A stretch of DNA of 64,000 bases, from contig CP031585.1 in NCBI GenBank assembly GCA_003217735.2, forward strand, positions 2,343,501-2,407,500, written 5' to 3'. Below, one piece after another: positions 1 to 64,000 of the stretch. How positions within the stretch are numbered: the stretch's first letter is position 1; each line of letters opens with the position of its first letter. The notes under the pieces were generated by a model. That model was not told the DNA's origin. It did no database searches and was given only the letters and a program-made list of their open reading frames with translations. This DNA comes from Marinibacterium anthonyi (GTDB lineage: Bacteria > Pseudomonadota > Alphaproteobacteria > Rhodobacterales > Rhodobacteraceae). Both the position numbers and the translations under genes were made by a program.

Positions 1-1
1 G

Positions 2-376
2 GGCTCGCCGCTGATGTCGGATCTGCAGATGATCCTGATGTCGATCGGCATGACCGACCTGCACATCCGCTATTCCGGCGGATCCCTGATGAGCGTGGTC
101 AACGTGCTGGTCGAAACCGATGCGCTTGCGGTGCTGCCGTTTTCCGTCGTCTTCGCGCAGCGGGGCGAAAACCGGATCACGGTGCTGCCCTACAACATCC
201 CCCAGCCGAACCGGTCGCTGGGGATCCTGTTGCACCGCACGTCGGCCCGCGCTCCGGTGGTTGACCGGTTCTCGGGCCATATCACCACCGCGTTCGAAAA
301 CCTGAAACACATCATCCGGCGTCACGAACGCGCCGTGGTGTGGGGCAATTCCGTCAGTGCCGACGATGGGGCATAA
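2..376 (+). CDS. LysR-type regulator, C-terminal part (gene starts left of window)
   Basis: This is the 3' end of a LysR-type transcriptional regulator. The frame is open from base 2, so the start lies outside the window. The visible residues match the second half of the inducer-binding domain, with alternating strands and helices and the segment VNVLVETDALAVLPFSVV, typical of the region next to the effector cleft in this family. The DNA-binding helix-turn-helix is not visible, so the target cannot be judged. The stop is followed by a short tandem repeat and then by a convergent LysR gene. The family is fairly clear; the inducer is unknown. Confidence 0.75.
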   Translation, partial: GSPLMSDLQMILMSIGMTDLHIRYSGGSLMSVVNVLVETDALAVLPFSVVFAQRGENRITVLPYNIPQPNRSLGILLHRTSARAPVVDRFSGHITTAFENLKHIIRRHERAVVWGNSVSADDGA

Positions 377-407
377 CGGCGATCGCAATCGGTTGCGGGT
401 GACGAAC

Positions 408-452
408 ACCTGATTGCACAGGGCCTGTTTGCATGGGGCCTGATTGCATAGG
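408..452. repeat. 15-bp tandem repeat, three imperfect copies
   Basis: Three consecutive 15-base units of the form RCCTGWTTGCAYRGG lie in the spacer between two convergent LysR genes. The units differ at a few positions. It is one of several short tandem arrays at gene ends in this window. Confidence 0.8.
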
Positions 453-459
453 GCCCGGA

Positions 460-1392
460 TCACGCGCCGGGCAGATAATCTGCCCGTGGCCTGCTTTCGC
501 GCTGCTTGGCGCGCAGGAAATCCACGAAGGCACGCAGCGGCGCCGGGGGACGGCGGCCATGATAATACAGGTAGGGCCCTTCGAAGTCCGGCCACCAATC
601 CCGCAGCACCGGGACCAGGGCGCCGCTTTGGAAATGCGGCTCAAGCCAGTTGCGAAAGGCCATGCACAGCCCCATCCCCGAAATCGTGTGCCCGATCATG
701 GCGGCGGACCCGTTGGTTCCGATAATCAGCCGCGCCCGGACATCCAGCGTGAAAGTCTCGCCGTCCCGCTCGAACTCCCACGGGATCAGCGCGCCGCTGG
801 AGAACCGACCGCGCAGGCAATCGTGGTGCAGCAGGTCGCGGGGATGGCCCGGCCTTCCCGCGCGGTCGAGATAGGCGGGGGCGGCGGCAAGGGCGGCCTG
901 TTGCCGCCGGGGCCCCAGCGGAATGGCGATCGTGTCCTGCGCGAGGGCCTCGCCATAGCGAATGCCGGCATCGCAATTCGCCGCGACCGCGTCGACCATG
1001 CGGTCATCCACCATGATCTCGACCTCCACGCCGGGGTTCTCGGCCATGAACTCTTCGATCAGGGGGGGCAGGATATCCACCATGACCGCCCCCGGCACGT
1101 TCAGCGCAAGCCGGCCCTGCAGGACCCCGCTGCGACTGCGCACCGCGTCCAGCGCATCGGCCGCCTCTGTCAGCAGCGGCGCGATGCGTTCGGCAAGCGC
1201 GCGGCCGGCTTCGGTGGGTGTCACGCTTCGGGTGCTGCGGGTCAGCAGGCGCGTATCAAGCCGGGTCTCGAGGCGGGCGATGGTTTCGCTGACCGTGGCC
1301 GGAGACAGGCCAAGCGTCCGTGCGGCGCTGCGAAAGCCGTTCGCCCGCACGACGGCGATGAAGACGCCAAGATCATCAAGGTTGTTCGTCAT
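460..1392 (-). CDS. LysR-type transcriptional regulator, divergent from PdxI-like reductase
   Basis: This is a full-length LysR regulator of 310 residues. The N-terminal winged helix-turn-helix covers about residues 5-65 and contains FRSAARTLGLSPATVSETIA. The C-terminal inducer-binding domain contains the PGAVMVDILPPLIEEF and DAGIRYGEAL segments typical of the subgroup that often controls oxidoreductases and efflux pumps. The ATG at 1392 gives the normal family start (MTNNLDDL); a longer frame upstream is an antisense shadow. It is divergently transcribed from the aldo/keto reductase at 1477 across 84 bases that hold a good LysR-box. It therefore probably controls itself and that reductase; this is inferred from layout. 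Confidence 0.92.
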   Translation of the reverse strand: MTNNLDDLGVFIAVVRANGFRSAARTLGLSPATVSETIARLETRLDTRLLTRSTRSVTPTEAGRALAERIAPLLTEAADALDAVRSRSGVLQGRLALNVPGAVMVDILPPLIEEFMAENPGVEVEIMVDDRMVDAVAANCDAGIRYGEALAQDTIAIPLGPRRQQAALAAAPAYLDRAGRPGHPRDLLHHDCLRGRFSSGALIPWEFERDGETFTLDVRARLIIGTNGSAAMIGHTISGMGLCMAFRNWLEPHFQSGALVPVLRDWWPDFEGPYLYYHGRRPPAPLRAFVDFLRAKQRESRPRADYLPGA

Positions 1393-1415
1393 TCCGATCA
1401 CTCTATTCGGTTTGA

Positions 1416-1438
1416 CGTGCATTTTCAAACAGTGCACG
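1416..1438. promoter_or_regulatory. Putative LysR-box, CGTGCA-N11-TGCACG
   Basis: A perfect 6-base inverted repeat with an 11-base spacer sits midway between the divergent LysR gene and the reductase gene. It fits the T-N11-A rule for LysR-family binding sites. The position lets one site control both promoters. Function is inferred from sequence and layout. Confidence 0.65.
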
Positions 1439-1476
1439 CGGCGCCATGTCTTTGCCATCGAAGAAGGAGACATTCC

Positions 1477-2331
1477 ATGACCAATTCCGCAAACGCCGCC
1501 GGCCGCTTTACCTTCCCCGGAACCGACCTGAGTGTGAACCGGATGGGCTACGGCGCCATGCAATTGGCCGGCCCGCACGTGATGGGACCGCCGAAGGACC
1601 CTGACGAGGCGGTTGCCGTGCTGCGCGAAGCCGTGTCGCTTGGCATCGACCATATCGACACCAGCGATTTCTACGGTCCCCACATCACCAACCAGATCAT
1701 CCGCGAGGCGCTGCATCCTTACCCGGATGACCTGGTCCTGGTCACCAAGATCGGCGCATGGCGCGATGACGCCGGGGCGTGGAACCTGCAGCGCGACGCG
1801 GCCTTCCTGCGCCAGTCGGTCGAAGACAACCTTGCCCGCCTGGGCCTTGAGCGGATGGACATCGTCAACCTGCGCATGGGCGGCCCCGAGGATGACATCG
1901 CCACACCGATGCGCACGATGCGCGCGCTTCAGGACGACGGGCTGATCGGCCACATCGGCGTCAGCACCGTCAGCGCCCGACAAGTCCGGGTCGCCCGCGA
2001 CATCGCGCCGGTCGTCTGCGTGCAGAACCACTACAACCTGGCGCACCGCGAAGACGACGCGCTGATCGATGCGCTGGCAGAGGATGGGATCGCCTATGTT
2101 CCCTATTTCCCGCTGGGCGGCTTCAGCCCGTTGCAATCGGCGACACTTGACGCCGTTGCGGCGGACATGGGAACGCGCCCGCAGAAAGTGGCCCTGGCCT
2201 GGCTTCTGGCCCGCTCTCCCAACATGCTGGTCATCCCCGGCACGTCCCGCAGAACGCACCTGCGCGAGAACATCGAAGCTGCGGCCCTGACCTTCAGCGC
2301 GGAGCAGAAAGCGCGGCTCGACGCGCTCTGA
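1477..2331 (+). CDS. pdxI: Aldo/keto reductase, YdbC/PdxI-like (probable pyridoxal reductase)
   Basis: This NADPH-dependent aldo/keto reductase of 284 residues closely resembles E. coli YdbC (PdxI), which reduces pyridoxal to pyridoxine in vitamin B6 salvage. Shared landmarks are the start pattern NRMGYGAMQLAGP, GIDHIDTSDFYGPH with the catalytic Asp and Tyr, LVTKIG with the catalytic Lys, and YVPYFPLGGF near residue 205. The usual catalytic His position reads VNLRMGG; YdbC also lacks a His there, so this is a subfamily trait and not damage. The ATG at 1477 has a strong ribosome site (AAGAAGGAGA) just upstream. It is divergent from a LysR gene that is probably its regulator. The substrate is inferred from similarity. 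Confidence 0.9.
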   Translation: MTNSANAAGRFTFPGTDLSVNRMGYGAMQLAGPHVMGPPKDPDEAVAVLREAVSLGIDHIDTSDFYGPHITNQIIREALHPYPDDLVLVTKIGAWRDDAGAWNLQRDAAFLRQSVEDNLARLGLERMDIVNLRMGGPEDDIATPMRTMRALQDDGLIGHIGVSTVSARQVRVARDIAPVVCVQNHYNLAHREDDALIDALAEDGIAYVPYFPLGGFSPLQSATLDAVAADMGTRPQKVALAWLLARSPNMLVIPGTSRRTHLRENIEAAALTFSAEQKARLDAL

Positions 2332-2656
2332 CGGCGCAACTGGGCGAGCGGTCTGCGTCACCGCGTCTTCGGTAGCGGGGCGTCGAACATGTCGGGTTCG
2401 CATCGAACCCCAAAGAGACGTCTGGACCGCTCGTCATCCAAGTCCCGCAAGCCCGGCAGCGGCGTGTCGCGCGTGATCCCGGTTCGGACACGGTGCATCA
2501 TGCGTCTTGTGTCGGACAATTCGCGTGAGCCGTTTGGCAACCGCCTGGAACGGACAGCCGCCCGGCGTGGTGACTTGCCGCCAAACAGACACCGACCAGC
2601 ACGGGCAGAAAGCAGCTTCAATCGCCCCGGAAACTGTCCATGACATAAAGGGTGGC
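2332..2656. other. Intergenic stretch with no convincing gene
   Basis: This stretch separates the pdxI-like gene from the convergent dehydrogenase gene. No complete gene or RNA is recognised. On the minus strand a 47-codon frame (about 2358-2501) has a protein-like composition ending MFDAPLPKTR, but it has no clear ribosome site. It may be a gene remnant or chance. Confidence 0.4.
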
Positions 2657-3727
2657 TCAGTCCAGGGTCAGCCGCAAAAGCCGGTCGGGCGAGGGGCCTT
2701 CTCCACGCGGGGAGCGGTTCGTCGTGATGACCCAGAGATCCCCGCCCATGGCTTCGACATCGCGGTAACGCTCGCCGGTCGACAGGACGGGCTTCAGGGT
2801 GCGCGCGGCCTCGTCCACGACGAACAGGCCCTGCGCGCCCAGGGCGGCAATCAGCAGTTCCGGCCCCGCGAAGGTCGCGCCGGAAGGTGCCCACGTCCTG
2901 CCCCCGGACTGTATCCATGGGGCGGTCATGCCTGCGCTTTGTTCGTCGCCCTGATCGACCGGCCAGCCATAGTTGCGGCCCGGCGTGATCCGGTTGATCT
3001 CGTCATGGGCCGATTGGCCGTGTTCGACCGCGTAAAGGTCGCCCTCCGGGTTCCATGCGAGGCCCTGGGGATTTCGATGCCCAAGTGACCAGACGGGCGA
3101 ACCGGGGCGTGGGTTGTCGGCAGGAATCGTGCCGTCCGGTGCGATCCTGAGGATCTTGCCGGCAAGACTGCGGGGGTCCTGCGGCCGCTGGCGGTCTTCG
3201 GTCCAGCCCGTCGTGATGTAAAGCATCCCGTCAGGGCCAATCGCGATGCGACCGCCGTTATACAGGCGATGTCCGGGGATCCGGTCGATCAGGACGCGGG
3301 TTTCACGCCAGCTTTCCCCGTCGAGCCGCGCCGCGATCACCCGGTTGGACGACCCGTTCGTTTCTTCGACGCTGTGATAGAAATAGCCGGTTCTGTCATC
3401 TGCGAAGTTCAAAGACAACGCCATGCCCAGCAGCCCGCGGCCGCCTTCGCGATAGATCGGGCGGGTCGTCGCAAGCGGCATGCGTGTCAGTCGGGTGTCG
3501 TTCACGCGCACAATGTCACCGCCCGCTTCGGTGATGTACAGAACCTCGCCATCCCGCGTGATATCCCACGGGTAATCAAGATCGCTCGACACGACCTCGA
3601 CCGACCAATCCCGAGGCTCGGACGCCAGGATCGGACGACTTTCCTGGGCGCTGGCCTGTCCTGCGATGGCGATAAGGCAGGAAAGGCGGATGGCGGATCT
3701 GTGCAGTGTTCTTGGTCTCGTCGGCAT
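2657..3727 (-). CDS. Secreted PQQ-dependent aldose sugar dehydrogenase-like protein
   Basis: This is a six-bladed beta-propeller quinoprotein of 356 residues in the soluble glucose dehydrogenase / Asd (YliI) family, which oxidises aldoses in the periplasm using PQQ. The N-terminus (about residues 1-30, ending GQASAQES) is a signal peptide. Family landmarks are YPWDITRDG, GGRGLLGMAL, LYNGGRIAIGPDG, SLGHRNPQGLAW and EHGQSAHDEINRITPG followed by NYGWP; the His and Arg residues in these loops usually contact PQQ and calcium. The ATG at 3727 is preferred because AAGGA lies 9 bases upstream; longer starts lack a site and bury the signal peptide. No PQQ synthesis genes are in the window. The actual sugar is unknown. 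Confidence 0.88.
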   Translation of the reverse strand: MPTRPRTLHRSAIRLSCLIAIAGQASAQESRPILASEPRDWSVEVVSSDLDYPWDITRDGEVLYITEAGGDIVRVNDTRLTRMPLATTRPIYREGGRGLLGMALSLNFADDRTGYFYHSVEETNGSSNRVIAARLDGESWRETRVLIDRIPGHRLYNGGRIAIGPDGMLYITTGWTEDRQRPQDPRSLAGKILRIAPDGTIPADNPRPGSPVWSLGHRNPQGLAWNPEGDLYAVEHGQSAHDEINRITPGRNYGWPVDQGDEQSAGMTAPWIQSGGRTWAPSGATFAGPELLIAALGAQGLFVVDEAARTLKPVLSTGERYRDVEAMGGDLWVITTNRSPRGEGPSPDRLLRLTLD

Positions 3728-3985
3728 GGCGGCATGTCCTTGGGTGGGGCGTGCCATGAAGGCTATGCATCCCGGGACCTTCGAATAATGTGCAATATCC
3801 CGAAAACGTTTCTGAGCACGGGTCATCAATCCCGGGCCCGGACCCGGTCTGACGCCGCAGGCCAATCATGGGGTCGCGTCATCCCGGCTTTCGAAGGCGC
3901 GGCACTTGGCAGGGCGTTGCACACCGCCGTCCCTGTCGGGCGGAAACACAAGAAGATCGCAGGTCAGGAACAGGCCGGCCGATGC

Positions 3986-4879
3986 CTAGCCGCGATAACG
4001 AAGCGCCTCGATCAGCAGCTTGAAGGCCGCAGAGGCATGCCGTCGGCTTGGATAGAACAGGTGCAGCCCGTCAAAGGGCTGTGACCAGTCTTCAAGAACC
4101 GGTTCAAGACGACCGGAGGCCAGGTGGTCGGCCACATGGAAATCCGGCATGAAAGAGACACCGATGCCATCCAGCGTCGCCGCGATCATCGGGCCGATGG
4201 CGTTGAACACCAGCTGCCCGGGCGTGTGCACACGCAGGTCCCGTCCGTCTTTCGCGAATTCCCAGGCATAAAGACCCCCGTGCGAGGGAAGCCGCACGTT
4301 TATGCAATTATGTTCCATCAGGTCTTGCGGGGTCGTGGGCCGGCCATGGGTTTCCCAATAGGCCGGCGTCGCCACGCAAATCAGCCGGACATCGGGGCCG
4401 ATCCTTTGCGCGATCATCCCTTCCGAGACGCGCTCGCCATAGCGCACGCCGGCGTCGAACTGTTCCGAGGCGATGTCCGTCAGGTTGTAGTCCACGATGA
4501 TTTCCAGCTTCACGTCCGGATATTCCCGGATCACCGGCATCAGCTTGGGCCAGAGCAGGCCTTCGACGGCGAAATCCGGAGCGGTCAGGCGGATCGTTCC
4601 CGCCGGTGTGTCCCGCAGTTCGGCCAGCCCGCGCAGCTCGGCCTCGATCTGTTCAAGGTTCGGCACAAGGGTCCTGAGCAATCTTTCGCCCGCCGGCGTG
4701 GTGGACACGCTGCGGGTCGTGCGGGTCAGCAGCCGCATCCCCAGCTTTTCCTCCAGCGCCCGGATCGTGTGGCTGAGCGCGGATTGCGACACGCCGAGCT
4801 GCCCCGCCGCCCGCGTAAAGCTGCGTTCGCGCGCGACAGCCGCAAAGGCGATCAGGTCGGTGATGTTTTCCCGAAGCAT
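3986..4879 (-). CDS. LysR-type transcriptional regulator
   Basis: This LysR regulator has 297 residues from the ATG at 4879; a TTG at 4891 would add four. The winged helix-turn-helix covers roughly residues 5-65 (FTRAAGQLGVSQSALSHTIR). The inducer-binding domain contains the ELRDTPAGTIRLTAPDFA and FDAGVRYGERVSEGMIAQR segments common in the subgroup beside MFS exporters and aldo/keto reductases. It points away from the NepI-like exporter at 5479, so the two are divergent across about 600 bases. That suggests, but does not prove, control of the exporter. Confidence 0.92.
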   Translation of the reverse strand: MLRENITDLIAFAAVARERSFTRAAGQLGVSQSALSHTIRALEEKLGMRLLTRTTRSVSTTPAGERLLRTLVPNLEQIEAELRGLAELRDTPAGTIRLTAPDFAVEGLLWPKLMPVIREYPDVKLEIIVDYNLTDIASEQFDAGVRYGERVSEGMIAQRIGPDVRLICVATPAYWETHGRPTTPQDLMEHNCINVRLPSHGGLYAWEFAKDGRDLRVHTPGQLVFNAIGPMIAATLDGIGVSFMPDFHVADHLASGRLEPVLEDWSQPFDGLHLFYPSRRHASAAFKLLIEALRYRG

Positions 4880-5478
4880 TGTTCTGATCAACTCACGAAT
4901 GGAACAGGCGAAGGAGGAGCATGGCCGTTATATACGGGTGTTTTGCCAATCGGACTAGTGACTCAGGCTCATGACAGACTTCGTGTCGCCGATATTGTTC
5001 GCGGCGCGTCTACGGTTACCTGCTTGGCCACGACACCGACGCTTTTCGCGTCGTGACCGAGAGGGACGAAACACATGGTCATCCAGCCAAGCGGCTCTGC
5101 ATCTTCGAATGCAGCCAACAGCGATTGTTTCACCGCGACCCTCCGGGTCACCCGCCTGATCGTCACCTTCGGCCATGGCCGGGTTCAGCGACAGGCTGGT
5201 CCGGTGCAGGAGGTTTGCCAGGGCGATGCCGACCGGTTTTCAGCCGGGTGGCGGACGGGACGAAGCACGTCTGCGACGACGCCTATCTCGGCTGATCCGG
5301 CACCGGCGTGCGCTGCCCGCGCGACCGACCCTGTGCGGCCTTGCCCGGTCGATCGCGGTGACCGAGACGGTCGTGTTCAACATCCGGCGCGGCGAAGACC
5401 GCCGCATCGCCCCTGCGCCGCTGCCGTCCGTGGGAGGAGGGGCAGCGGCAGGGGACCATTCCAACCAAGAGGATCATC
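4880..5478. other. Long intergenic stretch between LysR and exporter
   Basis: No complete conserved gene is recognised here. A strong plus-strand Shine-Dalgarno (AAGGAGGA at 4910-4917) leads into an ATG at 4921 that opens only a 17-codon frame ending at 4974. A minus-strand frame at about 4969-5166 and a plus-strand segment near 5370-5410 (TVVFNIRRGEDRRIA) look like fragments of decayed proteins. The promoters of the divergent LysR and exporter genes should lie here. It reads as eroded accessory DNA. Confidence 0.4.
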
Positions 5479-6660
5479 ATGACCACCTCCTCCACTCTCG
5501 AAGACGGGCCGGCGGCCGGCCGCGGCGCGGTTCTGTCCATGTCGCTTTGTGTGGCGATGCTGATTGCATCGGAATTCATGCCGGTCAGCCTGCTGACGCC
5601 GATTGCCGACAGCCTGAACGCAAGCGACGGCCAGACCGGGCAGGCGGTGTCGATCAGCGGCTTCTTCGCCGTTGCGGCAAGCCTGCTGGTGTCGACGGCC
5701 GCGGGTCGCCTGAATCGCAAATCCGTGCTTCTGGCGATGACGGCGCTGATGCTTCTGTCGCTGGTGATGATCGCGGCGGCCCCGAACTTCATCGTGCTGA
5801 TGATCGCGCGGGCCTTGCTGGGCATTGCCATCGGCGGTTTCTGGTCGCTGTCCACGGCTGTCATCATGCGGCTGGTGCCTGCGGACCGCGTGTCCGGCGC
5901 ACTGGCGCTGATGTTCGCGGGCCAGGCCACGGCCGCAGCCTTTGCCGCGCCCGTCGGCAGCTACCTGGGCGAAGTGATCGGCTGGCGCGGCGTCTTCTGG
6001 GTGCTGGTGCCGATCGTCGCGCTGGACCTGTCGTGGCAGGCCGTCGCCTTGCCGTCGCTGCCCGCCCAGGAAAGCCAGAGCTTGCGTTCCATGTGGCGGG
6101 TCCTGCGGCGCCCCTACATCACCCGTGCGCTGATCGCGGTGCTGTTCACCTTCTCCGGCGCTTTCGCGATGTTCACCTATCTGCGTCCCTTCCTTGAAAC
6201 GGTTTCGGGGGTCGGTGTGCAGATGCTGTCGGTGATGCTTCTTGTGCTGGGCTGTGCCGGATTCATCGGCACCTTCCTGGGCGGGCGGCTGACCAACGGG
6301 CATCTCATGGCGCTGCTGCGGTATCTTCCGCTGGCGATGGCGGCGGCGACGCTGGCGCTTCTGGGCCTGGGCCATGTGCTGAGCCTTGTCGCGATCCTGC
6401 TGGCGGTCTGGGGCGCCATCAACACGGCCTTGCCGATCAGCTGGATGGGCTGGGTCACGCAGGAGGTGGGCGACGCCCCTGAAGCGGCGGGCGGGCTGAT
6501 GGTCGGTGCGATCCAGCTTGCGATCCTGCTGGGGGCGACGATCGGCGGGGCGTTGCTGGACCATGTGGGGATCTCGGCCACGTTCACCTGCAGTGCCATT
6601 TTGCTCGTGGTCGCCGGGGTGATCGTCGGCTCGGGCCATGCCCTGCGCGCAGGCGCCTGA
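5479..6660 (+). CDS. nepI: MFS exporter, NepI-like (purine ribonucleoside efflux family)
   Basis: This is a 12-helix major facilitator of 393 residues in the drug:H+ antiporter group. Collinear similarity to E. coli NepI (YicM), a purine ribonucleoside efflux pump, is clear: EFMPVSLLTPIADSL in helix 1, IGGFWSLSTAVIMRLVPADR in helix 4, AAPVGSYLGEVIGWRGVFW in the loop and helix 5-6 region, and FSGAFAMFTYLRPFLE in helix 7. The start ATG has AAGAGGA upstream. It is a single gene, divergent from the LysR gene ending at 3986. The substrate is inferred from family resemblance only; many relatives export other small molecules. Confidence 0.87.
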   Translation: MTTSSTLEDGPAAGRGAVLSMSLCVAMLIASEFMPVSLLTPIADSLNASDGQTGQAVSISGFFAVAASLLVSTAAGRLNRKSVLLAMTALMLLSLVMIAAAPNFIVLMIARALLGIAIGGFWSLSTAVIMRLVPADRVSGALALMFAGQATAAAFAAPVGSYLGEVIGWRGVFWVLVPIVALDLSWQAVALPSLPAQESQSLRSMWRVLRRPYITRALIAVLFTFSGAFAMFTYLRPFLETVSGVGVQMLSVMLLVLGCAGFIGTFLGGRLTNGHLMALLRYLPLAMAAATLALLGLGHVLSLVAILLAVWGAINTALPISWMGWVTQEVGDAPEAAGGLMVGAIQLAILLGATIGGALLDHVGISATFTCSAILLVVAGVIVGSGHALRAGA

Positions 6661-6953
6661 AAGCCCCACGAAATCTTCGTCCTGCGGAACGGGGGGCGCT
6701 CTGCAGGACGATCCGTCACGGGGACCGGTCGCCAGGACCGCGCCAAGCAGACAGTCCCAGGCCCGAAATTCCGGCAACGCCCCTGATCGCCGCGGCAATC
6801 CCCAACAGCCGCGCTCCCTTGCGCCCGATGCAATCGCTCACGAAATCGAGCAGAAGGCGGGACGCGATGCCGGAACCGTCAGGACCCAAAGGTCGGCCCG
6901 GGGGGCTTGGGCGGTTGAAGCCCGACCGGGGGATGTCACGTCCACCTGCCCAG
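6661..6953. other. Intergenic stretch between convergent exporter and reductase
   Basis: No gene, RNA or clear terminator is recognised in these 293 bases. A minus-strand frame reading ASRLLLDFVSDCIGRKGARL near 6820-6880 has protein-like composition and may be a remnant, but nothing supports a functional gene. Confidence 0.35.
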
Positions 6954-8392
<1,439 letters not shown>

Positions 8393-8431
8393 TGAGCTAC
8401 TCCCCATCTATTGGACAGGATCTGGCGTAAA

Positions 8432-9295
8432 TTAAGCTACTCGTTGCACCTGCTGATCGGGTTGGTTGATATCATTTCTCTGCCAGTAGACCAGCGCCGG
8501 AGGCTGGCCGCCCAGGGCTGAATGCGGGCGCTGGTTGTTGTAGAAGCTCATCCATTTCCGGATGGCCGCTTTCGTCTCCGATCCGGTCTCCCAGGCATGC
8601 AGGTAGACGCACTCGTATTTCAGGGTGCGCCACAGCCTCTCGATGAAGATGTTGTCGAGGAACCGGCCTTTCCCATCCATCGATATGCGCACGCTGGACC
8701 GGCGGAGCCGATCCGTCCAGGCAAAGGAGGTGAACTGGGATCCCTGATCTGTATTCATTATCTCTGGCGGGCCGAACTTGTGGATGGCCTCGTTCAGCGC
8801 CTCGACACAGAAGTCGGCCTCCAGCGTGTTCGAGATCCGCCAGGACAGGACCTTGCGGGTGTGCCAGTCCATGATCGCCACGAGGTATAGGAACCCGCGC
8901 CGCATGGGCAGGTAGGTGATATCCGAGCACCAGACCTGGTTCGGGCGTTCCACCCGCAGACCTCTGAGCAGGTAGGGATAGGTCTTGTGGCCCTTCGTCG
9001 GCCTGCTCGTGTTGGGCTTCTCGTAAATCGGCATTAGCCCCATCAGGCGCATCAGTCGCCGGATGCGCTTCTCGTTCACAAGGTGTCCGTCGTTACGCAG
9101 ATGCCAGGTCATCTGCCGAACGCCGAAGAACGGCGTCTCCAGGAACTGCTCGTCGATCCGCCGCATCAGGCCGAGGTTCCGCTCAGACTCGCCCTTGGGC
9201 GTGTAGTAGAAAGACGAGCGCGCGATCGACAGCAGCTTGCACTGCTGGCCGATCGACAGGTCCGGGTGGTCCGGCTCGATCATGCCGCGCCTCAC
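8432..9295 (-). CDS. IS3-family transposase OrfB (DDE catalytic subunit)
   Basis: This is a 287-residue DDE integrase-core transposase. An N-terminal HTH_21-like region (about 10-70, GVRQMTWHLRNDGHLVNEKR) precedes the rve core. Catalytic residues are visible: Asp in WCSDITYLP, Asp in MNTDQGSQFTS and Glu in FIERLWRTLKYE. The C-terminus ends with the usual YNNQRPHSALGGQPPALVY. The GTG start overlaps the orfA stop by 4 bases in the -1 frame, so the active protein is probably an OrfAB fusion made by frameshifting. No internal stops are seen, so it may still be functional. Confidence 0.95.
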   Translation of the reverse strand: MRRGMIEPDHPDLSIGQQCKLLSIARSSFYYTPKGESERNLGLMRRIDEQFLETPFFGVRQMTWHLRNDGHLVNEKRIRRLMRLMGLMPIYEKPNTSRPTKGHKTYPYLLRGLRVERPNQVWCSDITYLPMRRGFLYLVAIMDWHTRKVLSWRISNTLEADFCVEALNEAIHKFGPPEIMNTDQGSQFTSFAWTDRLRRSSVRISMDGKGRFLDNIFIERLWRTLKYECVYLHAWETGSETKAAIRKWMSFYNNQRPHSALGGQPPALVYWQRNDINQPDQQVQRVA

Positions 9296-9585
9296 TTCCC
9301 GCCCCAGGGCTTCAGCTTTCGTTCCAAAAAAGAGTTGGCCACCGCCAGCTCCCCGATCTTGGCGTGGAGCTCCTTCACCTGCTCCTCGTCAATCTCGGGC
9401 TTCTTGCGGCCCCCGCGCTCGAACACACCGGAGGCGCCTTCGAGCAGGGCTCGCTTCCATTGATGGATCATCGTCGGATGCACCCCGAACCGGCTTGCCA
9501 GCTCGGCGGCCGTCTCCTCGCCTTTCAGGGCTTCCAGCGCGACCTTCGCCTTGAACTCAGGCGCGTGCTGCTTCCGTTTCGACAT
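9292..9585 (-). CDS. IS3-family transposase OrfA (helix-turn-helix subunit)
   Basis: This is a 97-residue OrfA with the HTH_8/IS3 helix-turn-helix (FKAKVALEALKGEETAAELA, then FGVHPTMIHQWK) that recognises the element ends. A C-terminal heptad-like helix (about 65-90) mediates multimerisation and linkage to OrfB. The gene lies directly inside the right inverted repeat and overlaps orfB. The ATG at 9585 has AAGGAGA upstream. Confidence 0.93.
   Translation of the reverse strand: MSKRKQHAPEFKAKVALEALKGEETAAELASRFGVHPTMIHQWKRALLEGASGVFERGGRKKPEIDEEQVKELHAKIGELAVANSFLERKLKPWGGK
9325..9331 (-). promoter_or_regulatory. Putative -1 frameshift heptamer T_TTT_TTG in orfA
   Basis: Near the end of orfA the coding strand reads T TTT TTG in the orfA phase, a classic X_XXY_YYZ slippery site. 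A -1 slip here enters the orfB frame, which is open through to the orfB GTG (FGTKAEALGREV and onwards). This would give the OrfAB transposase typical of IS3 elements. Confidence 0.65.
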
Positions 9586-9665
9586 CTCTGATCTCCTTCT
9601 CGTCGAAGATCAGCAGACTGCAAATCGTAGCTTATGTCAGTGTCCGAATTTCGGGGGGTAGCTCA

Positions 9666-10031
9666 ATGGCCTCGCATGGTATTGCCACACTGACCATTGC
9701 TGAAATGCTGATCCTCGTCGGCGACGACCCAACACGCATTCGTTCGGAAGCAGCCTTTGCAAAGCTCTGCGGGGTTTGTCCTATCCCTGCATCCAGTGGC
9801 CAAACCCGCCGTTTCCGTTTGAACCGTGGCGGCAATCGGCAAGCCAACGCAGCGCTCTATCGCGTGGCCATCGTCAGGATGCGAAGCCACGAACCAACGC
9901 TTGCCTATGTCAAAAAGCGCACAAAAGACGGAAAGAGCAAAAGCGAAATAATCCGGTGCCTGAAGCGCTACATCGTCCGTGAGATCTACAGCCAGCTCTG
10001 TGTGCCCAAAACAGCTGAAATCGCGCCTTGA
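9666..10031 (+). pseudogene. IS110-family transposase, C-terminal remnant
   Basis: The translated segment DDPTRIRSEAAFAKLCGVCP, followed by the SSG and LNRGGNRQANAALY motifs, is the C-terminal Transposase_20 domain of IS110/IS116/IS902 elements. The upstream half with the DEDD nuclease domain is missing. The remnant begins exactly at the right end of the IS3 element, and no N-terminal part is found left of that element. After about base 10003 the frame runs into unrelated sequence. It is not functional. Confidence 0.85.
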
Positions 10032-10044
10032 CGAATATAGGAGC

Positions 10045-10221
10045 TTCAACTCGATGGTGGAAAGGTTCTTCAAGACCATCAAGTCCGAGCTGATCTGGCT
10101 GGTTGCATGGCAATCCCGCCAGCAGGCCGAAAACGCCGTCGCCAGATACATCGATGGGTTCTATAACCCCGTCAGGCGGCATTCATCGCTCGGCTTCCAG
10201 AGCCCCATTGCCTTCGAGTGA
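10045..10221 (+). pseudogene. IS3-family OrfB, C-terminal remnant (different element)
   Basis: About 58 codons match the end of an IS3-family OrfB: NSMVERFFKTIKSELI carries the catalytic Glu, and YIDGFYNPVRRHSSLGFQSP is the typical C-terminus. It differs from the intact element at 8393-9665, so it comes from another insertion. It is fused directly behind the IS110 remnant and has no start of its own. Confidence 0.85.
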
Positions 10222-10276
10222 ACGGCCAAAGAAGTGAGCTAAACGCTCTCCACAATAGCCGGGCAATTCCAACGGC

Positions 10277-10631
10277 GCGATCGTCGGACGGGGAGCCGAG
10301 GCGCGCATTCCCACCCGCCGGAACGGCCGCCCCTCGAAAGGGGACTGCCCGGATGCCAGTGCCCGAAACGGCATCCTTCACGAGACACGACGCTTGGGAC
10401 GAGCCAACTGGAAGCGGTCGGTCGACTACCACGTCCGAAGTCGGGTCGAGGCACGGATGACCTCGCAGGTTCTCTCAGACCTGTGGCGTTCACCTGCTCG
10501 ACCTCAAGTCCCTCGGCGAGCGCATCGCCTCACGCAACCCTGATCGGCAGACCGCCGAGATCCAAATCCGCATCGCCGTCATGAACAGATACAACACCCT
10601 CGGCATTACCGACATCATCGCCGTTGGTTGA
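10277..10631 (+). pseudogene. IS5-family transposase remnant with frameshift
   Basis: Two adjoining frames together match the C-terminal third of an IS5-family transposase. The first (from 10277) reads ARIPTRRNGRP ... HETRRLGRANWKRSVDYH ... RSRVEARM. The second, in another frame (10461-10631), reads LDLKSLGERIASRNPDRQTA ... IQIRIAVMNRYNTLG and ends at a stop. A frameshift near 10455 separates them and the 5' two thirds are absent. It is the third transposase relic in a row. Confidence 0.75.
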
Positions 10632-10793
10632 ACACAGAGCGGGAATGGGGAGGATCGGCCGTCAGCCGATTAGCGCAACAACGCCCTTTAATGCGTACAA
10701 CACTTCGTTGGCAGTGCGCGTTCCAGAGACCACCTAGAGCCCGTTTTTTGATTAGCGGGATTGAAGGCGACAAGCTGCGCAAAGCGAGTCAGA

Positions 10794-11906
10794 TCATCTC
10801 TGTCTATTGTGGGGAGGCAGGTACGTCTCGGGGCTTAAGTCCTTGCTGAATACGAGCTGCATTCCCGGCCAGTTCGCATATTTGTCGCCAGTTTCCCGGA
10901 TATGTGTATAGCGTTTTAGGCCGACCCAGGACCGGTGTCCGCTGACGGCTGCAGCATGGGGAATGTTCCAGCCCATTTCAAATAGTCGCGAGATGCCTTC
11001 GTGACGCAGGTCGTGGAAGTGTAGATTATCGATGTCGAGTAGCTTACAAGCGCGCGTAAAGTTAGCCGTGATCGCGTCCGGGGAGTAGGGGAAGATCTCA
11101 GCTTTTCGCTCGGGCATGCTGTCGATGATCCGAATGGCCTCGTCGGGCAGGTCGACCCAGGTGTCGTTGCCGAGCTTTTCGCCGGGATGCTTCATGTCAC
11201 GGACCAGAATGCGTTTGTGCTCCTTCTGGAAATCATCCCAGGTGAGACGGGTGATCTCCGCCTGTCGGCGCGTCGAGAAGAGAGCGAAAACGATCACCTT
11301 GTGCATGGGCATGGCTTGAGGTGTTCTCTGGCGCCGATCAATGAAATGGGCCAGCAGCCGGTCGAGTTCATCGAGGGTGGGCCTGCGGTTACGCTGCGCG
11401 GAACGGGAGATAATCCCCATACGGCGCGCGACGGTGATCGCGTCTCTCATCTCCCGGTCATCCAGTCGAAAGTCCCACATCGGTCGTGCTATGGCGAATA
11501 TGGAGGCGAGATGGCTCGCGTAGTTCCCGACGGTTTGCGGTTGCCCGGGCAGTGACTGAAGGAACTCGATGATATCCTTCGACTTGATGGTGGAGCAGGG
11601 CAGATCGGCGATCGGGTAGGTGGCGATGGTCCTGAGGACTTGGGCTTTTGTGCGACCGATGTCCTTCACGGCTTCCTCGGTATAGCGCTCGATCGCTTTG
11701 GACAGCGGAGGGTCGGATGCGTTCAACTCTTCCAGCGCACCAGGTTTTGCTAGCTCTTTCTCGCGTTTCTTTATCCAGGCGGCCGCAGCTGGGCGTCTGT
11801 CAAAAGTCTTCGTCTCATGATAGACGGTGCCCTCGCGCATCACTCGTACACGTGCCCTGTAGCTGTGACTTCCATCCTTGCGTTTGCGTGTGGTGATCGA
11901 GCCCAT
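10794..11906 (-). CDS. int: Tyrosine recombinase, dusA-associated integrase
   Basis: This is a phage/island-type tyrosine integrase of 370 residues. The N-terminal part (about 1-60, MGSITTRKRKDGSHSYRARV) is an arm-binding-like domain, a SAM-like core-binding domain follows, and the catalytic domain covers about 200-350. Active-site residues are visible: Arg in LFSTRRQAEITRL, Lys in RDMKHPGEK, His/Arg in FHDLRHEGISRL, His in VSGHRSW and the Tyr nucleophile in GLKRYTHI. The ATG at 11906 gives the normal family N-terminus. It sits back to back with dusA, the known target of a family of integrases that insert at the dusA 5' end. It probably marks the right boundary of a genomic island to the left. 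Excision genes are not seen. Confidence 0.93.
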   Translation of the reverse strand: MGSITTRKRKDGSHSYRARVRVMREGTVYHETKTFDRRPAAAAWIKKREKELAKPGALEELNASDPPLSKAIERYTEEAVKDIGRTKAQVLRTIATYPIADLPCSTIKSKDIIEFLQSLPGQPQTVGNYASHLASIFAIARPMWDFRLDDREMRDAITVARRMGIISRSAQRNRRPTLDELDRLLAHFIDRRQRTPQAMPMHKVIVFALFSTRRQAEITRLTWDDFQKEHKRILVRDMKHPGEKLGNDTWVDLPDEAIRIIDSMPERKAEIFPYSPDAITANFTRACKLLDIDNLHFHDLRHEGISRLFEMGWNIPHAAAVSGHRSWVGLKRYTHIRETGDKYANWPGMQLVFSKDLSPETYLPPHNRQR

Positions 11907-11919
11907 GATGGTCTCCCCA

Positions 11920-11986
11920 TTTGGTCCACGAAATTGTATTTGGTCCTCAGGACCAAATCCAATGTCAAAATCGACGAGTTTGGTCC
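11920..11986. repeat. Cluster of four TTTGGTCC octamers between int and dusA
   Basis: TTTGGTCC occurs at 11920-11927, 11939-11946 and 11979-11986, and its complement GGACCAAA at 11950-11957. The second and inverted copies form the perfect dyad TTTGGTCC-TCA-GGACCAAA. The cluster lies just upstream of the integrase start and 90-160 bases from the probable crossover site in dusA. That is the usual place for integrase arm-type or excisionase sites. An autoregulatory operator for int is the alternative. Confidence 0.75.
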
Positions 11987-12025
11987 ATAATGAGCGGAAA
12001 CGAGACGAACTGTAGGTGCCTGTAA

Positions 12026-13033
12026 GTGGATGAAAAATATAAAAAACCGGATTTATCAAGGGCCGCCCGACTGTCCGTGGCGCCGATGATGGATTGGACG
12101 GACCGCCATTGCCGCTATTTCCACCGGCTGCTGAGCGGGCGGACATTGCTTTATACCGAAATGGTCACCGCGCCCGCGCTGGTGCGCGGTGGTGCGTTGC
12201 ATCTGCTGGAATTCAACGCCGAGGAACATCCCGTCGCGCTGCAGCTGGGCGGATCGGATCCCGATGAGCTGGCCCAGGCCGCGCGGCTGGGAGCGCAGGC
12301 GGGATATGACGAGATCAACCTGAATGTCGGCTGCCCGTCGGACCGGGTGCAATCGGGCTGCTTCGGCGCGGTGCTGATGGAACGCCCGGAGCTGGTGGCC
12401 GATTGCGTGGCTGCGATGCGCGATGCGGTGGATGTCGAGGTGACGGTGAAATGCCGGATCGGGGTGGACGATCAGGACCCGCAGGCCGTGCTGCCCGATT
12501 TCATCGACCGGATGCGGGATGCCGGGTGCCGGCGGATCACGATCCATGCGCGCAAGGCCTGGCTGCAGGGGCTGAGCCCGAAGGAAAACCGCGATGTGCC
12601 GCCGCTGGATTACCCGCTGGTCATCGCCATGAAGCAGGCGTTCCCGGATATGCACGTGTCGATCAACGGGGGCGTCACCTCGCTGGAACAGGCCAGCGCG
12701 TTGCTGGACCAGGGGCTGGACGGGGTGATGATCGGGCGGTCGGCCTATCACGATCCGGCGGCGATCCTGTGTGCCGCCGATCCGGTGATCCATGGCGAAG
12801 GCGACGCATCGGATCCCGTCGCGGTGGCGCGGGCAATGCAGCCTTATATCGAATCACACCTGATCGCCGGCGGCAGGCTGCACCAGGTGACGCGTCACAT
12901 GCTGGGGCTGTTTGCGGGCCGTCCCGGCGCGCGGCGCTGGCGGCAGGTGCTGTCGGCGCAGGCCACACGTCCCGGCGCGGGGCCTGAGGTGATCGACGCG
13001 GCGCTCGAACCGGTTCTGTCGAGCGCCGCCTGA
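12026..13033 (+). CDS. dusA: tRNA-dihydrouridine(20/20a) synthase DusA
   Basis: DusA is an FMN-dependent enzyme that reduces uridine 20/20a in the tRNA D-loop. The 335 residues form a TIM barrel followed by a helical tRNA-binding domain. Visible signatures are VAPMMDWTDRHCRYFHRLLS, INLNVGCPSDRVQSGCFGA with the active-site Cys at about residue 102, VKCRIGVDD, ITIHARKAWLQGLSPKENR and INGGV. The start is GTG at 12026, immediately after an in-frame TAA. The first ten codons are strikingly AT-rich (DEKYKKPDLS) compared with the GC-rich body. This suggests the 5' end was supplied by the inserted element. The gene otherwise looks intact and has full family length. Confidence 0.95.
   Translation: MDEKYKKPDLSRAARLSVAPMMDWTDRHCRYFHRLLSGRTLLYTEMVTAPALVRGGALHLLEFNAEEHPVALQLGGSDPDELAQAARLGAQAGYDEINLNVGCPSDRVQSGCFGAVLMERPELVADCVAAMRDAVDVEVTVKCRIGVDDQDPQAVLPDFIDRMRDAGCRRITIHARKAWLQGLSPKENRDVPPLDYPLVIAMKQAFPDMHVSINGGVTSLEQASALLDQGLDGVMIGRSAYHDPAAILCAADPVIHGEGDASDPVAVARAMQPYIESHLIAGGRLHQVTRHMLGLFAGRPGARRWRQVLSAQATRPGAGPEVIDAALEPVLSSAA
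12079..12112. other. Probable integration (att) core inside dusA 5' end
   Basis: Elements with dusA-associated integrases recombine in the conserved 5' segment of dusA, which here encodes VAPMMDWTDRHC. The change from AT-rich leader to GC-rich dusA body just upstream is consistent with a crossover near here. No second copy of this segment was found in the window, so the other end of the island lies outside or has been lost. Confidence 0.45.
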
Positions 13034-13041
13034 AGGCCTGA

Positions 13042-14229
13042 TCAGACCGCGGGCGCGGGTTCTTCGTCGCGCTGGACGAAGGTCAGCGTCAGGGCCATGG
13101 CGATCACCGCGCAGAAGGCGATGGCCGCGATCATCGGCATGGCGGTGCCGTCAAAGAAGATCCCCGAGATGGAGATCATCACGCCACCCGTCAGCATCTG
13201 CAGCGTCCCGCCCAGCGACGAGGCCAGCCCGGCCTTGTCGCCATGGGGTTCCAGCGCCAGCACGGCGGTGGTCGGGATCACCAGGCCCAGCCCCGCGTTC
13301 GACGCGAACAGCCCGGCCATGACCACCGGCAGCGGCGCCAGGCCCGCGATGGCGGCAGACAGCAGCAGCAGGTTCGACAGGAAGAAGATCCCGACACCCA
13401 GCCGCACGACCCGGACGACGCCGATCCGCTGGGCGATGGGGCCGGCCAGCTGGGTCGCGCCGAAGAAACCAAGCGCGTTCAGCGCGAAGGCCAGCGAGAA
13501 CTGGGTGCTGCCCAGGCCGAACTGGCCCATGTAGACGAAGCTGGCCGAGGCCAGGTAGACGAAGAAGCTGGCCATGCCGAAGCCGCCGATGAAGGTCAGC
13601 CCCATGAAGCTGCCGTCGGTCAGAAGCGACTTGGCGTTGATCGACAGACGGCGCAGGTTGATCGGGGTCCGCCGCTCTTTCGGCAGGGTTTCGGGCAGCA
13701 GGAACAGCGTGATGAACATCGACAGCACGGCAAGACCCGCCATGAAGGCAAAGACCACGCGCCAGCCCGACATCCCCACCACGATCGAACCCGCCAGCGG
13801 CGCCAGCATCGGCGAGACCGAGATGACCAGCATGACAAGCGACATCAGCTTGGTCGCTTCGGGCCCGCGGTAGAGGTCGCGCACGATGGCACGCGGCATG
13901 ACCATCATGGCCGCCCCGCCAAAGCCCTGGACGGCGCGCCAGATGGTCAGGCTTCCGGCGGTCTGCGCGAAGGCCGCGCCGATGGCGCCGACAAAGAAGA
14001 TCGTCGCCCCCATCAGGATCGGCGTGCGCCGGCCGGTCTGGTCGGCAAGCGGACCGTACAGGATCTGCGCCAGGCCATAGGCGATGAAATAGGCGGTCAA
14101 CGAGAACTGGATCTGCGATTCCGATGCCGAAAGGTCATCGGCGATCATCGGCAGGGCGGGCAGGTACATGTCGATCGCAAAGGGGCCGACGACCGACAGA
14201 AGCCCGAGCATGAGGGCAATCCGGAGCAT
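13042..14229 (-). CDS. MFS multidrug exporter, Bcr/CflA family
   Basis: This is a 12-helix exporter of 395 residues in the Bcr/CflA group of drug:H+ antiporters. Helix 1 carries the diagnostic GPFAIDMYLPALPMIADDL, loop 2-3 the GPLADQTGRRTPIL motif, and helix 5 the motif-C-like SPMLAPLAGSIV. The ATG at 14229 (MLRIALML) is preferred because GAAAGG lies upstream and it places helix 1 at the N-terminus. The gene converges with dusA, leaving only 8 bases between the stops. Substrates could be bicyclomycin-like compounds, sulfonamides or metabolites; the sequence does not decide. Confidence 0.92.
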   Translation of the reverse strand: MLRIALMLGLLSVVGPFAIDMYLPALPMIADDLSASESQIQFSLTAYFIAYGLAQILYGPLADQTGRRTPILMGATIFFVGAIGAAFAQTAGSLTIWRAVQGFGGAAMMVMPRAIVRDLYRGPEATKLMSLVMLVISVSPMLAPLAGSIVVGMSGWRVVFAFMAGLAVLSMFITLFLLPETLPKERRTPINLRRLSINAKSLLTDGSFMGLTFIGGFGMASFFVYLASASFVYMGQFGLGSTQFSLAFALNALGFFGATQLAGPIAQRIGVVRVVRLGVGIFFLSNLLLLSAAIAGLAPLPVVMAGLFASNAGLGLVIPTTAVLALEPHGDKAGLASSLGGTLQMLTGGVMISISGIFFDGTAMPMIAAIAFCAVIAMALTLTFVQRDEEPAPAV

Positions 14230-14377
14230 GTATGAAACCTTTCGGGGAATCGAATCGCGTACAATATGTGCCGCAAACATTTACATGCCCATAACATGTA
14301 TCTGGCGGTCCGCCAACCCGACGACTCCTTTTAGGCGGGTTCCCCCGGGGAAGCAACCGGCTTGCACCGGGCGCAAG

Positions 14378-14421
14378 AAGCTGTATCCAAGCGGTCGGAG
14401 GAGGACCCCTGCATACAGCTT
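14378..14421 (+). promoter_or_regulatory. Hairpin in the leader of the TSUP gene
   Basis: AAGCTGTAT (14378-14386) and ATACAGCTT (14413-14421) form a perfect 9-bp stem around a 26-base loop containing a Shine-Dalgarno-like GGAGGAGG. It lies 19 bases upstream of an alternative GTG start and 52 bases upstream of the ATG at 14473. It could be a transcript structure or a protein-binding dyad. Confidence 0.4.
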
Positions 14422-14472
14422 GCGAGGGAGGAGAACGCCGTGCTGGCTCGGCAAACCGTCAAGAGAGGTTAC

Positions 14473-15297
14473 ATGGCCGATACTGAACTCCTTCTGCCCA
14501 TGATTGGGCTTCTTCTGGTCATCGGGGCCTTTGCCGGGCTTCTGGCCGGGCTTCTGGGTGTCGGGGGCGGCATCGTCCTGGTTCCGGCCTTTTTCCACGC
14601 TTTCAAGGAGTTGGGCTATGACAGCCCGCAGCTGATGCAGATGTGCCTGGCGACGTCGCTGGCCACGATCATCGTGACGTCGCTGCGGTCGGTCAGCAGC
14701 CACAACCGCAAGGGCGCCGTGGACTGGACGATCCTGAAGTCCTGGGGGCCGGGGATCGCCATTGGCGCGGTGATCGGCGTGCTGACGGCGGCGTGGCTGA
14801 AGTCGGGCACGTTGCAGGGGGTGTTCGGGGTCCTGGGGCTGGTGATCGGGGTCTACCTGTTGCTGGGCCGCCAGGACTGGCGCCTGGGCGAGGATATGCC
14901 GCGCGGGATCGCGCGCGCGATCCTGTCGCCCCTGGTCGGTCTGCTGTCGGTGCTGATGGGCATCGGCGGCGGCAGTTTCGGCGTGCCGCTTATGACGCTT
15001 TACAACCAGCCGATCCACCGGGCGGTGGGCACGGCGGCGGGCTTTGGCGTGATCATCGCCGTGCCGTCGGTGATCGGGTTCCTGTTCTACCCGATCGATC
15101 CGGCGCTGAGGCCCTGGGGCACCGTGGGGGTCGTCAACATCCCCACTTTCCTGATCATCATCGCGATGACCCTGATCACCGCGCCGCTTGGCGTGAAGCT
15201 GGCCCATGCGATGAACCCCAAGCCGCTGAAGCGGGTGCTGGGCGGGTTCCTGGTGATCGTTGCGCTGAACATGATGCGCAAGTCGATCGGTCTGTAA
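14473..15297 (+). CDS. TSUP-family permease (TauE/SafE), putative sulfite/organosulfonate exporter
   Basis: This is a membrane protein of 274 residues with about eight helices in the TSUP (TauE/SafE) family, which moves sulfite, sulfoacetate and related anions. Both internal repeats show the family glycine motif: FAGLLAGLLGVGGGIVLVPA near residue 20 and VLMGIGGGSFGVPLMTL near residue 165. The ATG at 14473 has AAGAGAGG directly upstream. An in-frame GTG at 14440 with GGAGGAG upstream would add 11 residues and cannot be excluded. The putative iron oxygenase gene follows 10 bases after the stop and is probably co-transcribed. Confidence 0.9.
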   Translation: MADTELLLPMIGLLLVIGAFAGLLAGLLGVGGGIVLVPAFFHAFKELGYDSPQLMQMCLATSLATIIVTSLRSVSSHNRKGAVDWTILKSWGPGIAIGAVIGVLTAAWLKSGTLQGVFGVLGLVIGVYLLLGRQDWRLGEDMPRGIARAILSPLVGLLSVLMGIGGGSFGVPLMTLYNQPIHRAVGTAAGFGVIIAVPSVIGFLFYPIDPALRPWGTVGVVNIPTFLIIIAMTLITAPLGVKLAHAMNPKPLKRVLGGFLVIVALNMMRKSIGL

Positions 15298-15307
15298 GGG
15301 CGCGTGA

Positions 15308-16063
15308 TTGACAGAGCCTGACGGATACCGGACCTATGCGGCCAATCCCGGCACGCGGTGCTGGGCGGCGGCGGCGCTGGCCGCGGCGCGCCCGGTGTTG
15401 CGCGATCCCGAGGTCCTGGCGCGCAACCTGCGTCATGGCGGGACCTGGTTCGTGGGCGTCGACGAACTGCCATCGGGCGCCTGGGGGGCGATTGGCGACG
15501 TGCCGCTGCGGGGCGCGTTCCTGACGGATCTGTGTCCGGTGAAAGCGTCGGTTCAGGGGCAATTGTCGGTGGTCTACCCGGGTTATCCCGGCCGCGATCC
15601 GGACGAGAGCGATGCCAGCCACCGCTATCGGCTGATGCGCGCGGCGGCGCATGTGGACGGGTTGAAGGCCGTGGGCCCCGCGCGGCGGCGGGTGCCGGAC
15701 GAGCTGCACGCCTTCATCCTGGGGCTGCCGCTGAGCGATGTGACCCAGGCGCCGACGCTGGTCTGGCCGGGATCGCATCGCATCATCGGCGCGGCGCTGC
15801 TGGACGCGGTGGGCGACGCGGATCCGATCGGGGTGGACGTCAGCGAGGCCTACGGCGCGGCGCGGGCCGAGGTGTTCCGTACGATCCGGCCCGTGGCGAT
15901 GCCGTGCCGGGCGGGCGAGGCGTTCCTGTTGCACCGGTTCCTGCTGCATGGCACCGCGCCGTGGGAAGACGACCTGGCCCCGGCGCCGGAGGGGCGCGTG
16001 GTGGCGTTCTTTCGCCCCGAGGTGGCGACACTTGAACAATGGCGCACCCGGACCTGGGTGTAG
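15308..16063 (+). CDS. Conserved hypothetical, putative Fe(II)/2-oxoglutarate oxygenase fold
   Basis: This is a 251-residue cytoplasmic protein with no certain named homologue. It carries elements of the phytanoyl-CoA-hydroxylase-like fold: an HxD pair in AAHVDGLK near residue 115, a distal His in FLLHRFLLHGTAPW near residue 210, and an Arg two strands later in RVVAFFRPE that could bind 2-oxoglutarate. If the metal triad is real, it hydroxylates a small molecule. The start is TTG at 15308, because a stop codon lies immediately upstream and no ATG follows for a long way. It lies 10 bases behind the TSUP gene. The fold assignment is inference. Confidence 0.7.
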   Translation: MTEPDGYRTYAANPGTRCWAAAALAAARPVLRDPEVLARNLRHGGTWFVGVDELPSGAWGAIGDVPLRGAFLTDLCPVKASVQGQLSVVYPGYPGRDPDESDASHRYRLMRAAAHVDGLKAVGPARRRVPDELHAFILGLPLSDVTQAPTLVWPGSHRIIGAALLDAVGDADPIGVDVSEAYGAARAEVFRTIRPVAMPCRAGEAFLLHRFLLHGTAPWEDDLAPAPEGRVVAFFRPEVATLEQWRTRTWV

Positions 16064-16068
16064 GGCCG

Positions 16069-16094
16069 GGGTATTTTCAAAGAGAAAGAAGCAG
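16069..16094. repeat. Dispersed 26-bp repeat, copy 1
   Basis: This 26-base element begins GGGTATTT and ends AGAGAAAGAAGCAG. It matches 50251-50276 at 24 of 26 positions and shares both ends with 53166-53188 on the other strand. Here it fills almost the whole gap between two convergent genes. Confidence 0.75.
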
Positions 16095-16097
16095 CAT

Positions 16098-16328
16098 TCA
16101 GCGCTTGAGCCGGGCGCTGCGCCCGCCGCGGCGTTTGGCCAGGCGGGGGGCGCGGGCGGGCAGGGCGGCGATGATCTCGGCCCGCGTTTCGGGCGTCATG
16201 GAAGACCAGGCGGCGATTTCCTGCAAGGTGCGGTAGCAGCCGGTGCAAATGCCTTCCTGGGGGTGGATCATGCAGATCTTGATGCAGGGGGAATCCATCT
16301 CGTTGCGTTTCCAGATCTCGTCGTTCAC
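16098..16328 (-). CDS. DUF1289 small cysteine-motif protein
   Basis: This is a 76-residue protein of the DUF1289 family. Four cysteines in [20 protein letters not shown] (about residues 13-32) form the family's likely metal site, and a short helix follows. The C-terminus is very basic ([13 protein letters not shown]), suggesting nucleic-acid contact. The GTG start at 16328 overlaps the ruvX stop by 3 bases, so the gene is translationally coupled as the last member of a ccmI-ruvX-DUF1289 operon. The molecular role of the family is not established. Confidence 0.88.
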
Positions 16329-16804
16329 GGCAGGGCCGCACCGATGTGGCGCAGCCGGTCCAGCGCGCCCTGCAGGATGAAGGCGGCGGCGACGTGGTCG
16401 ATGACTTCGGCCCGGCGCTTGCGGGACGTGTCGGCTTCGAGCAGGGCGCGTTCGGCGGCCACGGTGGAGAGCCGTTCGTCCCAGTAGGTGATCGGCAGGT
16501 CGGTGAGCCCGGTGAGGTTGCGGGCAAAGGCGCGGGTCTTCTGGCAGCGCGGCCCTTCGGAGCCGTCCATGTTGCGCGGCAGGCCCAGCACGATGCCCGC
16601 GGCATCGCGCGAGGCGAGGATGTCCATCAGCCGGGCGGCGTCGAGGGTGAATTTCTTGCGCCGGATGGTTTCCATCGGGGTGGCGGTGCCGCGCAGCCCG
16701 TCCGACAGGGCGACGCCGATGGTCTTGTCGCCGAAGTCGAGCCCGGCGATGGCGCGCATTGGCGGCAGGGCGGCGGCGAAGTCGGTGATGTCGTCGTGGA
16801 TCAT
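16325..16804 (-). CDS. ruvX: RuvX/YqgF Holliday junction resolvase-like nuclease
   Basis: This is a 159-residue RNase H-fold protein of the YqgF/RuvX family, implicated in pre-16S rRNA 5' processing and resolvase-like activity. The first metal-binding Asp lies in [20 protein letters not shown] near residue 20. The strand [15 protein letters not shown] near residue 90, [13 protein letters not shown] near residue 120 and [13 protein letters not shown] near residue 140 provide the remaining acidic site residues. The start overlaps the ccmI stop by ATGA and the stop overlaps the DUF1289 start, so the three genes form one operon. Confidence 0.94.
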
Positions 16805-18054
16805 TGGGTCAGCCCCGCCTGGGTTGCGGCCGCGGCGATCGTCGCCAGCGCCTGCGTGTTGCCATCGTAGGCGCTGTTGGCCGCGTCAAGCGCGGCGCGG
16901 GCCCGGTCGGTATCGCCCAGCACGCCGAGGGCCGTGATCAGGCGGGCCCATTCCTGGGGCGTGCCGCCGTCGTCGCCCAGCCGGGTTTCCAGACCTTCGA
17001 CCATGGCGCGCACCATGTCCATCCGGTCTTCGGGCGACATACTGGCCGCGGCGTCGATATCGGCCTGGCCGGGACCCGGCAGGGCAGAGACGGCGGGCCC
17101 CGGCAGGGCGGGCATGCCGGGTTGCGGGGCGTAGTCGACGCCGGCGAGGCGCGCGACATCGGGCATCTGCGCTTCGATCGGGCCGCGCCAGGGGGCGTCG
17201 GGCGTGCTGTCGCGCAGCAGGCGGTCCCAGATGGTGAACGCCCCGTCGGGCCGCCCGATCTGGCTGAGCATCAGGCCCCAGAAATAGCGCGCCACCGGCA
17301 GGGTCTGGTCCTTGTCGAGCGCCTGGGCCAGGGCGTTTTCGGCCTCGGGCGAGACATAGCCGCCGGTGGCCAGGATCATCATTTCCGCCAGTTCGGCGTA
17401 ATCCTGCGCCGGGGCACCGGCGCCCTTGATGCGGATCACCTCTTGCTGGGCGTGCCAGGCGGCGGCGAAATTGCCCAGCGACGCCTCGTTCTGGGCCAGC
17501 AGAACGTGGCCCTGCAGGTCGTCGGGACGCGTGGCCACGGTGTCGCGCAGCTTGTTCATCAGGTCGGCGTATTGCGGATCGGGGGCATCGGCGGCGGCGC
17601 GCGGTGGCATCTCGGCCTCGGCCGCCATCTGGTCGGGGCGGTTCTGGCGGACGTAATCGGCCTGGTCGATGCGCAGCTGGCGGGGCAGGTCGGCGTAGCC
17701 CGGCGTGCCCAGCGCGCGGTACAGCAGGGCGGCGCCGGCCACCAGCGCCACCGTCACCAGCCCCGCGATGACCGCGTTGCCCGTGCCGCGCCGCGCGCCT
17801 TCGGCGGCCTGGGCCTGCAGCTGGGTGTCGGCGGCCAGGATCCGGCGCGACACCTCGGCGCGGACACGGTCGGCATCGGCGGGGTCGATCACGCCGCGGG
17901 CCAGGTCGCGGTCGATTTCCTTCAGCTGGTCGCGGTAGACGCGCAGGTCATAGGCCGCCGGGGGTTCGGCCGATGCGCGTCCGCGCAGGAGCGCCAGGGC
18001 GATGAGGCCCGCGACGGCAAGGGCCAGGGCGGTCGTGACGATCCAGAACAGCAT
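16801..18054 (-). CDS. ccmI: Cytochrome c biogenesis protein CcmI (CycH)
   Basis: CcmI is the membrane chaperone that presents apocytochrome c to the haem lyase. The 417 residues show two N-terminal membrane helices (about 3-24 and 95-115) separated by the cytoplasmic leucine-zipper-like segment [20 protein letters not shown], typical of CcmI. A periplasmic part with TPR-like repeats ([20 protein letters not shown]) follows. The ATG at 18054 has GGAGGA upstream. The other ccm genes in this window (A, B, C, D, G) lie 40 kb away, an arrangement common in Rhodobacteraceae. Confidence 0.93.
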
Positions 18055-18242
18055 GCTTCCTCCGTTTCGAACTGGATCTATAGACCGTGGCGCGCGGGAA
18101 AAAGAGGCAAAACCGACACCATGGTCGCGATGTCGCATGATGCGTGTCGCAGCCGGTTCGCATTGCGCCGGATCGAAGCGTGGGTAGAATTGCGGGACAG
18201 TCCATATCACCTGCATGCATCGGCTTGGGGAATCGCCAGACC

Positions 18243-19487
18243 ATGAAGAGATATTCCGCTTTCGCCCTCGTCCGTGAGGCCCTGAACGACCACAAGGGCT
18301 GGACCCGCGCCTGGAAGGATGCCCAGCCCCGGGATCGCTATGATGTGATCATCGTCGGCGCGGGCGGGCACGGTCTGGCGACGGCATATTACCTGGGCAA
18401 GCGGTTCGGAATCACCAACGTGGCGATCCTGGAAAAGGGCTGGCTGGGCGGGGGGAACACGGGGCGGAACACCACGATCATCCGGTCGAACTATCTGCAG
18501 GATCCGTCCGCCGCGATCTACGAGAAGGCGCGGGCGCTGTACGAGGGGCTGAGCCAGGATCTGAATTACAACGTGATGTTCAGCCCCCGGGGCGTGCTGA
18601 TGCTGGCGCAGACCCATCACGAGGTGCGGGGTTATCAGCGCACGGCCCATGCGAACCGGCTGCAGGGGGTCGAGACGGAATATGTCGGCCCCGAACGCGT
18701 GAAGGAGATCGTGCCGATCATTCGCCTCGACGGGCCGCGCTACCCGGTTCTGGGCGGGCTGTGGCAGGCGCGCGGCGGCACGGCGCGCCATGACGCGGTG
18801 GCCTGGGGCTATGCGCGGGCCTGTTCGGCCATGGGCATGGACATCATCCAGAATTGCGAGGTGAAGGGCGTCCGGACCGAAGCCGGCAAGGTGACGGGGG
18901 TCGAGACGACGAAAGGCGCGATTGGCTGCGACAAGCTGGGCATCGTTGTTGCGGGCCATTCGGGCGTGGTGGCGCAGATGGCCGGGTTCCGGCTGCCGGT
19001 GGAAAGCGTGGCGCTGCAGGCGCTGGTTTCCGAGCCGATCAAGCCCTGCATGGACGTGGTGGTCATGGCCAACACGGTGCATGGCTACATGAGCCAGTCG
19101 GACAAGGGCGAGATGGTGATCGGCGGTGGGGCGGACGGGTTCAACAACTATACCCAGCGCGGATCCTTTCAGCATATCGAGGAAACCGTGCGCGCGCTGA
19201 TCGAGACCTTTCCGATGGTGTCGCGGCTGAAGATGCTGCGCCAATGGGGCGGGATCGTGGACATGACCGGGGATCGCTCGCCCATCCTGTCGAAGACCCC
19301 GGTCGAGGGGTGTTTCATCAATTGTGGCTGGGGCACCGGCGGGTTCAAGGCGATCCCGGGATCGGGCTGGGGCTTTGCGGAACTGATGGCGAAGGGGACG
19401 TCGCCCTTGTGCGAGGCGTTTTCGCTGGACCGGTTCGGCGAGGGGCGGTTCATCGACGAAAGCGTGGCGGCGGGGGTGGCGCATTGA
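18243..19487 (+). CDS. soxB: Sarcosine oxidase subunit beta
   Basis: This is the beta subunit of heterotetrameric sarcosine oxidase, which oxidatively demethylates sarcosine to glycine with tetrahydrofolate as one-carbon acceptor. The 414 residues are a D-amino-acid-oxidase-type FAD protein: the Rossmann motif DVIIVGAGGHGLATAYYLG starts near residue 34, and GGNTGRNTTIIRSNY follows. The His in GGTARHDAVAWGY (about residue 183) corresponds to the family's covalent FMN attachment site. The ATG at 18243 is taken as start. It is the first gene of the sox operon, but soxD begins only at 20260, after two small genes. Confidence 0.96.
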   Translation: MKRYSAFALVREALNDHKGWTRAWKDAQPRDRYDVIIVGAGGHGLATAYYLGKRFGITNVAILEKGWLGGGNTGRNTTIIRSNYLQDPSAAIYEKARALYEGLSQDLNYNVMFSPRGVLMLAQTHHEVRGYQRTAHANRLQGVETEYVGPERVKEIVPIIRLDGPRYPVLGGLWQARGGTARHDAVAWGYARACSAMGMDIIQNCEVKGVRTEAGKVTGVETTKGAIGCDKLGIVVAGHSGVVAQMAGFRLPVESVALQALVSEPIKPCMDVVVMANTVHGYMSQSDKGEMVIGGGADGFNNYTQRGSFQHIEETVRALIETFPMVSRLKMLRQWGGIVDMTGDRSPILSKTPVEGCFINCGWGTGGFKAIPGSGWGFAELMAKGTSPLCEAFSLDRFGEGRFIDESVAAGVAH

Positions 19488-19490
19488 TGC

Positions 19491-19538
19491 CAATTTTCAT
19501 CGAAAATTGTCGAGACGAGATTTTTCGCCGAAAAATCT
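19491..19538. repeat. Pair of AT-rich palindromes after soxB
   Basis: CAATTTTC-ATC-GAAAATTG (19491-19509) and AGATTTTTC-GCC-GAAAAATCT (19518-19538) are perfect inverted repeats 8 bases apart. They resemble each other and the pair at 58331-58442. They could fold as transcript hairpins, but no U-run follows, so termination is uncertain. Confidence 0.7.
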
Positions 19539-19623
19539 GTGTTCCGCGGGCGGTAAACACGGCGCGGAACCGATCGCGACCTGGCGGCGTTGTCCCTGCA
19601 AATACCCAATGCAGGAGGCCGAC

Positions 19624-19824
19624 ATGTCCGACCAGACACATCATTCGACCGGCGGTGGAAACACCGCGCTTGCCTTTATCCTTGGCGCCGTTGTCGTGGC
19701 GCTTATCGTCATCGGCTACGTCGTCTACACCGGCGAATTCCCCCTTGGCGACAAGCCCGACGTCAGCATCGAGCTGCCCGGCGGCACCCAGATCGAAGGC
19801 AACGTCGAACCGGCCGGCAACTGA
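19624..19824 (+). CDS. Small single-pass membrane protein in the sox operon
   Basis: This is a 66-residue protein with one strong membrane helix (about 14-34, ALAFILGAVVVALIVIGYVV), a short His/Gly-rich N-terminal tail and an acidic C-terminal part ending IEGNVEPAGN. AGGAGG lies just upstream of the ATG. It sits between soxB and the TfoX-like gene, same strand. No characterised homologue is recognised. The helix and ribosome site support a real gene; the role is unknown. Confidence 0.75.
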   Translation: MSDQTHHSTGGGNTALAFILGAVVVALIVIGYVVYTGEFPLGDKPDVSIELPGGTQIEGNVEPAGN

Positions 19825-19922
19825 CGGCCGCCCGCGCGTCGCGGGCATAGTTCAGTCATGTAACCAGTATCGGATGGGTTCGCCTTGGGCCCATCCGTTT
19901 TTCATGTCCGGAGGGTCCGGAC

Positions 19923-20255
19923 ATGGCCTATGACCGGGACCGCGCGGACGTCATGCGCGCCGATTTCGGCGTTGAACCGGGGCTTTCCGAAAAACCCATG
20001 TTCGGGGGCATCTGCTTCCTGCTGTTCGGCAACATGCTGGGCGGCTACGGCCCAAAGGGCGCGTTGTACCGTCCCGGCAAGGCGGCTGAACCTGAAGTGC
20101 TGGCAATTGACGGCGTCACGGCGATGATGTCGGGCAGCCGCCGCATGGGCGGTTTTGTCCGCCTGACCGAAGACGCCTTCGACGATGCCGTACTGCGCCA
20201 GAAACTCACCGATCTTTCGCTGGCCCATGTCGCCGGCCTGCCTCCGAAGGAGTAG
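19923..20255 (+). CDS. TfoX N-terminal domain protein
   Basis: This is a 110-residue protein matching the TfoX/Sxy N-terminal domain: EKPMFGGICFLLFGNMLGGY near residue 25 and MSGSRRMGGFVRLTEDAFDD near residue 70. Full-length TfoX/Sxy controls competence with CRP in gamma-proteobacteria; stand-alone N-domains in alphaproteobacteria have no established role. The stop lies 4 bases before soxD, so it is almost certainly co-transcribed with the sarcosine oxidase genes. Any link to competence would be speculative. Confidence 0.88.
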   Translation: MAYDRDRADVMRADFGVEPGLSEKPMFGGICFLLFGNMLGGYGPKGALYRPGKAAEPEVLAIDGVTAMMSGSRRMGGFVRLTEDAFDDAVLRQKLTDLSLAHVAGLPPKE

Positions 20256-20259
20256 CCCC

Positions 20260-20595
20260 ATGCTGATGTTTACATGTCCCTATTGCGGCGTGGACGCGGA
20301 AGAGATCGAGCTTCGGCCGGGAGGCGAGGCGCATCTGAAACGCTTTGGTCCCGGATCGTCGGACCAGGCGTTTTCCGACTACCTGTTCACCCGGGAAAAC
20401 CCCAAGGGCGTGCATTTCGAACGCTGGCGCCATGTCTACGGCTGCGGCAAGTGGTTCCACGCCGCCCGCTGCAGCGCCACTCTGGAGGTGTTCGCCACCT
20501 ATTCCGCCCAGACCACACAGCCGCCGGAGGAGATCCTGAAGACCATATCGGCCAAACGGCCCGGCTGGTCCTGGCGCGATCTGGGCCCGCAATGA
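20260..20595 (+). CDS. soxD: Sarcosine oxidase subunit delta
   Basis: This is the 111-residue zinc-binding delta subunit. The N-terminal MFTCPYCGVDAEEIEL supplies two Cys ligands, and the HVYGCGKWFHAARC segment supplies the His and Cys of the zinc site; SDYLFTRENPKG and FERWRH are conserved family segments. AAGGAG lies 8 bases before the ATG at 20260; an ATG two codons later is the alternative. The stop overlaps the start of a 31-codon micro-ORF by ATGA. Confidence 0.94.
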   Translation: MLMFTCPYCGVDAEEIELRPGGEAHLKRFGPGSSDQAFSDYLFTRENPKGVHFERWRHVYGCGKWFHAARCSATLEVFATYSAQTTQPPEEILKTISAKRPGWSWRDLGPQ

Positions 20596-20687
20596 CGACC
20601 GACAGGCACGACGCCGACAGAAACGACGCCGACAGAAACGACGCCGACAGAAACGACGCCGACAGAAACAAGGGGCGCGCGGCATGA
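20592..20687 (+). CDS. Tandem-repeat micro-ORF coupling soxD to soxA
   Basis: This 31-codon frame begins MTTDRH, contains four DADRN pentapeptides in a row and ends KGRAA. Its ATG overlaps the soxD stop (ATGA at 20592-20595) and its stop overlaps the soxA ATG (ATGA at 20684-20687). A ribosome finishing soxD could therefore re-initiate here and pass into soxA. The peptide is extremely charged and has no recognised homologue. It may act only as a translational bridge created by repeat expansion. The overlaps are certain; translation is inferred. Confidence 0.55.
   Translation: MTTDRHDADRNDADRNDADRNDADRNKGRAA
20607..20669 (+). repeat. 15-bp tandem repeat between soxD and soxA (four copies)
   Basis: The 15-base unit MACGACGCCGACAGA occurs four times in direct succession, the first copy differing by one base, and is followed by AAC. 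Because the unit is a multiple of three, gain or loss of copies keeps the micro-ORF in frame. No spacers separate the copies, so it is not CRISPR. Confidence 0.9.
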
Positions 20688-23600
20688 CCAGCACGCGGAT
20701 TACCGGCAGGGGCCGGCTTATCGACACAACTCACACCGTCCCCTTCACCTTCGACGGCAAGCGGATGACGGGCCATCCCGGCGACACGCTCGCCTCGGCG
20801 CTGCTGGCCGGGGGGCAATTGGTGATGGGCCGGTCGTTCAAGTATCACCGCCCGCGCGGGCCCGTCGCCTGTGGCGCCGAGGAACCCAATGCGCTGGTCG
20901 GCCTGGGGGAAGGTGCGCGGTTCGAGCCGAACCAGAGGGCCACGACGACGGCCCTTTTCAACGGGCTGGTGGCGGAATCGCAGAACCGCTGGCCCTCGCT
21001 GGACTTTGACGTGGGCGCGATCAACGCGAAGCTGTCGCGCTTTTTGCCCGCCGGGTTCTATTACAAGACCTTCATGTACCCGCGCGAGTTCTGGAAGGAC
21101 ATCTACGAACCCTTCATCCGCAAGGCCGCGGGTCTGGGCAAACCGCCCACCGAGGCGGACCCGGATACCTATGAGCATGTCCATGTCCACACCGATATCG
21201 TCATCCTGGGCGGCGGCGTCGCGGGCCTGCAGGCCGCGCTGACGGCGGCATCCGGGGGCGCCAAGGTGGTGCTGATGGAACAGACCGGCCAATGGGGCGG
21301 GCGTGCGCTGGCGGACGGCGGCGAGATCGACGGCAAGCCGGCCGATGACTGGGTGCGCGAAACGCTGACCGCGCTGCAGAAGATGGAAAACGTCACGCTG
21401 CGCCTGAACTGCACGGGCTCGGGCGTCTATGACCATGGCTTTGCCATCGCCTATGAACGGCTGCGCGACGACACGCCGAACCTGCCCGGCCCGCGCCACC
21501 GGCTGTGGAAGATCCGCACGGGCCGCATCATCGTGGCCACCGGCGCCATTGAACGGCCCTTGTCGTTTGCGGGCAATGACGTGCCGGGTGTCATGCTGGC
21601 GTCGGCCGTGCGCGATTACCTTGAACTTTACGGGGTGGCCGTGGGCCAGAAGGTCGTCGTGGTCACCAACAACGACGATGCCTATCGCACCGCCATCGCC
21701 CTGAAACGGGCCGGGGTCGAGGTGCCGCTGGTGATCGACGCGCGTCCGCTGGGCGGCGGGCCGCTGGCCGACGCGGCCGTGGCCATGGGCATTCCGGTCG
21801 AACGCGGCCGGGCGATTGCCATGGCCAAGGGCAGGATGGGCGTCGAGAAAGTGCTGATCTGCTCGCAGGATGGAGGCGGCGGCGCCATCGAACGCGAGGT
21901 CGACTGTGACGCCATCGCCATGTCGGGCGGCTGGTCGCCAGTGGTGCACCTGTGGTCCCATTGTGGCGGCAAGCTGACCTGGGATGTGCAGAACGCCATG
22001 TTCCGGCCCGATCCCAAGCGTCCTCCGCTGGGCGCGGACGGTGCGGGCTACGTGATTGCCGCCGGGTCCGCCAATGGCGAGATGTTGCTGGCCGACGTGC
22101 TGGGCGATGGCCATGACGCGGGCCGCAACGCGGCGCGCGAGGTCGGCAAACCCGCGAAGGTCCGCCGCCGGCCCACGGCGGGGGCGGAACGCCATGCGCC
22201 GATCATGGCGGTCTGGATGATGCCGGCGAAGGCCGGGCATGACCTGCGGTCCAAGGCCTGGCTGGATTACCAGAACGACGTCAAGGTGTCCGACGTGCGG
22301 CTGGCCGCGCAGGAAGGATACCTGAGCGTCGAGCACACCAAGCGCTATACCACGTTGGGCATGGCGACGGATCAGGGCAAACTGAGCAATATCAACGGGC
22401 TGGCCGTTCTTTCCGACGCGCTGGGTCAAGAGATTCCGACCACCGGCACCACCACGTTCCGGCCGCCCTACACGCCCATTTCCATGGGCGCGATCGGTGG
22501 CGAGGCGCGCGGTGCGGTGTTCCAGCCGCTGCGCCGCACGCCGATGCACGACTGGCACGGCGCCAACAATGCCCATTGGGAACCGGTCGGCCAGTGGCGG
22601 CGGCCCTATGCCTATCCGAAACAGGGCGAAACCGTGCATGACGCCGTCACGCGAGAGGTGAAGAACGTGCGGCAAGGCGTTGGAATCCTTGATGCTTCGA
22701 CCCTTGGAAAGATCCTGGTCAAGGGGCCGGACGCGGGGAAATTCCTGGACATGATGTATACCAACATGATGTCCAACCTTGCGGTGGGCAAATGCCGTTA
22801 CGGGCTGATGTGCAACGAAAACGGGTTCCTCATGGATGACGGTGTCGTCGCGCGCATAGATGACGACACCTGGCTGTGCCACACCACCACCGGCGGCGCG
22901 GATCATATCCATGCCCACATGGAGGAATGGCTGCAGACCGAATGGTGGGACTGGCAGGTCTGGACCGCGAACCTGACGGAACAATACGCCCAGATCGGCG
23001 TCGTCGGCCCGCGCGCCCGCACGGTGCTGGAAGCGCTTGGCGGCACGGCGCTGCATTCCCAGGCGCTGCCCTTCATGACCTGGACCGACGGGCAGCTGGC
23101 GGGGATCGACGTGCGGATCTTCCGGATCTCGTTCTCGGGCGAGCTGAGCTTCGAGCTGGCGGTCAAGGCCGGGCAGGCGATGGCGCTGTGGGAAAAGATC
23201 CTGCAGGCGGGCGCCGACTACGGCATCCAGCCCTATGGCACCGAGGCGCTGCACATCATGCGCGCCGAGAAGGGCTATATCATGATCGGGGACGAAACCG
23301 ACGGTACGGTGATCCCGCAGGACCTGAACCTCAATTGGGCGATCTCGAAGAAGAAGGACGACTTCATCGGCAAGCGCGCGATGGAGCGGACCCACATGAC
23401 GGACCCGCAGCGCTGGAAGCTGGTCGGCCTGCTGCCCTATGACGACGCGGTCCTGCCCGATGGCGCCTATGCGGTGGCCGAGGGCAAGAACGACAACGGG
23501 CAGCGCAACACGCAAGGCAGGGTCACCTCGTCCTATTATTCGCCCACGCTGGGGCGCGGCATTGCCATGGGGCTGGTCCTGAACGGGCCGGACCGCATGG

Positions 23601-23701
23601 GCGAGGTGCTGAACTTTCCCGGAACCGATGGCAAACCCTACCGGGCGCAGATCGTCGACCCGGTGTTCCACGACAAGAGCGGAGGCAAGCTTCATGGCTG
23701 A
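20684..23701 (+). CDS. soxA: Sarcosine oxidase subunit alpha
   Basis: This is the large subunit of heterotetrameric sarcosine oxidase, 1005 residues. The N-terminal ferredoxin-like region (about 15-100, FTFDGKRMTGHPGDTLASAL, SFKYHRPRG) precedes an NAD+-binding oxidoreductase domain (TDIVILGGGVAGLQAALTAA near residue 168). The C-terminal part (from about 620) is a glycine-cleavage T-protein/aminomethyltransferase domain that binds folate (TPMHDWHGANNAHWEPVG, FSGELSFELAV, GYIMIGDETDGT). It is coupled upstream through a micro-ORF and overlaps soxG by 8 bases. It matches the family in length and domain order. Confidence 0.96.
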   Translation: MTSTRITGRGRLIDTTHTVPFTFDGKRMTGHPGDTLASALLAGGQLVMGRSFKYHRPRGPVACGAEEPNALVGLGEGARFEPNQRATTTALFNGLVAESQNRWPSLDFDVGAINAKLSRFLPAGFYYKTFMYPREFWKDIYEPFIRKAAGLGKPPTEADPDTYEHVHVHTDIVILGGGVAGLQAALTAASGGAKVVLMEQTGQWGGRALADGGEIDGKPADDWVRETLTALQKMENVTLRLNCTGSGVYDHGFAIAYERLRDDTPNLPGPRHRLWKIRTGRIIVATGAIERPLSFAGNDVPGVMLASAVRDYLELYGVAVGQKVVVVTNNDDAYRTAIALKRAGVEVPLVIDARPLGGGPLADAAVAMGIPVERGRAIAMAKGRMGVEKVLICSQDGGGGAIEREVDCDAIAMSGGWSPVVHLWSHCGGKLTWDVQNAMFRPDPKRPPLGADGAGYVIAAGSANGEMLLADVLGDGHDAGRNAAREVGKPAKVRRRPTAGAERHAPIMAVWMMPAKAGHDLRSKAWLDYQNDVKVSDVRLAAQEGYLSVEHTKRYTTLGMATDQGKLSNINGLAVLSDALGQEIPTTGTTTFRPPYTPISMGAIGGEARGAVFQPLRRTPMHDWHGANNAHWEPVGQWRRPYAYPKQGETVHDAVTREVKNVRQGVGILDASTLGKILVKGPDAGKFLDMMYTNMMSNLAVGKCRYGLMCNENGFLMDDGVVARIDDDTWLCHTTTGGADHIHAHMEEWLQTEWWDWQVWTANLTEQYAQIGVVGPRARTVLEALGGTALHSQALPFMTWTDGQLAGIDVRIFRISFSGELSFELAVKAGQAMALWEKILQAGADYGIQPYGTEALHIMRAEKGYIMIGDETDGTVIPQDLNLNWAISKKKDDFIGKRAMERTHMTDPQRWKLVGLLPYDDAVLPDGAYAVAEGKNDNGQRNTQGRVTSSYYSPTLGRGIAMGLVLNGPDRMGEVLNFPGTDGKPYRAQIVDPVFHDKSGGKLHG

Positions 23702-24257
23702 GGCGATGCGCGACTACCAGGGGATCGCGGTGATCCGGGCCGAACCGCCCTGTGGCATGATCACCCTGCGCGGCAAGCCCGAAGCGGCGACGGCGCTGGC
23801 CAGGATCGGCGACCGGCTGGGCGTGGCCATGCCCGAACCGCTGGGCGTGACGCAGAAAGGCGGCAACGCGCTGCTGTGGATGTCCCCGGACGAGATGCTG
23901 GCGATCTGCCCGGCTTCGAAAATGTCGGGGCATCTGACGGCGTTGGACAAGGCGCTGAAGGGCCACCATGCGCTGGCCGTCGACGTGTCGGACGCGCGCG
24001 TGCGGTTCTCGGTTTCGGGCCCCCATGCGCGCGAGGTGCTGGCCAAGCTGGTCCCGATCGACATGTCCCACGAAGGGTTTACCCCCGGCATGGTGCGGCG
24101 CACCAGGCTGGGACAGGTGGCGGCGGCCCTGTGGCTGGATGAGTCAGGCCCGATCCAGATCGTCTGTTTTCGGTCGGTCGGGGACTACGTGTTCGATGCG
24201 CTGAAGATCGCCGCCCAGCCGGGATCCGAAGTGCACCTGTTCACCCATCCCGCCTGA
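23694..24257 (+). CDS. soxG: Sarcosine oxidase subunit gamma
   Basis: This is the 187-residue gamma subunit, a GcvT/YgfZ-like fold without catalytic residues that stabilises the tetramer. Typical segments are QKGGNALLWMSPDEMLAICP near residue 55, AVDVSDARVRFSVSGPHARE near residue 98 and a C-terminal IVCFRSVGDYVFDAL. The ATG at 23694 overlaps the soxA stop by 8 bases with GGAGG upstream. It ends the sox operon; no obvious terminator follows in the 95 bases before the next gene. Confidence 0.93.
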   Translation: MAEAMRDYQGIAVIRAEPPCGMITLRGKPEAATALARIGDRLGVAMPEPLGVTQKGGNALLWMSPDEMLAICPASKMSGHLTALDKALKGHHALAVDVSDARVRFSVSGPHAREVLAKLVPIDMSHEGFTPGMVRRTRLGQVAAALWLDESGPIQIVCFRSVGDYVFDALKIAAQPGSEVHLFTHPA

Positions 24258-24352
24258 TCTGCGCCGCGTCCGGAACAGCGTTCGGGCCCCCGCTTGACGA
24301 TGCGGGAACTTGCTCATCGGCGTCTTTACGCCGACGGACCGGGAATTCTACC

Positions 24353-24832
24353 GTGGGCAGAGAAAATGCTACGGTAAGGGAATTCGGTTTGACCATTGCA
24401 GGGTTTGTCCAACGGCTGGCGCTTGGCGCGGTGTCCGGGATTTTGATCGCATCTGCCGCCCAGGCGCAGGTAACGGCCTATAAATGCGACATGAAGAATT
24501 ACGGCAGGGGCTACGCCAACAGCGACCAGATGTTCCTGCAACTGGACCAGGGCAAGGGTGTGGCCCTCGTCTATGACGGTCTGATCGCCAACGAGAACGA
24601 CAAGAAGCCGGTCGTCGCCAAATACACGATGGGATCGAACGGACGGTACAAATTGCGGTACTCGGTTGACGTGACGTACAAGAACCACACGACCGGCCGC
24701 GCCGATTTCATCGTCACCTTCTTCCCGGGCCGCAACGACCTGCACCTCAGCGCAGGTTTTGCCGGGGCCGACAACAACGGCATGGGTGGCCGGGGCAAGT
24801 GCAAGGCCGTCAAGCCGGTCGAATTCAAGTAA
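24353..24832 (+). CDS. Secreted hypothetical protein
   Basis: This protein has 159 residues if the GTG at 24353 is used. A TTG at 24389, with AAGGGAA upstream, would give a more typical signal peptide start. The hydrophobic segment LALGAVSGILIASAAQAQ ends in a signal-peptidase-like AQA site, so the mature part (YKCDMKNYGRGYANSDQM onward) is periplasmic or exported. Two Cys residues, one near each end, could form a disulfide. No named family is recognised. Its end overlaps the convergent FkbM gene by 8 bases. Confidence 0.75.
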   Translation: MGRENATVREFGLTIAGFVQRLALGAVSGILIASAAQAQVTAYKCDMKNYGRGYANSDQMFLQLDQGKGVALVYDGLIANENDKKPVVAKYTMGSNGRYKLRYSVDVTYKNHTTGRADFIVTFFPGRNDLHLSAGFAGADNNGMGGRGKCKAVKPVEFK

Positions 24833-25586
24833 GGCAAAGCGTCGGGTAGGTCTGCAGCCGCGCGCCTTCGCACAGCAGTTCGGGGTCGATCACGGTCCCG
24901 TTCTGGTCGCGCCACTCGGTGTAGAACGACAGGGTATCGACCAGGGCGCGCATCCGGGCGGCCCGTTCGGCTTCGGGCAGGTAGGGCGCGTGGGTCGACA
25001 GCAACAGCGCCGGCCGGGTCTGTTCCAGCCAGGGCGCCATGCGCGGGATCAGGTCGAATTCCGCGCCTTCCACGTCCAGCTTGACCAGCGCGACGTTACC
25101 CAAATCGGTCCCCTTGCGGAACGTGTCCCAGTCGATCGTGACGACGCTGGATCCGGCATCGCCACCGGGGTTCAGCAGGCTGGTGGTGCTGTCGCCGCGT
25201 TCACCATGCATGCCGGCCATCCGCGCTACGCCCACGGTTTCAGACAGCGCGACGGGCAGGGCGGTCACGTTTTCCAGCCCGTTCAGCTCTATGTTCCATG
25301 ACAAGGCGCGAAAGGCGTTGGGGTCGGGTTCCACCGCGATAACCCGCCGCGCATGGCGCGCGCCGTACAGCACCGTGGGTCCGATCCAGGCGCCGATGTC
25401 CAGGTAATCGCGCCCCTTGTCCAGATGGCGGGCCAGCACGTCGAATGTCTCGGGTTCCCAACGACCTGCGGCCGCCTTGCGCCAGAATGTGGTGTGATAG
25501 GGATCCAGGCGGAACCTCTCGCCCGCCAGATCCGTTTCAATATAGCCCTTCGCCCGCCAGAAGGTCTTGCGCAATCTTGTCCACAT
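24825..25586 (-). CDS. FkbM-family methyltransferase
   Basis: This is a 253-residue SAM-dependent methyltransferase of the FkbM family. The SAM-binding motif is DYLDIGAWIGPTVLYGARHA near residue 60, the acidic loop VIAVEPDPNAFRALSWNI near residue 82, and the catalytic-strand segment ALVKLDVEGAEFDLIPRM near residue 168 carries the family signature KxDVEGxE. Relatives O-methylate sugars, glycans or polyketides; the substrate cannot be told. It stands alone, convergent with the upstream secreted protein and divergent from sodB. Confidence 0.93.
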   Translation of the reverse strand: MWTRLRKTFWRAKGYIETDLAGERFRLDPYHTTFWRKAAAGRWEPETFDVLARHLDKGRDYLDIGAWIGPTVLYGARHARRVIAVEPDPNAFRALSWNIELNGLENVTALPVALSETVGVARMAGMHGERGDSTTSLLNPGGDAGSSVVTIDWDTFRKGTDLGNVALVKLDVEGAEFDLIPRMAPWLEQTRPALLLSTHAPYLPEAERAARMRALVDTLSFYTEWRDQNGTVIDPELLCEGARLQTYPTLCLT

Positions 25587-25716
25587 GCCTGCTCCGCCAC
25601 CGTCTTGTTGTCACCGAACATGCCGTCCGGGGCCATTTATGTCAGAGAGCCTTGACCTGCCGCAGCGTGGGACGCATGTACCTGTCAGCCAATTCATTAA
25701 CTGGGGAGGCCCAAAA

Positions 25717-26316
25717 ATGGCTTTCGAACTTCCTGATCTTCCTTATGCCCACGACGCACTTGCCGACAAGGGCATGTCCAAGGAAACGTTGGAGTTTCAC
25801 CACGACATCCACCACAAGGCCTATGTCGACAACGGCAACAAGGCGATCGCCGGCACCGAATGGGAAGGCAAGTCGGTGGAAGAGATCATCAAGGGCACCT
25901 ATGACGCCTCCGCCGTTGCCCAGAACGGGATCTTCAACAACGCATCGCAGTTCTGGAACCACAACCAGTTCTGGGAAATGATGGGCCCCGGTTCGTCCGC
26001 GATGCCCGGCGAGCTTGAAAAAGCGCTGGTCGAAGCGTTCGGCTCGGTCGACGAATTCAAGTCGCAATTCTCGGCCGCAGGCGCAGGCCAGTTCGGTTCG
26101 GGCTGGGCATGGCTGGTCAAGGACACCGACGGTGCGCTCAAGGTCACCAAGACCGAAAACGGCGTGAACCCGCTGTGCTTCGGCCAGACCGCGCTGCTGG
26201 GCTGCGACGTGTGGGAACATTCCTACTACATCGACTTCCGCAACAAGCGCCCGGCCTACCTGACCAACTTCCTGGACAACCTGGTGAACTGGGAAAACGT
26301 CGCCAGCCGGATGTAA
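25717..26316 (+). CDS. sodB: Iron superoxide dismutase
   Basis: This is a 199-residue Fe/Mn-type superoxide dismutase. Metal ligands are visible as His in FHHDIHHKAYVDN, His in ASQFWNHNQFW, and Asp/His in CDVWEHSYYIDF. The Gln in FNNASQFWNH is where iron enzymes place their active-site Gln, whereas manganese enzymes have Gly there, so iron is the likelier metal. The ATG at 25717 has GGGGAGG upstream. A strong hairpin with a T-run follows the stop. It is a monocistronic cytosolic antioxidant enzyme. Confidence 0.96.
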   Translation: MAFELPDLPYAHDALADKGMSKETLEFHHDIHHKAYVDNGNKAIAGTEWEGKSVEEIIKGTYDASAVAQNGIFNNASQFWNHNQFWEMMGPGSSAMPGELEKALVEAFGSVDEFKSQFSAAGAGQFGSGWAWLVKDTDGALKVTKTENGVNPLCFGQTALLGCDVWEHSYYIDFRNKRPAYLTNFLDNLVNWENVASRM

Positions 26317-27206
26317 TGACCGGTTCGTCCGATCATTGCGCGAAACAAGGCCTGCCGGACGATCCGGCAGGCCTTTTTGTCAGGCTCTGGCAGCGGGTCA
26401 TCGCGCCGACCCAGACGCTGACGGCCAAGCACTGGCCGATTGCGCCTGACGGCTGGCGCGCGCCGATGCGCATCGTCATGGTCAGCGACCTGCACATGGC
26501 CGCGCCCTACATGCCGCTGTCGCGCCTGGACGATATCGTCGCGCGCGCCCAGGCGCTGACCCCCGACCTGATCCTGCTGCCCGGCGACCTGACGCCGGGA
26601 CCCAAACACGTGCCCACCCGCGAACCGCCGCTGGACGACATCACCGCCCGCCTGGCCCGGCTGACTGCGCCGCTGGGACGTTACGCGGTGCTGGGCAACC
26701 ACGACTGGTGGGATGACGCGGCCGCGCAGGACCGCAAGGCGGGTCCGGTGGCCGCCGCGCTGGCGCTTGAGGCGGCGGGCATTCCGGTGCTGTCCAACCG
26801 CGCGGTGGAATTGCCCAACGGCGTCTGGCTGGCCGGCCTGGAAAGCCAGGAGGCGATCAACGAAGGCAAGGGGCGCATCTATGGCCGCGACGACCTGGAC
26901 GCGACGCTGGCCCAGGTGCCCGACGGCGCGCCGGTGATCCTGATGGCGCATGAACCCAACATCTTTCCCAAGGTGCCCGACCGCGTGGCGCTGACGGTGT
27001 CGGGCCACACCCACGGCGGACAGATCCGCCTGTTCGGCTGGCCGCCGATCGTGCCCAGCACGATCGACCGCCGCTATGTCTACGGCCATATCCGCGAAGG
27101 CGCCCGCCACCTGGTGATCTCGGCCGGGCTTGGCTATTCGAAACTGCCCATCCGCATCGGCACCCCGCCGGAAATCACCGTGGTGGATCTGTCGGCGGCG
27201 GCCTGA
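26316..27206 (+). CDS. Calcineurin-like metallophosphoesterase (YkuE/YaeI type)
   Basis: This is a binuclear-metal phosphoesterase with the complete motif set: SDLHMAAPY (DxH), LLPGDLTPG (GD), AVLGNHDWW (GNHD), MAHEPN (H) and SGHTHGGQIRLFGWPP (GHTH). Relatives hydrolyse UDP-diacylglucosamine or phospholipid-like substrates. The start is unsettled. The conserved-looking segment TLTAKHWPIAPDGWRAP precedes the first motif and has no in-frame ATG or GTG before it until 26316, which overlaps the sodB stop (TAATGA). That start places the sodB terminator hairpin inside codons 12-21. An ATG at 26466 would give a shorter protein starting at the first strand. Confidence 0.85.
   Translation: MTGSSDHCAKQGLPDDPAGLFVRLWQRVIAPTQTLTAKHWPIAPDGWRAPMRIVMVSDLHMAAPYMPLSRLDDIVARAQALTPDLILLPGDLTPGPKHVPTREPPLDDITARLARLTAPLGRYAVLGNHDWWDDAAAQDRKAGPVAAALALEAAGIPVLSNRAVELPNGVWLAGLESQEAINEGKGRIYGRDDLDATLAQVPDGAPVILMAHEPNIFPKVPDRVALTVSGHTHGGQIRLFGWPPIVPSTIDRRYVYGHIREGARHLVISAGLGYSKLPIRIGTPPEITVVDLSAAA
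26349..26378 (+). terminator. Intrinsic terminator after sodB, inside the next reading frame
   Basis: GGCCTGCCGG-ACGAT-CCGGCAGGCC is a perfect 10-bp stem with a 5-base loop, followed by TTTTT. It is a textbook Rho-independent terminator 33 bases after the sodB stop. It overlaps the 5' codons of the metallophosphoesterase if that gene starts at 26316. Confidence 0.9.
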
Positions 27207-27207
27207 C

Positions 27208-29289
27208 TCAGCCCAGCATCGTATCCGAGAACAGCAGCACCTCGACCGAGGTCAGCACGTCGATTTCGCCATTGCCCAGGTGCGTCAGGGTCCAGTCGCC
27301 GCCCGCGCCGATGATGCTGAAGGCGCTGGACAGCAGCGTCGAATAATCCGCCGTGTCGGTGCCCGCGCCGCCGTCATAGCTGTCGTTGCCGTCGCCCAGG
27401 AAGCACACGAAGGTATCGTCGCCGTCGCCGCCTTCCAGGATATCGTCCCCGGTCATCCCGTTCAGCGTGTCGTTGCCCGCCCCGCCGCGCAGCCGTGTCA
27501 CGCCGATCTGGCCGGTCAGCACGTCGTCGAAATTGGTGCCGTCGATGAATTCGACCTTGGAAAACACGTCGCCCTCGGCATCGCCGCCCGTGGCGGTGCC
27601 CGCCGTCAGATCCACGGTCACCCCCGCGCTGGAATATCGGTAATCCAGCCAGTCGCGCCCGTTGCCGCCGTGCAGTTCATCGCCATCGCTGCCGCCCCGC
27701 AGCCGGTCGCCGCCGTCGCCGCCAAACAGCAGGTCGGTGCCGCCATTGCCCAGCATGAGGTCGTCGCCCGTGCCGCCGTTCATCCGGTCGGCCCCGTCCT
27801 GGCCGCGCATCGTGTCGTCGCCGGCCAGACCGAACAGGAAATCGTCGCCGTCGCCGGCGTCCAGCACATTGGCCACGTCGTTGCCGGTCAGGCTGTCATT
27901 GCCCGACCCGGTGGTGGCGTTTTCGATCACCACGCCATTGGCGATGGTGCGCCCGCCGATCACCCCTTCGACGTAGGAAATGAACCCGCCGCCGCCGTCT
28001 TCGTACAGCAGCGTCGCCGCGCGCAGGTCCATCACCGCGTTCTTCAGGCCAAGGTATTCGAACGTGTCCAGCCCGCCGGTGTCCCAGGCGGTGTAATAGC
28101 CCGCGCCGGACCCGGTGTCGTTGCTGTCCCACAGCGCATAGGTGTCGTCGCCCGCCGCATAGGTCGTGTTCGCGCCATAGAATTCCTGGAGCACGGCGAT
28201 ATCCAGCGCCGCGTAGCTGCCGCCATGGCCGGTCGATGCGGTCGAGGATCCGATGCCGGCGATGGTTGACCCTTCGTTGTAGCTCATCGCCGTGTAGACG
28301 GCTGAATTCAGCTCGTAATCGCCGCGGTCCAGCGCGTCGTCCACGCCCTGCATGACCGAGGACCCGTTGCCGGTGTCGTGCGGGTGGCCCAGCCCCATGG
28401 CATGGCCGAATTCGTGGATCGCCACACCGTACATGAACCCGCCGTCATCCAGCGTGCCGCCGGGTTCGGTGTTCCAGTAGGGCAGGGCGTCGGGGTTGTT
28501 GTTCAGCACCCCGAACTGGCCATCGCCGGCCACGGTCGGGAACAGGAAGAAGCCCAGCAAGGTGCCGCTGGAATCGGAGGGCAGCACCGCCGTGGCGATT
28601 TCAAGGTCCGCAAGGGCGCGGTCGGTTGTGATCTCGAAATCGATGTCGGCAAAGGTTTCGACCCCGTCGAAGACGGAAAACAGCTGTCCCTGTTCATAGG
28701 CGTTGGTGCCCGACGCGGTATAGGTGTCGCCGCCATAGGAATAGCTGTCGCCGTCCACCGCGAAATAAACCAGGATCGGGCCGCTGTCGTTCAGCGCCTT
28801 GCGCCCCTCGATCGCGTCCAGCGGCGTTTGCGGCGCGCGCGGGAACGCCGGGGTCACCGCCAGCGCGTAATCGCCCGCATAGCCCGACGCATAGGCGTCG
28901 ACCTCGATGTAGTATGTCCCGGGTTCAAGCCCGGTCATCACCAGCGAACTGCCCCGCAGCAGGCCGGAAACGACATCGTCGTTCTCGGCCAGTAGGGTGC
29001 CGTTGGAATCATAGATCCGCACCAGCGGATCCTCCAGCGCGCCCAGCCCGTTGCCGGTGTCATGATCCACGCCGAACAGGCTTAGCCGGACGGTTTCGGT
29101 GTCGCTCAGGTCCAGCTGGAACCAGTCGGTGTCCCCGGCGCTTTGCAGCGTGTCATAGGCGACGTCGCCGACCGCGATCGCGCTGGTGTCACCGGGTATG
29201 GTGACCTGGTCCAGATCCGCCGACAGGCTGCCGATCTCGTCCTTGCCGCAAAAGTCGTCCAATGCCGCCGCGGTGCAGAATCCACACAT
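27208..29289 (-). CDS. Secreted RTX metalloprotease, serralysin-like with PPC domain
   Basis: This is a 693-residue zinc metalloprotease. Residues about 40-145 form a bacterial pre-peptidase C-terminal (PPC) beta-sandwich (TDWFQLDLSDTETVRLSLFG). The M10 serralysin-type catalytic domain follows, with the zinc site IHEFGHAMGLGHPHD near residue 291 and a Met-turn YTAMSYN near residue 332. From about 455 to 620 come calcium-binding GGxGxDx RTX repeats such as NGGTGDDLMLGNGGTDLL. There is no classical signal peptide, as expected for type I secretion; no type I transporter genes are adjacent. The PPC domain in front of the protease is unusual, since PPC normally follows it. Confidence 0.92.
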   Translation of the reverse strand: MCGFCTAAALDDFCGKDEIGSLSADLDQVTIPGDTSAIAVGDVAYDTLQSAGDTDWFQLDLSDTETVRLSLFGVDHDTGNGLGALEDPLVRIYDSNGTLLAENDDVVSGLLRGSSLVMTGLEPGTYYIEVDAYASGYAGDYALAVTPAFPRAPQTPLDAIEGRKALNDSGPILVYFAVDGDSYSYGGDTYTASGTNAYEQGQLFSVFDGVETFADIDFEITTDRALADLEIATAVLPSDSSGTLLGFFLFPTVAGDGQFGVLNNNPDALPYWNTEPGGTLDDGGFMYGVAIHEFGHAMGLGHPHDTGNGSSVMQGVDDALDRGDYELNSAVYTAMSYNEGSTIAGIGSSTASTGHGGSYAALDIAVLQEFYGANTTYAAGDDTYALWDSNDTGSGAGYYTAWDTGGLDTFEYLGLKNAVMDLRAATLLYEDGGGGFISYVEGVIGGRTIANGVVIENATTGSGNDSLTGNDVANVLDAGDGDDFLFGLAGDDTMRGQDGADRMNGGTGDDLMLGNGGTDLLFGGDGGDRLRGGSDGDELHGGNGRDWLDYRYSSAGVTVDLTAGTATGGDAEGDVFSKVEFIDGTNFDDVLTGQIGVTRLRGGAGNDTLNGMTGDDILEGGDGDDTFVCFLGDGNDSYDGGAGTDTADYSTLLSSAFSIIGAGGDWTLTHLGNGEIDVLTSVEVLLFSDTMLG

Positions 29290-29504
29290 CCCTTGGTCTT
29301 CCTCCTCATGTGCCGTCCCGGGGTGGTCCGATCCCTGCCGTCGGGCGGGATTGAATCGCTCCTTCGGACAACCTTAGCGGGTTGAACCGTAAAGTGGTGG
29401 AAAATGGCAGCGCAAAGCGCAGGGAATCGCGCCGACGGGACCCGGCGAATGCCAGGCCCCGCAAGGTTGATATCGGGTTACCCGATCCGGCCAATTCCGG
29501 TGGA

Positions 29505-30056
29505 TCAGCGCAGTTCCCTGCGCAGGATTTCCATGACCGCCTCGGGCGTATCGGCCGACAACAGGAACCCCTTCAGCGTCGGGCCGGCAAATTCATGGGC
29601 GATCACGTGGTCGACCAGATCCAACAGCGGGGTCCAGTAGCCATCGGTGTTCAGCACCACGATGGGCTTGGCATGCAGGCCCAGCTGGCGCCAGGTCAGC
29701 GCCTCGAACACCTCGTCCAGCGATCCGGCGCCGCCGGGCAGCAACACCACCGCATCGGCGTTCATCAACATGACCTTCTTGCGTTCATGCATGGTCTCGG
29801 TGATCACAAAGCTGGTCAGGTCGGTCTTGCCGACCTCCATGCTCATCAGGTGGGTGGGGATCACGCCGAACGTCTCGCCCCCGGCGGCCTGGGCGGCGCG
29901 GGCAACTTCGCCCATCAGGCCCACGTCGCCGGCGCCATAGACCAGCCGCCAGCCTTCATCGGCCAGCGCAGTCCCAAAGCCGCGCGCCTGTTCGGCATAG
30001 GCCGGCCGCGTACCGTTTCGGGATCCGCAATACACACAGATGGACCTGGGCGCCAT
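29505..30056 (-). CDS. LOG-family protein (TIGR00730), nucleoside 5'-monophosphate phosphoribohydrolase type
   Basis: This is a 183-residue Rossmann-fold LOG protein. MAPRSICVYCGSRNGTRPAY at the start and LPGGAGSLDEVFEALTWRQL near residue 108 contain the family's PGGxGxxxE motif, including the catalytic Arg/Glu region. LOG enzymes release free base from (cytokinin) riboside monophosphates; most bacterial members act on purine nucleotides. The ATG at 30056 matches the standard family start. It is divergent from the LysM gene across 118 bases that carry a clear promoter for the latter. Confidence 0.92.
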   Translation of the reverse strand: MAPRSICVYCGSRNGTRPAYAEQARGFGTALADEGWRLVYGAGDVGLMGEVARAAQAAGGETFGVIPTHLMSMEVGKTDLTSFVITETMHERKKVMLMNADAVVLLPGGAGSLDEVFEALTWRQLGLHAKPIVVLNTDGYWTPLLDLVDHVIAHEFAGPTLKGFLLSADTPEAVMEILRRELR

Positions 30057-30099
30057 TGTCACACTTTCTATTTGCCGGGCACGCCGAAGCGCGCGTGTT

Positions 30100-30128
30100 T
30101 TGACCCAAGATTGCCCCGTTGTTACAAT
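30100..30128 (+). promoter_or_regulatory. Sigma-70-type promoter of the LysM gene
   Basis: TTGACC (30100-30105) and TACAAT (30123-30128) are separated by exactly 17 bases, close to the housekeeping consensus. They lie 46 bases before the ATG at 30175. The prediction rests on sequence alone. Confidence 0.65.
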
Positions 30129-30174
30129 AGCTTCAAGCCGGACCCCAAAGGGGGTCGGATGGGGGACGAAAAAG

Positions 30175-31734
30175 ATGGCCGCAAAGACCGGGCTTTTGGG
30201 GATGGGCACGGCGGGCACGGTGGGTATTGCCGTGGCCGGCGTCGTCCTTGTTGGCCTTGTCGGGCGCGAGGTTTACCTGCGCGCGCAAAACCCCGTGGTT
30301 GCAGTGGAAGCCCCGGCAGAAACGCTGGACGAAACTGCCACCGAAACGCCCGCAAATAGCCCGGCCAATAACCCGGCCGCCACCAATTCCGACACCAATT
30401 CCGCCACCAATTCCGACAGTGGTCCCCAGACCGCTTCCGACACCGCTTCCCAGACCGCGGATCAGGCGGCCGCGTCCGCCACCACGGACCCCGTTGCCCA
30501 GACCGCGCCGGATCTGCCGCCGCCCCTGGCCGCGCCGCGGTTCGACCTGGTGCGGGTGGATCCCGACGGCACCGCCGTCATCGCCGGATCGGGGCAGGCG
30601 GGCAGCCGCGTGACGCTGTTCCTGGACGATGTCGAACAGGACAGCGCCGAGATCGACAGCGCCGGCAAGTTCGCACTGTTCCTGGCGCTTGAAGCCTCCG
30701 ATCAACCCCGGCTGATGACCATGCAGGCCCGGCTGGGCGATCAGGTCGCCTGGTCCGAGGATCAGATCATCCTGGCCCCGACACCCACGCCGACACCCAC
30801 GCCCGAACCGCGCGTGGCCTCGTCACCCACGCAACCGACCGCCGAACCAACCGCCGACAGCGCCGCGCCAACAGCGCAGACACCCCTGTCAAATGACACT
30901 GCAGCCGGGGCCTCGGAAACCGTCGTCGCCCTGGCCGACCCCGCAGCGGAAGACGTCGCAGCGACCGAACCGGCATCGCCCGCCCCGAACACCGCCCAAC
31001 AAACCGCTCAACAAAGCCCCGAAGCCATGGCCGCCGCCCCCGATGGCAGCGCCAGCCCGGCGCCTTCGCCTGCGCCCGACACGCCCGGCGCGGACAGCGC
31101 CGCGCCGCTGGTGGCCGAACCCGGCGCGCCCGAGACCCCGACCGAGGAACCCGGCGATGTCGCCGCGCCCCGGACCACGCCGGCGCCCGGCCCGGTCGCT
31201 GTGCTGCGTGCCGGGGCCGACGGGGTGGAACTGCTGCAGCCCGGTACGCCGGAACGGCCGCAGGCGCTGGACACGCTGGCTCTGGACACCATCAGCTATA
31301 CCGATGACGGCGAAGTCCTGCTGTCGGGCCGCGCGCCCGAAGGATCCGCCGTGCGCGTCTACCTGGACAACCGCGCCGTCGCCGACCTGTCCATCGACGC
31401 CGAAGGCCGCTGGAAGGGCGAGGTGCGCAATGTCCGGCCCGGCGTCTATACCCTGCGCCTGGACCAGCTGGCCACCGATGGCAGCGTCGACGGGCGTCTG
31501 GAAACACCGTTCAAGCGGGAATCCCCCGCCGTTCTGGCCGCCGCCCGCGCCGATCTGCCCCGCAACGACCCGATCACCGCCGTCACCGTGCAGCGGGGCG
31601 ATACGCTGTGGGCGATCTCGCAGGACCGCTATGGGGAGGGCGTCCTGTATGTGCGCGTGTTCGAGGCCAACCGCGACGCCATCCGCGACCCCGACCTGAT
31701 CTATCCGGGCCAGGTCTTCGCCCTTCCGGACTGA
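30175..31734 (+). CDS. LysM-domain envelope protein with Ala/Pro/Thr-rich linker
   Basis: This is a 519-residue protein anchored by an N-terminal membrane helix (about 9-32, GMGTAGTVGIAVAGVVLVGL). A long low-complexity stretch rich in Ala, Pro, Thr and Ser (about 40-115 and 200-345) is interrupted by two Ig-like beta modules (FDLVRVDPDGTAVIAGSGQA and ISYTDDGEVLLSGRAPEGSA). The C-terminal LysM domain (about 467-519, VQRGDTLWAISQDRYGEG ... YPGQVFALPD) binds peptidoglycan. This architecture is common in Rhodobacteraceae envelope proteins of unknown exact role. A good promoter lies upstream. An Atm1-type exporter follows 61 bases later. Confidence 0.9.
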   Translation: MAAKTGLLGMGTAGTVGIAVAGVVLVGLVGREVYLRAQNPVVAVEAPAETLDETATETPANSPANNPAATNSDTNSATNSDSGPQTASDTASQTADQAAASATTDPVAQTAPDLPPPLAAPRFDLVRVDPDGTAVIAGSGQAGSRVTLFLDDVEQDSAEIDSAGKFALFLALEASDQPRLMTMQARLGDQVAWSEDQIILAPTPTPTPTPEPRVASSPTQPTAEPTADSAAPTAQTPLSNDTAAGASETVVALADPAAEDVAATEPASPAPNTAQQTAQQSPEAMAAAPDGSASPAPSPAPDTPGADSAAPLVAEPGAPETPTEEPGDVAAPRTTPAPGPVAVLRAGADGVELLQPGTPERPQALDTLALDTISYTDDGEVLLSGRAPEGSAVRVYLDNRAVADLSIDAEGRWKGEVRNVRPGVYTLRLDQLATDGSVDGRLETPFKRESPAVLAAARADLPRNDPITAVTVQRGDTLWAISQDRYGEGVLYVRVFEANRDAIRDPDLIYPGQVFALPD

Positions 31735-31795
31735 TCGCCGCTGGTCATTGCCGCCCGCCGGACCTATCTGACAGGGACCCCACCGCGAGCCCAGC

Positions 31796-33598
31796 ATGAC
31801 CGACGACGACACCACCGCCCGCGACCGCCGGTCCGGAATCCGCGTGATCCGCGAGGTCGCGCCCTATCTCTGGCCGCCCGGACAGCCCGAAATCCGCTGG
31901 CGCGTGGCGCTTGCCATGGCGGCGCTGATCTGCACCAAGCTGGTCGCCGTGGTCACGCCGCTGTTCTACAAGGGCGCGGTCGACGGTCTGGCCAAGGATG
32001 GCGGCGTGCCGATCCTGGCGCTTGGCGCGGTGGGGCTGACGGTGGCCTACGGGCTCAGCCGGCTGATGCAGGTGGGCTTTGAACAGCTGCGCGACGTGTT
32101 TTTCGCGCGCGTGTCGCAACGGGCCCTGCGCCGCCTGGCGCTGCGCACCTTCCAGCACATCCACGCGCTGTCGATGCGCTATCACATCACCCGGCGCACC
32201 GGCGCGCTCAGCCGGATCATGGACCGGGGCGTCAAGGGCGTGGCGTTCCTTTTGCGGTTCCTGCTGTTTTCCATCGGCCCGCTGGTGTTCGAGCTGATCC
32301 TGATCTGCGCCATCATCGTCGGCGTCTTCGACTGGCGCTTCCTGGTCGTGCTGGTGGCCACCTTCGGCATCTACATCTGGTTCACCTTCGCGGTCACCGA
32401 ATGGCGGGTGAAGATCCGCAAGGTGATGAACGACCAGGACAACGAAGCCAGCCAGCGCGCCGTCGACAGCCTGCTGAACTTTGAAACCGTGCGCTATTTC
32501 GGCGCCGCCGGGCGCGAAGCCGATCGCTATGACCAGGCCATGCGCGGTTATGAAGAGGCGGCGCTCAAGACCGCCTACAGCCTGTCCGCCATCAACGCGG
32601 GCCAGGCGCTGATCATCAACGCGGGGCTGATCGCCGTCATGGTCATGGCCGCCCAGGGCGTGCAGGCCGGCACCTACACGGTGGGCGATTTCGTCATGGT
32701 CAACGCCTACATGATGCAGATCATCGCGCCGCTGAACTTCCTGGGCTTCGTCTACCGCGAGATCCGCCAGGCGTTGATCGACATGGGGCAGATGTTCGAC
32801 CTTCTGGAACACGTACCCGAAATCACCGACGCGCCGGATGCGCACCCGCTGCAGATCACGTCGGGGCGGATCGAACTGGACGATGTGCGGTTTTCCTACG
32901 AGACGGGGCGCGAGATCCTCAAGGGCGTCAGCTTTACCGTCGGGGGCGGGCAAAGCGTGGCCATCGTCGGCGCCACCGGGTCGGGCAAGTCGACCATCGG
33001 GCGGCTTCTGTTCCGCTTTTACGACGTCACCGGCGGCGCCGCGCGCATCGACGGGCAGGACCTGCGCGCGGTGACACAGGACAGCCTGCAGGCCGCCATC
33101 GGCGTGGTGCCGCAGGACACCGTCCTGTTCAACGACACGATCCACTACAACATCGCCTACGGGCGCGAGGACGCGACCGAGGACGATATCTTTGCCGCCG
33201 CCAAGGCCGCCCAGATCCACGACTTCATCCAAAGCCTGCCCGCCGGTTACGCCACCAAGGTCGGCGAACGGGGGCTGAAACTGTCGGGCGGCGAAAAGCA
33301 GCGGGTCGGCATCGCGCGCGCGCTTCTGAAGAACCCGCCGATCCTGCTGCTGGACGAGGCGACATCGGCGCTGGACACCGACACCGAACAGGAGATCAAG
33401 GGCGCGCTGCGCCGCGCGGGCGAGGGGCGCACGGTGCTGACCATCGCCCACCGCCTGTCCACCATCGCCGAGGCCGACCGCATCATCGTCCTGGAACAGG
33501 GCGAGATCGTCGAGCAGGGCAGCCATGGCGAATTGCTGGCCCGGCGGGGCCGCTATGCCCAGCTGTGGGACCGTCAACAGGCCGAAGACGCCGCGTGA
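31796..33598 (+). CDS. atm1: Atm1-type ABC exporter (fused membrane and ATPase domains)
   Basis: This is a 600-residue half-transporter of the Atm1/HMT group. Six membrane helices lie within about 35-330, with the YGLSRLMQVGFEQLRDVFFA and VDSLLNFETVRYFGAAGREA segments that mark this family, which exports glutathione-complexed metals or persulfides. The ATPase domain has Walker A GATGSGKST near residue 392, signature LSGGEKQRVGIARALL near 496, Walker B ILLLDEATSALD and the H-loop IAHRLST. The size matches the Novosphingobium Atm1. It works as a homodimer in the inner membrane. Confidence 0.93.
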   Translation: MTDDDTTARDRRSGIRVIREVAPYLWPPGQPEIRWRVALAMAALICTKLVAVVTPLFYKGAVDGLAKDGGVPILALGAVGLTVAYGLSRLMQVGFEQLRDVFFARVSQRALRRLALRTFQHIHALSMRYHITRRTGALSRIMDRGVKGVAFLLRFLLFSIGPLVFELILICAIIVGVFDWRFLVVLVATFGIYIWFTFAVTEWRVKIRKVMNDQDNEASQRAVDSLLNFETVRYFGAAGREADRYDQAMRGYEEAALKTAYSLSAINAGQALIINAGLIAVMVMAAQGVQAGTYTVGDFVMVNAYMMQIIAPLNFLGFVYREIRQALIDMGQMFDLLEHVPEITDAPDAHPLQITSGRIELDDVRFSYETGREILKGVSFTVGGGQSVAIVGATGSGKSTIGRLLFRFYDVTGGAARIDGQDLRAVTQDSLQAAIGVVPQDTVLFNDTIHYNIAYGREDATEDDIFAAAKAAQIHDFIQSLPAGYATKVGERGLKLSGGEKQRVGIARALLKNPPILLLDEATSALDTDTEQEIKGALRRAGEGRTVLTIAHRLSTIAEADRIIVLEQGEIVEQGSHGELLARRGRYAQLWDRQQAEDAA

Positions 33599-33703
33599 CG
33601 CGTGGCCGTGGCGGGCCGCCCATCCGCCATTCCGGCCGGCGTTGGGCATAGACCCATCGGCAAGGGCAGGGCAGGCGTGCGCGAATTGCCGGTATGCAAA
33701 TAG

Positions 33704-33721
33704 TTTGACTTGCAAATCAAA
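33704..33721. promoter_or_regulatory. Probable MarR-family operator upstream of the regulator/FUSC operon
   Basis: TTTGACTTGCAAATCAAA matches its own reverse complement at 16 of 18 positions and contains a TTGCAA core, typical of MarR-type operators. It also holds a TTGACT -35-like hexamer. It lies just before the MarR gene and would support autoregulation of the marR-FUSC pair. Confidence 0.65.
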
Positions 33722-33744
33722 TGAGAGTCCGGCATCCCGGGTGC

Positions 33745-34218
33745 ATGACCTCCGATCCCAATTCTCCGCGTTACCGCTTCGGTATCCGTTTTTCGCTGCT
33801 CGTGCGCCGCTGGCGCCAGTCGCTTGACGCGCACCTGGCGCAGGCGGGGCAGACCGGCGCGACCTGGGTGCCGCTGGTGCACCTGCAGGAAACCGGCGGC
33901 GGCATCTCCCAGAAACAGCTGGCGCGCCTGGTCGGCGTCGACGGATCAAGCCTGGTGCGGGTTCTGGACATCAACGAACGCGAGGGGCTGATCGAACGGC
34001 GACGCGACGAACATGACGGCCGCGCCCGGCTGATCTTTCTCACCGCCAAGGGCCGCCAGCGCGTGGCCGAGATCCGCGCCGAGCTGTTCAAGGTGGAAGA
34101 GGCGATCCTCGCCGACCTCTCCGACGACGACCTGACATGCATGATCGCGCAGTTCGACCGGATCGAGGCCCGGCTGAAGGCGCTCGAAGAAGGGCCCCGG
34201 CCCGGAGACAGCGCATGA
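33745..34218 (+). CDS. MarR-family transcriptional regulator
   Basis: This is a 157-residue winged-helix regulator. The recognition region is ISQKQLARLVGVDGSSLVRV near residue 56, followed by the wing ERRRDEHDGRARLIFLTAKG. Flanking helices form the dimer interface. An ATG at 33721 would add eight codons, but it overlaps the palindromic operator, so 33745 is preferred. The stop overlaps the FUSC gene start by ATGA. By analogy with MarR-exporter pairs it probably represses the operon until an aromatic acid or similar ligand binds. Confidence 0.9.
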   Translation: MTSDPNSPRYRFGIRFSLLVRRWRQSLDAHLAQAGQTGATWVPLVHLQETGGGISQKQLARLVGVDGSSLVRVLDINEREGLIERRRDEHDGRARLIFLTAKGRQRVAEIRAELFKVEEAILADLSDDDLTCMIAQFDRIEARLKALEEGPRPGDSA

Positions 34219-35393
34219 CCATGTCCCGGCCATCCCCCCGATCCCAGCTGCCGACCCGCCGCATCGACGCGGTGCGCCAGCTTCTGGATCCCCGGCTTTT
34301 GCGCGACTCCATCGCGCTTGGCGCCCAGCCGTGGCAGCGCATCGGCGCGATCGCCGGGCTGCAGGCCGCGCTGACCGTGGGCATCGCCCTGCCGCTGGTG
34401 CATCTCTCGCCCTGGTCCGGGCTGATCGGCTATGCCTCGCTTGGCGCGCTGGTGGCGCTGTTCGGCCGCTTCGCCCCGGCGCGGCGGCGCAACTGGATCG
34501 TGCTGCAGGCCGCGCTCTGCCAGGTGCTGGCGGTGTTCTGCATGTCGCTGGCCGCCTGGGCCGGCGCAGGCCCGCTGATGCTGCTGGCGCTGCTGGGGGT
34601 GGCCTGCGGGATCTTCTTCTTTGTCTCCGTCACCTGCCGGTTCGGGCCCCCGGGCGCGTTGATCTTCGCCTTTGCCGCCGGGGCCGGCGCCGTGCCCGCC
34701 GCCACCTTCGCCGATGTCCTGCACCGCAGCCTGGCCACCGCCGCCGTGGCGGCGCTGGCCCTGCTGATCTGCGCCCTGACGGAACGGTTCCGCGATGCCT
34801 CTATCGAAAACCGCCCCCTGCCGGTGGATCCGATGCGCCCGCTGGGCCACCGCCTGATTGCCGCCGTGCGCATCGCCGCGGGCTGCGCCCTGGCCGCCTT
34901 CGCCTGCCATGCGATCGGGGGCAATCACCCGCTGTGGTCCGCCATGGGCGCGCTGGCCGTGCTGCAGGGCGCGCAGTTGCACCTGTCGCTGAACCGGGCG
35001 ATCCAGCGGATGGCGGGCTCTGTCGGCGGGGCTGTCGTGGCCTGGGTGATCCTCACCCAGGATCCCTCGCTCGGGGTCATCGTGATCGCGCTGATGCTGC
35101 TGCAATTCGGAACCGAACTGATCATCGGGTCGAACTACGGGCTGGGCCAGGTCCTGGTGACGCCCATGGCCCTGCTGATGAGCGATCTGGCCATGCCCGC
35201 CGCCGGCGGTGCCGCCATGGTGCCCGAACGCGTGCTCGACACGATCCTGGGCGCCACCATCGGCCTTTTGGCAGCCATCGTTCTGTCGACGCTGGACGAT
35301 CGCGAACATCTGGCGCGGATCGGGGCCGGACGCGGATTTGGGCAGGGCGTGGATCGGGGCAGGGCGCGGCCCGATAGGGACCGCTTGCACTGA
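34215..35393 (+). CDS. FUSC-family membrane protein (aromatic acid/fusaric acid exporter-like)
   Basis: This is a 392-residue multi-helix protein with two repeats of about five hydrophobic segments each (starting near residues 45 and 225), as in FUSC/YccS/AaeB-type exporters. GGNHPLWSAMGALAVLQGAQ and GTELIIGSNYGLGQVLVTP are characteristic segments of the second half. The C-terminal 25 residues are Arg/Asp-rich and cytoplasmic. It is translationally coupled to the MarR gene, suggesting induced efflux of weak organic acids. The substrate is unproven. Confidence 0.87.
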   Translation: MTMSRPSPRSQLPTRRIDAVRQLLDPRLLRDSIALGAQPWQRIGAIAGLQAALTVGIALPLVHLSPWSGLIGYASLGALVALFGRFAPARRRNWIVLQAALCQVLAVFCMSLAAWAGAGPLMLLALLGVACGIFFFVSVTCRFGPPGALIFAFAAGAGAVPAATFADVLHRSLATAAVAALALLICALTERFRDASIENRPLPVDPMRPLGHRLIAAVRIAAGCALAAFACHAIGGNHPLWSAMGALAVLQGAQLHLSLNRAIQRMAGSVGGAVVAWVILTQDPSLGVIVIALMLLQFGTELIIGSNYGLGQVLVTPMALLMSDLAMPAAGGAAMVPERVLDTILGATIGLLAAIVLSTLDDREHLARIGAGRGFGQGVDRGRARPDRDRLH

Positions 35394-35438
35394 TCTTCCG
35401 GACATCGGACAATGCGTCATGTCCACCGGAGATCCCCC

Positions 35439-35744
35439 ATGCGCGCCTTGTTCATCCTGACCGCCCTGACCGTTCCCGCCGTTGTGCTGGCGGCCTGTGG
35501 CGATATCCAGCCCGGCCGCCCGCCGGCCCCCGACGAACTGGCGGTCTTCGGCAAGGGCTATCCCGACCCCGGCGATCCCTGCCTGCAATCCGGCGAGACC
35601 GACTATACCAACCCGTTCATGGACGACGACGCGATCCTGATCGCCTGCCCGCCGGGGATCGATGCGCAGGTCCTGCCCAATTCCATGGACGCGATCTGGA
35701 TGGGCGAGATCGACAACTGGACGGTGTTTTCCGTCCGCCTCTGA
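35439..35744 (+). CDS. Small hypothetical lipoprotein
   Basis: This is a 101-residue protein with a lipoprotein signal (MRALFILTALTVPAVVLAAC), a classic LAAC lipobox, so Cys20 would be lipidated. The mature part is acidic and contains two further Cys residues (DPCLQSG and IACPPG) that may pair. GGAG lies upstream of the ATG. Its end lies 3 bases from the convergent RND gene. No named family is recognised. Confidence 0.8.
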   Translation: MRALFILTALTVPAVVLAACGDIQPGRPPAPDELAVFGKGYPDPGDPCLQSGETDYTNPFMDDDAILIACPPGIDAQVLPNSMDAIWMGEIDNWTVFSVRL

Positions 35745-35747
35745 CCG

Positions 35748-38700
35748 CTATTCCGCCGCTTTCAGCGGCGATTCCCCGGCCACGCGCGGCTTGCGTTCAT
35801 CGCCCCAGATCAGTTCGGGCATCTTCGCCTTGCGCGCTGCGCGCCGCAGCGCCCAGTCCCGCGCCGCCCGGCTGGACCGGCCCATCGACAACCGCGCCAG
35901 CAGGTCGGCCAGCCACCCCACGTAGGTCGAAAACCACACCCGGATCGCCAGAAGCGATGGCGTGACCACCAGCGTCAGAACCGTCGCCACGCCCAGGCCG
36001 AACACCACCGCCGTCGCCAGCTGCTTCCACCACAGCGCCGTGGGGCTGTCGATCGTGTAGCCGCCCCCGATGAAATCCAGCGAGATCCCGAACATCATCG
36101 GCGCCAGCCCCGCCATCGTGGTGATCGTGGTCAGCAGAACGGGGCGGATCCGGCTTTCGGTGGTGTAGATGATCGCCTCGATGCGGGGCATGTAGCGGGA
36201 ATATTCCTGGTAGGTGTCGATCAGCACGATGTTGTTGTTCACCACGATCCCCGCCAGCGCGACGATCCCCGTGCCCGTCATGATGATGGAAAACGGCTGC
36301 TGCATGACCATCATCCCGATCAGCACGCCGGTGGTCGACAGCACCACTGCCAGCAGCACCAGAACCGAATTGTAGAAGCTGTTGAACTGGGTCAGCAGGA
36401 TGATGAACATCAGACCCAGCGCGGCGCCGAAGGCCGACGACAGGAACGCCTGGCTCTCGGCCTGTTCCTCCTGGTCGCCGGTCCATTCCCAGTCGATGCC
36501 GGCGGGCAGGGGATCGGTGTTCAGCCAGTCGGTCAGAACCGCGATCCGCTCGTTGGCATTGATTGGCACGAACCGCGCGCCCTGGGCGACGGCCTCTTCC
36601 ACCGCCGCCGCGCTGTCGGCCCCGGTCAGGGCCTGCATCACGTACCGCGTCCCGTTCGGCGCGGTGAAAAACGGCCCCTGCGGATCGTCCAGCATCGACG
36701 CATCCTTGACCACCGCCAGCCCTGCGCCAATGCCCTCGGCCCCCGGCGCTATGATCTTGGCCAGCCCCGGCGCCACATCCGCCTTCACGTCGAAATACCG
36801 CTGCTGGTCCACCCGCTTGATTTCGGCCAGCTTCGGCACCGGCTGGCGGGTCACGAAGTTCGACAGCGGCACCAACCCCTGGCTCGTGCGCACCTTCAGC
36901 GTGTCCAGCGTCGACAGCACCCGGTCCTCTCGCGGCAGGCGCACCCGGATGTCGATCTCTTCGTCGCTGGAATCGACCCGCATCGTGTCCAGCAGGATGC
37001 CCCGCGTCACCAGCTGCACCATCGCACCCACGCTGGCCACGTCGGCGCCAAAGCGGCCGGCCTTTTCCACGTCCACGTCGATCTGCCAGTCGATGCCGGG
37101 CAGGGGCAGGCTGTCCTCCACCTGGATCAGCCCGGGCGTGGCGTCGAATTTCGCCCGCGCCACCTCCGTCGCCTCGGTCAAAGGCCCCCATCCGTCGCCC
37201 TTCAGCCGCAGGTGCACCGGCTTGGCCGATGCCGGCCCTCCGGTCAGCGGCAGGATCTCGGTCTGGATGCCGGGGATCCGGGCCAGCGCCGCAGTCAGCT
37301 GATCCACCACCAGGTCGCCGTCGAACCGCGGATCGGAAATCTCGCGGTCCAGCCAGCCGCCCAGCAGGGGTTCGGAAATCATCGGGCGGTCTTCCCACGG
37401 GATGATCTCGAACTGTACCTGGCCCACGGTGTCGGCCGGCGCCTCGGACCCGCCGGTGTTCTGGTTCAGCCCGCCTTCGCCGGCAAAGGAAAACACGTTG
37501 ATCACCGCCGGGTGGGACGCCACGATATCTTCGACCTCGCGCACCATCCTGTCCGCTTCGGCCAGCGAGACGTTGCCGCGCGCACGCACATAGGCTGTGG
37601 CCTGTTCCGGTTCGGTCGCCACGAAGAAATCCACGCCCAGGTTGTTTTCGCCATAGGCCTTGAAAACGGCCGCGACCCCCATGAAAACCAGCACCACCAT
37701 GACGACGGGCATCACCGGATTGCCCGTGATCGCCGTGACGACCCACCCCAGCATCGTCCGCCGGTGCCCGGGGCGCGGCGGCCTTTCGGCCCGTTCGATC
37801 CTGGCCGCCCCCAGCGTGACCGAGGCGCAGAAGGCGAAGACCAGGAACAAAAGCCCGCCCAACAGCGAACCCATCGTCGGCGGCACCGCCCCTTCGGGCA
37901 GCACGTAATAGGGGTTCAGCACCTGCATCGCCGCCACGAACAGCCCGTACAGCGACACCGGCACCAGACCCGCGCGCACCACCCAGGGCAGCCGCGCCCG
38001 CAGACCGTCCGAGGCATGGCCGAACACACGGGAAATCCGCCCCGTCACCCCGCCCATCACCGGCAGGTAGATCAGCGCCACCACCAGCGAGGCCGACAGC
38101 ACGAAGATCAGCGTCACGGGCAGCATCCCCATGAATTCACCCGCCACGCCCGGCCAGAACAGCATCGGCAGGAAGGCGCACAGCGTCGTCGCGGTCGACG
38201 ACACGATGGGCCAGAACATCCGCTGCGCCGCTTCCACATAGGCATGCATCGGCCCGGTGCCGTCCTTGATCCGCTTGTCGGCGTATTCCACGACGACAAT
38301 CGCCCCATCCACCAGCATCCCCACCGCCAGGATCAGCCCGAACATCACGATATTGGAAATCGACACGCCCATCAGCGCCAGCAACGCAAAGCACAACAGG
38401 AACGACGTCGGAATGGCAAAGCCCACCAGCAGCGCCGCCCGTGTTCCCAGCGCCGACAGCACCACGATCATCACCAGCGCGATGGCGGTCAGCACAGACC
38501 CCTCAAGCTGGCTCACCATCGACGACACCTGCCGGCTCTGGTCGTTGGACGTGCCCAGCTCCACCGCCGCCTGCAGTTGCGGCGGCCAGTCCTTGCGCGC
38601 CTCGGCCAGGGTCGCCTTTACCTGGTCGACCGTGTCGATCAGGTTGTAGCCCTTGCGCTTGACCACCTGCAGCGCGACCGTGTCGGCGCCGTTGAACCGC

Positions 38701-39512
38701 GCCGTGCCGTCCCGGTCCTCGAAGGTGAAATTGACCTCCGCCAGGTCGCCCAGCGTCACCACCCGGTCGCCGTTGGTCTTCACCGGCAGGCGGTAAATGT
38801 CGTTCACGTCCTTGAAATTCGACGGGATCTTCACCCCGAACGTGCCCTGTTCGGTCTCGTAATCCCCGGTCGCGATCAGCTGGTTGTTGTTGCGCACCAC
38901 GTTGATCAGCTCGGCCGCCGTCACGTTGTAGGATTCCAGCCGCAGCGGGTCGATCACCACCTCGACCATCTCGTCGCGGTTGCCGGCGATCCCGGCTTCC
39001 AGGACGGAATCAAGGCTTTCCAGCCGGTCCTGCAATTCCTTGGCGATCCGCGCCATGGTGCGTTCGGGCACCGGGCCGGTCAGGTTCACGATCACGATGG
39101 GGAATTCGGAAAAGTTGATCTCCGATATCGTGTATTGTTCCGCCCCGTCCGGGAAATCGGCCGAGGCCGAATTCATCGCGTCCCGCACGTCGGCCATCAC
39201 CGCCGTCTTGTCCCAGCCGAATTCGAATTCCAGCGCCACGCCCGCATAACCTTCGGCGGCGGTGGCGCTCATCTTGTCCAGCCCGTCCAGGTCGGCCAGC
39301 TCGGTCTCCATCGGCTTGACCAGCAGGTTTTCCGAATCCTCGGCCGAAATGCCGGGGAAGGGGACCGACACGAACAGCGCCGGGATCTCGATATCCGGCT
39401 CGCCTTCCTTCGGCAGGCTGACATAGGCGAATCCGCCGATCAGCAGTGACAGCACGATCAGGGCAATGACCATCCGCGCCCGCGACGCGGCCCAGTCGAC
39501 CAGTCCGGTCAC
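35748..39512 (-). CDS. RND efflux permease, enlarged (1254 residues)
   Basis: This is an inner-membrane resistance-nodulation-division pump. The N-terminal helix (VIALIVLSLLIGGFAYVSLP), the large periplasmic loops and the TM4 segment GMLVDGAIVVVEYADKRIKD are typical, as is the second-half VALAGIVVNNNIVLIDTYQE. At 1254 residues it is about 200 longer than AcrB. Extra hydrophobic stretches (GLVPVSLYGLFVAAMQVL and GSLLGGLLFLVFAFCASVTL) lie between the two halves, around residues 500-600. TM4 has VDG where AcrB has the proton-relay pair DD. The gene overlaps the adaptor gene by ATGA. No outer-membrane channel gene is adjacent. Confidence 0.92.
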   Translation of the reverse strand: MTGLVDWAASRARMVIALIVLSLLIGGFAYVSLPKEGEPDIEIPALFVSVPFPGISAEDSENLLVKPMETELADLDGLDKMSATAAEGYAGVALEFEFGWDKTAVMADVRDAMNSASADFPDGAEQYTISEINFSEFPIVIVNLTGPVPERTMARIAKELQDRLESLDSVLEAGIAGNRDEMVEVVIDPLRLESYNVTAAELINVVRNNNQLIATGDYETEQGTFGVKIPSNFKDVNDIYRLPVKTNGDRVVTLGDLAEVNFTFEDRDGTARFNGADTVALQVVKRKGYNLIDTVDQVKATLAEARKDWPPQLQAAVELGTSNDQSRQVSSMVSQLEGSVLTAIALVMIVVLSALGTRAALLVGFAIPTSFLLCFALLALMGVSISNIVMFGLILAVGMLVDGAIVVVEYADKRIKDGTGPMHAYVEAAQRMFWPIVSSTATTLCAFLPMLFWPGVAGEFMGMLPVTLIFVLSASLVVALIYLPVMGGVTGRISRVFGHASDGLRARLPWVVRAGLVPVSLYGLFVAAMQVLNPYYVLPEGAVPPTMGSLLGGLLFLVFAFCASVTLGAARIERAERPPRPGHRRTMLGWVVTAITGNPVMPVVMVVLVFMGVAAVFKAYGENNLGVDFFVATEPEQATAYVRARGNVSLAEADRMVREVEDIVASHPAVINVFSFAGEGGLNQNTGGSEAPADTVGQVQFEIIPWEDRPMISEPLLGGWLDREISDPRFDGDLVVDQLTAALARIPGIQTEILPLTGGPASAKPVHLRLKGDGWGPLTEATEVARAKFDATPGLIQVEDSLPLPGIDWQIDVDVEKAGRFGADVASVGAMVQLVTRGILLDTMRVDSSDEEIDIRVRLPREDRVLSTLDTLKVRTSQGLVPLSNFVTRQPVPKLAEIKRVDQQRYFDVKADVAPGLAKIIAPGAEGIGAGLAVVKDASMLDDPQGPFFTAPNGTRYVMQALTGADSAAAVEEAVAQGARFVPINANERIAVLTDWLNTDPLPAGIDWEWTGDQEEQAESQAFLSSAFGAALGLMFIILLTQFNSFYNSVLVLLAVVLSTTGVLIGMMVMQQPFSIIMTGTGIVALAGIVVNNNIVLIDTYQEYSRYMPRIEAIIYTTESRIRPVLLTTITTMAGLAPMMFGISLDFIGGGYTIDSPTALWWKQLATAVVFGLGVATVLTLVVTPSLLAIRVWFSTYVGWLADLLARLSMGRSSRAARDWALRRAARKAKMPELIWGDERKPRVAGESPLKAAE

Positions 39513-40774
39513 GGCAGATCCTCCTCGTGGGTCACGGCGACCTTCAGCCCGGCGGTCACGAAATCCTGACCGACGACGATCACGTCGGCTTCGTCGTCCG
39601 GGCCGGTCACCCAGATCCCGTCGATATCGTCGCGCAGCACCTTCACCGGCTGGAACCGCACGACGCTGTCGCCATCCACCACCCGCACGCCCAGCCGTCC
39701 GTCGTTGTTCAGCGTCAGCGCCGATTGCGGCAGACGGTGCGCCCGCGTGCCTTCCGACGCGATGGCGATCGCGGCGGTCTGCCCGTCACGGATCGCCAGG
39801 TCGTCGTTCGCCACCTGGATCTCGACCGCGAAGGTGCGCGTCACCGGGTCGGCCGAGCGGCTGATGAACGTCACCTGGCCCTGCGCCGTGCCCCCGTCGG
39901 CCAGCTGCGCCGTGGCGATGGCCCCCATCTCGACCCGGCCCACCTGGGTTTCCGGCACATACCCCACCAGCTTCATCGGGTTCAGCTGGATCACCGTCGC
40001 ACAGATCCCCCCGGCGGCCAGGAACGACCCGATCTCGGCTGTGTCCGATTCAAGGTGGCCGGCAAAAGGTGCGGTGATCGACAGCCGTTCGATGTCCTTC
40101 TGGGCAAAGGATACCTGGGCCTCGGCCGATTCGATGCCGGTCCGCGCGCTTTCCAGCCCCGCATCCGCCGCCGCGACCGCCGCTTCGGCCGACCGCAAGG
40201 CCGCCCGCGACCCCGCCAGCCGCACATCCGAGGCATATCCGCCCTGCGACAGCTTGTCCGCCGCGTTCAGGTCGATCCTGGCCTCTTCCAGCGCCGCTTC
40301 GGCCTCGGCCTGCCGGGCCTGGCTTTCGGGAACGCGGCTTTTCGCCAGCGACAGCTGCGCCTTGGCATCGGCCAGCGTCACGAACCGCGTGCCCGGATCC
40401 AGCACGCACAGCTCCTGGCCCTTTTCCACCCGCGCACCCTTGCGCAGCGGTTCCGACATCACCACCGCCGATGTCTCGGCCGGCACCTCGACCTCGCGCA
40501 TGGCGCGGGTTTCGCCGCGCAGAACCACGGCGCTGTCGACCGGCTGGGCAACCGAATGGCGCACCACCACGCCCATTCCGGCGGGGGCCTGCGCCACCGT
40601 GTCGGCCGCATCAGGTGTCTGGGGGGATGCGGGGGATGTCGCGGAAGGATCCGACGCCGTTGCCACCACCGGGTCGTTGCCCCGGGCAAAGGCCAGCAGG
40701 CGGTCGCGTTCCAGGACCAGGAAATAAAGCGCCACCATGACCACCAGGGCCGTCAGTGTGGGGATCAGTCGCAT
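39509..40774 (-). CDS. RND periplasmic adaptor (membrane fusion protein)
   Basis: This is a 421-residue HlyD/AcrA-like adaptor. An N-terminal membrane anchor (IPTLTALVVMVALYFLVLER) is followed by a Ser/Pro/Ala linker, the lipoyl half-motif VMSEPLRKGARVEKGQELCV near residue 110, a long coiled-coil hairpin (about 135-225, rich in Ala, Glu and Arg) and the second half-motif LSITAPFAGHLESDTAEIGS near 235, then beta-barrel domains. It is the first gene of a two-gene efflux operon with the permease. Palindromic sequences lie 39-91 bases upstream of its start. Confidence 0.92.
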   Translation of the reverse strand: MRLIPTLTALVVMVALYFLVLERDRLLAFARGNDPVVATASDPSATSPASPQTPDAADTVAQAPAGMGVVVRHSVAQPVDSAVVLRGETRAMREVEVPAETSAVVMSEPLRKGARVEKGQELCVLDPGTRFVTLADAKAQLSLAKSRVPESQARQAEAEAALEEARIDLNAADKLSQGGYASDVRLAGSRAALRSAEAAVAAADAGLESARTGIESAEAQVSFAQKDIERLSITAPFAGHLESDTAEIGSFLAAGGICATVIQLNPMKLVGYVPETQVGRVEMGAIATAQLADGGTAQGQVTFISRSADPVTRTFAVEIQVANDDLAIRDGQTAAIAIASEGTRAHRLPQSALTLNNDGRLGVRVVDGDSVVRFQPVKVLRDDIDGIWVTGPDDEADVIVVGQDFVTAGLKVAVTHEEDLP

Positions 40775-41076
40775 GCGCCTGCCTCTGTGTCACTCGCCAT
40801 GGTCCCGGCGGACCGAACATATGTCCGGGGATATATGGACACGTTCGGGTGAACTGACTAGTTCAGATTCGCGCTTTTGGCGATTTTTTGCGGTATTCTG
40901 CCGGTTCTCCCTGCGCCAGCGCCCCTTGGCTTGGCCGGAGCACCGCTATATAGCGGGCCCCACGCGTCCGCACGACAGGGCGCAGGCGCTTGGCGGGGCA
41001 GTATAATCCGCCGGTGCATGGCACGGACAGGGCCCGCGGGCGGGCCACGGACGCAGGACAGACCGGAGACAGCGGC
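40775..41076. other. Divergent promoter region between RND operon and yfgM-like gene
   Basis: These 302 bases contain no gene. They carry a nested dyad and a second palindrome at 40813-40865, annotated separately, and otherwise only the two divergent promoters by inference. No further structure is recognised on the yfgM side. Confidence 0.6.
40813..40865. promoter_or_regulatory. Two palindromes upstream of the RND efflux operon
   Basis: CCGAAC (40813-40818) pairs with GTTCGG (40843-40848), and inside it GTCC pairs with GGAC across an AT-rich core. Immediately after, TGAACT-GACT-AGTTCA (40850-40865) is a perfect 6-base inverted repeat of TetR/AcrR operator style. Both are placed to regulate the adaptor-permease operon. 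No regulator gene is adjacent, so it would act in trans. Confidence 0.5.
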
Positions 41077-41751
41077 GTGAGCGACACAGACAGCTTTATC
41101 GATGAAGTCACCGAAGAGGTGCGCCGCGACAGGCTGTTCGCCCTGATGCGCAAGTACGGCTGGATCGCCGTCGTGCTGATCCTGCTGATCGTCGGCGGCG
41201 CCGCCTGGCGGGAATACACCATGTCCCGCGACCAGGCCGCGGCCCAGGCGCTTGGCGATGCGATCACCAATGCGCTGAACGTCGAAGACCCGCAGGCCCG
41301 CGCCGACGCGCTGGCCGCGATCGGCGCCGAAGGCACCGACGGCACCGCCGTCCTGGGCTACCTGCGGGCCGAAGCGCTGGCAGCCGCCGGGCAGACCGAC
41401 CAGGCGGTGGATGCGCTGGACGCGATCTCTCTCAACGGCGACCTGCCGGAAATCTACCGCAACGTGGCGGCGTTCAAGGCGCTTCTGCTGCGCGCCGACA
41501 CCGCCGATACCGCCGAACTGCGCACCGGATTCGAAGCGCTGGCCGTCCCCGGCAGCCCGCTGCGGCTGCTGTCGGAAGAACAGCTTGCGATCCTCGACAT
41601 CCGCGACGGCGACTCCCAGGCGGCCATCGACCGCCTGCAGGCAATCCTCGACGACGCCGAGGTCACCCCGGACTTGCAACAGCGCGCCTCGCAGGTGATT
41701 GTGGCGCTCGGGGGCGAACCGCGTGGCAACGACGCCGGATCCCAGGGATAA
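41077..41751 (+). CDS. YfgM-like TPR membrane protein
   Basis: This is a 224-residue protein with a short cytoplasmic N-terminus (FIDEVTEEVRRDRLFALM), one membrane helix (WIAVVLILLIVGGAAW) and a periplasmic TPR-like helical region. It matches the YfgM/tetratricopeptide_2 family, an ancillary SecYEG partner in E. coli. It starts with GTG at 41077 after GGAG. As in many proteobacteria it precedes bamB and der, which supports the assignment. Confidence 0.88.
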   Translation: MSDTDSFIDEVTEEVRRDRLFALMRKYGWIAVVLILLIVGGAAWREYTMSRDQAAAQALGDAITNALNVEDPQARADALAAIGAEGTDGTAVLGYLRAEALAAAGQTDQAVDALDAISLNGDLPEIYRNVAAFKALLLRADTADTAELRTGFEALAVPGSPLRLLSEEQLAILDIRDGDSQAAIDRLQAILDDAEVTPDLQQRASQVIVALGGEPRGNDAGSQG

Positions 41752-41874
41752 GAAGAACCACGGTGAACCGGCGCGGCCCATGCCGCGCGGGCACCAAGGA
41801 CAGATGGCGCGCGCTCCGATGGGAACCGTGCGCCGGCGACGGAACGGACGACTGACGGAAGTACGGGCAGAACC

Positions 41875-43218
41875 ATGACCAAGGCACAAGACACCACCTC
41901 CGGGCGCGGCCGGGCCTGGCTTTCCGTACTGGCGGCGCTGGCGCTGCTGGCCGCCTGCCAGGAACCCGAAGTCGTGCTGCCCGGCGACCGCGAGGACATC
42001 CCCGAGATCGCCGCCTTCAGCAAGGACCCCGATCCGGCCGACAACAAGGCCGTGTCGATCAGCCTGCCGTCGCAGACCACCAATTCCAGCTGGGCCCAGG
42101 GGCCCGGCACCACCGCCAACCGCGTGTCCAACGCGGCGCTACGCCCGGTTCCGGTCCTGGCCTGGGCCACCGGCATCGGCGAAGGCAACGACCGCCGCCA
42201 CCGGATCACCGCCGCGCCCGTCGTCGGCGGCGGCAAGGTCTTCACCCTTGATTCGCGCGCACGTGTCACCGCTCTCAGCCCCAGCGGGGCGGTCCTGTGG
42301 ACCTATGACGGCACGCCGCCCTGGGCCGGCAAGAACGACGCCACCGGCGGCGGGCTCGCCTATGACAACGGCACGCTTTACGTCTCGATCGGCTTCGGCA
42401 GCCTGATCGCGCTGGATGCCGCCACCGGCCAACCGCGCTGGACCCAGCGGCTTGAAGCCACCGGCAGCGGCAAACCGCTGGTCGCGGGCGACCTGGTCTA
42501 CCTTGTCGCGGGCGATGACACCGGCTGGGCCGTCGAAAAATCGAACGGCCGCATCCGCTGGCAGATCGAATCCACCGACACCGTCGCCCACGTGTTGGGC
42601 GCGCCGTCCCCGGCCATCGCGGGCGACCTTGTCGTCTTTGCCTTCGGTTCGGGCGACATCGTCGGCACCTTCAAAAGCGGCGGGCTGCGCCGCTGGACCA
42701 CCACCGTCGCCGGCAAGCGCCCCGGCAACTCCGCATCGCGCATCGGCGACGTGACCGGACCGCCGGTCGTGGTGGGCAGCAAGATCTACATCGGCAACGC
42801 CTCGGGCCGCATCGCGGCACTGGACTCGGGCTCGGGCGACCGGGTCTGGACAGCCCCCTTCGGCGCCATGACCAGCGTCTGGCCGGCGGGCAACAGCATC
42901 TTCGCGCTGACCGATTCCAACCAGCTGGTGCGCCTGAACGCGGCCGACGGCGACCCGATCTGGGCCGTCGACCTGCCGCGCTACATCAAGGACAAGCCGC
43001 TTGGCCGTGGTCCGGTCTATGCCCATTACGGCCCGATCCTGGCCGGAAGCCGCATCTGGGTCGCGTCCTCCGATGGCCATCTGCGCGCGTTTTCGCCCAC
43101 CGACGGCAGCCTGCTGGCGGACATCGAAGTGCCCGGCGGCGCCACCGCGGACCCGGTCGTGGCGGGCAACACGCTGTATGTCGTCGGCGCCAAGGGGCAA
43201 TTGTTCGCTTTCCGTTGA
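41875..43218 (+). CDS. bamB: Outer-membrane assembly lipoprotein BamB-like beta-propeller
   Basis: This is a 447-residue PQQ-like eight-bladed beta-propeller of the BamB type, part of the BAM complex that folds outer-membrane proteins. The N-terminus is a lipoprotein signal ending ALLAAC (lipobox). Propeller repeats are recognisable as SLIALDAATGQPRWTQRLEA, RIAALDSGSGDRVWTAPFGA and QLVRLNAADGDPIWAVDLPR. Alphaproteobacterial members are longer than the E. coli protein because of a linker after the lipobox. It lies between yfgM and der in one likely operon. Confidence 0.92.
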   Translation: MTKAQDTTSGRGRAWLSVLAALALLAACQEPEVVLPGDREDIPEIAAFSKDPDPADNKAVSISLPSQTTNSSWAQGPGTTANRVSNAALRPVPVLAWATGIGEGNDRRHRITAAPVVGGGKVFTLDSRARVTALSPSGAVLWTYDGTPPWAGKNDATGGGLAYDNGTLYVSIGFGSLIALDAATGQPRWTQRLEATGSGKPLVAGDLVYLVAGDDTGWAVEKSNGRIRWQIESTDTVAHVLGAPSPAIAGDLVVFAFGSGDIVGTFKSGGLRRWTTTVAGKRPGNSASRIGDVTGPPVVVGSKIYIGNASGRIAALDSGSGDRVWTAPFGAMTSVWPAGNSIFALTDSNQLVRLNAADGDPIWAVDLPRYIKDKPLGRGPVYAHYGPILAGSRIWVASSDGHLRAFSPTDGSLLADIEVPGGATADPVVAGNTLYVVGAKGQLFAFR

Positions 43219-43266
43219 GGATGGAATAGGGTAAGGCACGCGTCTGTCCCTTTTTCGGCCCGTTTC

Positions 43267-44721
43267 ATGACCCTGACCCTTGCCATCGTCGGACGCCCCA
43301 ATGTGGGCAAGTCCACCCTGTTCAACCGCCTCGTGGGCAAACGCCTGGCGCTGGTCGACGACCAGCCGGGCGTGACCCGTGACTTGCGGGAAGGCCAGGC
43401 GCGCCTGGGCGACCTGAAGTTCACGGTCATCGACACCGCCGGGCTTGAAGAAGCCACCGACGAAAGCCTGCAGGGCCGGATGCGCAAGCTGACCGAACGC
43501 GCCGTCGACATGTCCGACGTCTGCCTGTTCATCATCGACGCCCGCACCGGTCTGGCTCCCGCCGACCGCGTCTTTGCCGAGATCCTGCGCAAGCGCGCCG
43601 GCCACGTGGTCCTGGCCGCCAACAAGGCCGAAGGCGCCGCCGCCGATGCCGGCGTGCTTGAAGCCTGGGAACTGGGCCTGGGCGAACCGGTGCGCATTTC
43701 CGCCGAACACGGCGAAGGCATGGCCGATCTTTACGCCGCGCTGATGCCGTTCGCCGATGCCGCCGACGCCAAGGCCGCGAAGGCCGCCGAGGACGCCCCC
43801 GAAATCGAGGTCGACCTGGACGAGGACAACGAAGACACCTCGATCCCGATGCCGACCGTGGCCAAGCCGCTGCAGGTCGCCGTGGTGGGCCGCCCCAACG
43901 CCGGCAAATCGACCCTGATCAACCGCATCGTCGGCGAAGACCGCCTGCTGACCGGCCCCGAAGCCGGGATCACCCGCGACGCGATCTCGCTGCCTGTGGT
44001 CTGGGACGGCACGCCGATGCGCATCTTTGACACCGCCGGCATGCGCAAGAAGGCCAAGGTCCAGGAAAAGCTGGAAAAGATGTCCGTGTCGGACGGCCTG
44101 CGCGCGGTCAAGTTCGCCGAGGTCGTCGTCGTCCTGCTGGACGCCGCGATTCCCTTTGAACAACAGGATCTGCGCATCGCCGACCTGGCCGAACGCGAAG
44201 GCCGCGCCGTGGTCGTCGCGGTCAACAAGTGGGACCTGGAAGACGACAAGAACGCCAAGATCCGCGAATTGCGCGAAAGCTTCGAACGGCTGCTGCCGCA
44301 GCTGCGCGGCGCGCCGCTGGTGACGTTGTCGGCCCGGACGGGCAGGGGCATCGACCGCCTGCACGCCGCGATCAACAAGGCCTACGAGGTCTGGAACCGC
44401 CGCGTGCCCACCGCCCAGCTGAACCGCTGGCTGGGCGCCATGGTCGAGGCGCACCCGCCCCCCGCGCCCCAGGGCAAGCGGATCAAGCTGCGCTACATGA
44501 CCCAGGCCAAGACCCGGCCGCCGGGATTCGTGGTGATGTGTTCGCACCCGGAAAAGATGCCGGAAAGCTACACCCGCTACCTGGTCAACGGGCTGCGCGT
44601 GGACTTCGACATGCCGGGCACGCCGATCCGCCTGACGCTGCGGTCGCAGGCGTCCAAGAACCCCTACAAGGGCCGCAAGACCCCGGGGCCGTCGCGCCTG
44701 CGCAAGCACCTGAAATCCTGA
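43267..44721 (+). CDS. der: Ribosome biogenesis GTPase Der (EngA)
   Basis: This is a tandem-G-domain GTPase of 484 residues needed for 50S subunit maturation. P-loop 1 is GRPNVGKST near residue 9 with DTAGLEE as its switch II, and P-loop 2 is GRPNAGKST near residue 207 with [20 protein letters not shown] and NKWDLE. The acidic linker [20 protein letters not shown] separates the domains. The KH-like C-terminal domain ([20 protein letters not shown]) binds rRNA. The first G4 motif reads NKAE, as in many alphaproteobacterial Der proteins. Confidence 0.96.
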
Positions 44722-44740
44722 TGTCCTGACCTGACCGCGC

Positions 44741-44774
44741 CCCGGCCCCGTTGACGTGAACGTCCGGGGCCGGG
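44741..44774 (+). terminator. Terminator-like GC stem after der
   Basis: CCCGGCCCCG (44741-44750) and CGGGGCCGGG (44765-44774) form a 10-bp stem with a 14-base loop that itself contains ACGT repeats. TGCCGTTTT follows, so the T-run is weak. It probably ends the yfgM-bamB-der operon. Confidence 0.5.
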
Positions 44775-44802
44775 TGCCGTTTTCCGTCCCGGAAACGGCC
44801 CG

Positions 44803-44838
44803 CCCGACACCGCGCCCGACACCGCACTCGACACCGCA
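44803..44838. repeat. 12-bp tandem repeat, three copies
   Basis: The unit CYCGACACCGCR is repeated three times directly after the terminator-like stem. Variation between copies is one or two bases. No coding role is seen. Confidence 0.75.
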
Positions 44839-45001
44839 CCCGTCCCCACGACATCCACCTTGGCGATGACGCGCCATTCGCCGCCCAAGTCCGCACAGAT
44901 TCGGGGCATCGACAGCCCGGCACGCCTGCTAAGCTTTTGTGATCACCGGACAAGCACCGCTGCGCGGTGGATTGCCGCGACCCGCCGTCACATCAAGAAA
45001 A

Positions 45002-45034
45002 CGGATTACTATTTCGTTAAGAAAGGGTAATCCG
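45002..45034. promoter_or_regulatory. Dyad CGGATTAC-N17-GTAATCCG upstream of desaturase
   Basis: An 8-base perfect inverted repeat with a 17-base AT-rich spacer lies 115 bases before the desaturase start. It is placed where a transcription factor for lipid composition could bind. No known consensus is matched with certainty. Confidence 0.45.
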
Positions 45035-45148
45035 GTTGTGGCACCATGGTCTCAACAGGCCGGCGGCACCCGGTCACCCCCTTGCGATCCCCAGCATGCG
45101 GGTTATTTGATAAAAAGTGTCAGGAACGGTCAACAAGGAGACCGGAGC

Positions 45149-46141
45149 ATGTCGATCGATATCCGCGTCCACACCCGCCAATTCGTCGAAAAGGACAATC
45201 GCGTCGCAGCGCTAAGCTACTTCGGCACCTTCGCGGTTTATTTCACCTCGTTCTTCCTTGCGGCCACCTATGCCGCGACCTGGTGGATCCTGGTTCCGAT
45301 GGGCGCGATCATGGCGCTGGCGGCGGTGCGGCTTTACGTGCTGCAACACGATTGCGGCCACCATTCGTTGTTCGAGACGCGCCAGCAAAACGAACTGGCC
45401 GGCCATGGCCTGTCGGTCTTCACCTTCGCGCCCTTCGAGGCGATGAAGCAGAATCACAACGAACATCACGGCTATATCGGCAACCTCGACCACCGCGACA
45501 CCGGCGAAATCAACACGATGACGCTGCGCGAATGGAACGAGGCGGGCTTCTGGGAACGGCTGGGCTACCGGCTGTACCGCAACCCGTTCATTCTGATCCC
45601 GCTGGGCGCGCTGTTCACCTATTTCATCCGCTACCGCTGGCCCAAGAACGCCGTCAAATACGGCGTCCGGGGCGTCATCCTGCACAACATTGCGCTGCTG
45701 TGCTGGATCGGCCTGATCTACATGCTGTTCGGCTGGACCGGCATCTGGGTCTGGCTGGGGTCGTCCTATGCGGGCGGCATGTTCGGCGTCTGGCTGGTCT
45801 ACCTGCAGCACAATTTCGAAGATACCTACTGGGACCGCCGTCCCGACCTCGACCCGCAGATCGCGGCGCTTCAGGGGTCGTCCTGCCTGGATTTCGGCTG
45901 GTTCTTCGACTTCATGGTGGCCTCGATCAACCTGCATGACATCCACCACCTGAATTCCCGCATCCCGTCCTACCGCCTGCGCGCCTGCCATTATTCGATC
46001 CCCGAAGAACTGGGCATGCGCCGCATCAAGTTCCCCGAGGCGATCCGCGCCATGCGGCTCAAGCTCTGGGACGAGGAAAACGAACGCCTGGTGCCGTTCC
46101 CGGCCACGCGCGAAACCCGGACAGCGGCGCACGCGGGCTGA
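45149..46141 (+). CDS. Membrane fatty acid desaturase
   Basis: This is a 330-residue integral membrane di-iron desaturase. The three histidine boxes are intact: LQHDCGHHSLF near residue 66, QNHNEHHGYI near 100 and NLHDIHHLNSRIPSY near 260; YLQHNFEDTYWDRR lies before the last box. Four to six hydrophobic segments surround them. The enzyme introduces a double bond into membrane acyl chains using electrons from a ferredoxin-type donor. AAGGAG lies upstream of the ATG. It stands alone with a dyad in its promoter region, hinting at regulation. The chain position it attacks is unknown. Confidence 0.93.
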   Translation: MSIDIRVHTRQFVEKDNRVAALSYFGTFAVYFTSFFLAATYAATWWILVPMGAIMALAAVRLYVLQHDCGHHSLFETRQQNELAGHGLSVFTFAPFEAMKQNHNEHHGYIGNLDHRDTGEINTMTLREWNEAGFWERLGYRLYRNPFILIPLGALFTYFIRYRWPKNAVKYGVRGVILHNIALLCWIGLIYMLFGWTGIWVWLGSSYAGGMFGVWLVYLQHNFEDTYWDRRPDLDPQIAALQGSSCLDFGWFFDFMVASINLHDIHHLNSRIPSYRLRACHYSIPEELGMRRIKFPEAIRAMRLKLWDEENERLVPFPATRETRTAAHAG

Positions 46142-46239
46142 TCGCCGCCGGACGACAGACAAGGCAGGGGGGTGGCATCGGCCGCCCCCTTTCCGTATCC
46201 GGGACCCCGCACAGCCGCCCCGAAGGAGCCCCCAACCCA

Positions 46240-46257
46240 ATGACAGATACCCAATGA
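46240..46257 (+). CDS. Five-codon leader frame overlapping the HAD gene start
   Basis: ATG ACA GAT ACC CAA TGA lies behind AAGGAG and its stop overlaps the HAD gene ATG (ATGA). It arose from a 14-base tandem duplication (46235-46262) that copied the start codon and first bases of the HAD gene out of frame. It could couple initiation or reduce it. Translation is not demonstrated. Confidence 0.35.
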   Translation: MTDTQ

Positions 46258-46907
46258 CAGACTTCGTCCTCGTGGATCTTGACGGCACCCTTGTCGATCC
46301 GGCGCCCGGCATCATCGGGTCCTTCCGCCACGCGCTGACCACGCTGGGCCATCCCGCGCCCCCGGCCCAGGACCTGGGATGGATCATTGGCCCGCCGCTG
46401 CGCCGCAGCTTCGAACGCCAGATCGGCGCGCCGGACCAGGTCGAAGACGCCGTCGCCCATTACCGTGACGTCTACGGGGGCGACGGGCTGTTCCAGGCCA
46501 CGCTCTATGACGGCATCGTCGAGGCGCTGACCGGGCTGAAGGCGGCCGGCTACGGGATGTACCTGTGCACCGCCAAGCCCATCGTCTTCGCCCGCCGCAT
46601 CACCGCGCATTTCGGGCTGGATACCCTGTTCGACGGCCAGTACGGCGCCGACCTTGACGGGCGTTTCGACGACAAGGGCGACCTGATCGCCCACATCCTG
46701 GCGCACGAGGGCCTTGACGGCGCGCGCGGCTGCATGATCGGCGACCGCGAAAACGACACTTCCGCCGCCGCGCGCAACGCCATGGCCTCGGTCGGCGTAT
46801 TGTGGGGCTACGGCGACAGCGGCGAACTGACCCAGGGCGGCGCCAGCGTGTTGTGTGCACATCCCCGCGATCTGGGCGGCTGCATCGACACGCTGCTGGG
46901 ATGCTGA
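46254..46907 (+). CDS. HAD-superfamily phosphatase, phosphoglycolate phosphatase-like
   Basis: This is a 217-residue haloacid-dehalogenase hydrolase. Motif I is VLVDLDGTLVDPAPG with the nucleophilic Asp near residue 8, motif II is YLCTAKP near 105, the Lys is in FDDKGDLIAHIL near 143, and motif IV is GCMIGDREND near 162. An alpha-helical cap lies between motifs I and II. The ATA/TAK-type motif II and motif-I spacing resemble Gph and pyrophosphatase PpaX-like enzymes, so the substrate is probably a small phosphate ester. The main start is duplicated (see the five-codon leader). Confidence 0.88.
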   Translation: MTDFVLVDLDGTLVDPAPGIIGSFRHALTTLGHPAPPAQDLGWIIGPPLRRSFERQIGAPDQVEDAVAHYRDVYGGDGLFQATLYDGIVEALTGLKAAGYGMYLCTAKPIVFARRITAHFGLDTLFDGQYGADLDGRFDDKGDLIAHILAHEGLDGARGCMIGDRENDTSAAARNAMASVGVLWGYGDSGELTQGGASVLCAHPRDLGGCIDTLLGC

Positions 46908-47033
46908 TCCCGGTCATCCCGGTCCCCATGCTTGCCATGCGGCCCATGGCGCCTATACAGGATTCAGGTGCCGGGCGAACCTTTCCGCTTTCCGGCCCGT
47001 CAGGGAGGCTGCACCGGGCAGAAAGGGACGATC

Positions 47034-48212
47034 ATGGCTGTACTGACCGACATTGCCGGCATCGGTCCCGTGCTCGAACGCGCGCTGCGGGCAAGGGGGA
47101 TCGCATCGGTGTCGGACCTGGCACAGGCCAGTCCCGACGACCTGCGCCCGGTCACCGGGGTCGGCCCGCGCCGCGCCGCCAAGCTGATCGAGGATGCGCG
47201 CCGTCTGACCTCCGGCCAGGCCGCCAAAGCCGCTCCGCCCGCCCGCCGTCGCCGCAAACCGCCCGCCGATGCCGCTCCGTTGCCAACCCCGTCGCCAACC
47301 CTGTCGCCCCCCGCGTCTCCTCGCGTGTCGCCCGCCCGCGCCGCCGCCCTCGCGCTTGACCCGTCGACGTCCCCGACACCTCCTGTGAAGGACCAAGGCA
47401 TGTCCCAGACCGCACCCGCCCGCCCGCGCCGCACCCCGCCGGTCTTCTTCACCCATCCCGGCCCGATGACCTGGATCAAGAACCTGGGCGAAGACCTGGT
47501 CACCGGCGGCACACGCCCCGACCTGACCCCGCCGTCCAGCCAATCGGACCCCGTGCCGCCCCCTCAGCCCTTGTCCCCCGTTCAGCCCGATCCGCTGCCG
47601 CTGCGCATCGTCGCCGATGCCCCCGCACAATCCGACCCCGCACAATCCGACCCCGACATGGGCGCGCTGCAGGGCCACGAACGGGGCATGGTGCCCGGGC
47701 GCATGACACCGCCCTCGGACCCTGTCGGCATCCCCGACACGCCCGGCCCGGAGGAGATCACGCCGCCACACGACCCCGGCACGGACCCGACCAGCCCGCC
47801 CGAGATGCCCGACATCGCGCCGCCCACCGAAATCCCCGTCGGCACGCCGCCCGAACTGCCCCAGGACCTGCCCGGCACACCCATCCCGACGCCCGAGCCG
47901 GAAATCACGCCCGAAATCACGCCCGAAATCACGCCCGAACCGGAGCCGGAAACGCCCGAGGAAACACCCGAACCCGAGCCCGAGACGCCGGATCCGGAAC
48001 CCACCCCGGATCCCGCTCCCGAAGAAACGCCCGAAGAACCGCCTGAAGAAACGCCCGAAGAACCGCCTGAAGAGACGTCCGAAGAAACGCCTGAAGAGAC
48101 GCCAGACCCCGAGATCCCCGGCGATACCGACGCAGGCAAGAAGGGCGGGAAGAAGAAGAAAAAGAAGAAGCCCGCCAAGGACAAGAAAAAGAAGAAATCC
48201 AAAAAGGCCTGA
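47034..48212 (+). CDS. Helix-hairpin-helix protein with Pro/Glu repeats and poly-lysine tail
   Basis: This 392-residue protein has three clear zones. Residues 1-60 form a tandem helix-hairpin-helix DNA-binding-type module (LTDIAGIGPVLERALRARGI and LRPVTGVGPRRAAKLIEDA). A long Pro-rich middle (about 65-290) is broken by one conserved-looking patch, PGPMTWIKNLGEDLVTGG. Residues about 290-365 are Pro/Glu/Thr repeats (EITPEITPEITPEPEPETP and PEETPEEPPEETPEEPPEE). The last 25 residues are mostly lysine. Opposite charges in the repeats and tail suggest an extended linker with a nucleic-acid-binding end. No named family covers the whole protein. GAAAGGGA precedes the ATG. Function is unknown. Confidence 0.82.
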   Translation: MAVLTDIAGIGPVLERALRARGIASVSDLAQASPDDLRPVTGVGPRRAAKLIEDARRLTSGQAAKAAPPARRRRKPPADAAPLPTPSPTLSPPASPRVSPARAAALALDPSTSPTPPVKDQGMSQTAPARPRRTPPVFFTHPGPMTWIKNLGEDLVTGGTRPDLTPPSSQSDPVPPPQPLSPVQPDPLPLRIVADAPAQSDPAQSDPDMGALQGHERGMVPGRMTPPSDPVGIPDTPGPEEITPPHDPGTDPTSPPEMPDIAPPTEIPVGTPPELPQDLPGTPIPTPEPEITPEITPEITPEPEPETPEETPEPEPETPDPEPTPDPAPEETPEEPPEETPEEPPEETSEETPEETPDPEIPGDTDAGKKGGKKKKKKKPAKDKKKKKSKKA

Positions 48213-48321
48213 CCCCAAGCCTTTCCCTCAGGATGCCAATCCGCGCGCCCAAGGTCGGGCGCCCCGCATCCCATGCCTGCGGACCTCCCCCGCAGGCGCA
48301 GACCACCAAGGAGACCCTCTC

Positions 48322-48843
48322 ATGAAATCCCTCGCCGTCGCCCTGATGTGCCTCATCGCCCAACCGGCCCTTGCCGAATGGTACTTCGTCTCGAACCTCG
48401 AAGGCGGCGCCGAATACTGGACCTTCACCAATCCCACGGGCAAGCTGACGCCGGTTGGCACCCAGACCGAAGAGATCCGCATCACCCGCAACCCGATGGT
48501 GCGCGACCTGGGCCCCGACGGCGTCTGCACGCATGACAATTGCACCATCTCGGTGGTGGTGGACGGCAAGATGCCCAAGGCGGGCGACCCGGTCACGGTG
48601 CGGTTCTCGACCACCGTGCTGATGAACCTGACGGCCGCCAGCGATGACGCCCTGCTGGTCAATGCCACCCCCGTGGGCGAGGTCAACACCAATGCCTTCA
48701 TCCGCAACATCCGCGACGGCGCCTGGGTCGACATCACCTATGCCGGCCAGACCCACCGCTTCGACCTGTCGGGCTCCAGCAAGGCCTGGGGCGCCTATCG
48801 CCACTACTCGGACACCGACGCGTTCAAAAGCTACGGCGGCTGA
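48322..48843 (+). CDS. Secreted hypothetical protein
   Basis: This is a 173-residue protein with a clear signal peptide (KSLAVALMCLIAQPALA) cleaved before EWYFVSN. The mature part is beta-rich and has one Cys pair (GVCTHDNCTI) likely to form a disulfide. AAGGAG lies upstream of the ATG. The stop is followed by two further copies of its own last codons (13-bp tandem repeat) and then a terminator. No family is recognised. Confidence 0.78.
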   Translation: MKSLAVALMCLIAQPALAEWYFVSNLEGGAEYWTFTNPTGKLTPVGTQTEEIRITRNPMVRDLGPDGVCTHDNCTISVVVDGKMPKAGDPVTVRFSTTVLMNLTAASDDALLVNATPVGEVNTNAFIRNIRDGAWVDITYAGQTHRFDLSGSSKAWGAYRHYSDTDAFKSYGG

Positions 48844-48873
48844 CTGCGGCGGCTGACTGGGGCGGCTGACACC
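48835..48873 (+). repeat. 13-bp tandem repeat duplicating a stop codon
   Basis: GGCGGCTGAC plus three bases is present three times. The first copy contains the stop of the upstream gene, so the end of the gene has been triplicated in a row outside the coding region. Confidence 0.8.
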
Positions 48874-48906
48874 CGGGCCCGATCCGCAAGACGGCGAGAC
48901 ATGCAA

Positions 48907-48938
48907 AAGGCCAGGCGCGCAAGCACCTGGCCTTCTTT
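48907..48938. terminator. Intrinsic terminator between convergent genes
   Basis: AAGGCCAGG and CCTGGCCTT form a 9-bp stem with a 10-base loop. CTTTC follows on the plus strand and an A/T tract lies on the other side, so it may work in both directions, serving the secreted protein and the amide hydrolase gene. Confidence 0.7.
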
Positions 48939-48959
48939 CATCTCGAACGGGGAAAGGGT

Positions 48960-50057
48960 TCAGAAATCCGCCGTGCGGTCGCGGATGACGAACGTCTTGT
49001 CCATCTTCAGGGTCTTCGGTTTTTCCAGCCCGTCCAGCACCTTGACGATATCGATGCTTTCGATGTCCTGGCCCTCGTAGGTCTTGAAGTAATAGACCAG
49101 GTTCTGGGTGTCGGATGCAGAGGTCCACAGCGTGTATTCCGTCATCACGCCGTTATCCTTCAGATCCTCGCGGATCGACCCCTTGGGGATGTCGAAGTTG
49201 TTGAGGATGTGAAACGCCTCGAAGATCGCGTCGCCGGCGGTTTCGGCCGGCAGCGTCGAATTGGCGAAGGCGGTGGCCCGCACGAATCGCGACGGCGATG
49301 TGAAATCCCCCGGCAGCCCGGCCATGCCGGTGCCCTGGCCGAAGGGCTTCAGCACCTGGCTGCCCACGGTGATCTGATCCTTGGCGTCCATGCCCAGGCC
49401 GATGTAGTTCTGCAGGTTGGTCAGGTGCCAGTCATAGGTCGGGTTGTTGGTCACCGCGTTGACCGTGTTGTCCCAGATCTTCATCCCGTCGGCGCTGTAT
49501 TCCACCACGATGGATGCGCCGGTCTTGTCGGTGATCGCGTAATGCACCGGGGCGGGCCCGCCGATTTCCTGGATGTCCGTCCCCACGACGGCCAGTTTCG
49601 GCAGCGCTTCCTTCACCTCGGCCACGGTGGAAAACTGGCCCAGAACCCAGTTGCCCAGCTCTTCCGAGGAAATCGCGTGGTCCTTGTTTTCCGGCGTCAG
49701 GTCGTCCAGCACGGCGGAGCCGGCGAAATAGAAGATCCCGAAATACAGGCCCTCGGTGTTCATCCCGTCCACGATCACCGGCATGTCGAACCCGTTGGCC
49801 CCGGCGAACCCGTACTTGGTCTCGTAGGAAAATCCGGTCTCGTCCGGGTTCAGCGCCAGCGTCTCGATCCTGGTGCCCGCGGGCACCGCGACGATGTCCG
49901 ATTTCAGGTCGAACCCGAATTCCATCGTCCGCGCCGGAACGGTGGTCCCGTCCTTGGCGTGCAGCACGATGCCGGTGCAGGCCAGCGCCTGCTGGCTGGC
50001 CAGACCCAGCAGCATCGTCGCCGCCGCAACCCGTTTCACGATCAAGCTGATCTTCAT
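48960..50057 (-). CDS. Periplasmic linear amide C-N hydrolase (choloylglycine hydrolase/penicillin V acylase family)
   Basis: This is a 365-residue Ntn-hydrolase. The signal peptide (AAATMLLGLASQQALA) ends directly before CTGIVLHAKDG, so processing leaves the catalytic Cys as the N-terminal nucleophile, as in this family. VPARTMEFGFDL near residue 40, the VDGMNTEGLYFGIFYF segment near 95, and VVEYSADG and NAVTNNPTYDWHL further on are conserved. Family members cleave penicillin V, bile-salt amides or N-acyl-homoserine lactones; an acyl-homoserine lactone or acyl-amide substrate is plausible in this group. The ATG at 50057 gives the normal signal peptide. Confidence 0.9.
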   Translation of the reverse strand: MKISLIVKRVAAATMLLGLASQQALACTGIVLHAKDGTTVPARTMEFGFDLKSDIVAVPAGTRIETLALNPDETGFSYETKYGFAGANGFDMPVIVDGMNTEGLYFGIFYFAGSAVLDDLTPENKDHAISSEELGNWVLGQFSTVAEVKEALPKLAVVGTDIQEIGGPAPVHYAITDKTGASIVVEYSADGMKIWDNTVNAVTNNPTYDWHLTNLQNYIGLGMDAKDQITVGSQVLKPFGQGTGMAGLPGDFTSPSRFVRATAFANSTLPAETAGDAIFEAFHILNNFDIPKGSIREDLKDNGVMTEYTLWTSASDTQNLVYYFKTYEGQDIESIDIVKVLDGLEKPKTLKMDKTFVIRDRTADF

Positions 50058-50250
50058 GTCTTTCGTCTCCCGTATCCGGACGCCATGTCCTTGATATGTC
50101 ACGAGACAATGGGTCACGCTGCCGGGATCCGCAAGGGATGGCGACGAAACTCCTTATGATTTCAGTAAGGTACAGACAATATGTCGCTGTCGCCGGACGC
50201 GGTCCGCTGCGCCCATTCCGGGGAACACCGCCGACGATGTCCGGACGGCC

Positions 50251-50276
50251 GGGTATTTCAAAAGAGAAAGAAGCAG
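50251..50276. repeat. Dispersed 26-bp repeat, copy 2
   Basis: It matches 16069-16094 at 24 of 26 bases, beginning GGGTATTT and ending AGAGAAAGAAGCAG. It lies in a spacer between two minus-strand genes, about 55 bases before a terminator. Confidence 0.75.
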
Positions 50277-50305
50277 ATTTGCGCGCGCCATACGGCCCCC
50301 TGACG

Positions 50306-50339
50306 CAAAACGCCCCCGCAGGGCAAACCGCAGGGGCGT
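50306..50339 (-). terminator. Intrinsic terminator of the serS-TspO-like operon
   Basis: Read on the minus strand, ACGCCCCTGC pairs with GCGGGGGCGT (one mismatch) and is followed by TTTTG. It lies 24 bases after the TspO-like gene and probably ends the serS operon transcript. Confidence 0.7.
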
Positions 50340-50362
50340 CTGGTCCTGGGCCGTGGCCGGCG

Positions 50363-51091
50363 TCAGCGCGTCAGGGCCAGCATCTTCTGCGTGCTGCGCA
50401 GGGCCATCAGCCCGATCACCACCGCGCCCAGCCCCGAAATCACCGCGACGGCGCGATCCTGGGTCAGCGCCGACAGAAAGATCCCGGCCAGCCCCCAGGC
50501 CACGCCGGCCTCGTACATGGCCGTGTCGCGCACCGTCCAGATCACGAACCCCGCCACCAGCAGCGCCAGCACCAGGCAGAAGATCGCGGCGGACCGTTCG
50601 CTGAGCAACCCGTAGCCGCCCAGCAGCAGGCCCAGGCTGACAAAGCTGGCCGCCGTCAGCCAGCCGGCGAACAGGCCCGCCGGCGCCCGCGCCATCCAGT
50701 GATCCAGGAAGGGCGCATCGTGCAGCGCCACGATCGCCGCCACCATCATGACGAAGATCAGGATCGTCGCCAGGAACGGGCTGACCTGCGCCACCGGCAG
50801 CCAGGTCGCCCCGACCGCCAGCGCCAGCGTCAGGCTGGGCCGCATCGCCGACCAGTCCGGCTCGCTCATGCGCATGAACAGGCCGAAGATCGCGCTGACC
50901 GCCAGCCAGCCGTAGACCAGCGTCCAGATCAGGAATGTCCAGCCGGGCGGCTGGATCAGCGGATCGACCTGGGGCACCGGGAATTGCGCCGGGTCATAGC
51001 CCCGGAAGCTTCCCGTCACGAAGGGCGATGCGATGAAGGCCGCCGTCGCCAGAAAGACGACGATGGCCATGAAGGGGGTAGGGCGGGTCAT
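50363..51091 (-). CDS. TspO/MBR-like multi-pass membrane protein
   Basis: This is a 242-residue integral membrane protein with about seven hydrophobic helices. The [20 protein letters not shown] segment near residue 50 resembles the tryptophan-containing first loop and helix of the TspO/MBR family, but the protein is longer than classical TspO (about 160 residues) and has fewer Trp residues. The start overlaps the serS stop by ATGA, and the pair is followed by a terminator. Ligands such as tetrapyrroles are possible for the family; nothing here proves it. Confidence 0.75.
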
Positions 51092-52380
51092 GACAGCTGT
51101 CCGTCCGGGTTGAGCCTGGTCTTCCCTCCAAGATAGGGCGTCAGGACCTCGGGCAACACCACGGATCCATCTTCCTGCTGGCCGTTCTCCAGCACCGCGA
51201 TCAGGCAGCGCCCCACGGCCAGCCCCGACCCGTTCAGCGTATGCACGTATTCCGGCTTGCCGCCGCCCTCGGGACGGAACCGCGCGTTCATCCGCCGCGC
51301 CTGGAACGCCCCCGTGGTGGACACCGAAGAGATCTCGCGGAACGTGTCCTGCCCGGGCAGCCAGACCTCGATGTCATAGGTGCGGCGCGCGCCGAACCCG
51401 GTGTCGCCGGAACACAGCAGCACCGTGCGATACGGCAGCCCCAGCGCCTCCAGGATGCCTTGGGCGCAGCCCAGCATCCGCTGCTGTTCGGCGTCCGACT
51501 GGTCGGGATGCGTGATCGACACCATCTCGACCTTCTCGAACTGGTGCTGGCGCAGCATGCCGGACGTGTCCTTGCCCGCGCTGCCGGCTTCGGACCGGAA
51601 ACACTGGGTATGCGCCGTCATCCGGATCGGCAGCTGCCCGGCGTCCAGCATGTCGCCCGCCACCGAATAGGTCAGCGTGACCTCGGACGTGGGGATCAGC
51701 CACCAGCCATTGGTGGTCTGATAGCTGTCGTCGCCGAATTTCGGCAGCTTGTCGGTGCCATACATCGCCTCTTCGCGCACCAGCACCGGTGTCTGCACCT
51801 CGGTCAGGCCGTTCTTGTCGACATGTGTGTCCACCATGAACTGCGCCAGCGCCCGGTGAATGCGCGCCACGCCGGCCTTCAGGAACACGAACCGCGCGCC
51901 CGATGTCTTGGCCGCCGTCTCGAAATCCATCGCCGCCGCGACGCCGGCGATCTGGTAATGCTCCACCGGCGTGAAGGCGAACGACGGTGCCGCGCCCCAG
52001 CGCCCGACCTCGACATTGCCGTCCTCGTCGGCGCCCTCGGGCACGTCATCGGCCAGAACGTTGGGGATGCGCGCCAGCATGTCGGTCAGCTTCGCGTCCA
52101 GCTCCTTGGCCTCGGCCTGCATTGCCGCCACTTCGGCCTTCTTGTCGGCCACCAGCGCGCGCAGCCGCTCGAACGCGGCCTCGTCGCCGCGTCCCTTGGC
52201 CGCACCGACTTCCTTGCTTGCCTTGTTCTGCTCGGCCTGCGCCGTCTCGGCGGCCAGGATCTTGGCGCGCCGCGCCTCGTCAAGCGCGAGGATGTCCGAC
52301 GACATCGACGCGTCTCCCCGACGAGCAAGGGCGGCGTCGAAGCCTTCCGGGTTCTCGCGGATCAGGCGGATGTCGTGCAT
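51088..52380 (-). CDS. serS: Seryl-tRNA synthetase
   Basis: This is a class II aminoacyl-tRNA synthetase of 430 residues. The N-terminal coiled-coil arm (about 25-110, rich in Ala, Lys and Glu) contacts the long variable arm of tRNA-Ser. Motif 2 lies in [20 protein letters not shown] with [10 protein letters not shown], and motif 3 in [29 protein letters not shown] near residue 230 marks the serine site. It is followed by a coupled TspO-like gene. It appears complete and standard. Confidence 0.97.
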
Positions 52381-52497
52381 GTCCTGGCACTCCTTTGGTG
52401 AATCACTCGATCATGGTCCTGGGCGCCTTATGACAGCGCGATCGCCAAAGGGGTAGGGGACGCGGCCCATCGGCCCATCCCGCCTTCCTGTCCTTGC

Positions 52498-53205
52498 TCA
52501 CCTGTCCCCGATCTCCTCCGCCACCCAGTCCAGCGCCCGGGGCACCAGCGTCCGGTCTCCGGCAATTGCCGACACCACGCCCACCACGCGCCAGCCATCG
52601 CCCACCTTGCCCAGCATCGGCCCCCCCGACGCCCCGTGTTCCACCGCGCAACGCGTCATCGCCAGCGAGAATTTCCGCAGCTCCAGGTCGCAATCGAACC
52701 GCCCGCCCAGCACATGCGGCCGCGACCCCTGGTAACCCAGCACCGCGTAGGGGCCGCTGACCAGGTCCCGACCCAGCAAGGGCAGCGGCGCGATGTCCAT
52801 CGCACTTTCCAGCCGCAACAGCGCCAGGTCATGCCCCGGATCGATGCGCCCGTCCTCCACCGCAAGGGGGTGCAACAGCGCCTCGACAACCCGCCGATCG
52901 CCCCGCGCGTGCCCCCGATGCCAACCGGCCACGAAATGCAGGTCGCCCACCGCAACCCTCTGACCGGTCTCGCGAAACAGGCAATGGCCCGCCGTCAGCA
53001 CCCGGTCCGGCGCCACCAGAACTCCCGAACACATCCCCCGCGTCCGGAACCCCGCCGCATTCACCCGGCCCACGGCGGCCCAGACATCATGCGCCTCCTC
53101 CGGCAGCGCCGGCAGCCCGCCCGCACCCGCAGCCCCCGCCCAAAGACACAGCGCCGCCGCTCCCAGCTTCTTCTTGGTCCAAATACCCAAACCAGCCCCA
53201 TCCAT
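52498..53205 (-). CDS. Secreted trypsin-like serine protease
   Basis: This is a 235-residue S1-family protease. The catalytic triad is visible: His in VLTAGHCLF near residue 72, Asp in DPGHDLALLRLE near 124 and Ser in HGASGGPM near 190. A signal peptide (KKKLGAAALCLWAGAAGAGG) follows an N-terminal stretch, GLGIWTKKK, encoded by a copy of the dispersed repeat. The ATG at 53205 is chosen; 53223 would add six residues. The gene is divergent from a TetR regulator, with a very strong palindromic operator between them, so its expression is probably switched by that regulator. Confidence 0.88.
   Translation of the reverse strand: MDGAGLGIWTKKKLGAAALCLWAGAAGAGGLPALPEEAHDVWAAVGRVNAAGFRTRGMCSGVLVAPDRVLTAGHCLFRETGQRVAVGDLHFVAGWHRGHARGDRRVVEALLHPLAVEDGRIDPGHDLALLRLESAMDIAPLPLLGRDLVSGPYAVLGYQGSRPHVLGGRFDCDLELRKFSLAMTRCAVEHGASGGPMLGKVGDGWRVVGVVSAIAGDRTLVPRALDWVAEEIGDR
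53166..53188 (-). repeat. Dispersed repeat, variant copy 3, inside protease signal region
   Basis: Read on the minus strand this begins GGGTATTT and ends AAGAAGAAGC, like copies at 16069 and 50251 but with a different middle (GGACC). It is translated as GIWTKKK and provides the positively charged start of the protease signal peptide. Confidence 0.55.
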
Positions 53206-53271
53206 CCGATGCCCCGCCTGCATACCGCGACAAGCTTGAAACCGCCGCCCCCGAATATCCCGCTTGCCTCA

Positions 53272-53312
53272 TGTCACCCCCTCGTGACACATGATGTCAC
53301 GAGGGGGTGACA
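53272..53312. promoter_or_regulatory. Large palindromic operator between protease and TetR genes
   Basis: TGTCACCCCCTCGTGACA (53272-53289) and TGTCACGAGGGGGTGACA (53295-53312) are perfect inverted repeats of 18 bases with spacer CATGA. Each arm is itself bounded by TGTCAC and GTGACA, so the region holds nested half-sites. It lies 36 bases before the TetR start and 66 bases before the protease start. It is a strong candidate for TetR binding and shared control. Confidence 0.8.
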
Positions 53313-53348
53313 AATGCCCCGATCCCCGCAAAGCCCCCGGACGCTCCC

Positions 53349-53990
53349 ATGCCGACACACGACACCAAACCCCGCAACCGCCAGCAGACCAAAGATCGCA
53401 TCCTGACCGCCCTCCAGGCGATCCTGCTGCGCGACGGGTTCAACGGCGTCTCTATCACCTCGGTCGCGCACGAGGCCGGCGTCGACAAGGTGCTGATCTA
53501 CCGCTATTTCGGCCGGATCGACGACCTGCTGACCGCCTTCGGCCAACATGCCGATTTCTGGCCCTCCGTCGATGAAGTGCTGTCCCCCGACAACGACATC
53601 CTGGCCCCCGCCGAACGCCTCGCGTCCTTCTTCAACCGCTTCGTCGAGGCGCTGCGCGCGCGTCCGATGACGATCGAGATCCTGGCGATGGAAATCGGCG
53701 CGCCCAATCCGCTGACCGCCGCGCTCGACGCCACGCGCGAGGCCTGGGGCAGGGAGGTCGCGGACCGCCTGGCCGTCGGTCTCGACATGCCGCACCGCCG
53801 GCTGGCGACCATCGTCACCCTGCTGGTCTGCGGCATCCAGTTCCTGGGCCTGCGGGCGCGCGCCACCGACACGTTCGGCGGCATCCGCATCGGCAGCGCC
53901 ACGGGCTGGCAGACCATCCGCGCCGATCTCGCCTGGCTCTGCGACGCGCTGCTGAGCGATCTTCCGCCCCATCCGACACAGCCGGGCTGA
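53349..53990 (+). CDS. TetR-family transcriptional regulator
   Basis: This is a 213-residue TetR regulator. The N-terminal helix-turn-helix (about 15-60) reads ILTALQAILLRDGFNGVSIT, then VAHEAGVDKVLIYRYFGRID. The C-terminal helical domain (about 70-210) binds an unknown ligand. The ATG at 53349 is favoured; a GTG at 53307 lies within the operator. It is divergent from the secreted protease, and a very strong palindrome lies between. Autoregulation and protease control are inferred. Confidence 0.9.
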   Translation: MPTHDTKPRNRQQTKDRILTALQAILLRDGFNGVSITSVAHEAGVDKVLIYRYFGRIDDLLTAFGQHADFWPSVDEVLSPDNDILAPAERLASFFNRFVEALRARPMTIEILAMEIGAPNPLTAALDATREAWGREVADRLAVGLDMPHRRLATIVTLLVCGIQFLGLRARATDTFGGIRIGSATGWQTIRADLAWLCDALLSDLPPHPTQPG

Positions 53991-54089
53991 GGGGACCGGC
54001 GCCGTCCCGTCCCGGGCCCTCACGCCGCGGCCCCCGGCGTCCGGCGGTCCCGACCCAGACCCCGACCCTGTCCCCGACCCCGACCCGTC

Positions 54090-54103
54090 GTTTTGTACAA
54101 AAC
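54090..54103. promoter_or_regulatory. Palindrome GTTTTGTACAAAAC upstream of yajC
   Basis: A perfect 14-bp AT-rich palindrome stands out in a GC-rich spacer, 172 bases before yajC. On its left, the minus strand carries closely spaced runs of three to four G (54045-54085) that could fold as a quadruplex. A binding site or transcript end signal are both possible. Confidence 0.4.
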
Positions 54104-54275
54104 CGCCAAATCCACGCGCCCGGATGGGACAAAGCGGTCGAAACCGCCGTGTTTTCGCCTTCCGCGAATAGACGTCCGCACCGCCTTGCGCCTCCTGCAT
54201 AACGTCCATATGTTCCGCGCAACCTCGACCGGGGGCGCATTCCAGCATCCCTGACAACCCCAAAAGGACACGTTC

Positions 54276-54563
54276 ATGGACAGCAGCGCTATTGCCCAGT
54301 TCCTCCCGCTCATCCTGATCTTCGCGATCATGTACTTCCTGCTCATCCGTCCGCAACAGCAGAAGGTGAAACAGCACAAGGCCATGGTCGAAGCGCTGCG
54401 CCGCGGGGACCAGGTGGTCACGCAGGGCGGCCTGATCGGCAAGGTGTCCAAGGTCAAGGACGACAACGAAGTCGAAGTCGAACTGTCCGAAGGCGTCAAG
54501 GTGCGCGTGGTGAAATCCACCATCGCCCAGGTGCTCAGCAAGACCGAACCGGCGAAAGAATAA
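54276..54563 (+). CDS. yajC: Preprotein translocase subunit YajC
   Basis: This is a 95-residue single-span membrane protein (helix about 8-26, FLPLILIFAIMYFLLIRPQQ), followed by a small beta domain with the family signature RRGDQVVTQGGLIGKVSKVK. YajC associates with SecDF and the Sec translocon. AAAAGGA precedes the ATG. It is the first gene of the yajC-secD-secF operon. Confidence 0.96.
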   Translation: MDSSAIAQFLPLILIFAIMYFLLIRPQQQKVKQHKAMVEALRRGDQVVTQGGLIGKVSKVKDDNEVEVELSEGVKVRVVKSTIAQVLSKTEPAKE

Positions 54564-54596
54564 GCCTCGTCAATAACTTAAAGGACAGGGCGGATC

Positions 54597-56258
54597 ATGC
54601 TGCAGATCGAGCTTTGGAAGCGGGTGCTGATCTGGGCCACCTGCGCGGTGGGCCTGTTGCTGGCAGCGCCCAACGCCTTCTATTCCCGGGTCGAAACCCA
54701 TAACGACGCCGCCAAGGCGATCGAAAATGGCCAGGTCACCGCGCAGACGCAGGCCGACCTGGCCCTCTGGCCCTCGTGGCTGCCCTCCAACATCGTCAAC
54801 CTGGGCCTCGACCTGCGCGGCGGCGCGCACCTGCTGGCCGAGGTCAAGGTCCAGGACGTCTATGCCTCGCGCATGGAATCCCTCTGGCCCGAGGTCCGCG
54901 ACGCGCTGCGTCCCGAACGCGACACCGTCGGCACCATTCGCAAACAGCCGTCTCCGCCGGATGAACTTCGTGTGAAGATCTCGGATGTCGCCGGCATCGA
55001 CCGGGCGCTGACGGTCGTGCGGGGCCTCTCGCAGCCGGTGACCTCGGTGTCCGGCGTGGGCGCGCAGGACCTGGATGTGCGGGCCGATGGCGACGAGATC
55101 ATCGTGACGCTTTCGGATGCCGAAAAGCAGGCCACCGATGACCGCACCGTCCGGCAAGCCCTTGAAATCATTCGCCGCCGTATCGACGAGGTTGGCACAC
55201 GCGAACCCACGATCCAGCGCCAGGGCACCGACCGGATCCTGATCCAGGTGCCGGGCATCGGGTCTGCGTCCGAACTCAAGGACATCATCGGCACCACCGC
55301 CCAGCTGACCTTCAACCCGGTCGTGTCGCGCACCGCCGACGCCGATGCCCACGTGGACGTGGGCGACAAGCTGGTGCCGGCGACCGATCAGGACGGGCTT
55401 TATTACATCATCGAAGCCGCCCCCGTCGTCACCGGCGAGGAACTGACCGACGCCCAGCCGACCTTCGATCAGAACGGCCGCCCGGCGGTCAGCTTCTCGT
55501 TCGACAACCACGGCGCGCGCAAGTTCGGCGACTATACCCGCGACAACATCGGATCGCCCTTCGCCATCGTTCTGGACGACGAGGTCATATCGGCCCCGGT
55601 GATCCAGGCGCATATCGCCGGCGGCTCGGGCATCATCACCGGCAACTTCACCATCGAGGACAGCACCAACCTGGCCGTCCTGCTGCGCGCCGGCGCGCTG
55701 CCCGCCGGGCTGGAGTTCCTGGAAGAACGCACCATCGGCCCCGAACTGGGCCAGGACAGCATCGAAGCCGGCAAGGTCGCCACCTTCGTGGCCTTCGCCG
55801 CCGTCCTGATCTTCATGTTCCTCAGCTACGGGCTGTTCGGGATCTTCGCCAACATCGCGCTGATCATCAACGTGATCATGATCTTCGGGGCGCTGTCGCT
55901 GATCGGGGCGACGCTGACGCTGCCGGGGATTGCCGGCATCGTGCTGACGGTCGGCATGGCGGTGGACGCCAACGTGCTGATCTTCGAACGAATTCGCGAG
56001 GAACTGAAGACCGCGCGCGGTCCGTCCCGCGCGATCCAGCTGGGCTACGAAAAGGCGCTGTCCGCCATTCTGGACGCCAACATCACAACGCTCATCACCG
56101 CCGTCATCCTTTACGTCATGGGTTCCGGCCCGGTGCGCGGCTTTGCCATCACGCTGGGGCTCGGCATCCTCACCTCTGTCTTCACCGCGATCTACGTGAC
56201 CCGCGTGATGGTGGTGAGCTGGTACGATCGCAAACGCCCCAAGACGATCGAGGTCTGA
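54597..56258 (+). CDS. secD: Protein translocase subunit SecD
   Basis: SecD is a 553-residue RND-type membrane protein that uses the proton gradient to complete protein export. The first helix (ATCAVGLLLAAPNAFYS) precedes the periplasmic P1 domain with LGLDLRGGAHLLAEVKVQD near residue 68. QRQGTDRILIQVPGI near 205 and VSFSFDNHGARKFGDYT near 300 follow. The five C-terminal helices (FVAFAAVLIFMFLSYGLFGI and AVDANVLIFERIREEL) contain the conserved Asp of the proton path. It lies 33 bases after yajC and 1 base before secF. Confidence 0.97.
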   Translation: MLQIELWKRVLIWATCAVGLLLAAPNAFYSRVETHNDAAKAIENGQVTAQTQADLALWPSWLPSNIVNLGLDLRGGAHLLAEVKVQDVYASRMESLWPEVRDALRPERDTVGTIRKQPSPPDELRVKISDVAGIDRALTVVRGLSQPVTSVSGVGAQDLDVRADGDEIIVTLSDAEKQATDDRTVRQALEIIRRRIDEVGTREPTIQRQGTDRILIQVPGIGSASELKDIIGTTAQLTFNPVVSRTADADAHVDVGDKLVPATDQDGLYYIIEAAPVVTGEELTDAQPTFDQNGRPAVSFSFDNHGARKFGDYTRDNIGSPFAIVLDDEVISAPVIQAHIAGGSGIITGNFTIEDSTNLAVLLRAGALPAGLEFLEERTIGPELGQDSIEAGKVATFVAFAAVLIFMFLSYGLFGIFANIALIINVIMIFGALSLIGATLTLPGIAGIVLTVGMAVDANVLIFERIREELKTARGPSRAIQLGYEKALSAILDANITTLITAVILYVMGSGPVRGFAITLGLGILTSVFTAIYVTRVMVVSWYDRKRPKTIEV

Positions 56259-56259
56259 C

Positions 56260-57228
56260 ATGCGCCTGAGACTGATCCCCGACGACACCAAGTTCGACTT
56301 CTTCGGCAAGTGGAAGCTGTGGCTGGGTATTTCCGGGTTCCTGATCGTGCTGGCCCTGGTGTCCTTCGGGGTGCGCGGGCTGAACTACGGCATCGACTTC
56401 CGCGGCGGCACCACCATCCGGACGGAATCGGCGACCCCGGTCGACGTGGGCGGCTACCGCGATGCGATCACGCCGCTGAACCTGGGTGACATCACCATCA
56501 CCGAGGTCTTCGATCCCAGCTTCGACGACACCCAGAACGTCGCCATGATCCGCATCCAGGCGCAGGACGGAGGCGAGGCCCTGGCGGCCGATACCATCGC
56601 TTCGATCCAGACCGCGCTGCAGGCGGTGGCCCCGGACATCAAGTTCGTGCAGGTCGACAGCGTCGGGCCCAAGGTCTCGGGCGAGCTGATCAAGACAGCC
56701 GTGCTGTCGGTCGCCTTGGCGATCGGGGCGGTGCTGGTCTACATCTGGCTGCGCTTCGAATGGCAGTTCGCCCTGGGCGCCGTGATCGCGTTGATCCACG
56801 ACGTGGTGCTGACCATCGGGGTGTTTTCCGAACTGCAGATCCGCTTCGACCTGGCCATCATCGCGGCGCTGCTGACCATCGTCGGCTATTCGCTGAACGA
56901 TACGGTCGTGGTCTTCGACCGGGTCCGCGAGAACCTGCGCAAGTACAAGACGCGCGATCTGAAGGACGTGCTGAACCTGTCGATCAACGAGACTCTCAGC
57001 CGGACGATCATGACCTCGCTGACCACGCAGATCGCGCTGGTGGCGCTGTTCGCGCTTGGCGGCGACGTGATCCGCGGCTTCGTCTTCGCGATGATCTGGG
57101 GCGTCTTCGTCGGCACCTATTCGTCGATCTTCGTGGCCTCGACGATCCTGCTGTGGCTGGGGGTGAAACGCGACTGGACCAAGCCGGGCAACACCGCCGG
57201 CAACCAGTTCGCCAACATCGATGCCTGA
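56260..57228 (+). CDS. secF: Protein translocase subunit SecF
   Basis: SecF is a 322-residue partner of SecD. After helix 1, LNYGIDFRGGTTIRTESATP (about residue 43) is the family signature. LAIIAALLTIVGYSLNDTVV and FDRVRENLRKYKTRDLKD near 215 carry the conserved VVFDRxRE segment. Six membrane helices are seen. The stop overlaps the following TSUP frame by 8 bases, so that gene was once coupled to secF. Confidence 0.97.
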   Translation: MRLRLIPDDTKFDFFGKWKLWLGISGFLIVLALVSFGVRGLNYGIDFRGGTTIRTESATPVDVGGYRDAITPLNLGDITITEVFDPSFDDTQNVAMIRIQAQDGGEALAADTIASIQTALQAVAPDIKFVQVDSVGPKVSGELIKTAVLSVALAIGAVLVYIWLRFEWQFALGAVIALIHDVVLTIGVFSELQIRFDLAIIAALLTIVGYSLNDTVVVFDRVRENLRKYKTRDLKDVLNLSINETLSRTIMTSLTTQIALVALFALGGDVIRGFVFAMIWGVFVGTYSSIFVASTILLWLGVKRDWTKPGNTAGNQFANIDA

Positions 57229-57975
57229 CATCCTGGCCGAGGTCCTGGGTTACCCGGGCCTCGGCTGGCTGATCGCGGCGGCATTGCTGGCGGGCACGGT
57301 CCGCGGCTTTGCCGGTTTCGGCACCGGCATGGTCTTTGTCCCGGTCGCGGCGCAGGTGCTGAACCCGTTCTGGGTGCTGCTGGTCGTCCTGGTGATGGAC
57401 CTTTTCGGCCCGATCCCCAACACCTTCCCAAGGCCTGGCGCGCGGCCGACAAGGCCGACCTGGTGCGGCTGCTGACCGGCACGCTGATCTGCCTGCCGCT
57501 GGGGCTGTGGGCGCTGGACCTTGTGGCGCCCGAACTTTTCGGCCTGATCGCGGGCCTCGTGGCGCTGGCCATGGTGGGGGCAATGATCCTCGGGCTGCGG
57601 TTTCACGGGCGGCTGGGGCCGGGGCTGGTTCTGGGCACCGGCGGCATGGCCGGGTTCCTGGGCGGCGTGTCGGGCATTCCCGGGCCGCCGGTCATCCTGC
57701 TCTACATGGCCTCTCCCAATCCGGCGGGGGTGGTCCGGGCCTCGGTGATGATCTATCTTTTCAGCTACGATTTCCTGCTGGGCGGGGTGCTTGCGGCCAA
57801 GGGCGTGGTGACGCTGGTGCCCGCGCTGATCGGGCTGCTGCTGGCGCTGCCCAACGTGCTGGGCAACGTGATCGGCGGCTGGCTGTTCCGGCCGGGCCTT
57901 GAAAAGGCCTATCGCGCCGTGGCCTATGTGATCATCACCGCATCGGCGCTGTCGGCCCTGCGGATATGGGAGTGA
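57221..57975 (+). pseudogene. TSUP-family permease interrupted by a one-base frameshift
   Basis: The frame starting at 57221 (LAGTVRGFAGFGTGMVFVPV) encodes the first TSUP repeat but ends at 57475. The rest of the protein continues in another frame: reading across about 57427 gives PKAWRAADKADLVRLLTGTL, then GGMAGFLGGVSGIPGPPVIL and so on to 57975. Deletion of one C in what was probably a CCCC run explains the shift. The two halves together have about 250 residues, normal for the family. It may be a recent pseudogene, a sequencing error, or a frame restored by slippage. The gene overlaps secF by 8 bases. Confidence 0.82.
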
Positions 57976-57979
57976 AGCG

Positions 57980-58333
57980 ATGCGACTGAACGAGATGCAG
58001 TTCAACGATGCCGATCCGATCGAAGGGTACGGGCCCGGCTTCTTTCGCATCGGCGGCACGGTGTGGTCGGGCGCGGTTCTGACCGGCCCGCGCGGCACCT
58101 CGGCCTGGGGCGGCTATGACGATGTCGCGGCCATCCTGGCGCTGCGCGACGACGTCGACGTGGTCTTCATCGGCACCGGCGCCGAGGTCGCGCACCTGCC
58201 CACGGGCTTTCGCGCGCAGATGGACACGGCGGGGCTGGGCGTCGAAGGCATGACCTCGCCCGCGGCGGCACGGACCTATAACGTGCTGCTGTCCGAAGGC
58301 CGCCGGGTTGCCGTGGCACTGCTGCCGGTCTGA
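57980..58333 (+). CDS. Mth938/NDUFAF3-like domain protein
   Basis: This is a 117-residue protein of the Mth938-like family (DUF498), related to the mitochondrial complex I assembly factor NDUFAF3. The family patterns [13 protein letters not shown] near residue 14 and [17 protein letters not shown] near 58 are present, ending with the [20 protein letters not shown] helix-strand. It occurs next to secDF in many alphaproteobacteria, as here. A role in complex I assembly is possible but unproven in bacteria. Confidence 0.92.
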
Positions 58334-58442
58334 TTTTCTTCGTCGAAGAAAATCGTTCCCCCCGGCCTCGACCGCACCGCGCGGATGACACCCGGTCCCC
58401 GCGTCCGATCCGCGCACCGGATTTTATTCGCAGAATAAAATC
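58331..58442. repeat. Pair of AT-rich palindromes between Mth938-like gene and ccmA
   Basis: GATTTTCTTCG-T-CGAAGAAAATC (58331-58353) and GATTTTATTC-GCA-GAATAAAATC (58420-58442) are perfect inverted repeats. The first overlaps the stop of the upstream gene. They resemble the pair after soxB, beginning GATTTT and ending AAAATC, and again occur two at a time. Confidence 0.75.
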
Positions 58443-58476
58443 GACCAGCCCCCGGAACCTGAGCTACCCCTCACCC

Positions 58477-59091
58477 ATGACGCTGACGATCACCGACCTC
58501 TGCATCGCCCGTGGCGGGCTGCCCGTGGTGGCAAACCTGTCGCTGACCCTCGCGCCGGGCCAGGCGCTGGTCATCCGTGGCCCCAACGGCATCGGCAAGA
58601 CGACGCTTCTGCGCACCATCGCCGGCCTGCAGCCGCCGCTGTCGGGCACCATCGACGGCGCCGAGGAAACCATCGCCTATGCCGGCCATGCCGACGGGCT
58701 GAAACCGACCCTGACCGTCACCGAAAACCTGACCTTCTGGGCCCGCGTCTTCGCCCGGCCCGGCATTACCGCCGCGCTTGACGCCTTCGACCTGCACGGG
58801 CTGGCCGACCGCCCCGCCGGATCGCTGTCGGCCGGTCAGAAACGCCGCCTGGGCCTGGCCCGCCTGCTGGTCACCGGCCGTCCCATCTGGGTGCTGGACG
58901 AACCCACCGTCTCGCTCGACACCACCGCCGTGGGCCTGTTCGCCGATGCCGTGCGCGCGCATCTGGGGCAGGGCGGGTCGGCGCTGATCGCCACCCATAT
59001 CGACCTGCGGCTTGACGCCACGATCCTCGATCTGACCCCGTTCAAGGCCATCCCCCCGGCCTATGACGACAGCGACGAGGGCTTCCTGTGA
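58477..59091 (+). CDS. ccmA: Haem exporter ATPase CcmA
   Basis: This is the 204-residue ATP-binding subunit of the CcmAB complex, which drives release of haem-loaded CcmE in system I cytochrome c maturation. Walker A is [20 protein letters not shown] near residue 35, the signature [16 protein letters not shown] near 118 and Walker [14 protein letters not shown] near 140. The stop overlaps ccmB by 4 bases. Confidence 0.95.
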
Positions 59092-59744
59092 TCGCGCTCC
59101 TGTCCCGTGACCTGAAACTCGCCTTCCGCGCCGGCGGCGGCTTTGGCCTGGGCCTGGCCTTCTTCCTGATCATCACCATCCTGGTCCCGTTCAGCGTCGG
59201 CCCCCAGTCGCAGCTTCTGTCCACCATCGCCCCCGGCATCCTCTGGCTCGGCGCCTTGCTCGCCTGCCTGCTCTCGCTCGACCGGCTGCTGGCGCTCGAC
59301 TGGGAAGACGGCACGCTCGACCTGCTCGCCACCGCGCCCCTCCCGCTCGAGGCGACGCTGGCCATCAAGGCGCTGGCCCATTGGCTGACCACCGGCCTGC
59401 CGCTGGTTCTGGCCGCGCCGGTGCTCGCCGTCCTGCTGAACCTCCCGCCCCAGGGGTTTTCCTGGCTGGTCATCTCGCTGGCCATCGGCACGCCCGCGCT
59501 CAGCGTTATCGGCATCTTCGGCGCCGCCCTGACCGTGGGGCTCAAGCGCGGCGGCCTGCTGTTGTCGCTGCTGGTCCTGCCGCTTTATGTCCCGACGCTG
59601 ATCTTCGGGGCCGAGGTCGCCCGCCGGGGCGCCACCGGGCTCGAAACCCTGCCGCCGCTGCTTCTGCTGGGCGGCATCACCGCCGGCAGCTTCGCCCTTT
59701 TGCCAATTGCGGCCGCCGCCGCCCTGCGCGTCAATCTGCGCTGA
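59088..59744 (+). CDS. ccmB: Haem exporter permease CcmB
   Basis: CcmB is a 218-residue six-helix membrane subunit. It starts [20 protein letters not shown], and [20 protein letters not shown] near 55 and [20 protein letters not shown] near 83 are typical CcmB segments. The gene overlaps ccmA by ATGA, giving tight coupling for complex formation. It is followed after 54 bases by ccmC. Confidence 0.95.
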
Positions 59745-59798
59745 CAGGTCGATCAACTGACGATTGTCGCAACCGTTAACCAAGATTAAACAGGTCAC

Positions 59799-60533
59799 AT
59801 GTCGCTCTGGGAATATGCCAACCCCAAGAAGTTCCTGCGCACCTCCGAGACGGTCCTGCCGTATCTCTGGGGGCTGGCCGCGCTGTGCCTCGTCGTGGGG
59901 CTGACCTGGGGCTTCTTCTTCACGCCGGACGATTACCGGCAGGGATCCACCGTCAAGATCATCTACCTGCACGTGCCCTCGGCGCTGATGGCGATCAATG
60001 CGTGGTTCATGATGCTGGTCGCCTCGCTGATCTGGCTGGTGCGCCGCCACCATGTGTCGGCCCTTGCCGCCCGCGCCGCCGCCCCCGTGGGGGCCGCGAT
60101 GACCATCATCGCGCTGATGACCGGCGCGATCTGGGGCCAGCCGATGTGGGGCACCTGGTGGGCCTGGGATCCGCGCCTGACCTCGTTCCTGATCCTGTTC
60201 CTGTTCTACCTGGGTTACATCGCGCTCTGGGCCGCGATCGAAGACCCGGACACGGCGGCCGACCTCACGTCGGTCCTGTGCATCGTCGGATCGGTCTTCG
60301 CCGTGCTCAGCCGCTACGCGGTCAACTTCTGGAACCAGGGCCTGCATCAGGGCGCCTCGCTGTCGCTCGACAAGGAGGAAAACGTGGCCGACGTCTTCTA
60401 CCAGCCGCTTCTGGTCGCCATCGCGGGCTTTGTCCTGCTGTTCCTGGCGCTGGTTCTCTACCGGACCGGAACCGAAATCCGCGCGCGGCGCATCCGCGCG
60501 CTTCTGGCGCGCGAACGGGCAGGGGCGGCATGA
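59799..60533 (+). CDS. ccmC: Haem-handling membrane protein CcmC
   Basis: CcmC is a 244-residue six-helix protein that loads haem onto CcmE. The tryptophan-rich WWD segment is MWGTWWAWDPRLTSFLILFL near residue 110. His residues flanking it (YLHVPSALMAIN near 55 and NFWNQGLHQGASLSLD near 180) are the expected haem ligands. The stop overlaps ccmD by ATGA. Confidence 0.96.
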   Translation: MSLWEYANPKKFLRTSETVLPYLWGLAALCLVVGLTWGFFFTPDDYRQGSTVKIIYLHVPSALMAINAWFMMLVASLIWLVRRHHVSALAARAAAPVGAAMTIIALMTGAIWGQPMWGTWWAWDPRLTSFLILFLFYLGYIALWAAIEDPDTAADLTSVLCIVGSVFAVLSRYAVNFWNQGLHQGASLSLDKEENVADVFYQPLLVAIAGFVLLFLALVLYRTGTEIRARRIRALLARERAGAA

Positions 60534-60688
60534 TGCCCGATCTTGGCAAATACGCCGACACGGTGCTGTCGGCCTACGCGGTGTCGATCCTGGTGCTGAT
60601 CGTGCTGGTTGCCGTCACTTTGCTGCGCGGACGCCGGGTGCGCGCCCGCATGGAACAGGTCGAACAAAGGGTCCGCCGCAATGGCTAA
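60530..60688 (+). CDS. ccmD: Haem exporter accessory protein CcmD
   Basis: CcmD is a 52-residue single-helix protein. DLGKYADTVLSAYAVSILVL is the characteristic N-terminal half, with the conserved Tyr, followed by a very basic tail (LLRGRRVRARMEQVEQRVRR). It starts at the ATG overlapping the ccmC stop; a second ATG follows at once. The stop overlaps the ccmG frame by 8 bases. It aids release of holo-CcmE from CcmABC. Confidence 0.92.
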   Translation: MMPDLGKYADTVLSAYAVSILVLIVLVAVTLLRGRRVRARMEQVEQRVRRNG

Positions 60689-61220
60689 GATTTCCCCGCT
60701 GATGATCGCCCCGCCGGCGATCTTTGCCGCGCTTGTCATCACCTTCGGCATCGGCATGTTCCGCGAAGACCCCGACGCGCTGCCCTCGGCCCGCGAAGGC
60801 CAGCAGGCGCCCGCCGTCAAGGTCGCGCCCCTGGGCGACATGCCGTCCTTTGGCGACGCCGACCTGCGCGATGGCCAGGTCAAGCTGGTGAACTTCTGGG
60901 CCAGCTGGTGCGCGCCCTGCCGGGTGGAACACCCCAACCTCGACGCCCTCGCCGGCGAAGGCCTGACCATCTACGGCGTCAACTACAAGGACGAGGCCGG
61001 TAACGCGCTGGGATTCCTGAACGAACTGGGCAATCCCTACACCGGCATCGGGGCCGACAGTTCCGGGCGGATGGGCATCGACTGGGGCCTGTACGGCGTG
61101 CCCGAAACCTACGTGATCGACGGCAACGGCAAGGTCATCATGCGCTTTGCCGGCCCGCTGACCCAGCGCGCCATCGCCGAAAACCTGCGCCCCGCGCTGG
61201 AAAAGGCCCGCGCCGACTGA
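60681..61220 (+). CDS. ccmG: Thiol:disulfide reductase CcmG (DsbE)
   Basis: CcmG is a 179-residue membrane-anchored thioredoxin that reduces apocytochrome c cysteines. An N-terminal anchor helix (APPAIFAALVITFGIGMF) is followed by the active site FWASWCAPCRVEHPNL near residue 76 and the cis-Pro segment YGVPETYVIDGNGKVIMRF near 135, including the family's GVPET. The ATG at 60681 overlaps ccmD. It ends the ccmABCDG cluster; ccmE, F and H are not in the window. Confidence 0.95.
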   Translation: MAKISPLMIAPPAIFAALVITFGIGMFREDPDALPSAREGQQAPAVKVAPLGDMPSFGDADLRDGQVKLVNFWASWCAPCRVEHPNLDALAGEGLTIYGVNYKDEAGNALGFLNELGNPYTGIGADSSGRMGIDWGLYGVPETYVIDGNGKVIMRFAGPLTQRAIAENLRPALEKARAD

Positions 61221-61237
61221 ACGCGTCGTGGTCGGCG

Positions 61238-61855
61238 TCAATCGTCCGGCGGGGTCAGGACGGGCAGGGACCAGTCGCGCGCATGGGCGACCAGCCGCAG
61301 CACCACGGCACAGGCAAAGATCACCAGCGGCGCCAGGTCGGGCGCGATGGCCAGCCGGTCGCAGACATAGACCGCGATGCCCACGAACACCGCGATGATC
61401 CCGTAGAACCCCGACCGAAGCACCACCGGAACATCCCCGATCAGGCTGTCGCGCAGCAGCCCGCCGCCCACCGCCGTCAGCAGCGCCAGCAGGGTCGTCC
61501 CGAACAGCTGCAGCCCATGGTCCAGCGCCAGCGTCGCGCCCGTCACCGCGAACGCCGCCAGCCCGATCGCATCGGCGGTCACGAAGGTCCACCGCCGCTC
61601 GACCCTGCGGATCCCGGTCAGGTGCAGTACAAAGCCCACCACGACCGTGGCGAAGATCAGCGAACTGGCCAGCCCGTCGGTCAGGATCCCCGGCACCCGG
61701 CCCAGCAGCAGCTGGCTGATCATTCCGCCCGCCGACGCCGTCAAAAAGGCCACGATCACCAGCCCCAGCACATCCAGCTGCCGCCGCGCCCCCGCGACGA
61801 AACCGGAATAGGCGAAGGCCACGGTGCCGATGATGTCGAAGGCGGTGAACCACAT
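61238..61855 (-). CDS. TRIC-type (UPF0126/YadS) membrane channel protein
   Basis: This is a 205-residue protein with two repeats of a three-helix unit plus one extra helix, matching the trimeric intracellular cation channel family. GTVAFAYSGFVAGARRQLDV near residue 11, TASAGGMISQLLLGRVPGIL near 39 and the second-repeat AVGGGLLRDSLIGDVPVVLR near 128 are diagnostic. Prokaryotic members form homotrimeric K+-permeable channels. It is convergent with ccmG. The 257-base upstream region holds a striking palindrome. Confidence 0.9.
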   Translation of the reverse strand: MWFTAFDIIGTVAFAYSGFVAGARRQLDVLGLVIVAFLTASAGGMISQLLLGRVPGILTDGLASSLIFATVVVGFVLHLTGIRRVERRWTFVTADAIGLAAFAVTGATLALDHGLQLFGTTLLALLTAVGGGLLRDSLIGDVPVVLRSGFYGIIAVFVGIAVYVCDRLAIAPDLAPLVIFACAVVLRLVAHARDWSLPVLTPPDD

Positions 61856-62041
61856 GGGCCGGGTCCTGTTGATGCGTCGCCCTATTCCACACGCAGGCCC
61901 CGGCTTGTCCAGCACGCTTGGGCGAAATCGCGGCTCCGTTGCACCGGCCAATCGTCCAAGCCGTCCCCTGCGGGCCATGCCCAAACCTGAAGAAACGGTT
62001 AATTCGCCCCTGCAAGCCATTGATATCATTGAATGCGAAAA

Positions 62042-62059
62042 TGTCCCACGCGTGGGACA
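62042..62059. promoter_or_regulatory. Perfect 18-bp palindrome TGTCCCACGCGTGGGACA
   Basis: This uninterrupted palindrome lies in the spacer between the acnA stop and the TRIC-type gene start, next to the acnA terminator. Its perfect symmetry and ACGCGT centre suggest a dimeric DNA-binding protein. It is 187 bases upstream of the TRIC gene. No known consensus is assigned. Confidence 0.6.
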
Positions 62060-62067
62060 CGCCCATG

Positions 62068-62093
62068 AAAAAGGGCGCCCGAAGGCGCCCTTT
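62068..62093 (-). terminator. Intrinsic terminator of acnA
   Basis: Read on the minus strand, AAAGGGCGCC-TTCG-GGCGCCCTTT is a perfect 10-bp stem capped by a UUCG tetraloop, followed by two further T bases giving a TTTTT run. It lies 20 bases after the acnA stop. Confidence 0.92.
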
Positions 62094-62112
62094 GGATCAC
62101 TCCGTGCCGGGA

Positions 62113-64000
62113 TCATTCCGCCGCGACAGGTTCCCTTGCCAGGTTCCTCAGCACGTAATGCAGCACGCCGCCGTTCTCGATATACTCGATCTCGACCGCC
62201 GTATCGATGCGGCACTTCAGGGTGATCGTCTTCTCGGTCCCGTCCGCATAGGTGATGATGCAGGGCACCTCCGCCAGCGGGCTGATCGTGTCCAGCCCGT
62301 GGATCGCCACGGTTTCCTCGCCGGTCAGGCCCAGCGTCTTGCGGGTGTCACCGCCGGTGAATTCGAACGGGATGACCCCCATCCCCACCAGGTTCGACCG
62401 GTGGATCCGCTCGAAGCTCTCGGCGATGACCGCCTTCACCCCCAGCAAAGCCGTCCCCTTCGCCGCCCAGTCCCGCGAGGACCCGGCGCCGTATTGCTCG
62501 CCCCCGAAGATGACCAGCGGAATGCCCTTGTCCTGCCATTCCATCGAGGCGTCGAAGATCGAGGTCTGATCGCCGTCGGGCCCCTTGGTATAGCCGCCCT
62601 CGACACCGTCCAGCATCTCGTTCCTGATGCGGATGTTGGCGAAGGTCCCGCGCATCATCACCTCGTGGTTGCCCCGGCGCGAGCCATAGGAATTGAACTC
62701 GCGCACCGGCACCTGATGTTCGACCAGGTACTTGCCGGCGGGCGTGCTTTCCTTGAACGACCCCGCGGGCGAGATGTGGTCGGTGGTGATCATGTCGCCC
62801 AGGATCGCCAGGATCCGCGCGCCGTCCAGGTTCTCGATCTTCTTGGTGTCCATCGTCATGCCCTGGAAGTAGGGCGGGTTCTGGACGTAGGTGGACGCGG
62901 GCGGCCAGTCATAGGTCTGGGCGTCGGTGGTCTCGACCCCGCGCCATTTCTCGTCGCCCTTGAAGACATCGGCATATTTCGACTGGAACGCCTCACGCGT
63001 GACGGTCCTGTCCACCAGTTCGGAAATCTCGGCCTGCGACGGCCAGATGTCTTTCAGGTAGACGTCGTTGCCGTCCTTGTCGGTGCCGATCGGATCGGTG
63101 GCGATGTTGACGTTCATGTCACCCACCAGCGCATAGGCCACCACCAGCGGCGGCGAGGCCAGGTAGTTGGCGCGCACATCCGGGCTGATCCGGCCTTCGA
63201 AGTTGCGGTTGCCCGACAGCACGGCGGTCGCCACCAGGTCGTAATCGTTGATCGCCTTGGAAATCGGCGCCTCCAGCGGGCCGGAATTGCCGATGCAGGT
63301 GGTGCAGCCATAGCCCACCAGGTTGAAGCCGATCGCGTCCAGGTGTTCCTGCAGGCCGGCGGCCTCCAGGTATTCCGAAACCACCTGCGATCCCGGCGCC
63401 AGCGAGGTTTTCACCCAGGGCTTGCGGGTCAGGCCCAGCTCGTGCGCCTTCTTGGCCACCAGGCCCGCGCCGATCATCACGTAGGGGTTCGACGTGTTGG
63501 TGCACGACGTGATCGACGCGATCACGATGGACCCGTCATGCAGCTGGTAGGGGCCGTCTTCGCCCTGGACCCAGCCGTACTTGTGGTGGCCTTCGTTGCC
63601 CGGGATTTCACTCGGTTCCGGCGCGCCGCCTTCGCCTTCCCAGCGGACCTCGGCGGTCTCGCTGGCGTCCTTGCCGTCGCGCAGGCCCTTGATGAACTTG
63701 CCGAACGCCGTGCCGGCGCTGTCCAGGGCGATGTAATCCTGCGGCCGTTTGGGGCCCGAGATCGCCGGAACGATCGTGTCCATGTCCAGTTCCAGCGTGT
63801 CGGTGTAGACCGGATCGTAATCCGGCGTCCGCCACAAGCCGTTTTCCTTGGCATAGGCTTCGACCAGCGCGATGCGGTCTTCGTCCCGGCCGGTGACCCG
63901 CAGATAGCGCAGCGTTTCGTCGTCGATGGGGAAAAACCCGCAGGTGGCACCGTATTCGGGGGCCATGTTGGCGATGGTGGCGCGCTGTGCCAGCGGCAGG
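62113..64000 (-). CDS. acnA: Aconitate hydratase A, 3' two thirds (start beyond window)
   Basis: This is aconitase of the AcnA/IRP type, which interconverts citrate and isocitrate in the TCA cycle. About 629 residues are visible; the frame is open to the right edge, so the N-terminal third is missing. [4Fe-4S] cysteine ligands appear in SITSCTNTSNPYV and YGCTTCIGNSGPL. FNSYGSRRGNHEVMMRGTFA and FGGEQYGAGSSRDWAAKGTA are active-site segments of domain 4. The end (HYVLRNLAREPVAAE) is normal and a UUCG-capped terminator follows. Confidence 0.97.
   Translation of the reverse strand, partial: LPLAQRATIANMAPEYGATCGFFPIDDETLRYLRVTGRDEDRIALVEAYAKENGLWRTPDYDPVYTDTLELDMDTIVPAISGPKRPQDYIALDSAGTAFGKFIKGLRDGKDASETAEVRWEGEGGAPEPSEIPGNEGHHKYGWVQGEDGPYQLHDGSIVIASITSCTNTSNPYVMIGAGLVAKKAHELGLTRKPWVKTSLAPGSQVVSEYLEAAGLQEHLDAIGFNLVGYGCTTCIGNSGPLEAPISKAINDYDLVATAVLSGNRNFEGRISPDVRANYLASPPLVVAYALVGDMNVNIATDPIGTDKDGNDVYLKDIWPSQAEISELVDRTVTREAFQSKYADVFKGDEKWRGVETTDAQTYDWPPASTYVQNPPYFQGMTMDTKKIENLDGARILAILGDMITTDHISPAGSFKESTPAGKYLVEHQVPVREFNSYGSRRGNHEVMMRGTFANIRIRNEMLDGVEGGYTKGPDGDQTSIFDASMEWQDKGIPLVIFGGEQYGAGSSRDWAAKGTALLGVKAVIAESFERIHRSNLVGMGVIPFEFTGGDTRKTLGLTGEETVAIHGLDTISPLAEVPCIITYADGTEKTITLKCRIDTAVEIEYIENGGVLHYVLRNLAREPVAAE

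Follow-up and report, generated by a model that had tools for sequence, protein, structure and literature searches.

A dusA-associated integrase and its attachment junction in Marinibacterium anthonyi, probably the surviving right end of an integrated element

The window, a stretch of 64,000 nucleotides from Marinibacterium anthonyi (C1:2343501-2407500), carries dusA, the gene for tRNA-dihydrouridine(20/20a) synthase A, at 12026..13033 on the plus strand and a tyrosine integrase gene at 10794..11906 on the minus strand. The dusA product scores 486.6 bits against the DusA equivalog profile PRK11815.1 (cut-off 269). As the sequence-only reading had described, the integrase faces away from dusA, and 119 bases separate the two genes at the dusA 5' end. 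This spacer (11907..12025), the P arm, contains arm-like repeats: TTTGGTCC at 11920, 11939 and 11979, and GGACCAAA at 11950. To the left, IS copies and fragments (8393-10612) stand between the integrase and a group of LysR, aldo/keto reductase, GSDH-type dehydrogenase and MFS exporter genes (1..8100), for which membership in an element is putative.

The integrase has an intact frame of 370 amino acids and is matched by the Pfam Phage_integrase profile (E 1.8e-15) and by PHROG integrase profiles. A 450-amino-acid frame reaching 12146 is a mechanical extension of the same gene, as the related proteins begin with MGSI. The motifs TRRQAEI, HDLRHEG, SGHRSW and KRYTH (residues 212, 298, 322 and 331) appear to preserve the whole R / H-x-x-R / H / Y active site. 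Another genus carries an integrase 95% identical to this one.

In a maximum-likelihood tree of 55 rows, the window integrase falls into a 40-row clade (support 99/98) together with the phage integrases AH2, H66, BcepMigl, BcepIL02, DC1 and mEp460, the six dusA-associated integrases (DAIs) in the tree that were named by Farrugia et al. 2015 (PMC4482086). For this tree, 47 DAI loci were entered and 16 were removed on account of stops within the matched span; several long branches were flagged. All 13 outgroup rows, namely lambda, P2 and 11 further tyrosine recombinases from the same genome, lie outside the DAI clade; P22, whose region was without int, is not among them. The Rci shufflon recombinases are the sister group of the clade (support 95/95) and thus the nearest outside group; unlike the window integrase, however, Rci lies outside the DAI clade, and the neighbour of the window integrase is dusA rather than pilV. 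The placement of the integrase in the dusA-associated family, which had been proposed earlier, is thereby confirmed at the level of sequence phylogeny.

The divergent arrangement is not a chance one, as a near-full dusA is divergent from and adjacent to a related integrase at 49 of the 61 named loci. The spacer, with its length extrapolated to the dusA start used in the window, measures 119-120 bases in 26 of these 49 and ranges from 60 to 579. At the remaining 12 loci, several of them at contig ends, only a dusA-like start (4) or no dusA match (8) was found. Viewed from the dusA side, a related integrase lies within 1.5 kb at 11 of 31 loci in relatives; some of these integrases are 30-39% identical, and one is a short, weak match.

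The first 45 bases of dusA (12026..12070) are supplied by the element. They comprise a GTG start and the leader VDEKYKKPDLSRAAR, which continues in frame into the core residues LSVAPMMDW; the attR core CTGTCCGTGGCGCCGATGATGGA follows on the dusA side at 12071..12093. The dusA gene of the empty-site congener G002 lacks an adjacent integrase and begins with its own start, MTPLHASRLSVAPMMDW, where the window has the leader. Lysine-rich leaders of a like kind are present in many relatives. Moreover, DNA to the right of the junction is conserved in both congeners, as expected of the core genes described there, with the match running from 12071 in G002 and from 10853, integrase included, in G001, whereas the left flanks differ among the three genomes. 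Judged by these sequence comparisons, the integrase-dusA junction is an attR, at which dusA acquires its new start from the element, in frame into its conserved core. The locus resembles the dusA-specific islands of PMC4482086 in the clade of its integrase, in the divergent position of that gene at the dusA 5' end, in the start that the element supplies to dusA and in its conserved core, and the supply of a new dusA N-terminus by attR is shared with Vibrio elements of the IMEVchUSA3 type (PMC8409611). The window integrase and its junction thus belong to a known family of elements. Unlike the IMEVchUSA3-type elements (PMC8409611), the window element has no identified mobilisation or RdfN gene, in an annotation made without an RdfN/PrtN profile search.

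A second copy of the dusA 5' segment, predicted to lie to the left, was not found. Throughout the 6.81-Mb genome (13 contigs), a 29-base core pattern with up to three mismatches matched dusA alone. A looser core pattern with up to two mismatches matched dusA and two sites with two mismatches each, and no GGACCAA occurs within about 1.5 kb of these two. The 72 kb left of the integrase contained no core match with up to three mismatches; TTTGGTCC and GGACCAAA were absent from 2283000-2355419; and a P' arm pattern, searched over about 300 kb of the genome, gave no match with up to four mismatches in 2283000-2407500. Weak core matches in the region, with 4-5 mismatches of 22, were set aside. As a positive control, the core pattern recovered both ends, with 0-1 mismatches, in G194, G094 and L050 (end-to-end distances of 58,007, 43,958 and 4,772 bases); the integrases of G194 and G094 are only about 39% identical to that of the window. 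With working controls, the genome-wide core patterns revealed no attL carrying the native dusA 5' end. This sets the window element apart from the islands of Farrugia et al. 2015 (PMC4482086), who report attL/attR pairs for 94 islands. The absence of attL is not unique to M. anthonyi, since attL was also not found in G001, where the integrase-dusA end is intact, or within 60 kb in G075; the contigs of G115, G121 and G140 are too short to judge its presence. A left boundary some 50 kb away, at a STAS gene (C1:2304859), was suggested by the order acs-TRAP-hyp-STAS-dusA, without an integrase, in G002; it was ruled out, as in M. anthonyi this gene is embedded in a nif cluster, and in G001 ABC transporter genes, rather than dusA, come after it.

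The IS sequences noticed in the earlier reading are real, although the term remnants understates them, as one IS3-family copy is complete (8393..9665, minus strand, two frames). A Sulfitobacter plasmid carries a copy 94.7% identical to it over query positions 14-1286, and no obvious target duplication of 3-5 bases was seen by eye in its flanks. C-terminal transposase fragments of the IS110 family (9666..10031, plus strand) and of the IS3 family (rve_3; 9979..10221, plus strand) follow, and then an IS5-family fragment at 10269..10612 (start approximate, from the covered length; end from the match), detected through match H93 with IS3 and IS5 features beneath. This IS debris begins on the integrase's 3' side. 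GC content is 0.573 in the 2.5-kb bin holding the integrase and IS sequences and 0.623-0.702 in every other bin; that of the genes at 1..8100 is host-like.

Whether bases 1-8400 are syntenic core was checked against congeners G001 and G002; synteny was lacking in both, and the comparison gave no left boundary. With the integrase inside the DAI clade as well, neither outcome that the sequence-only reading had named as counting against it was obtained. Congener synteny is likewise lacking throughout 2335000-2351899, where the best match comprises 229 bases at 86% identity to the start of a G001 contig (window about 8073-8301) and the others are short or 65-81% identical and scattered over contigs. 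Partial matches of 66-74% in relatives, two of them on one G002 contig, occur in 2320000-2334999. Further left lies a nif cluster (about 2285.6-2315.9 kb), with nifH, nifD and nifK scoring over the profile cut-off. As this cluster is orthologous to G002 contig C17, a contig other than that of dusA, the left side consists partly of shared genus DNA. A STAS-like gene, named by eye and without an NCBIfam match, lies within the M. anthonyi cluster (C1:2304859-2305578; L091 4860-5579); the G002 nif cluster does not contain it, and in G002 the gene adjoins dusA.

Taken together, these results make it quite likely that what survives in the window is the right end of a DAI element (attR, integrase and P arm), the left part of which has been lost or cut away. 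The integrase joined the attP core to its counterpart in dusA, at about codons 16-23, and therefore the element's leader forms the dusA start, in frame, as can be read directly from the bases. The left part, which would include the native start of dusA as well as attL, would have disappeared, probably through IS activity. We infer this loss from the absence of a match, and the patterns would miss an attL that had decayed strongly. Because attL is missing, such a remnant would not be expected to undergo normal excision. Of the dusA island boundary claimed by the sequence-only reading, the family and the layout are supported, and the bounded island is not.

Retention of the integrase and leader by the host solely as a dusA promoter and start, with the element gone and the integrase devoid of a mobile role, is partly compatible with the preferred reading. 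As dusA now relies on the element's start codon, this alternative has some appeal; however, the frame and apparent active-site motifs of the integrase are intact, and its 95% identity to an integrase of another genus points more to a recent acquisition than to long domestication, which makes exclusive retention by the host rather unlikely. A complete dusA island that includes the genes at 1-8100 and extends beyond them, with attL drifted or far to the left, is improbable: dusA-specific islands do reach 184,808 bp (PMC4482086), another DAI element of this genome has ends 127.8 kb apart, and DNA without congener synteny runs left from the integrase, but whole-genome patterns found no attL, arm signals are absent from 72 kb, the GC content is host-like, and the nif cluster 40-70 kb to the left has its ortholog on another G002 contig.

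For the surviving right end preferred here, the neighbouring genes are not demonstrable as cargo, because the other end of the element was not found. The claim that an island carries the LysR, reductase, dehydrogenase and exporter genes is therefore unproven, and these genes are not assignable to the window element: IS sequences intervene, and neither attL genome-wide nor arm signals over 72 kb were detected. The junction is real; the adjacent catabolic and transport genes should not be named cargo.

The spacer repeats are probably integrase arm sites, an int operator, or both. The word GGACCAA occurs four times in the window spacer; among 300 mononucleotide shuffles, 2 attained this number. 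A 7-base word recurs three or more times, with both strands counted, in 45 of the 57 spacers examined, and the words fall into the classes GGACCAA (21 spacers, the window included), GTACCAA/TACCAAA (15), GTACAAC (3) and others (6). In the three bounded islands G194, G094 and L050, the 8-mers shared by the P and P' sides were equalled in 35 of 1000 shuffles for G194, in 0 for G094 and in 6 for L050; the longest common word, 10 bases in each, was equalled in 62, 51 and 67, respectively. Words common to both sides thus exceed chance only moderately. A scan of the flanks of the named loci with the P' arm pattern gave no match at up to two mismatches. It is tentatively proposed, as a possibility falling somewhat short of probable, that each class of DAI element has its own arm repeats, altered jointly at both ends: the repeats and their recognition by the integrase would have diverged in step around an unchanged dusA core, which would prevent cross-reaction of several DAI elements in one genome. 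The proposed classes are GGACCAA (the window), GTACCAA (a second element and relatives), and GGGCCTACA and GTACAAC (others), with GNACCAAGNACCAAATTTTT as the paired P' arm. Neither PMC4482086 nor PMC8409611 uses the expression 'arm-type' in its main text, and a literature search gave, among the matches listed, no paper with both dusA and arm-type.

The second DAI of M. anthonyi (C1:2644714-2645784), 87% identical to the window integrase at the DNA level, sits at a non-dusA site (L006, C1:2635000-2654999, 9715-12611; far end, L208 and L250), and DAIs at non-dus sites are also described in PMC4482086. Its dusA-like start, ending GCGCCCATGA, is fused to an sspC that is truncated and belongs to an SspABC set: the joined frame matches the SspC profile over 2-570 of 1045 and adjoins SspB and SspA. 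A scan of 2535000-2674999 had made this element seem one-ended, until a far end was found beyond the scanned range at C1:2518134, with the core TGATGGATTGGACGG followed by TGTACCAAGTACCAAATTTTT near 2518199. The latter is the same P' arm as at an attP-like junction on contig C32 of G001. The two ends are oriented towards each other at a distance of 127,825 bases and are both of the GTACCAA class, so that they appear to bound one element. These flanks lend no support to a simple insertion into sspC, as the far end adjoins tRNA-Arg(ccg), not the remaining sspC. Repeats in the P and P' arms offer a simple means of matching up the two ends of DAI elements, as with this one.

Beside the second DAI, L006 5000-9573 contains SCO1-, PCu(A)C- and Dsb-like genes and a MerR-type regulator, all named by eye. 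The attP-like junction of G001 (L079, G001:C32:6000-16450, about 9770-10427) consists of an integrase remnant, a dusA-like start, the core and the P' arm, and the C32 integrase is interrupted by sequence resembling the end of the window's IS3. Six further sites in the M. anthonyi genome (L199-L204; three on C1 and one each on C5, C6 and C8) have equal Phage_integrase scores and the same 491-amino-acid frame, and probably represent a multi-copy mobile element.
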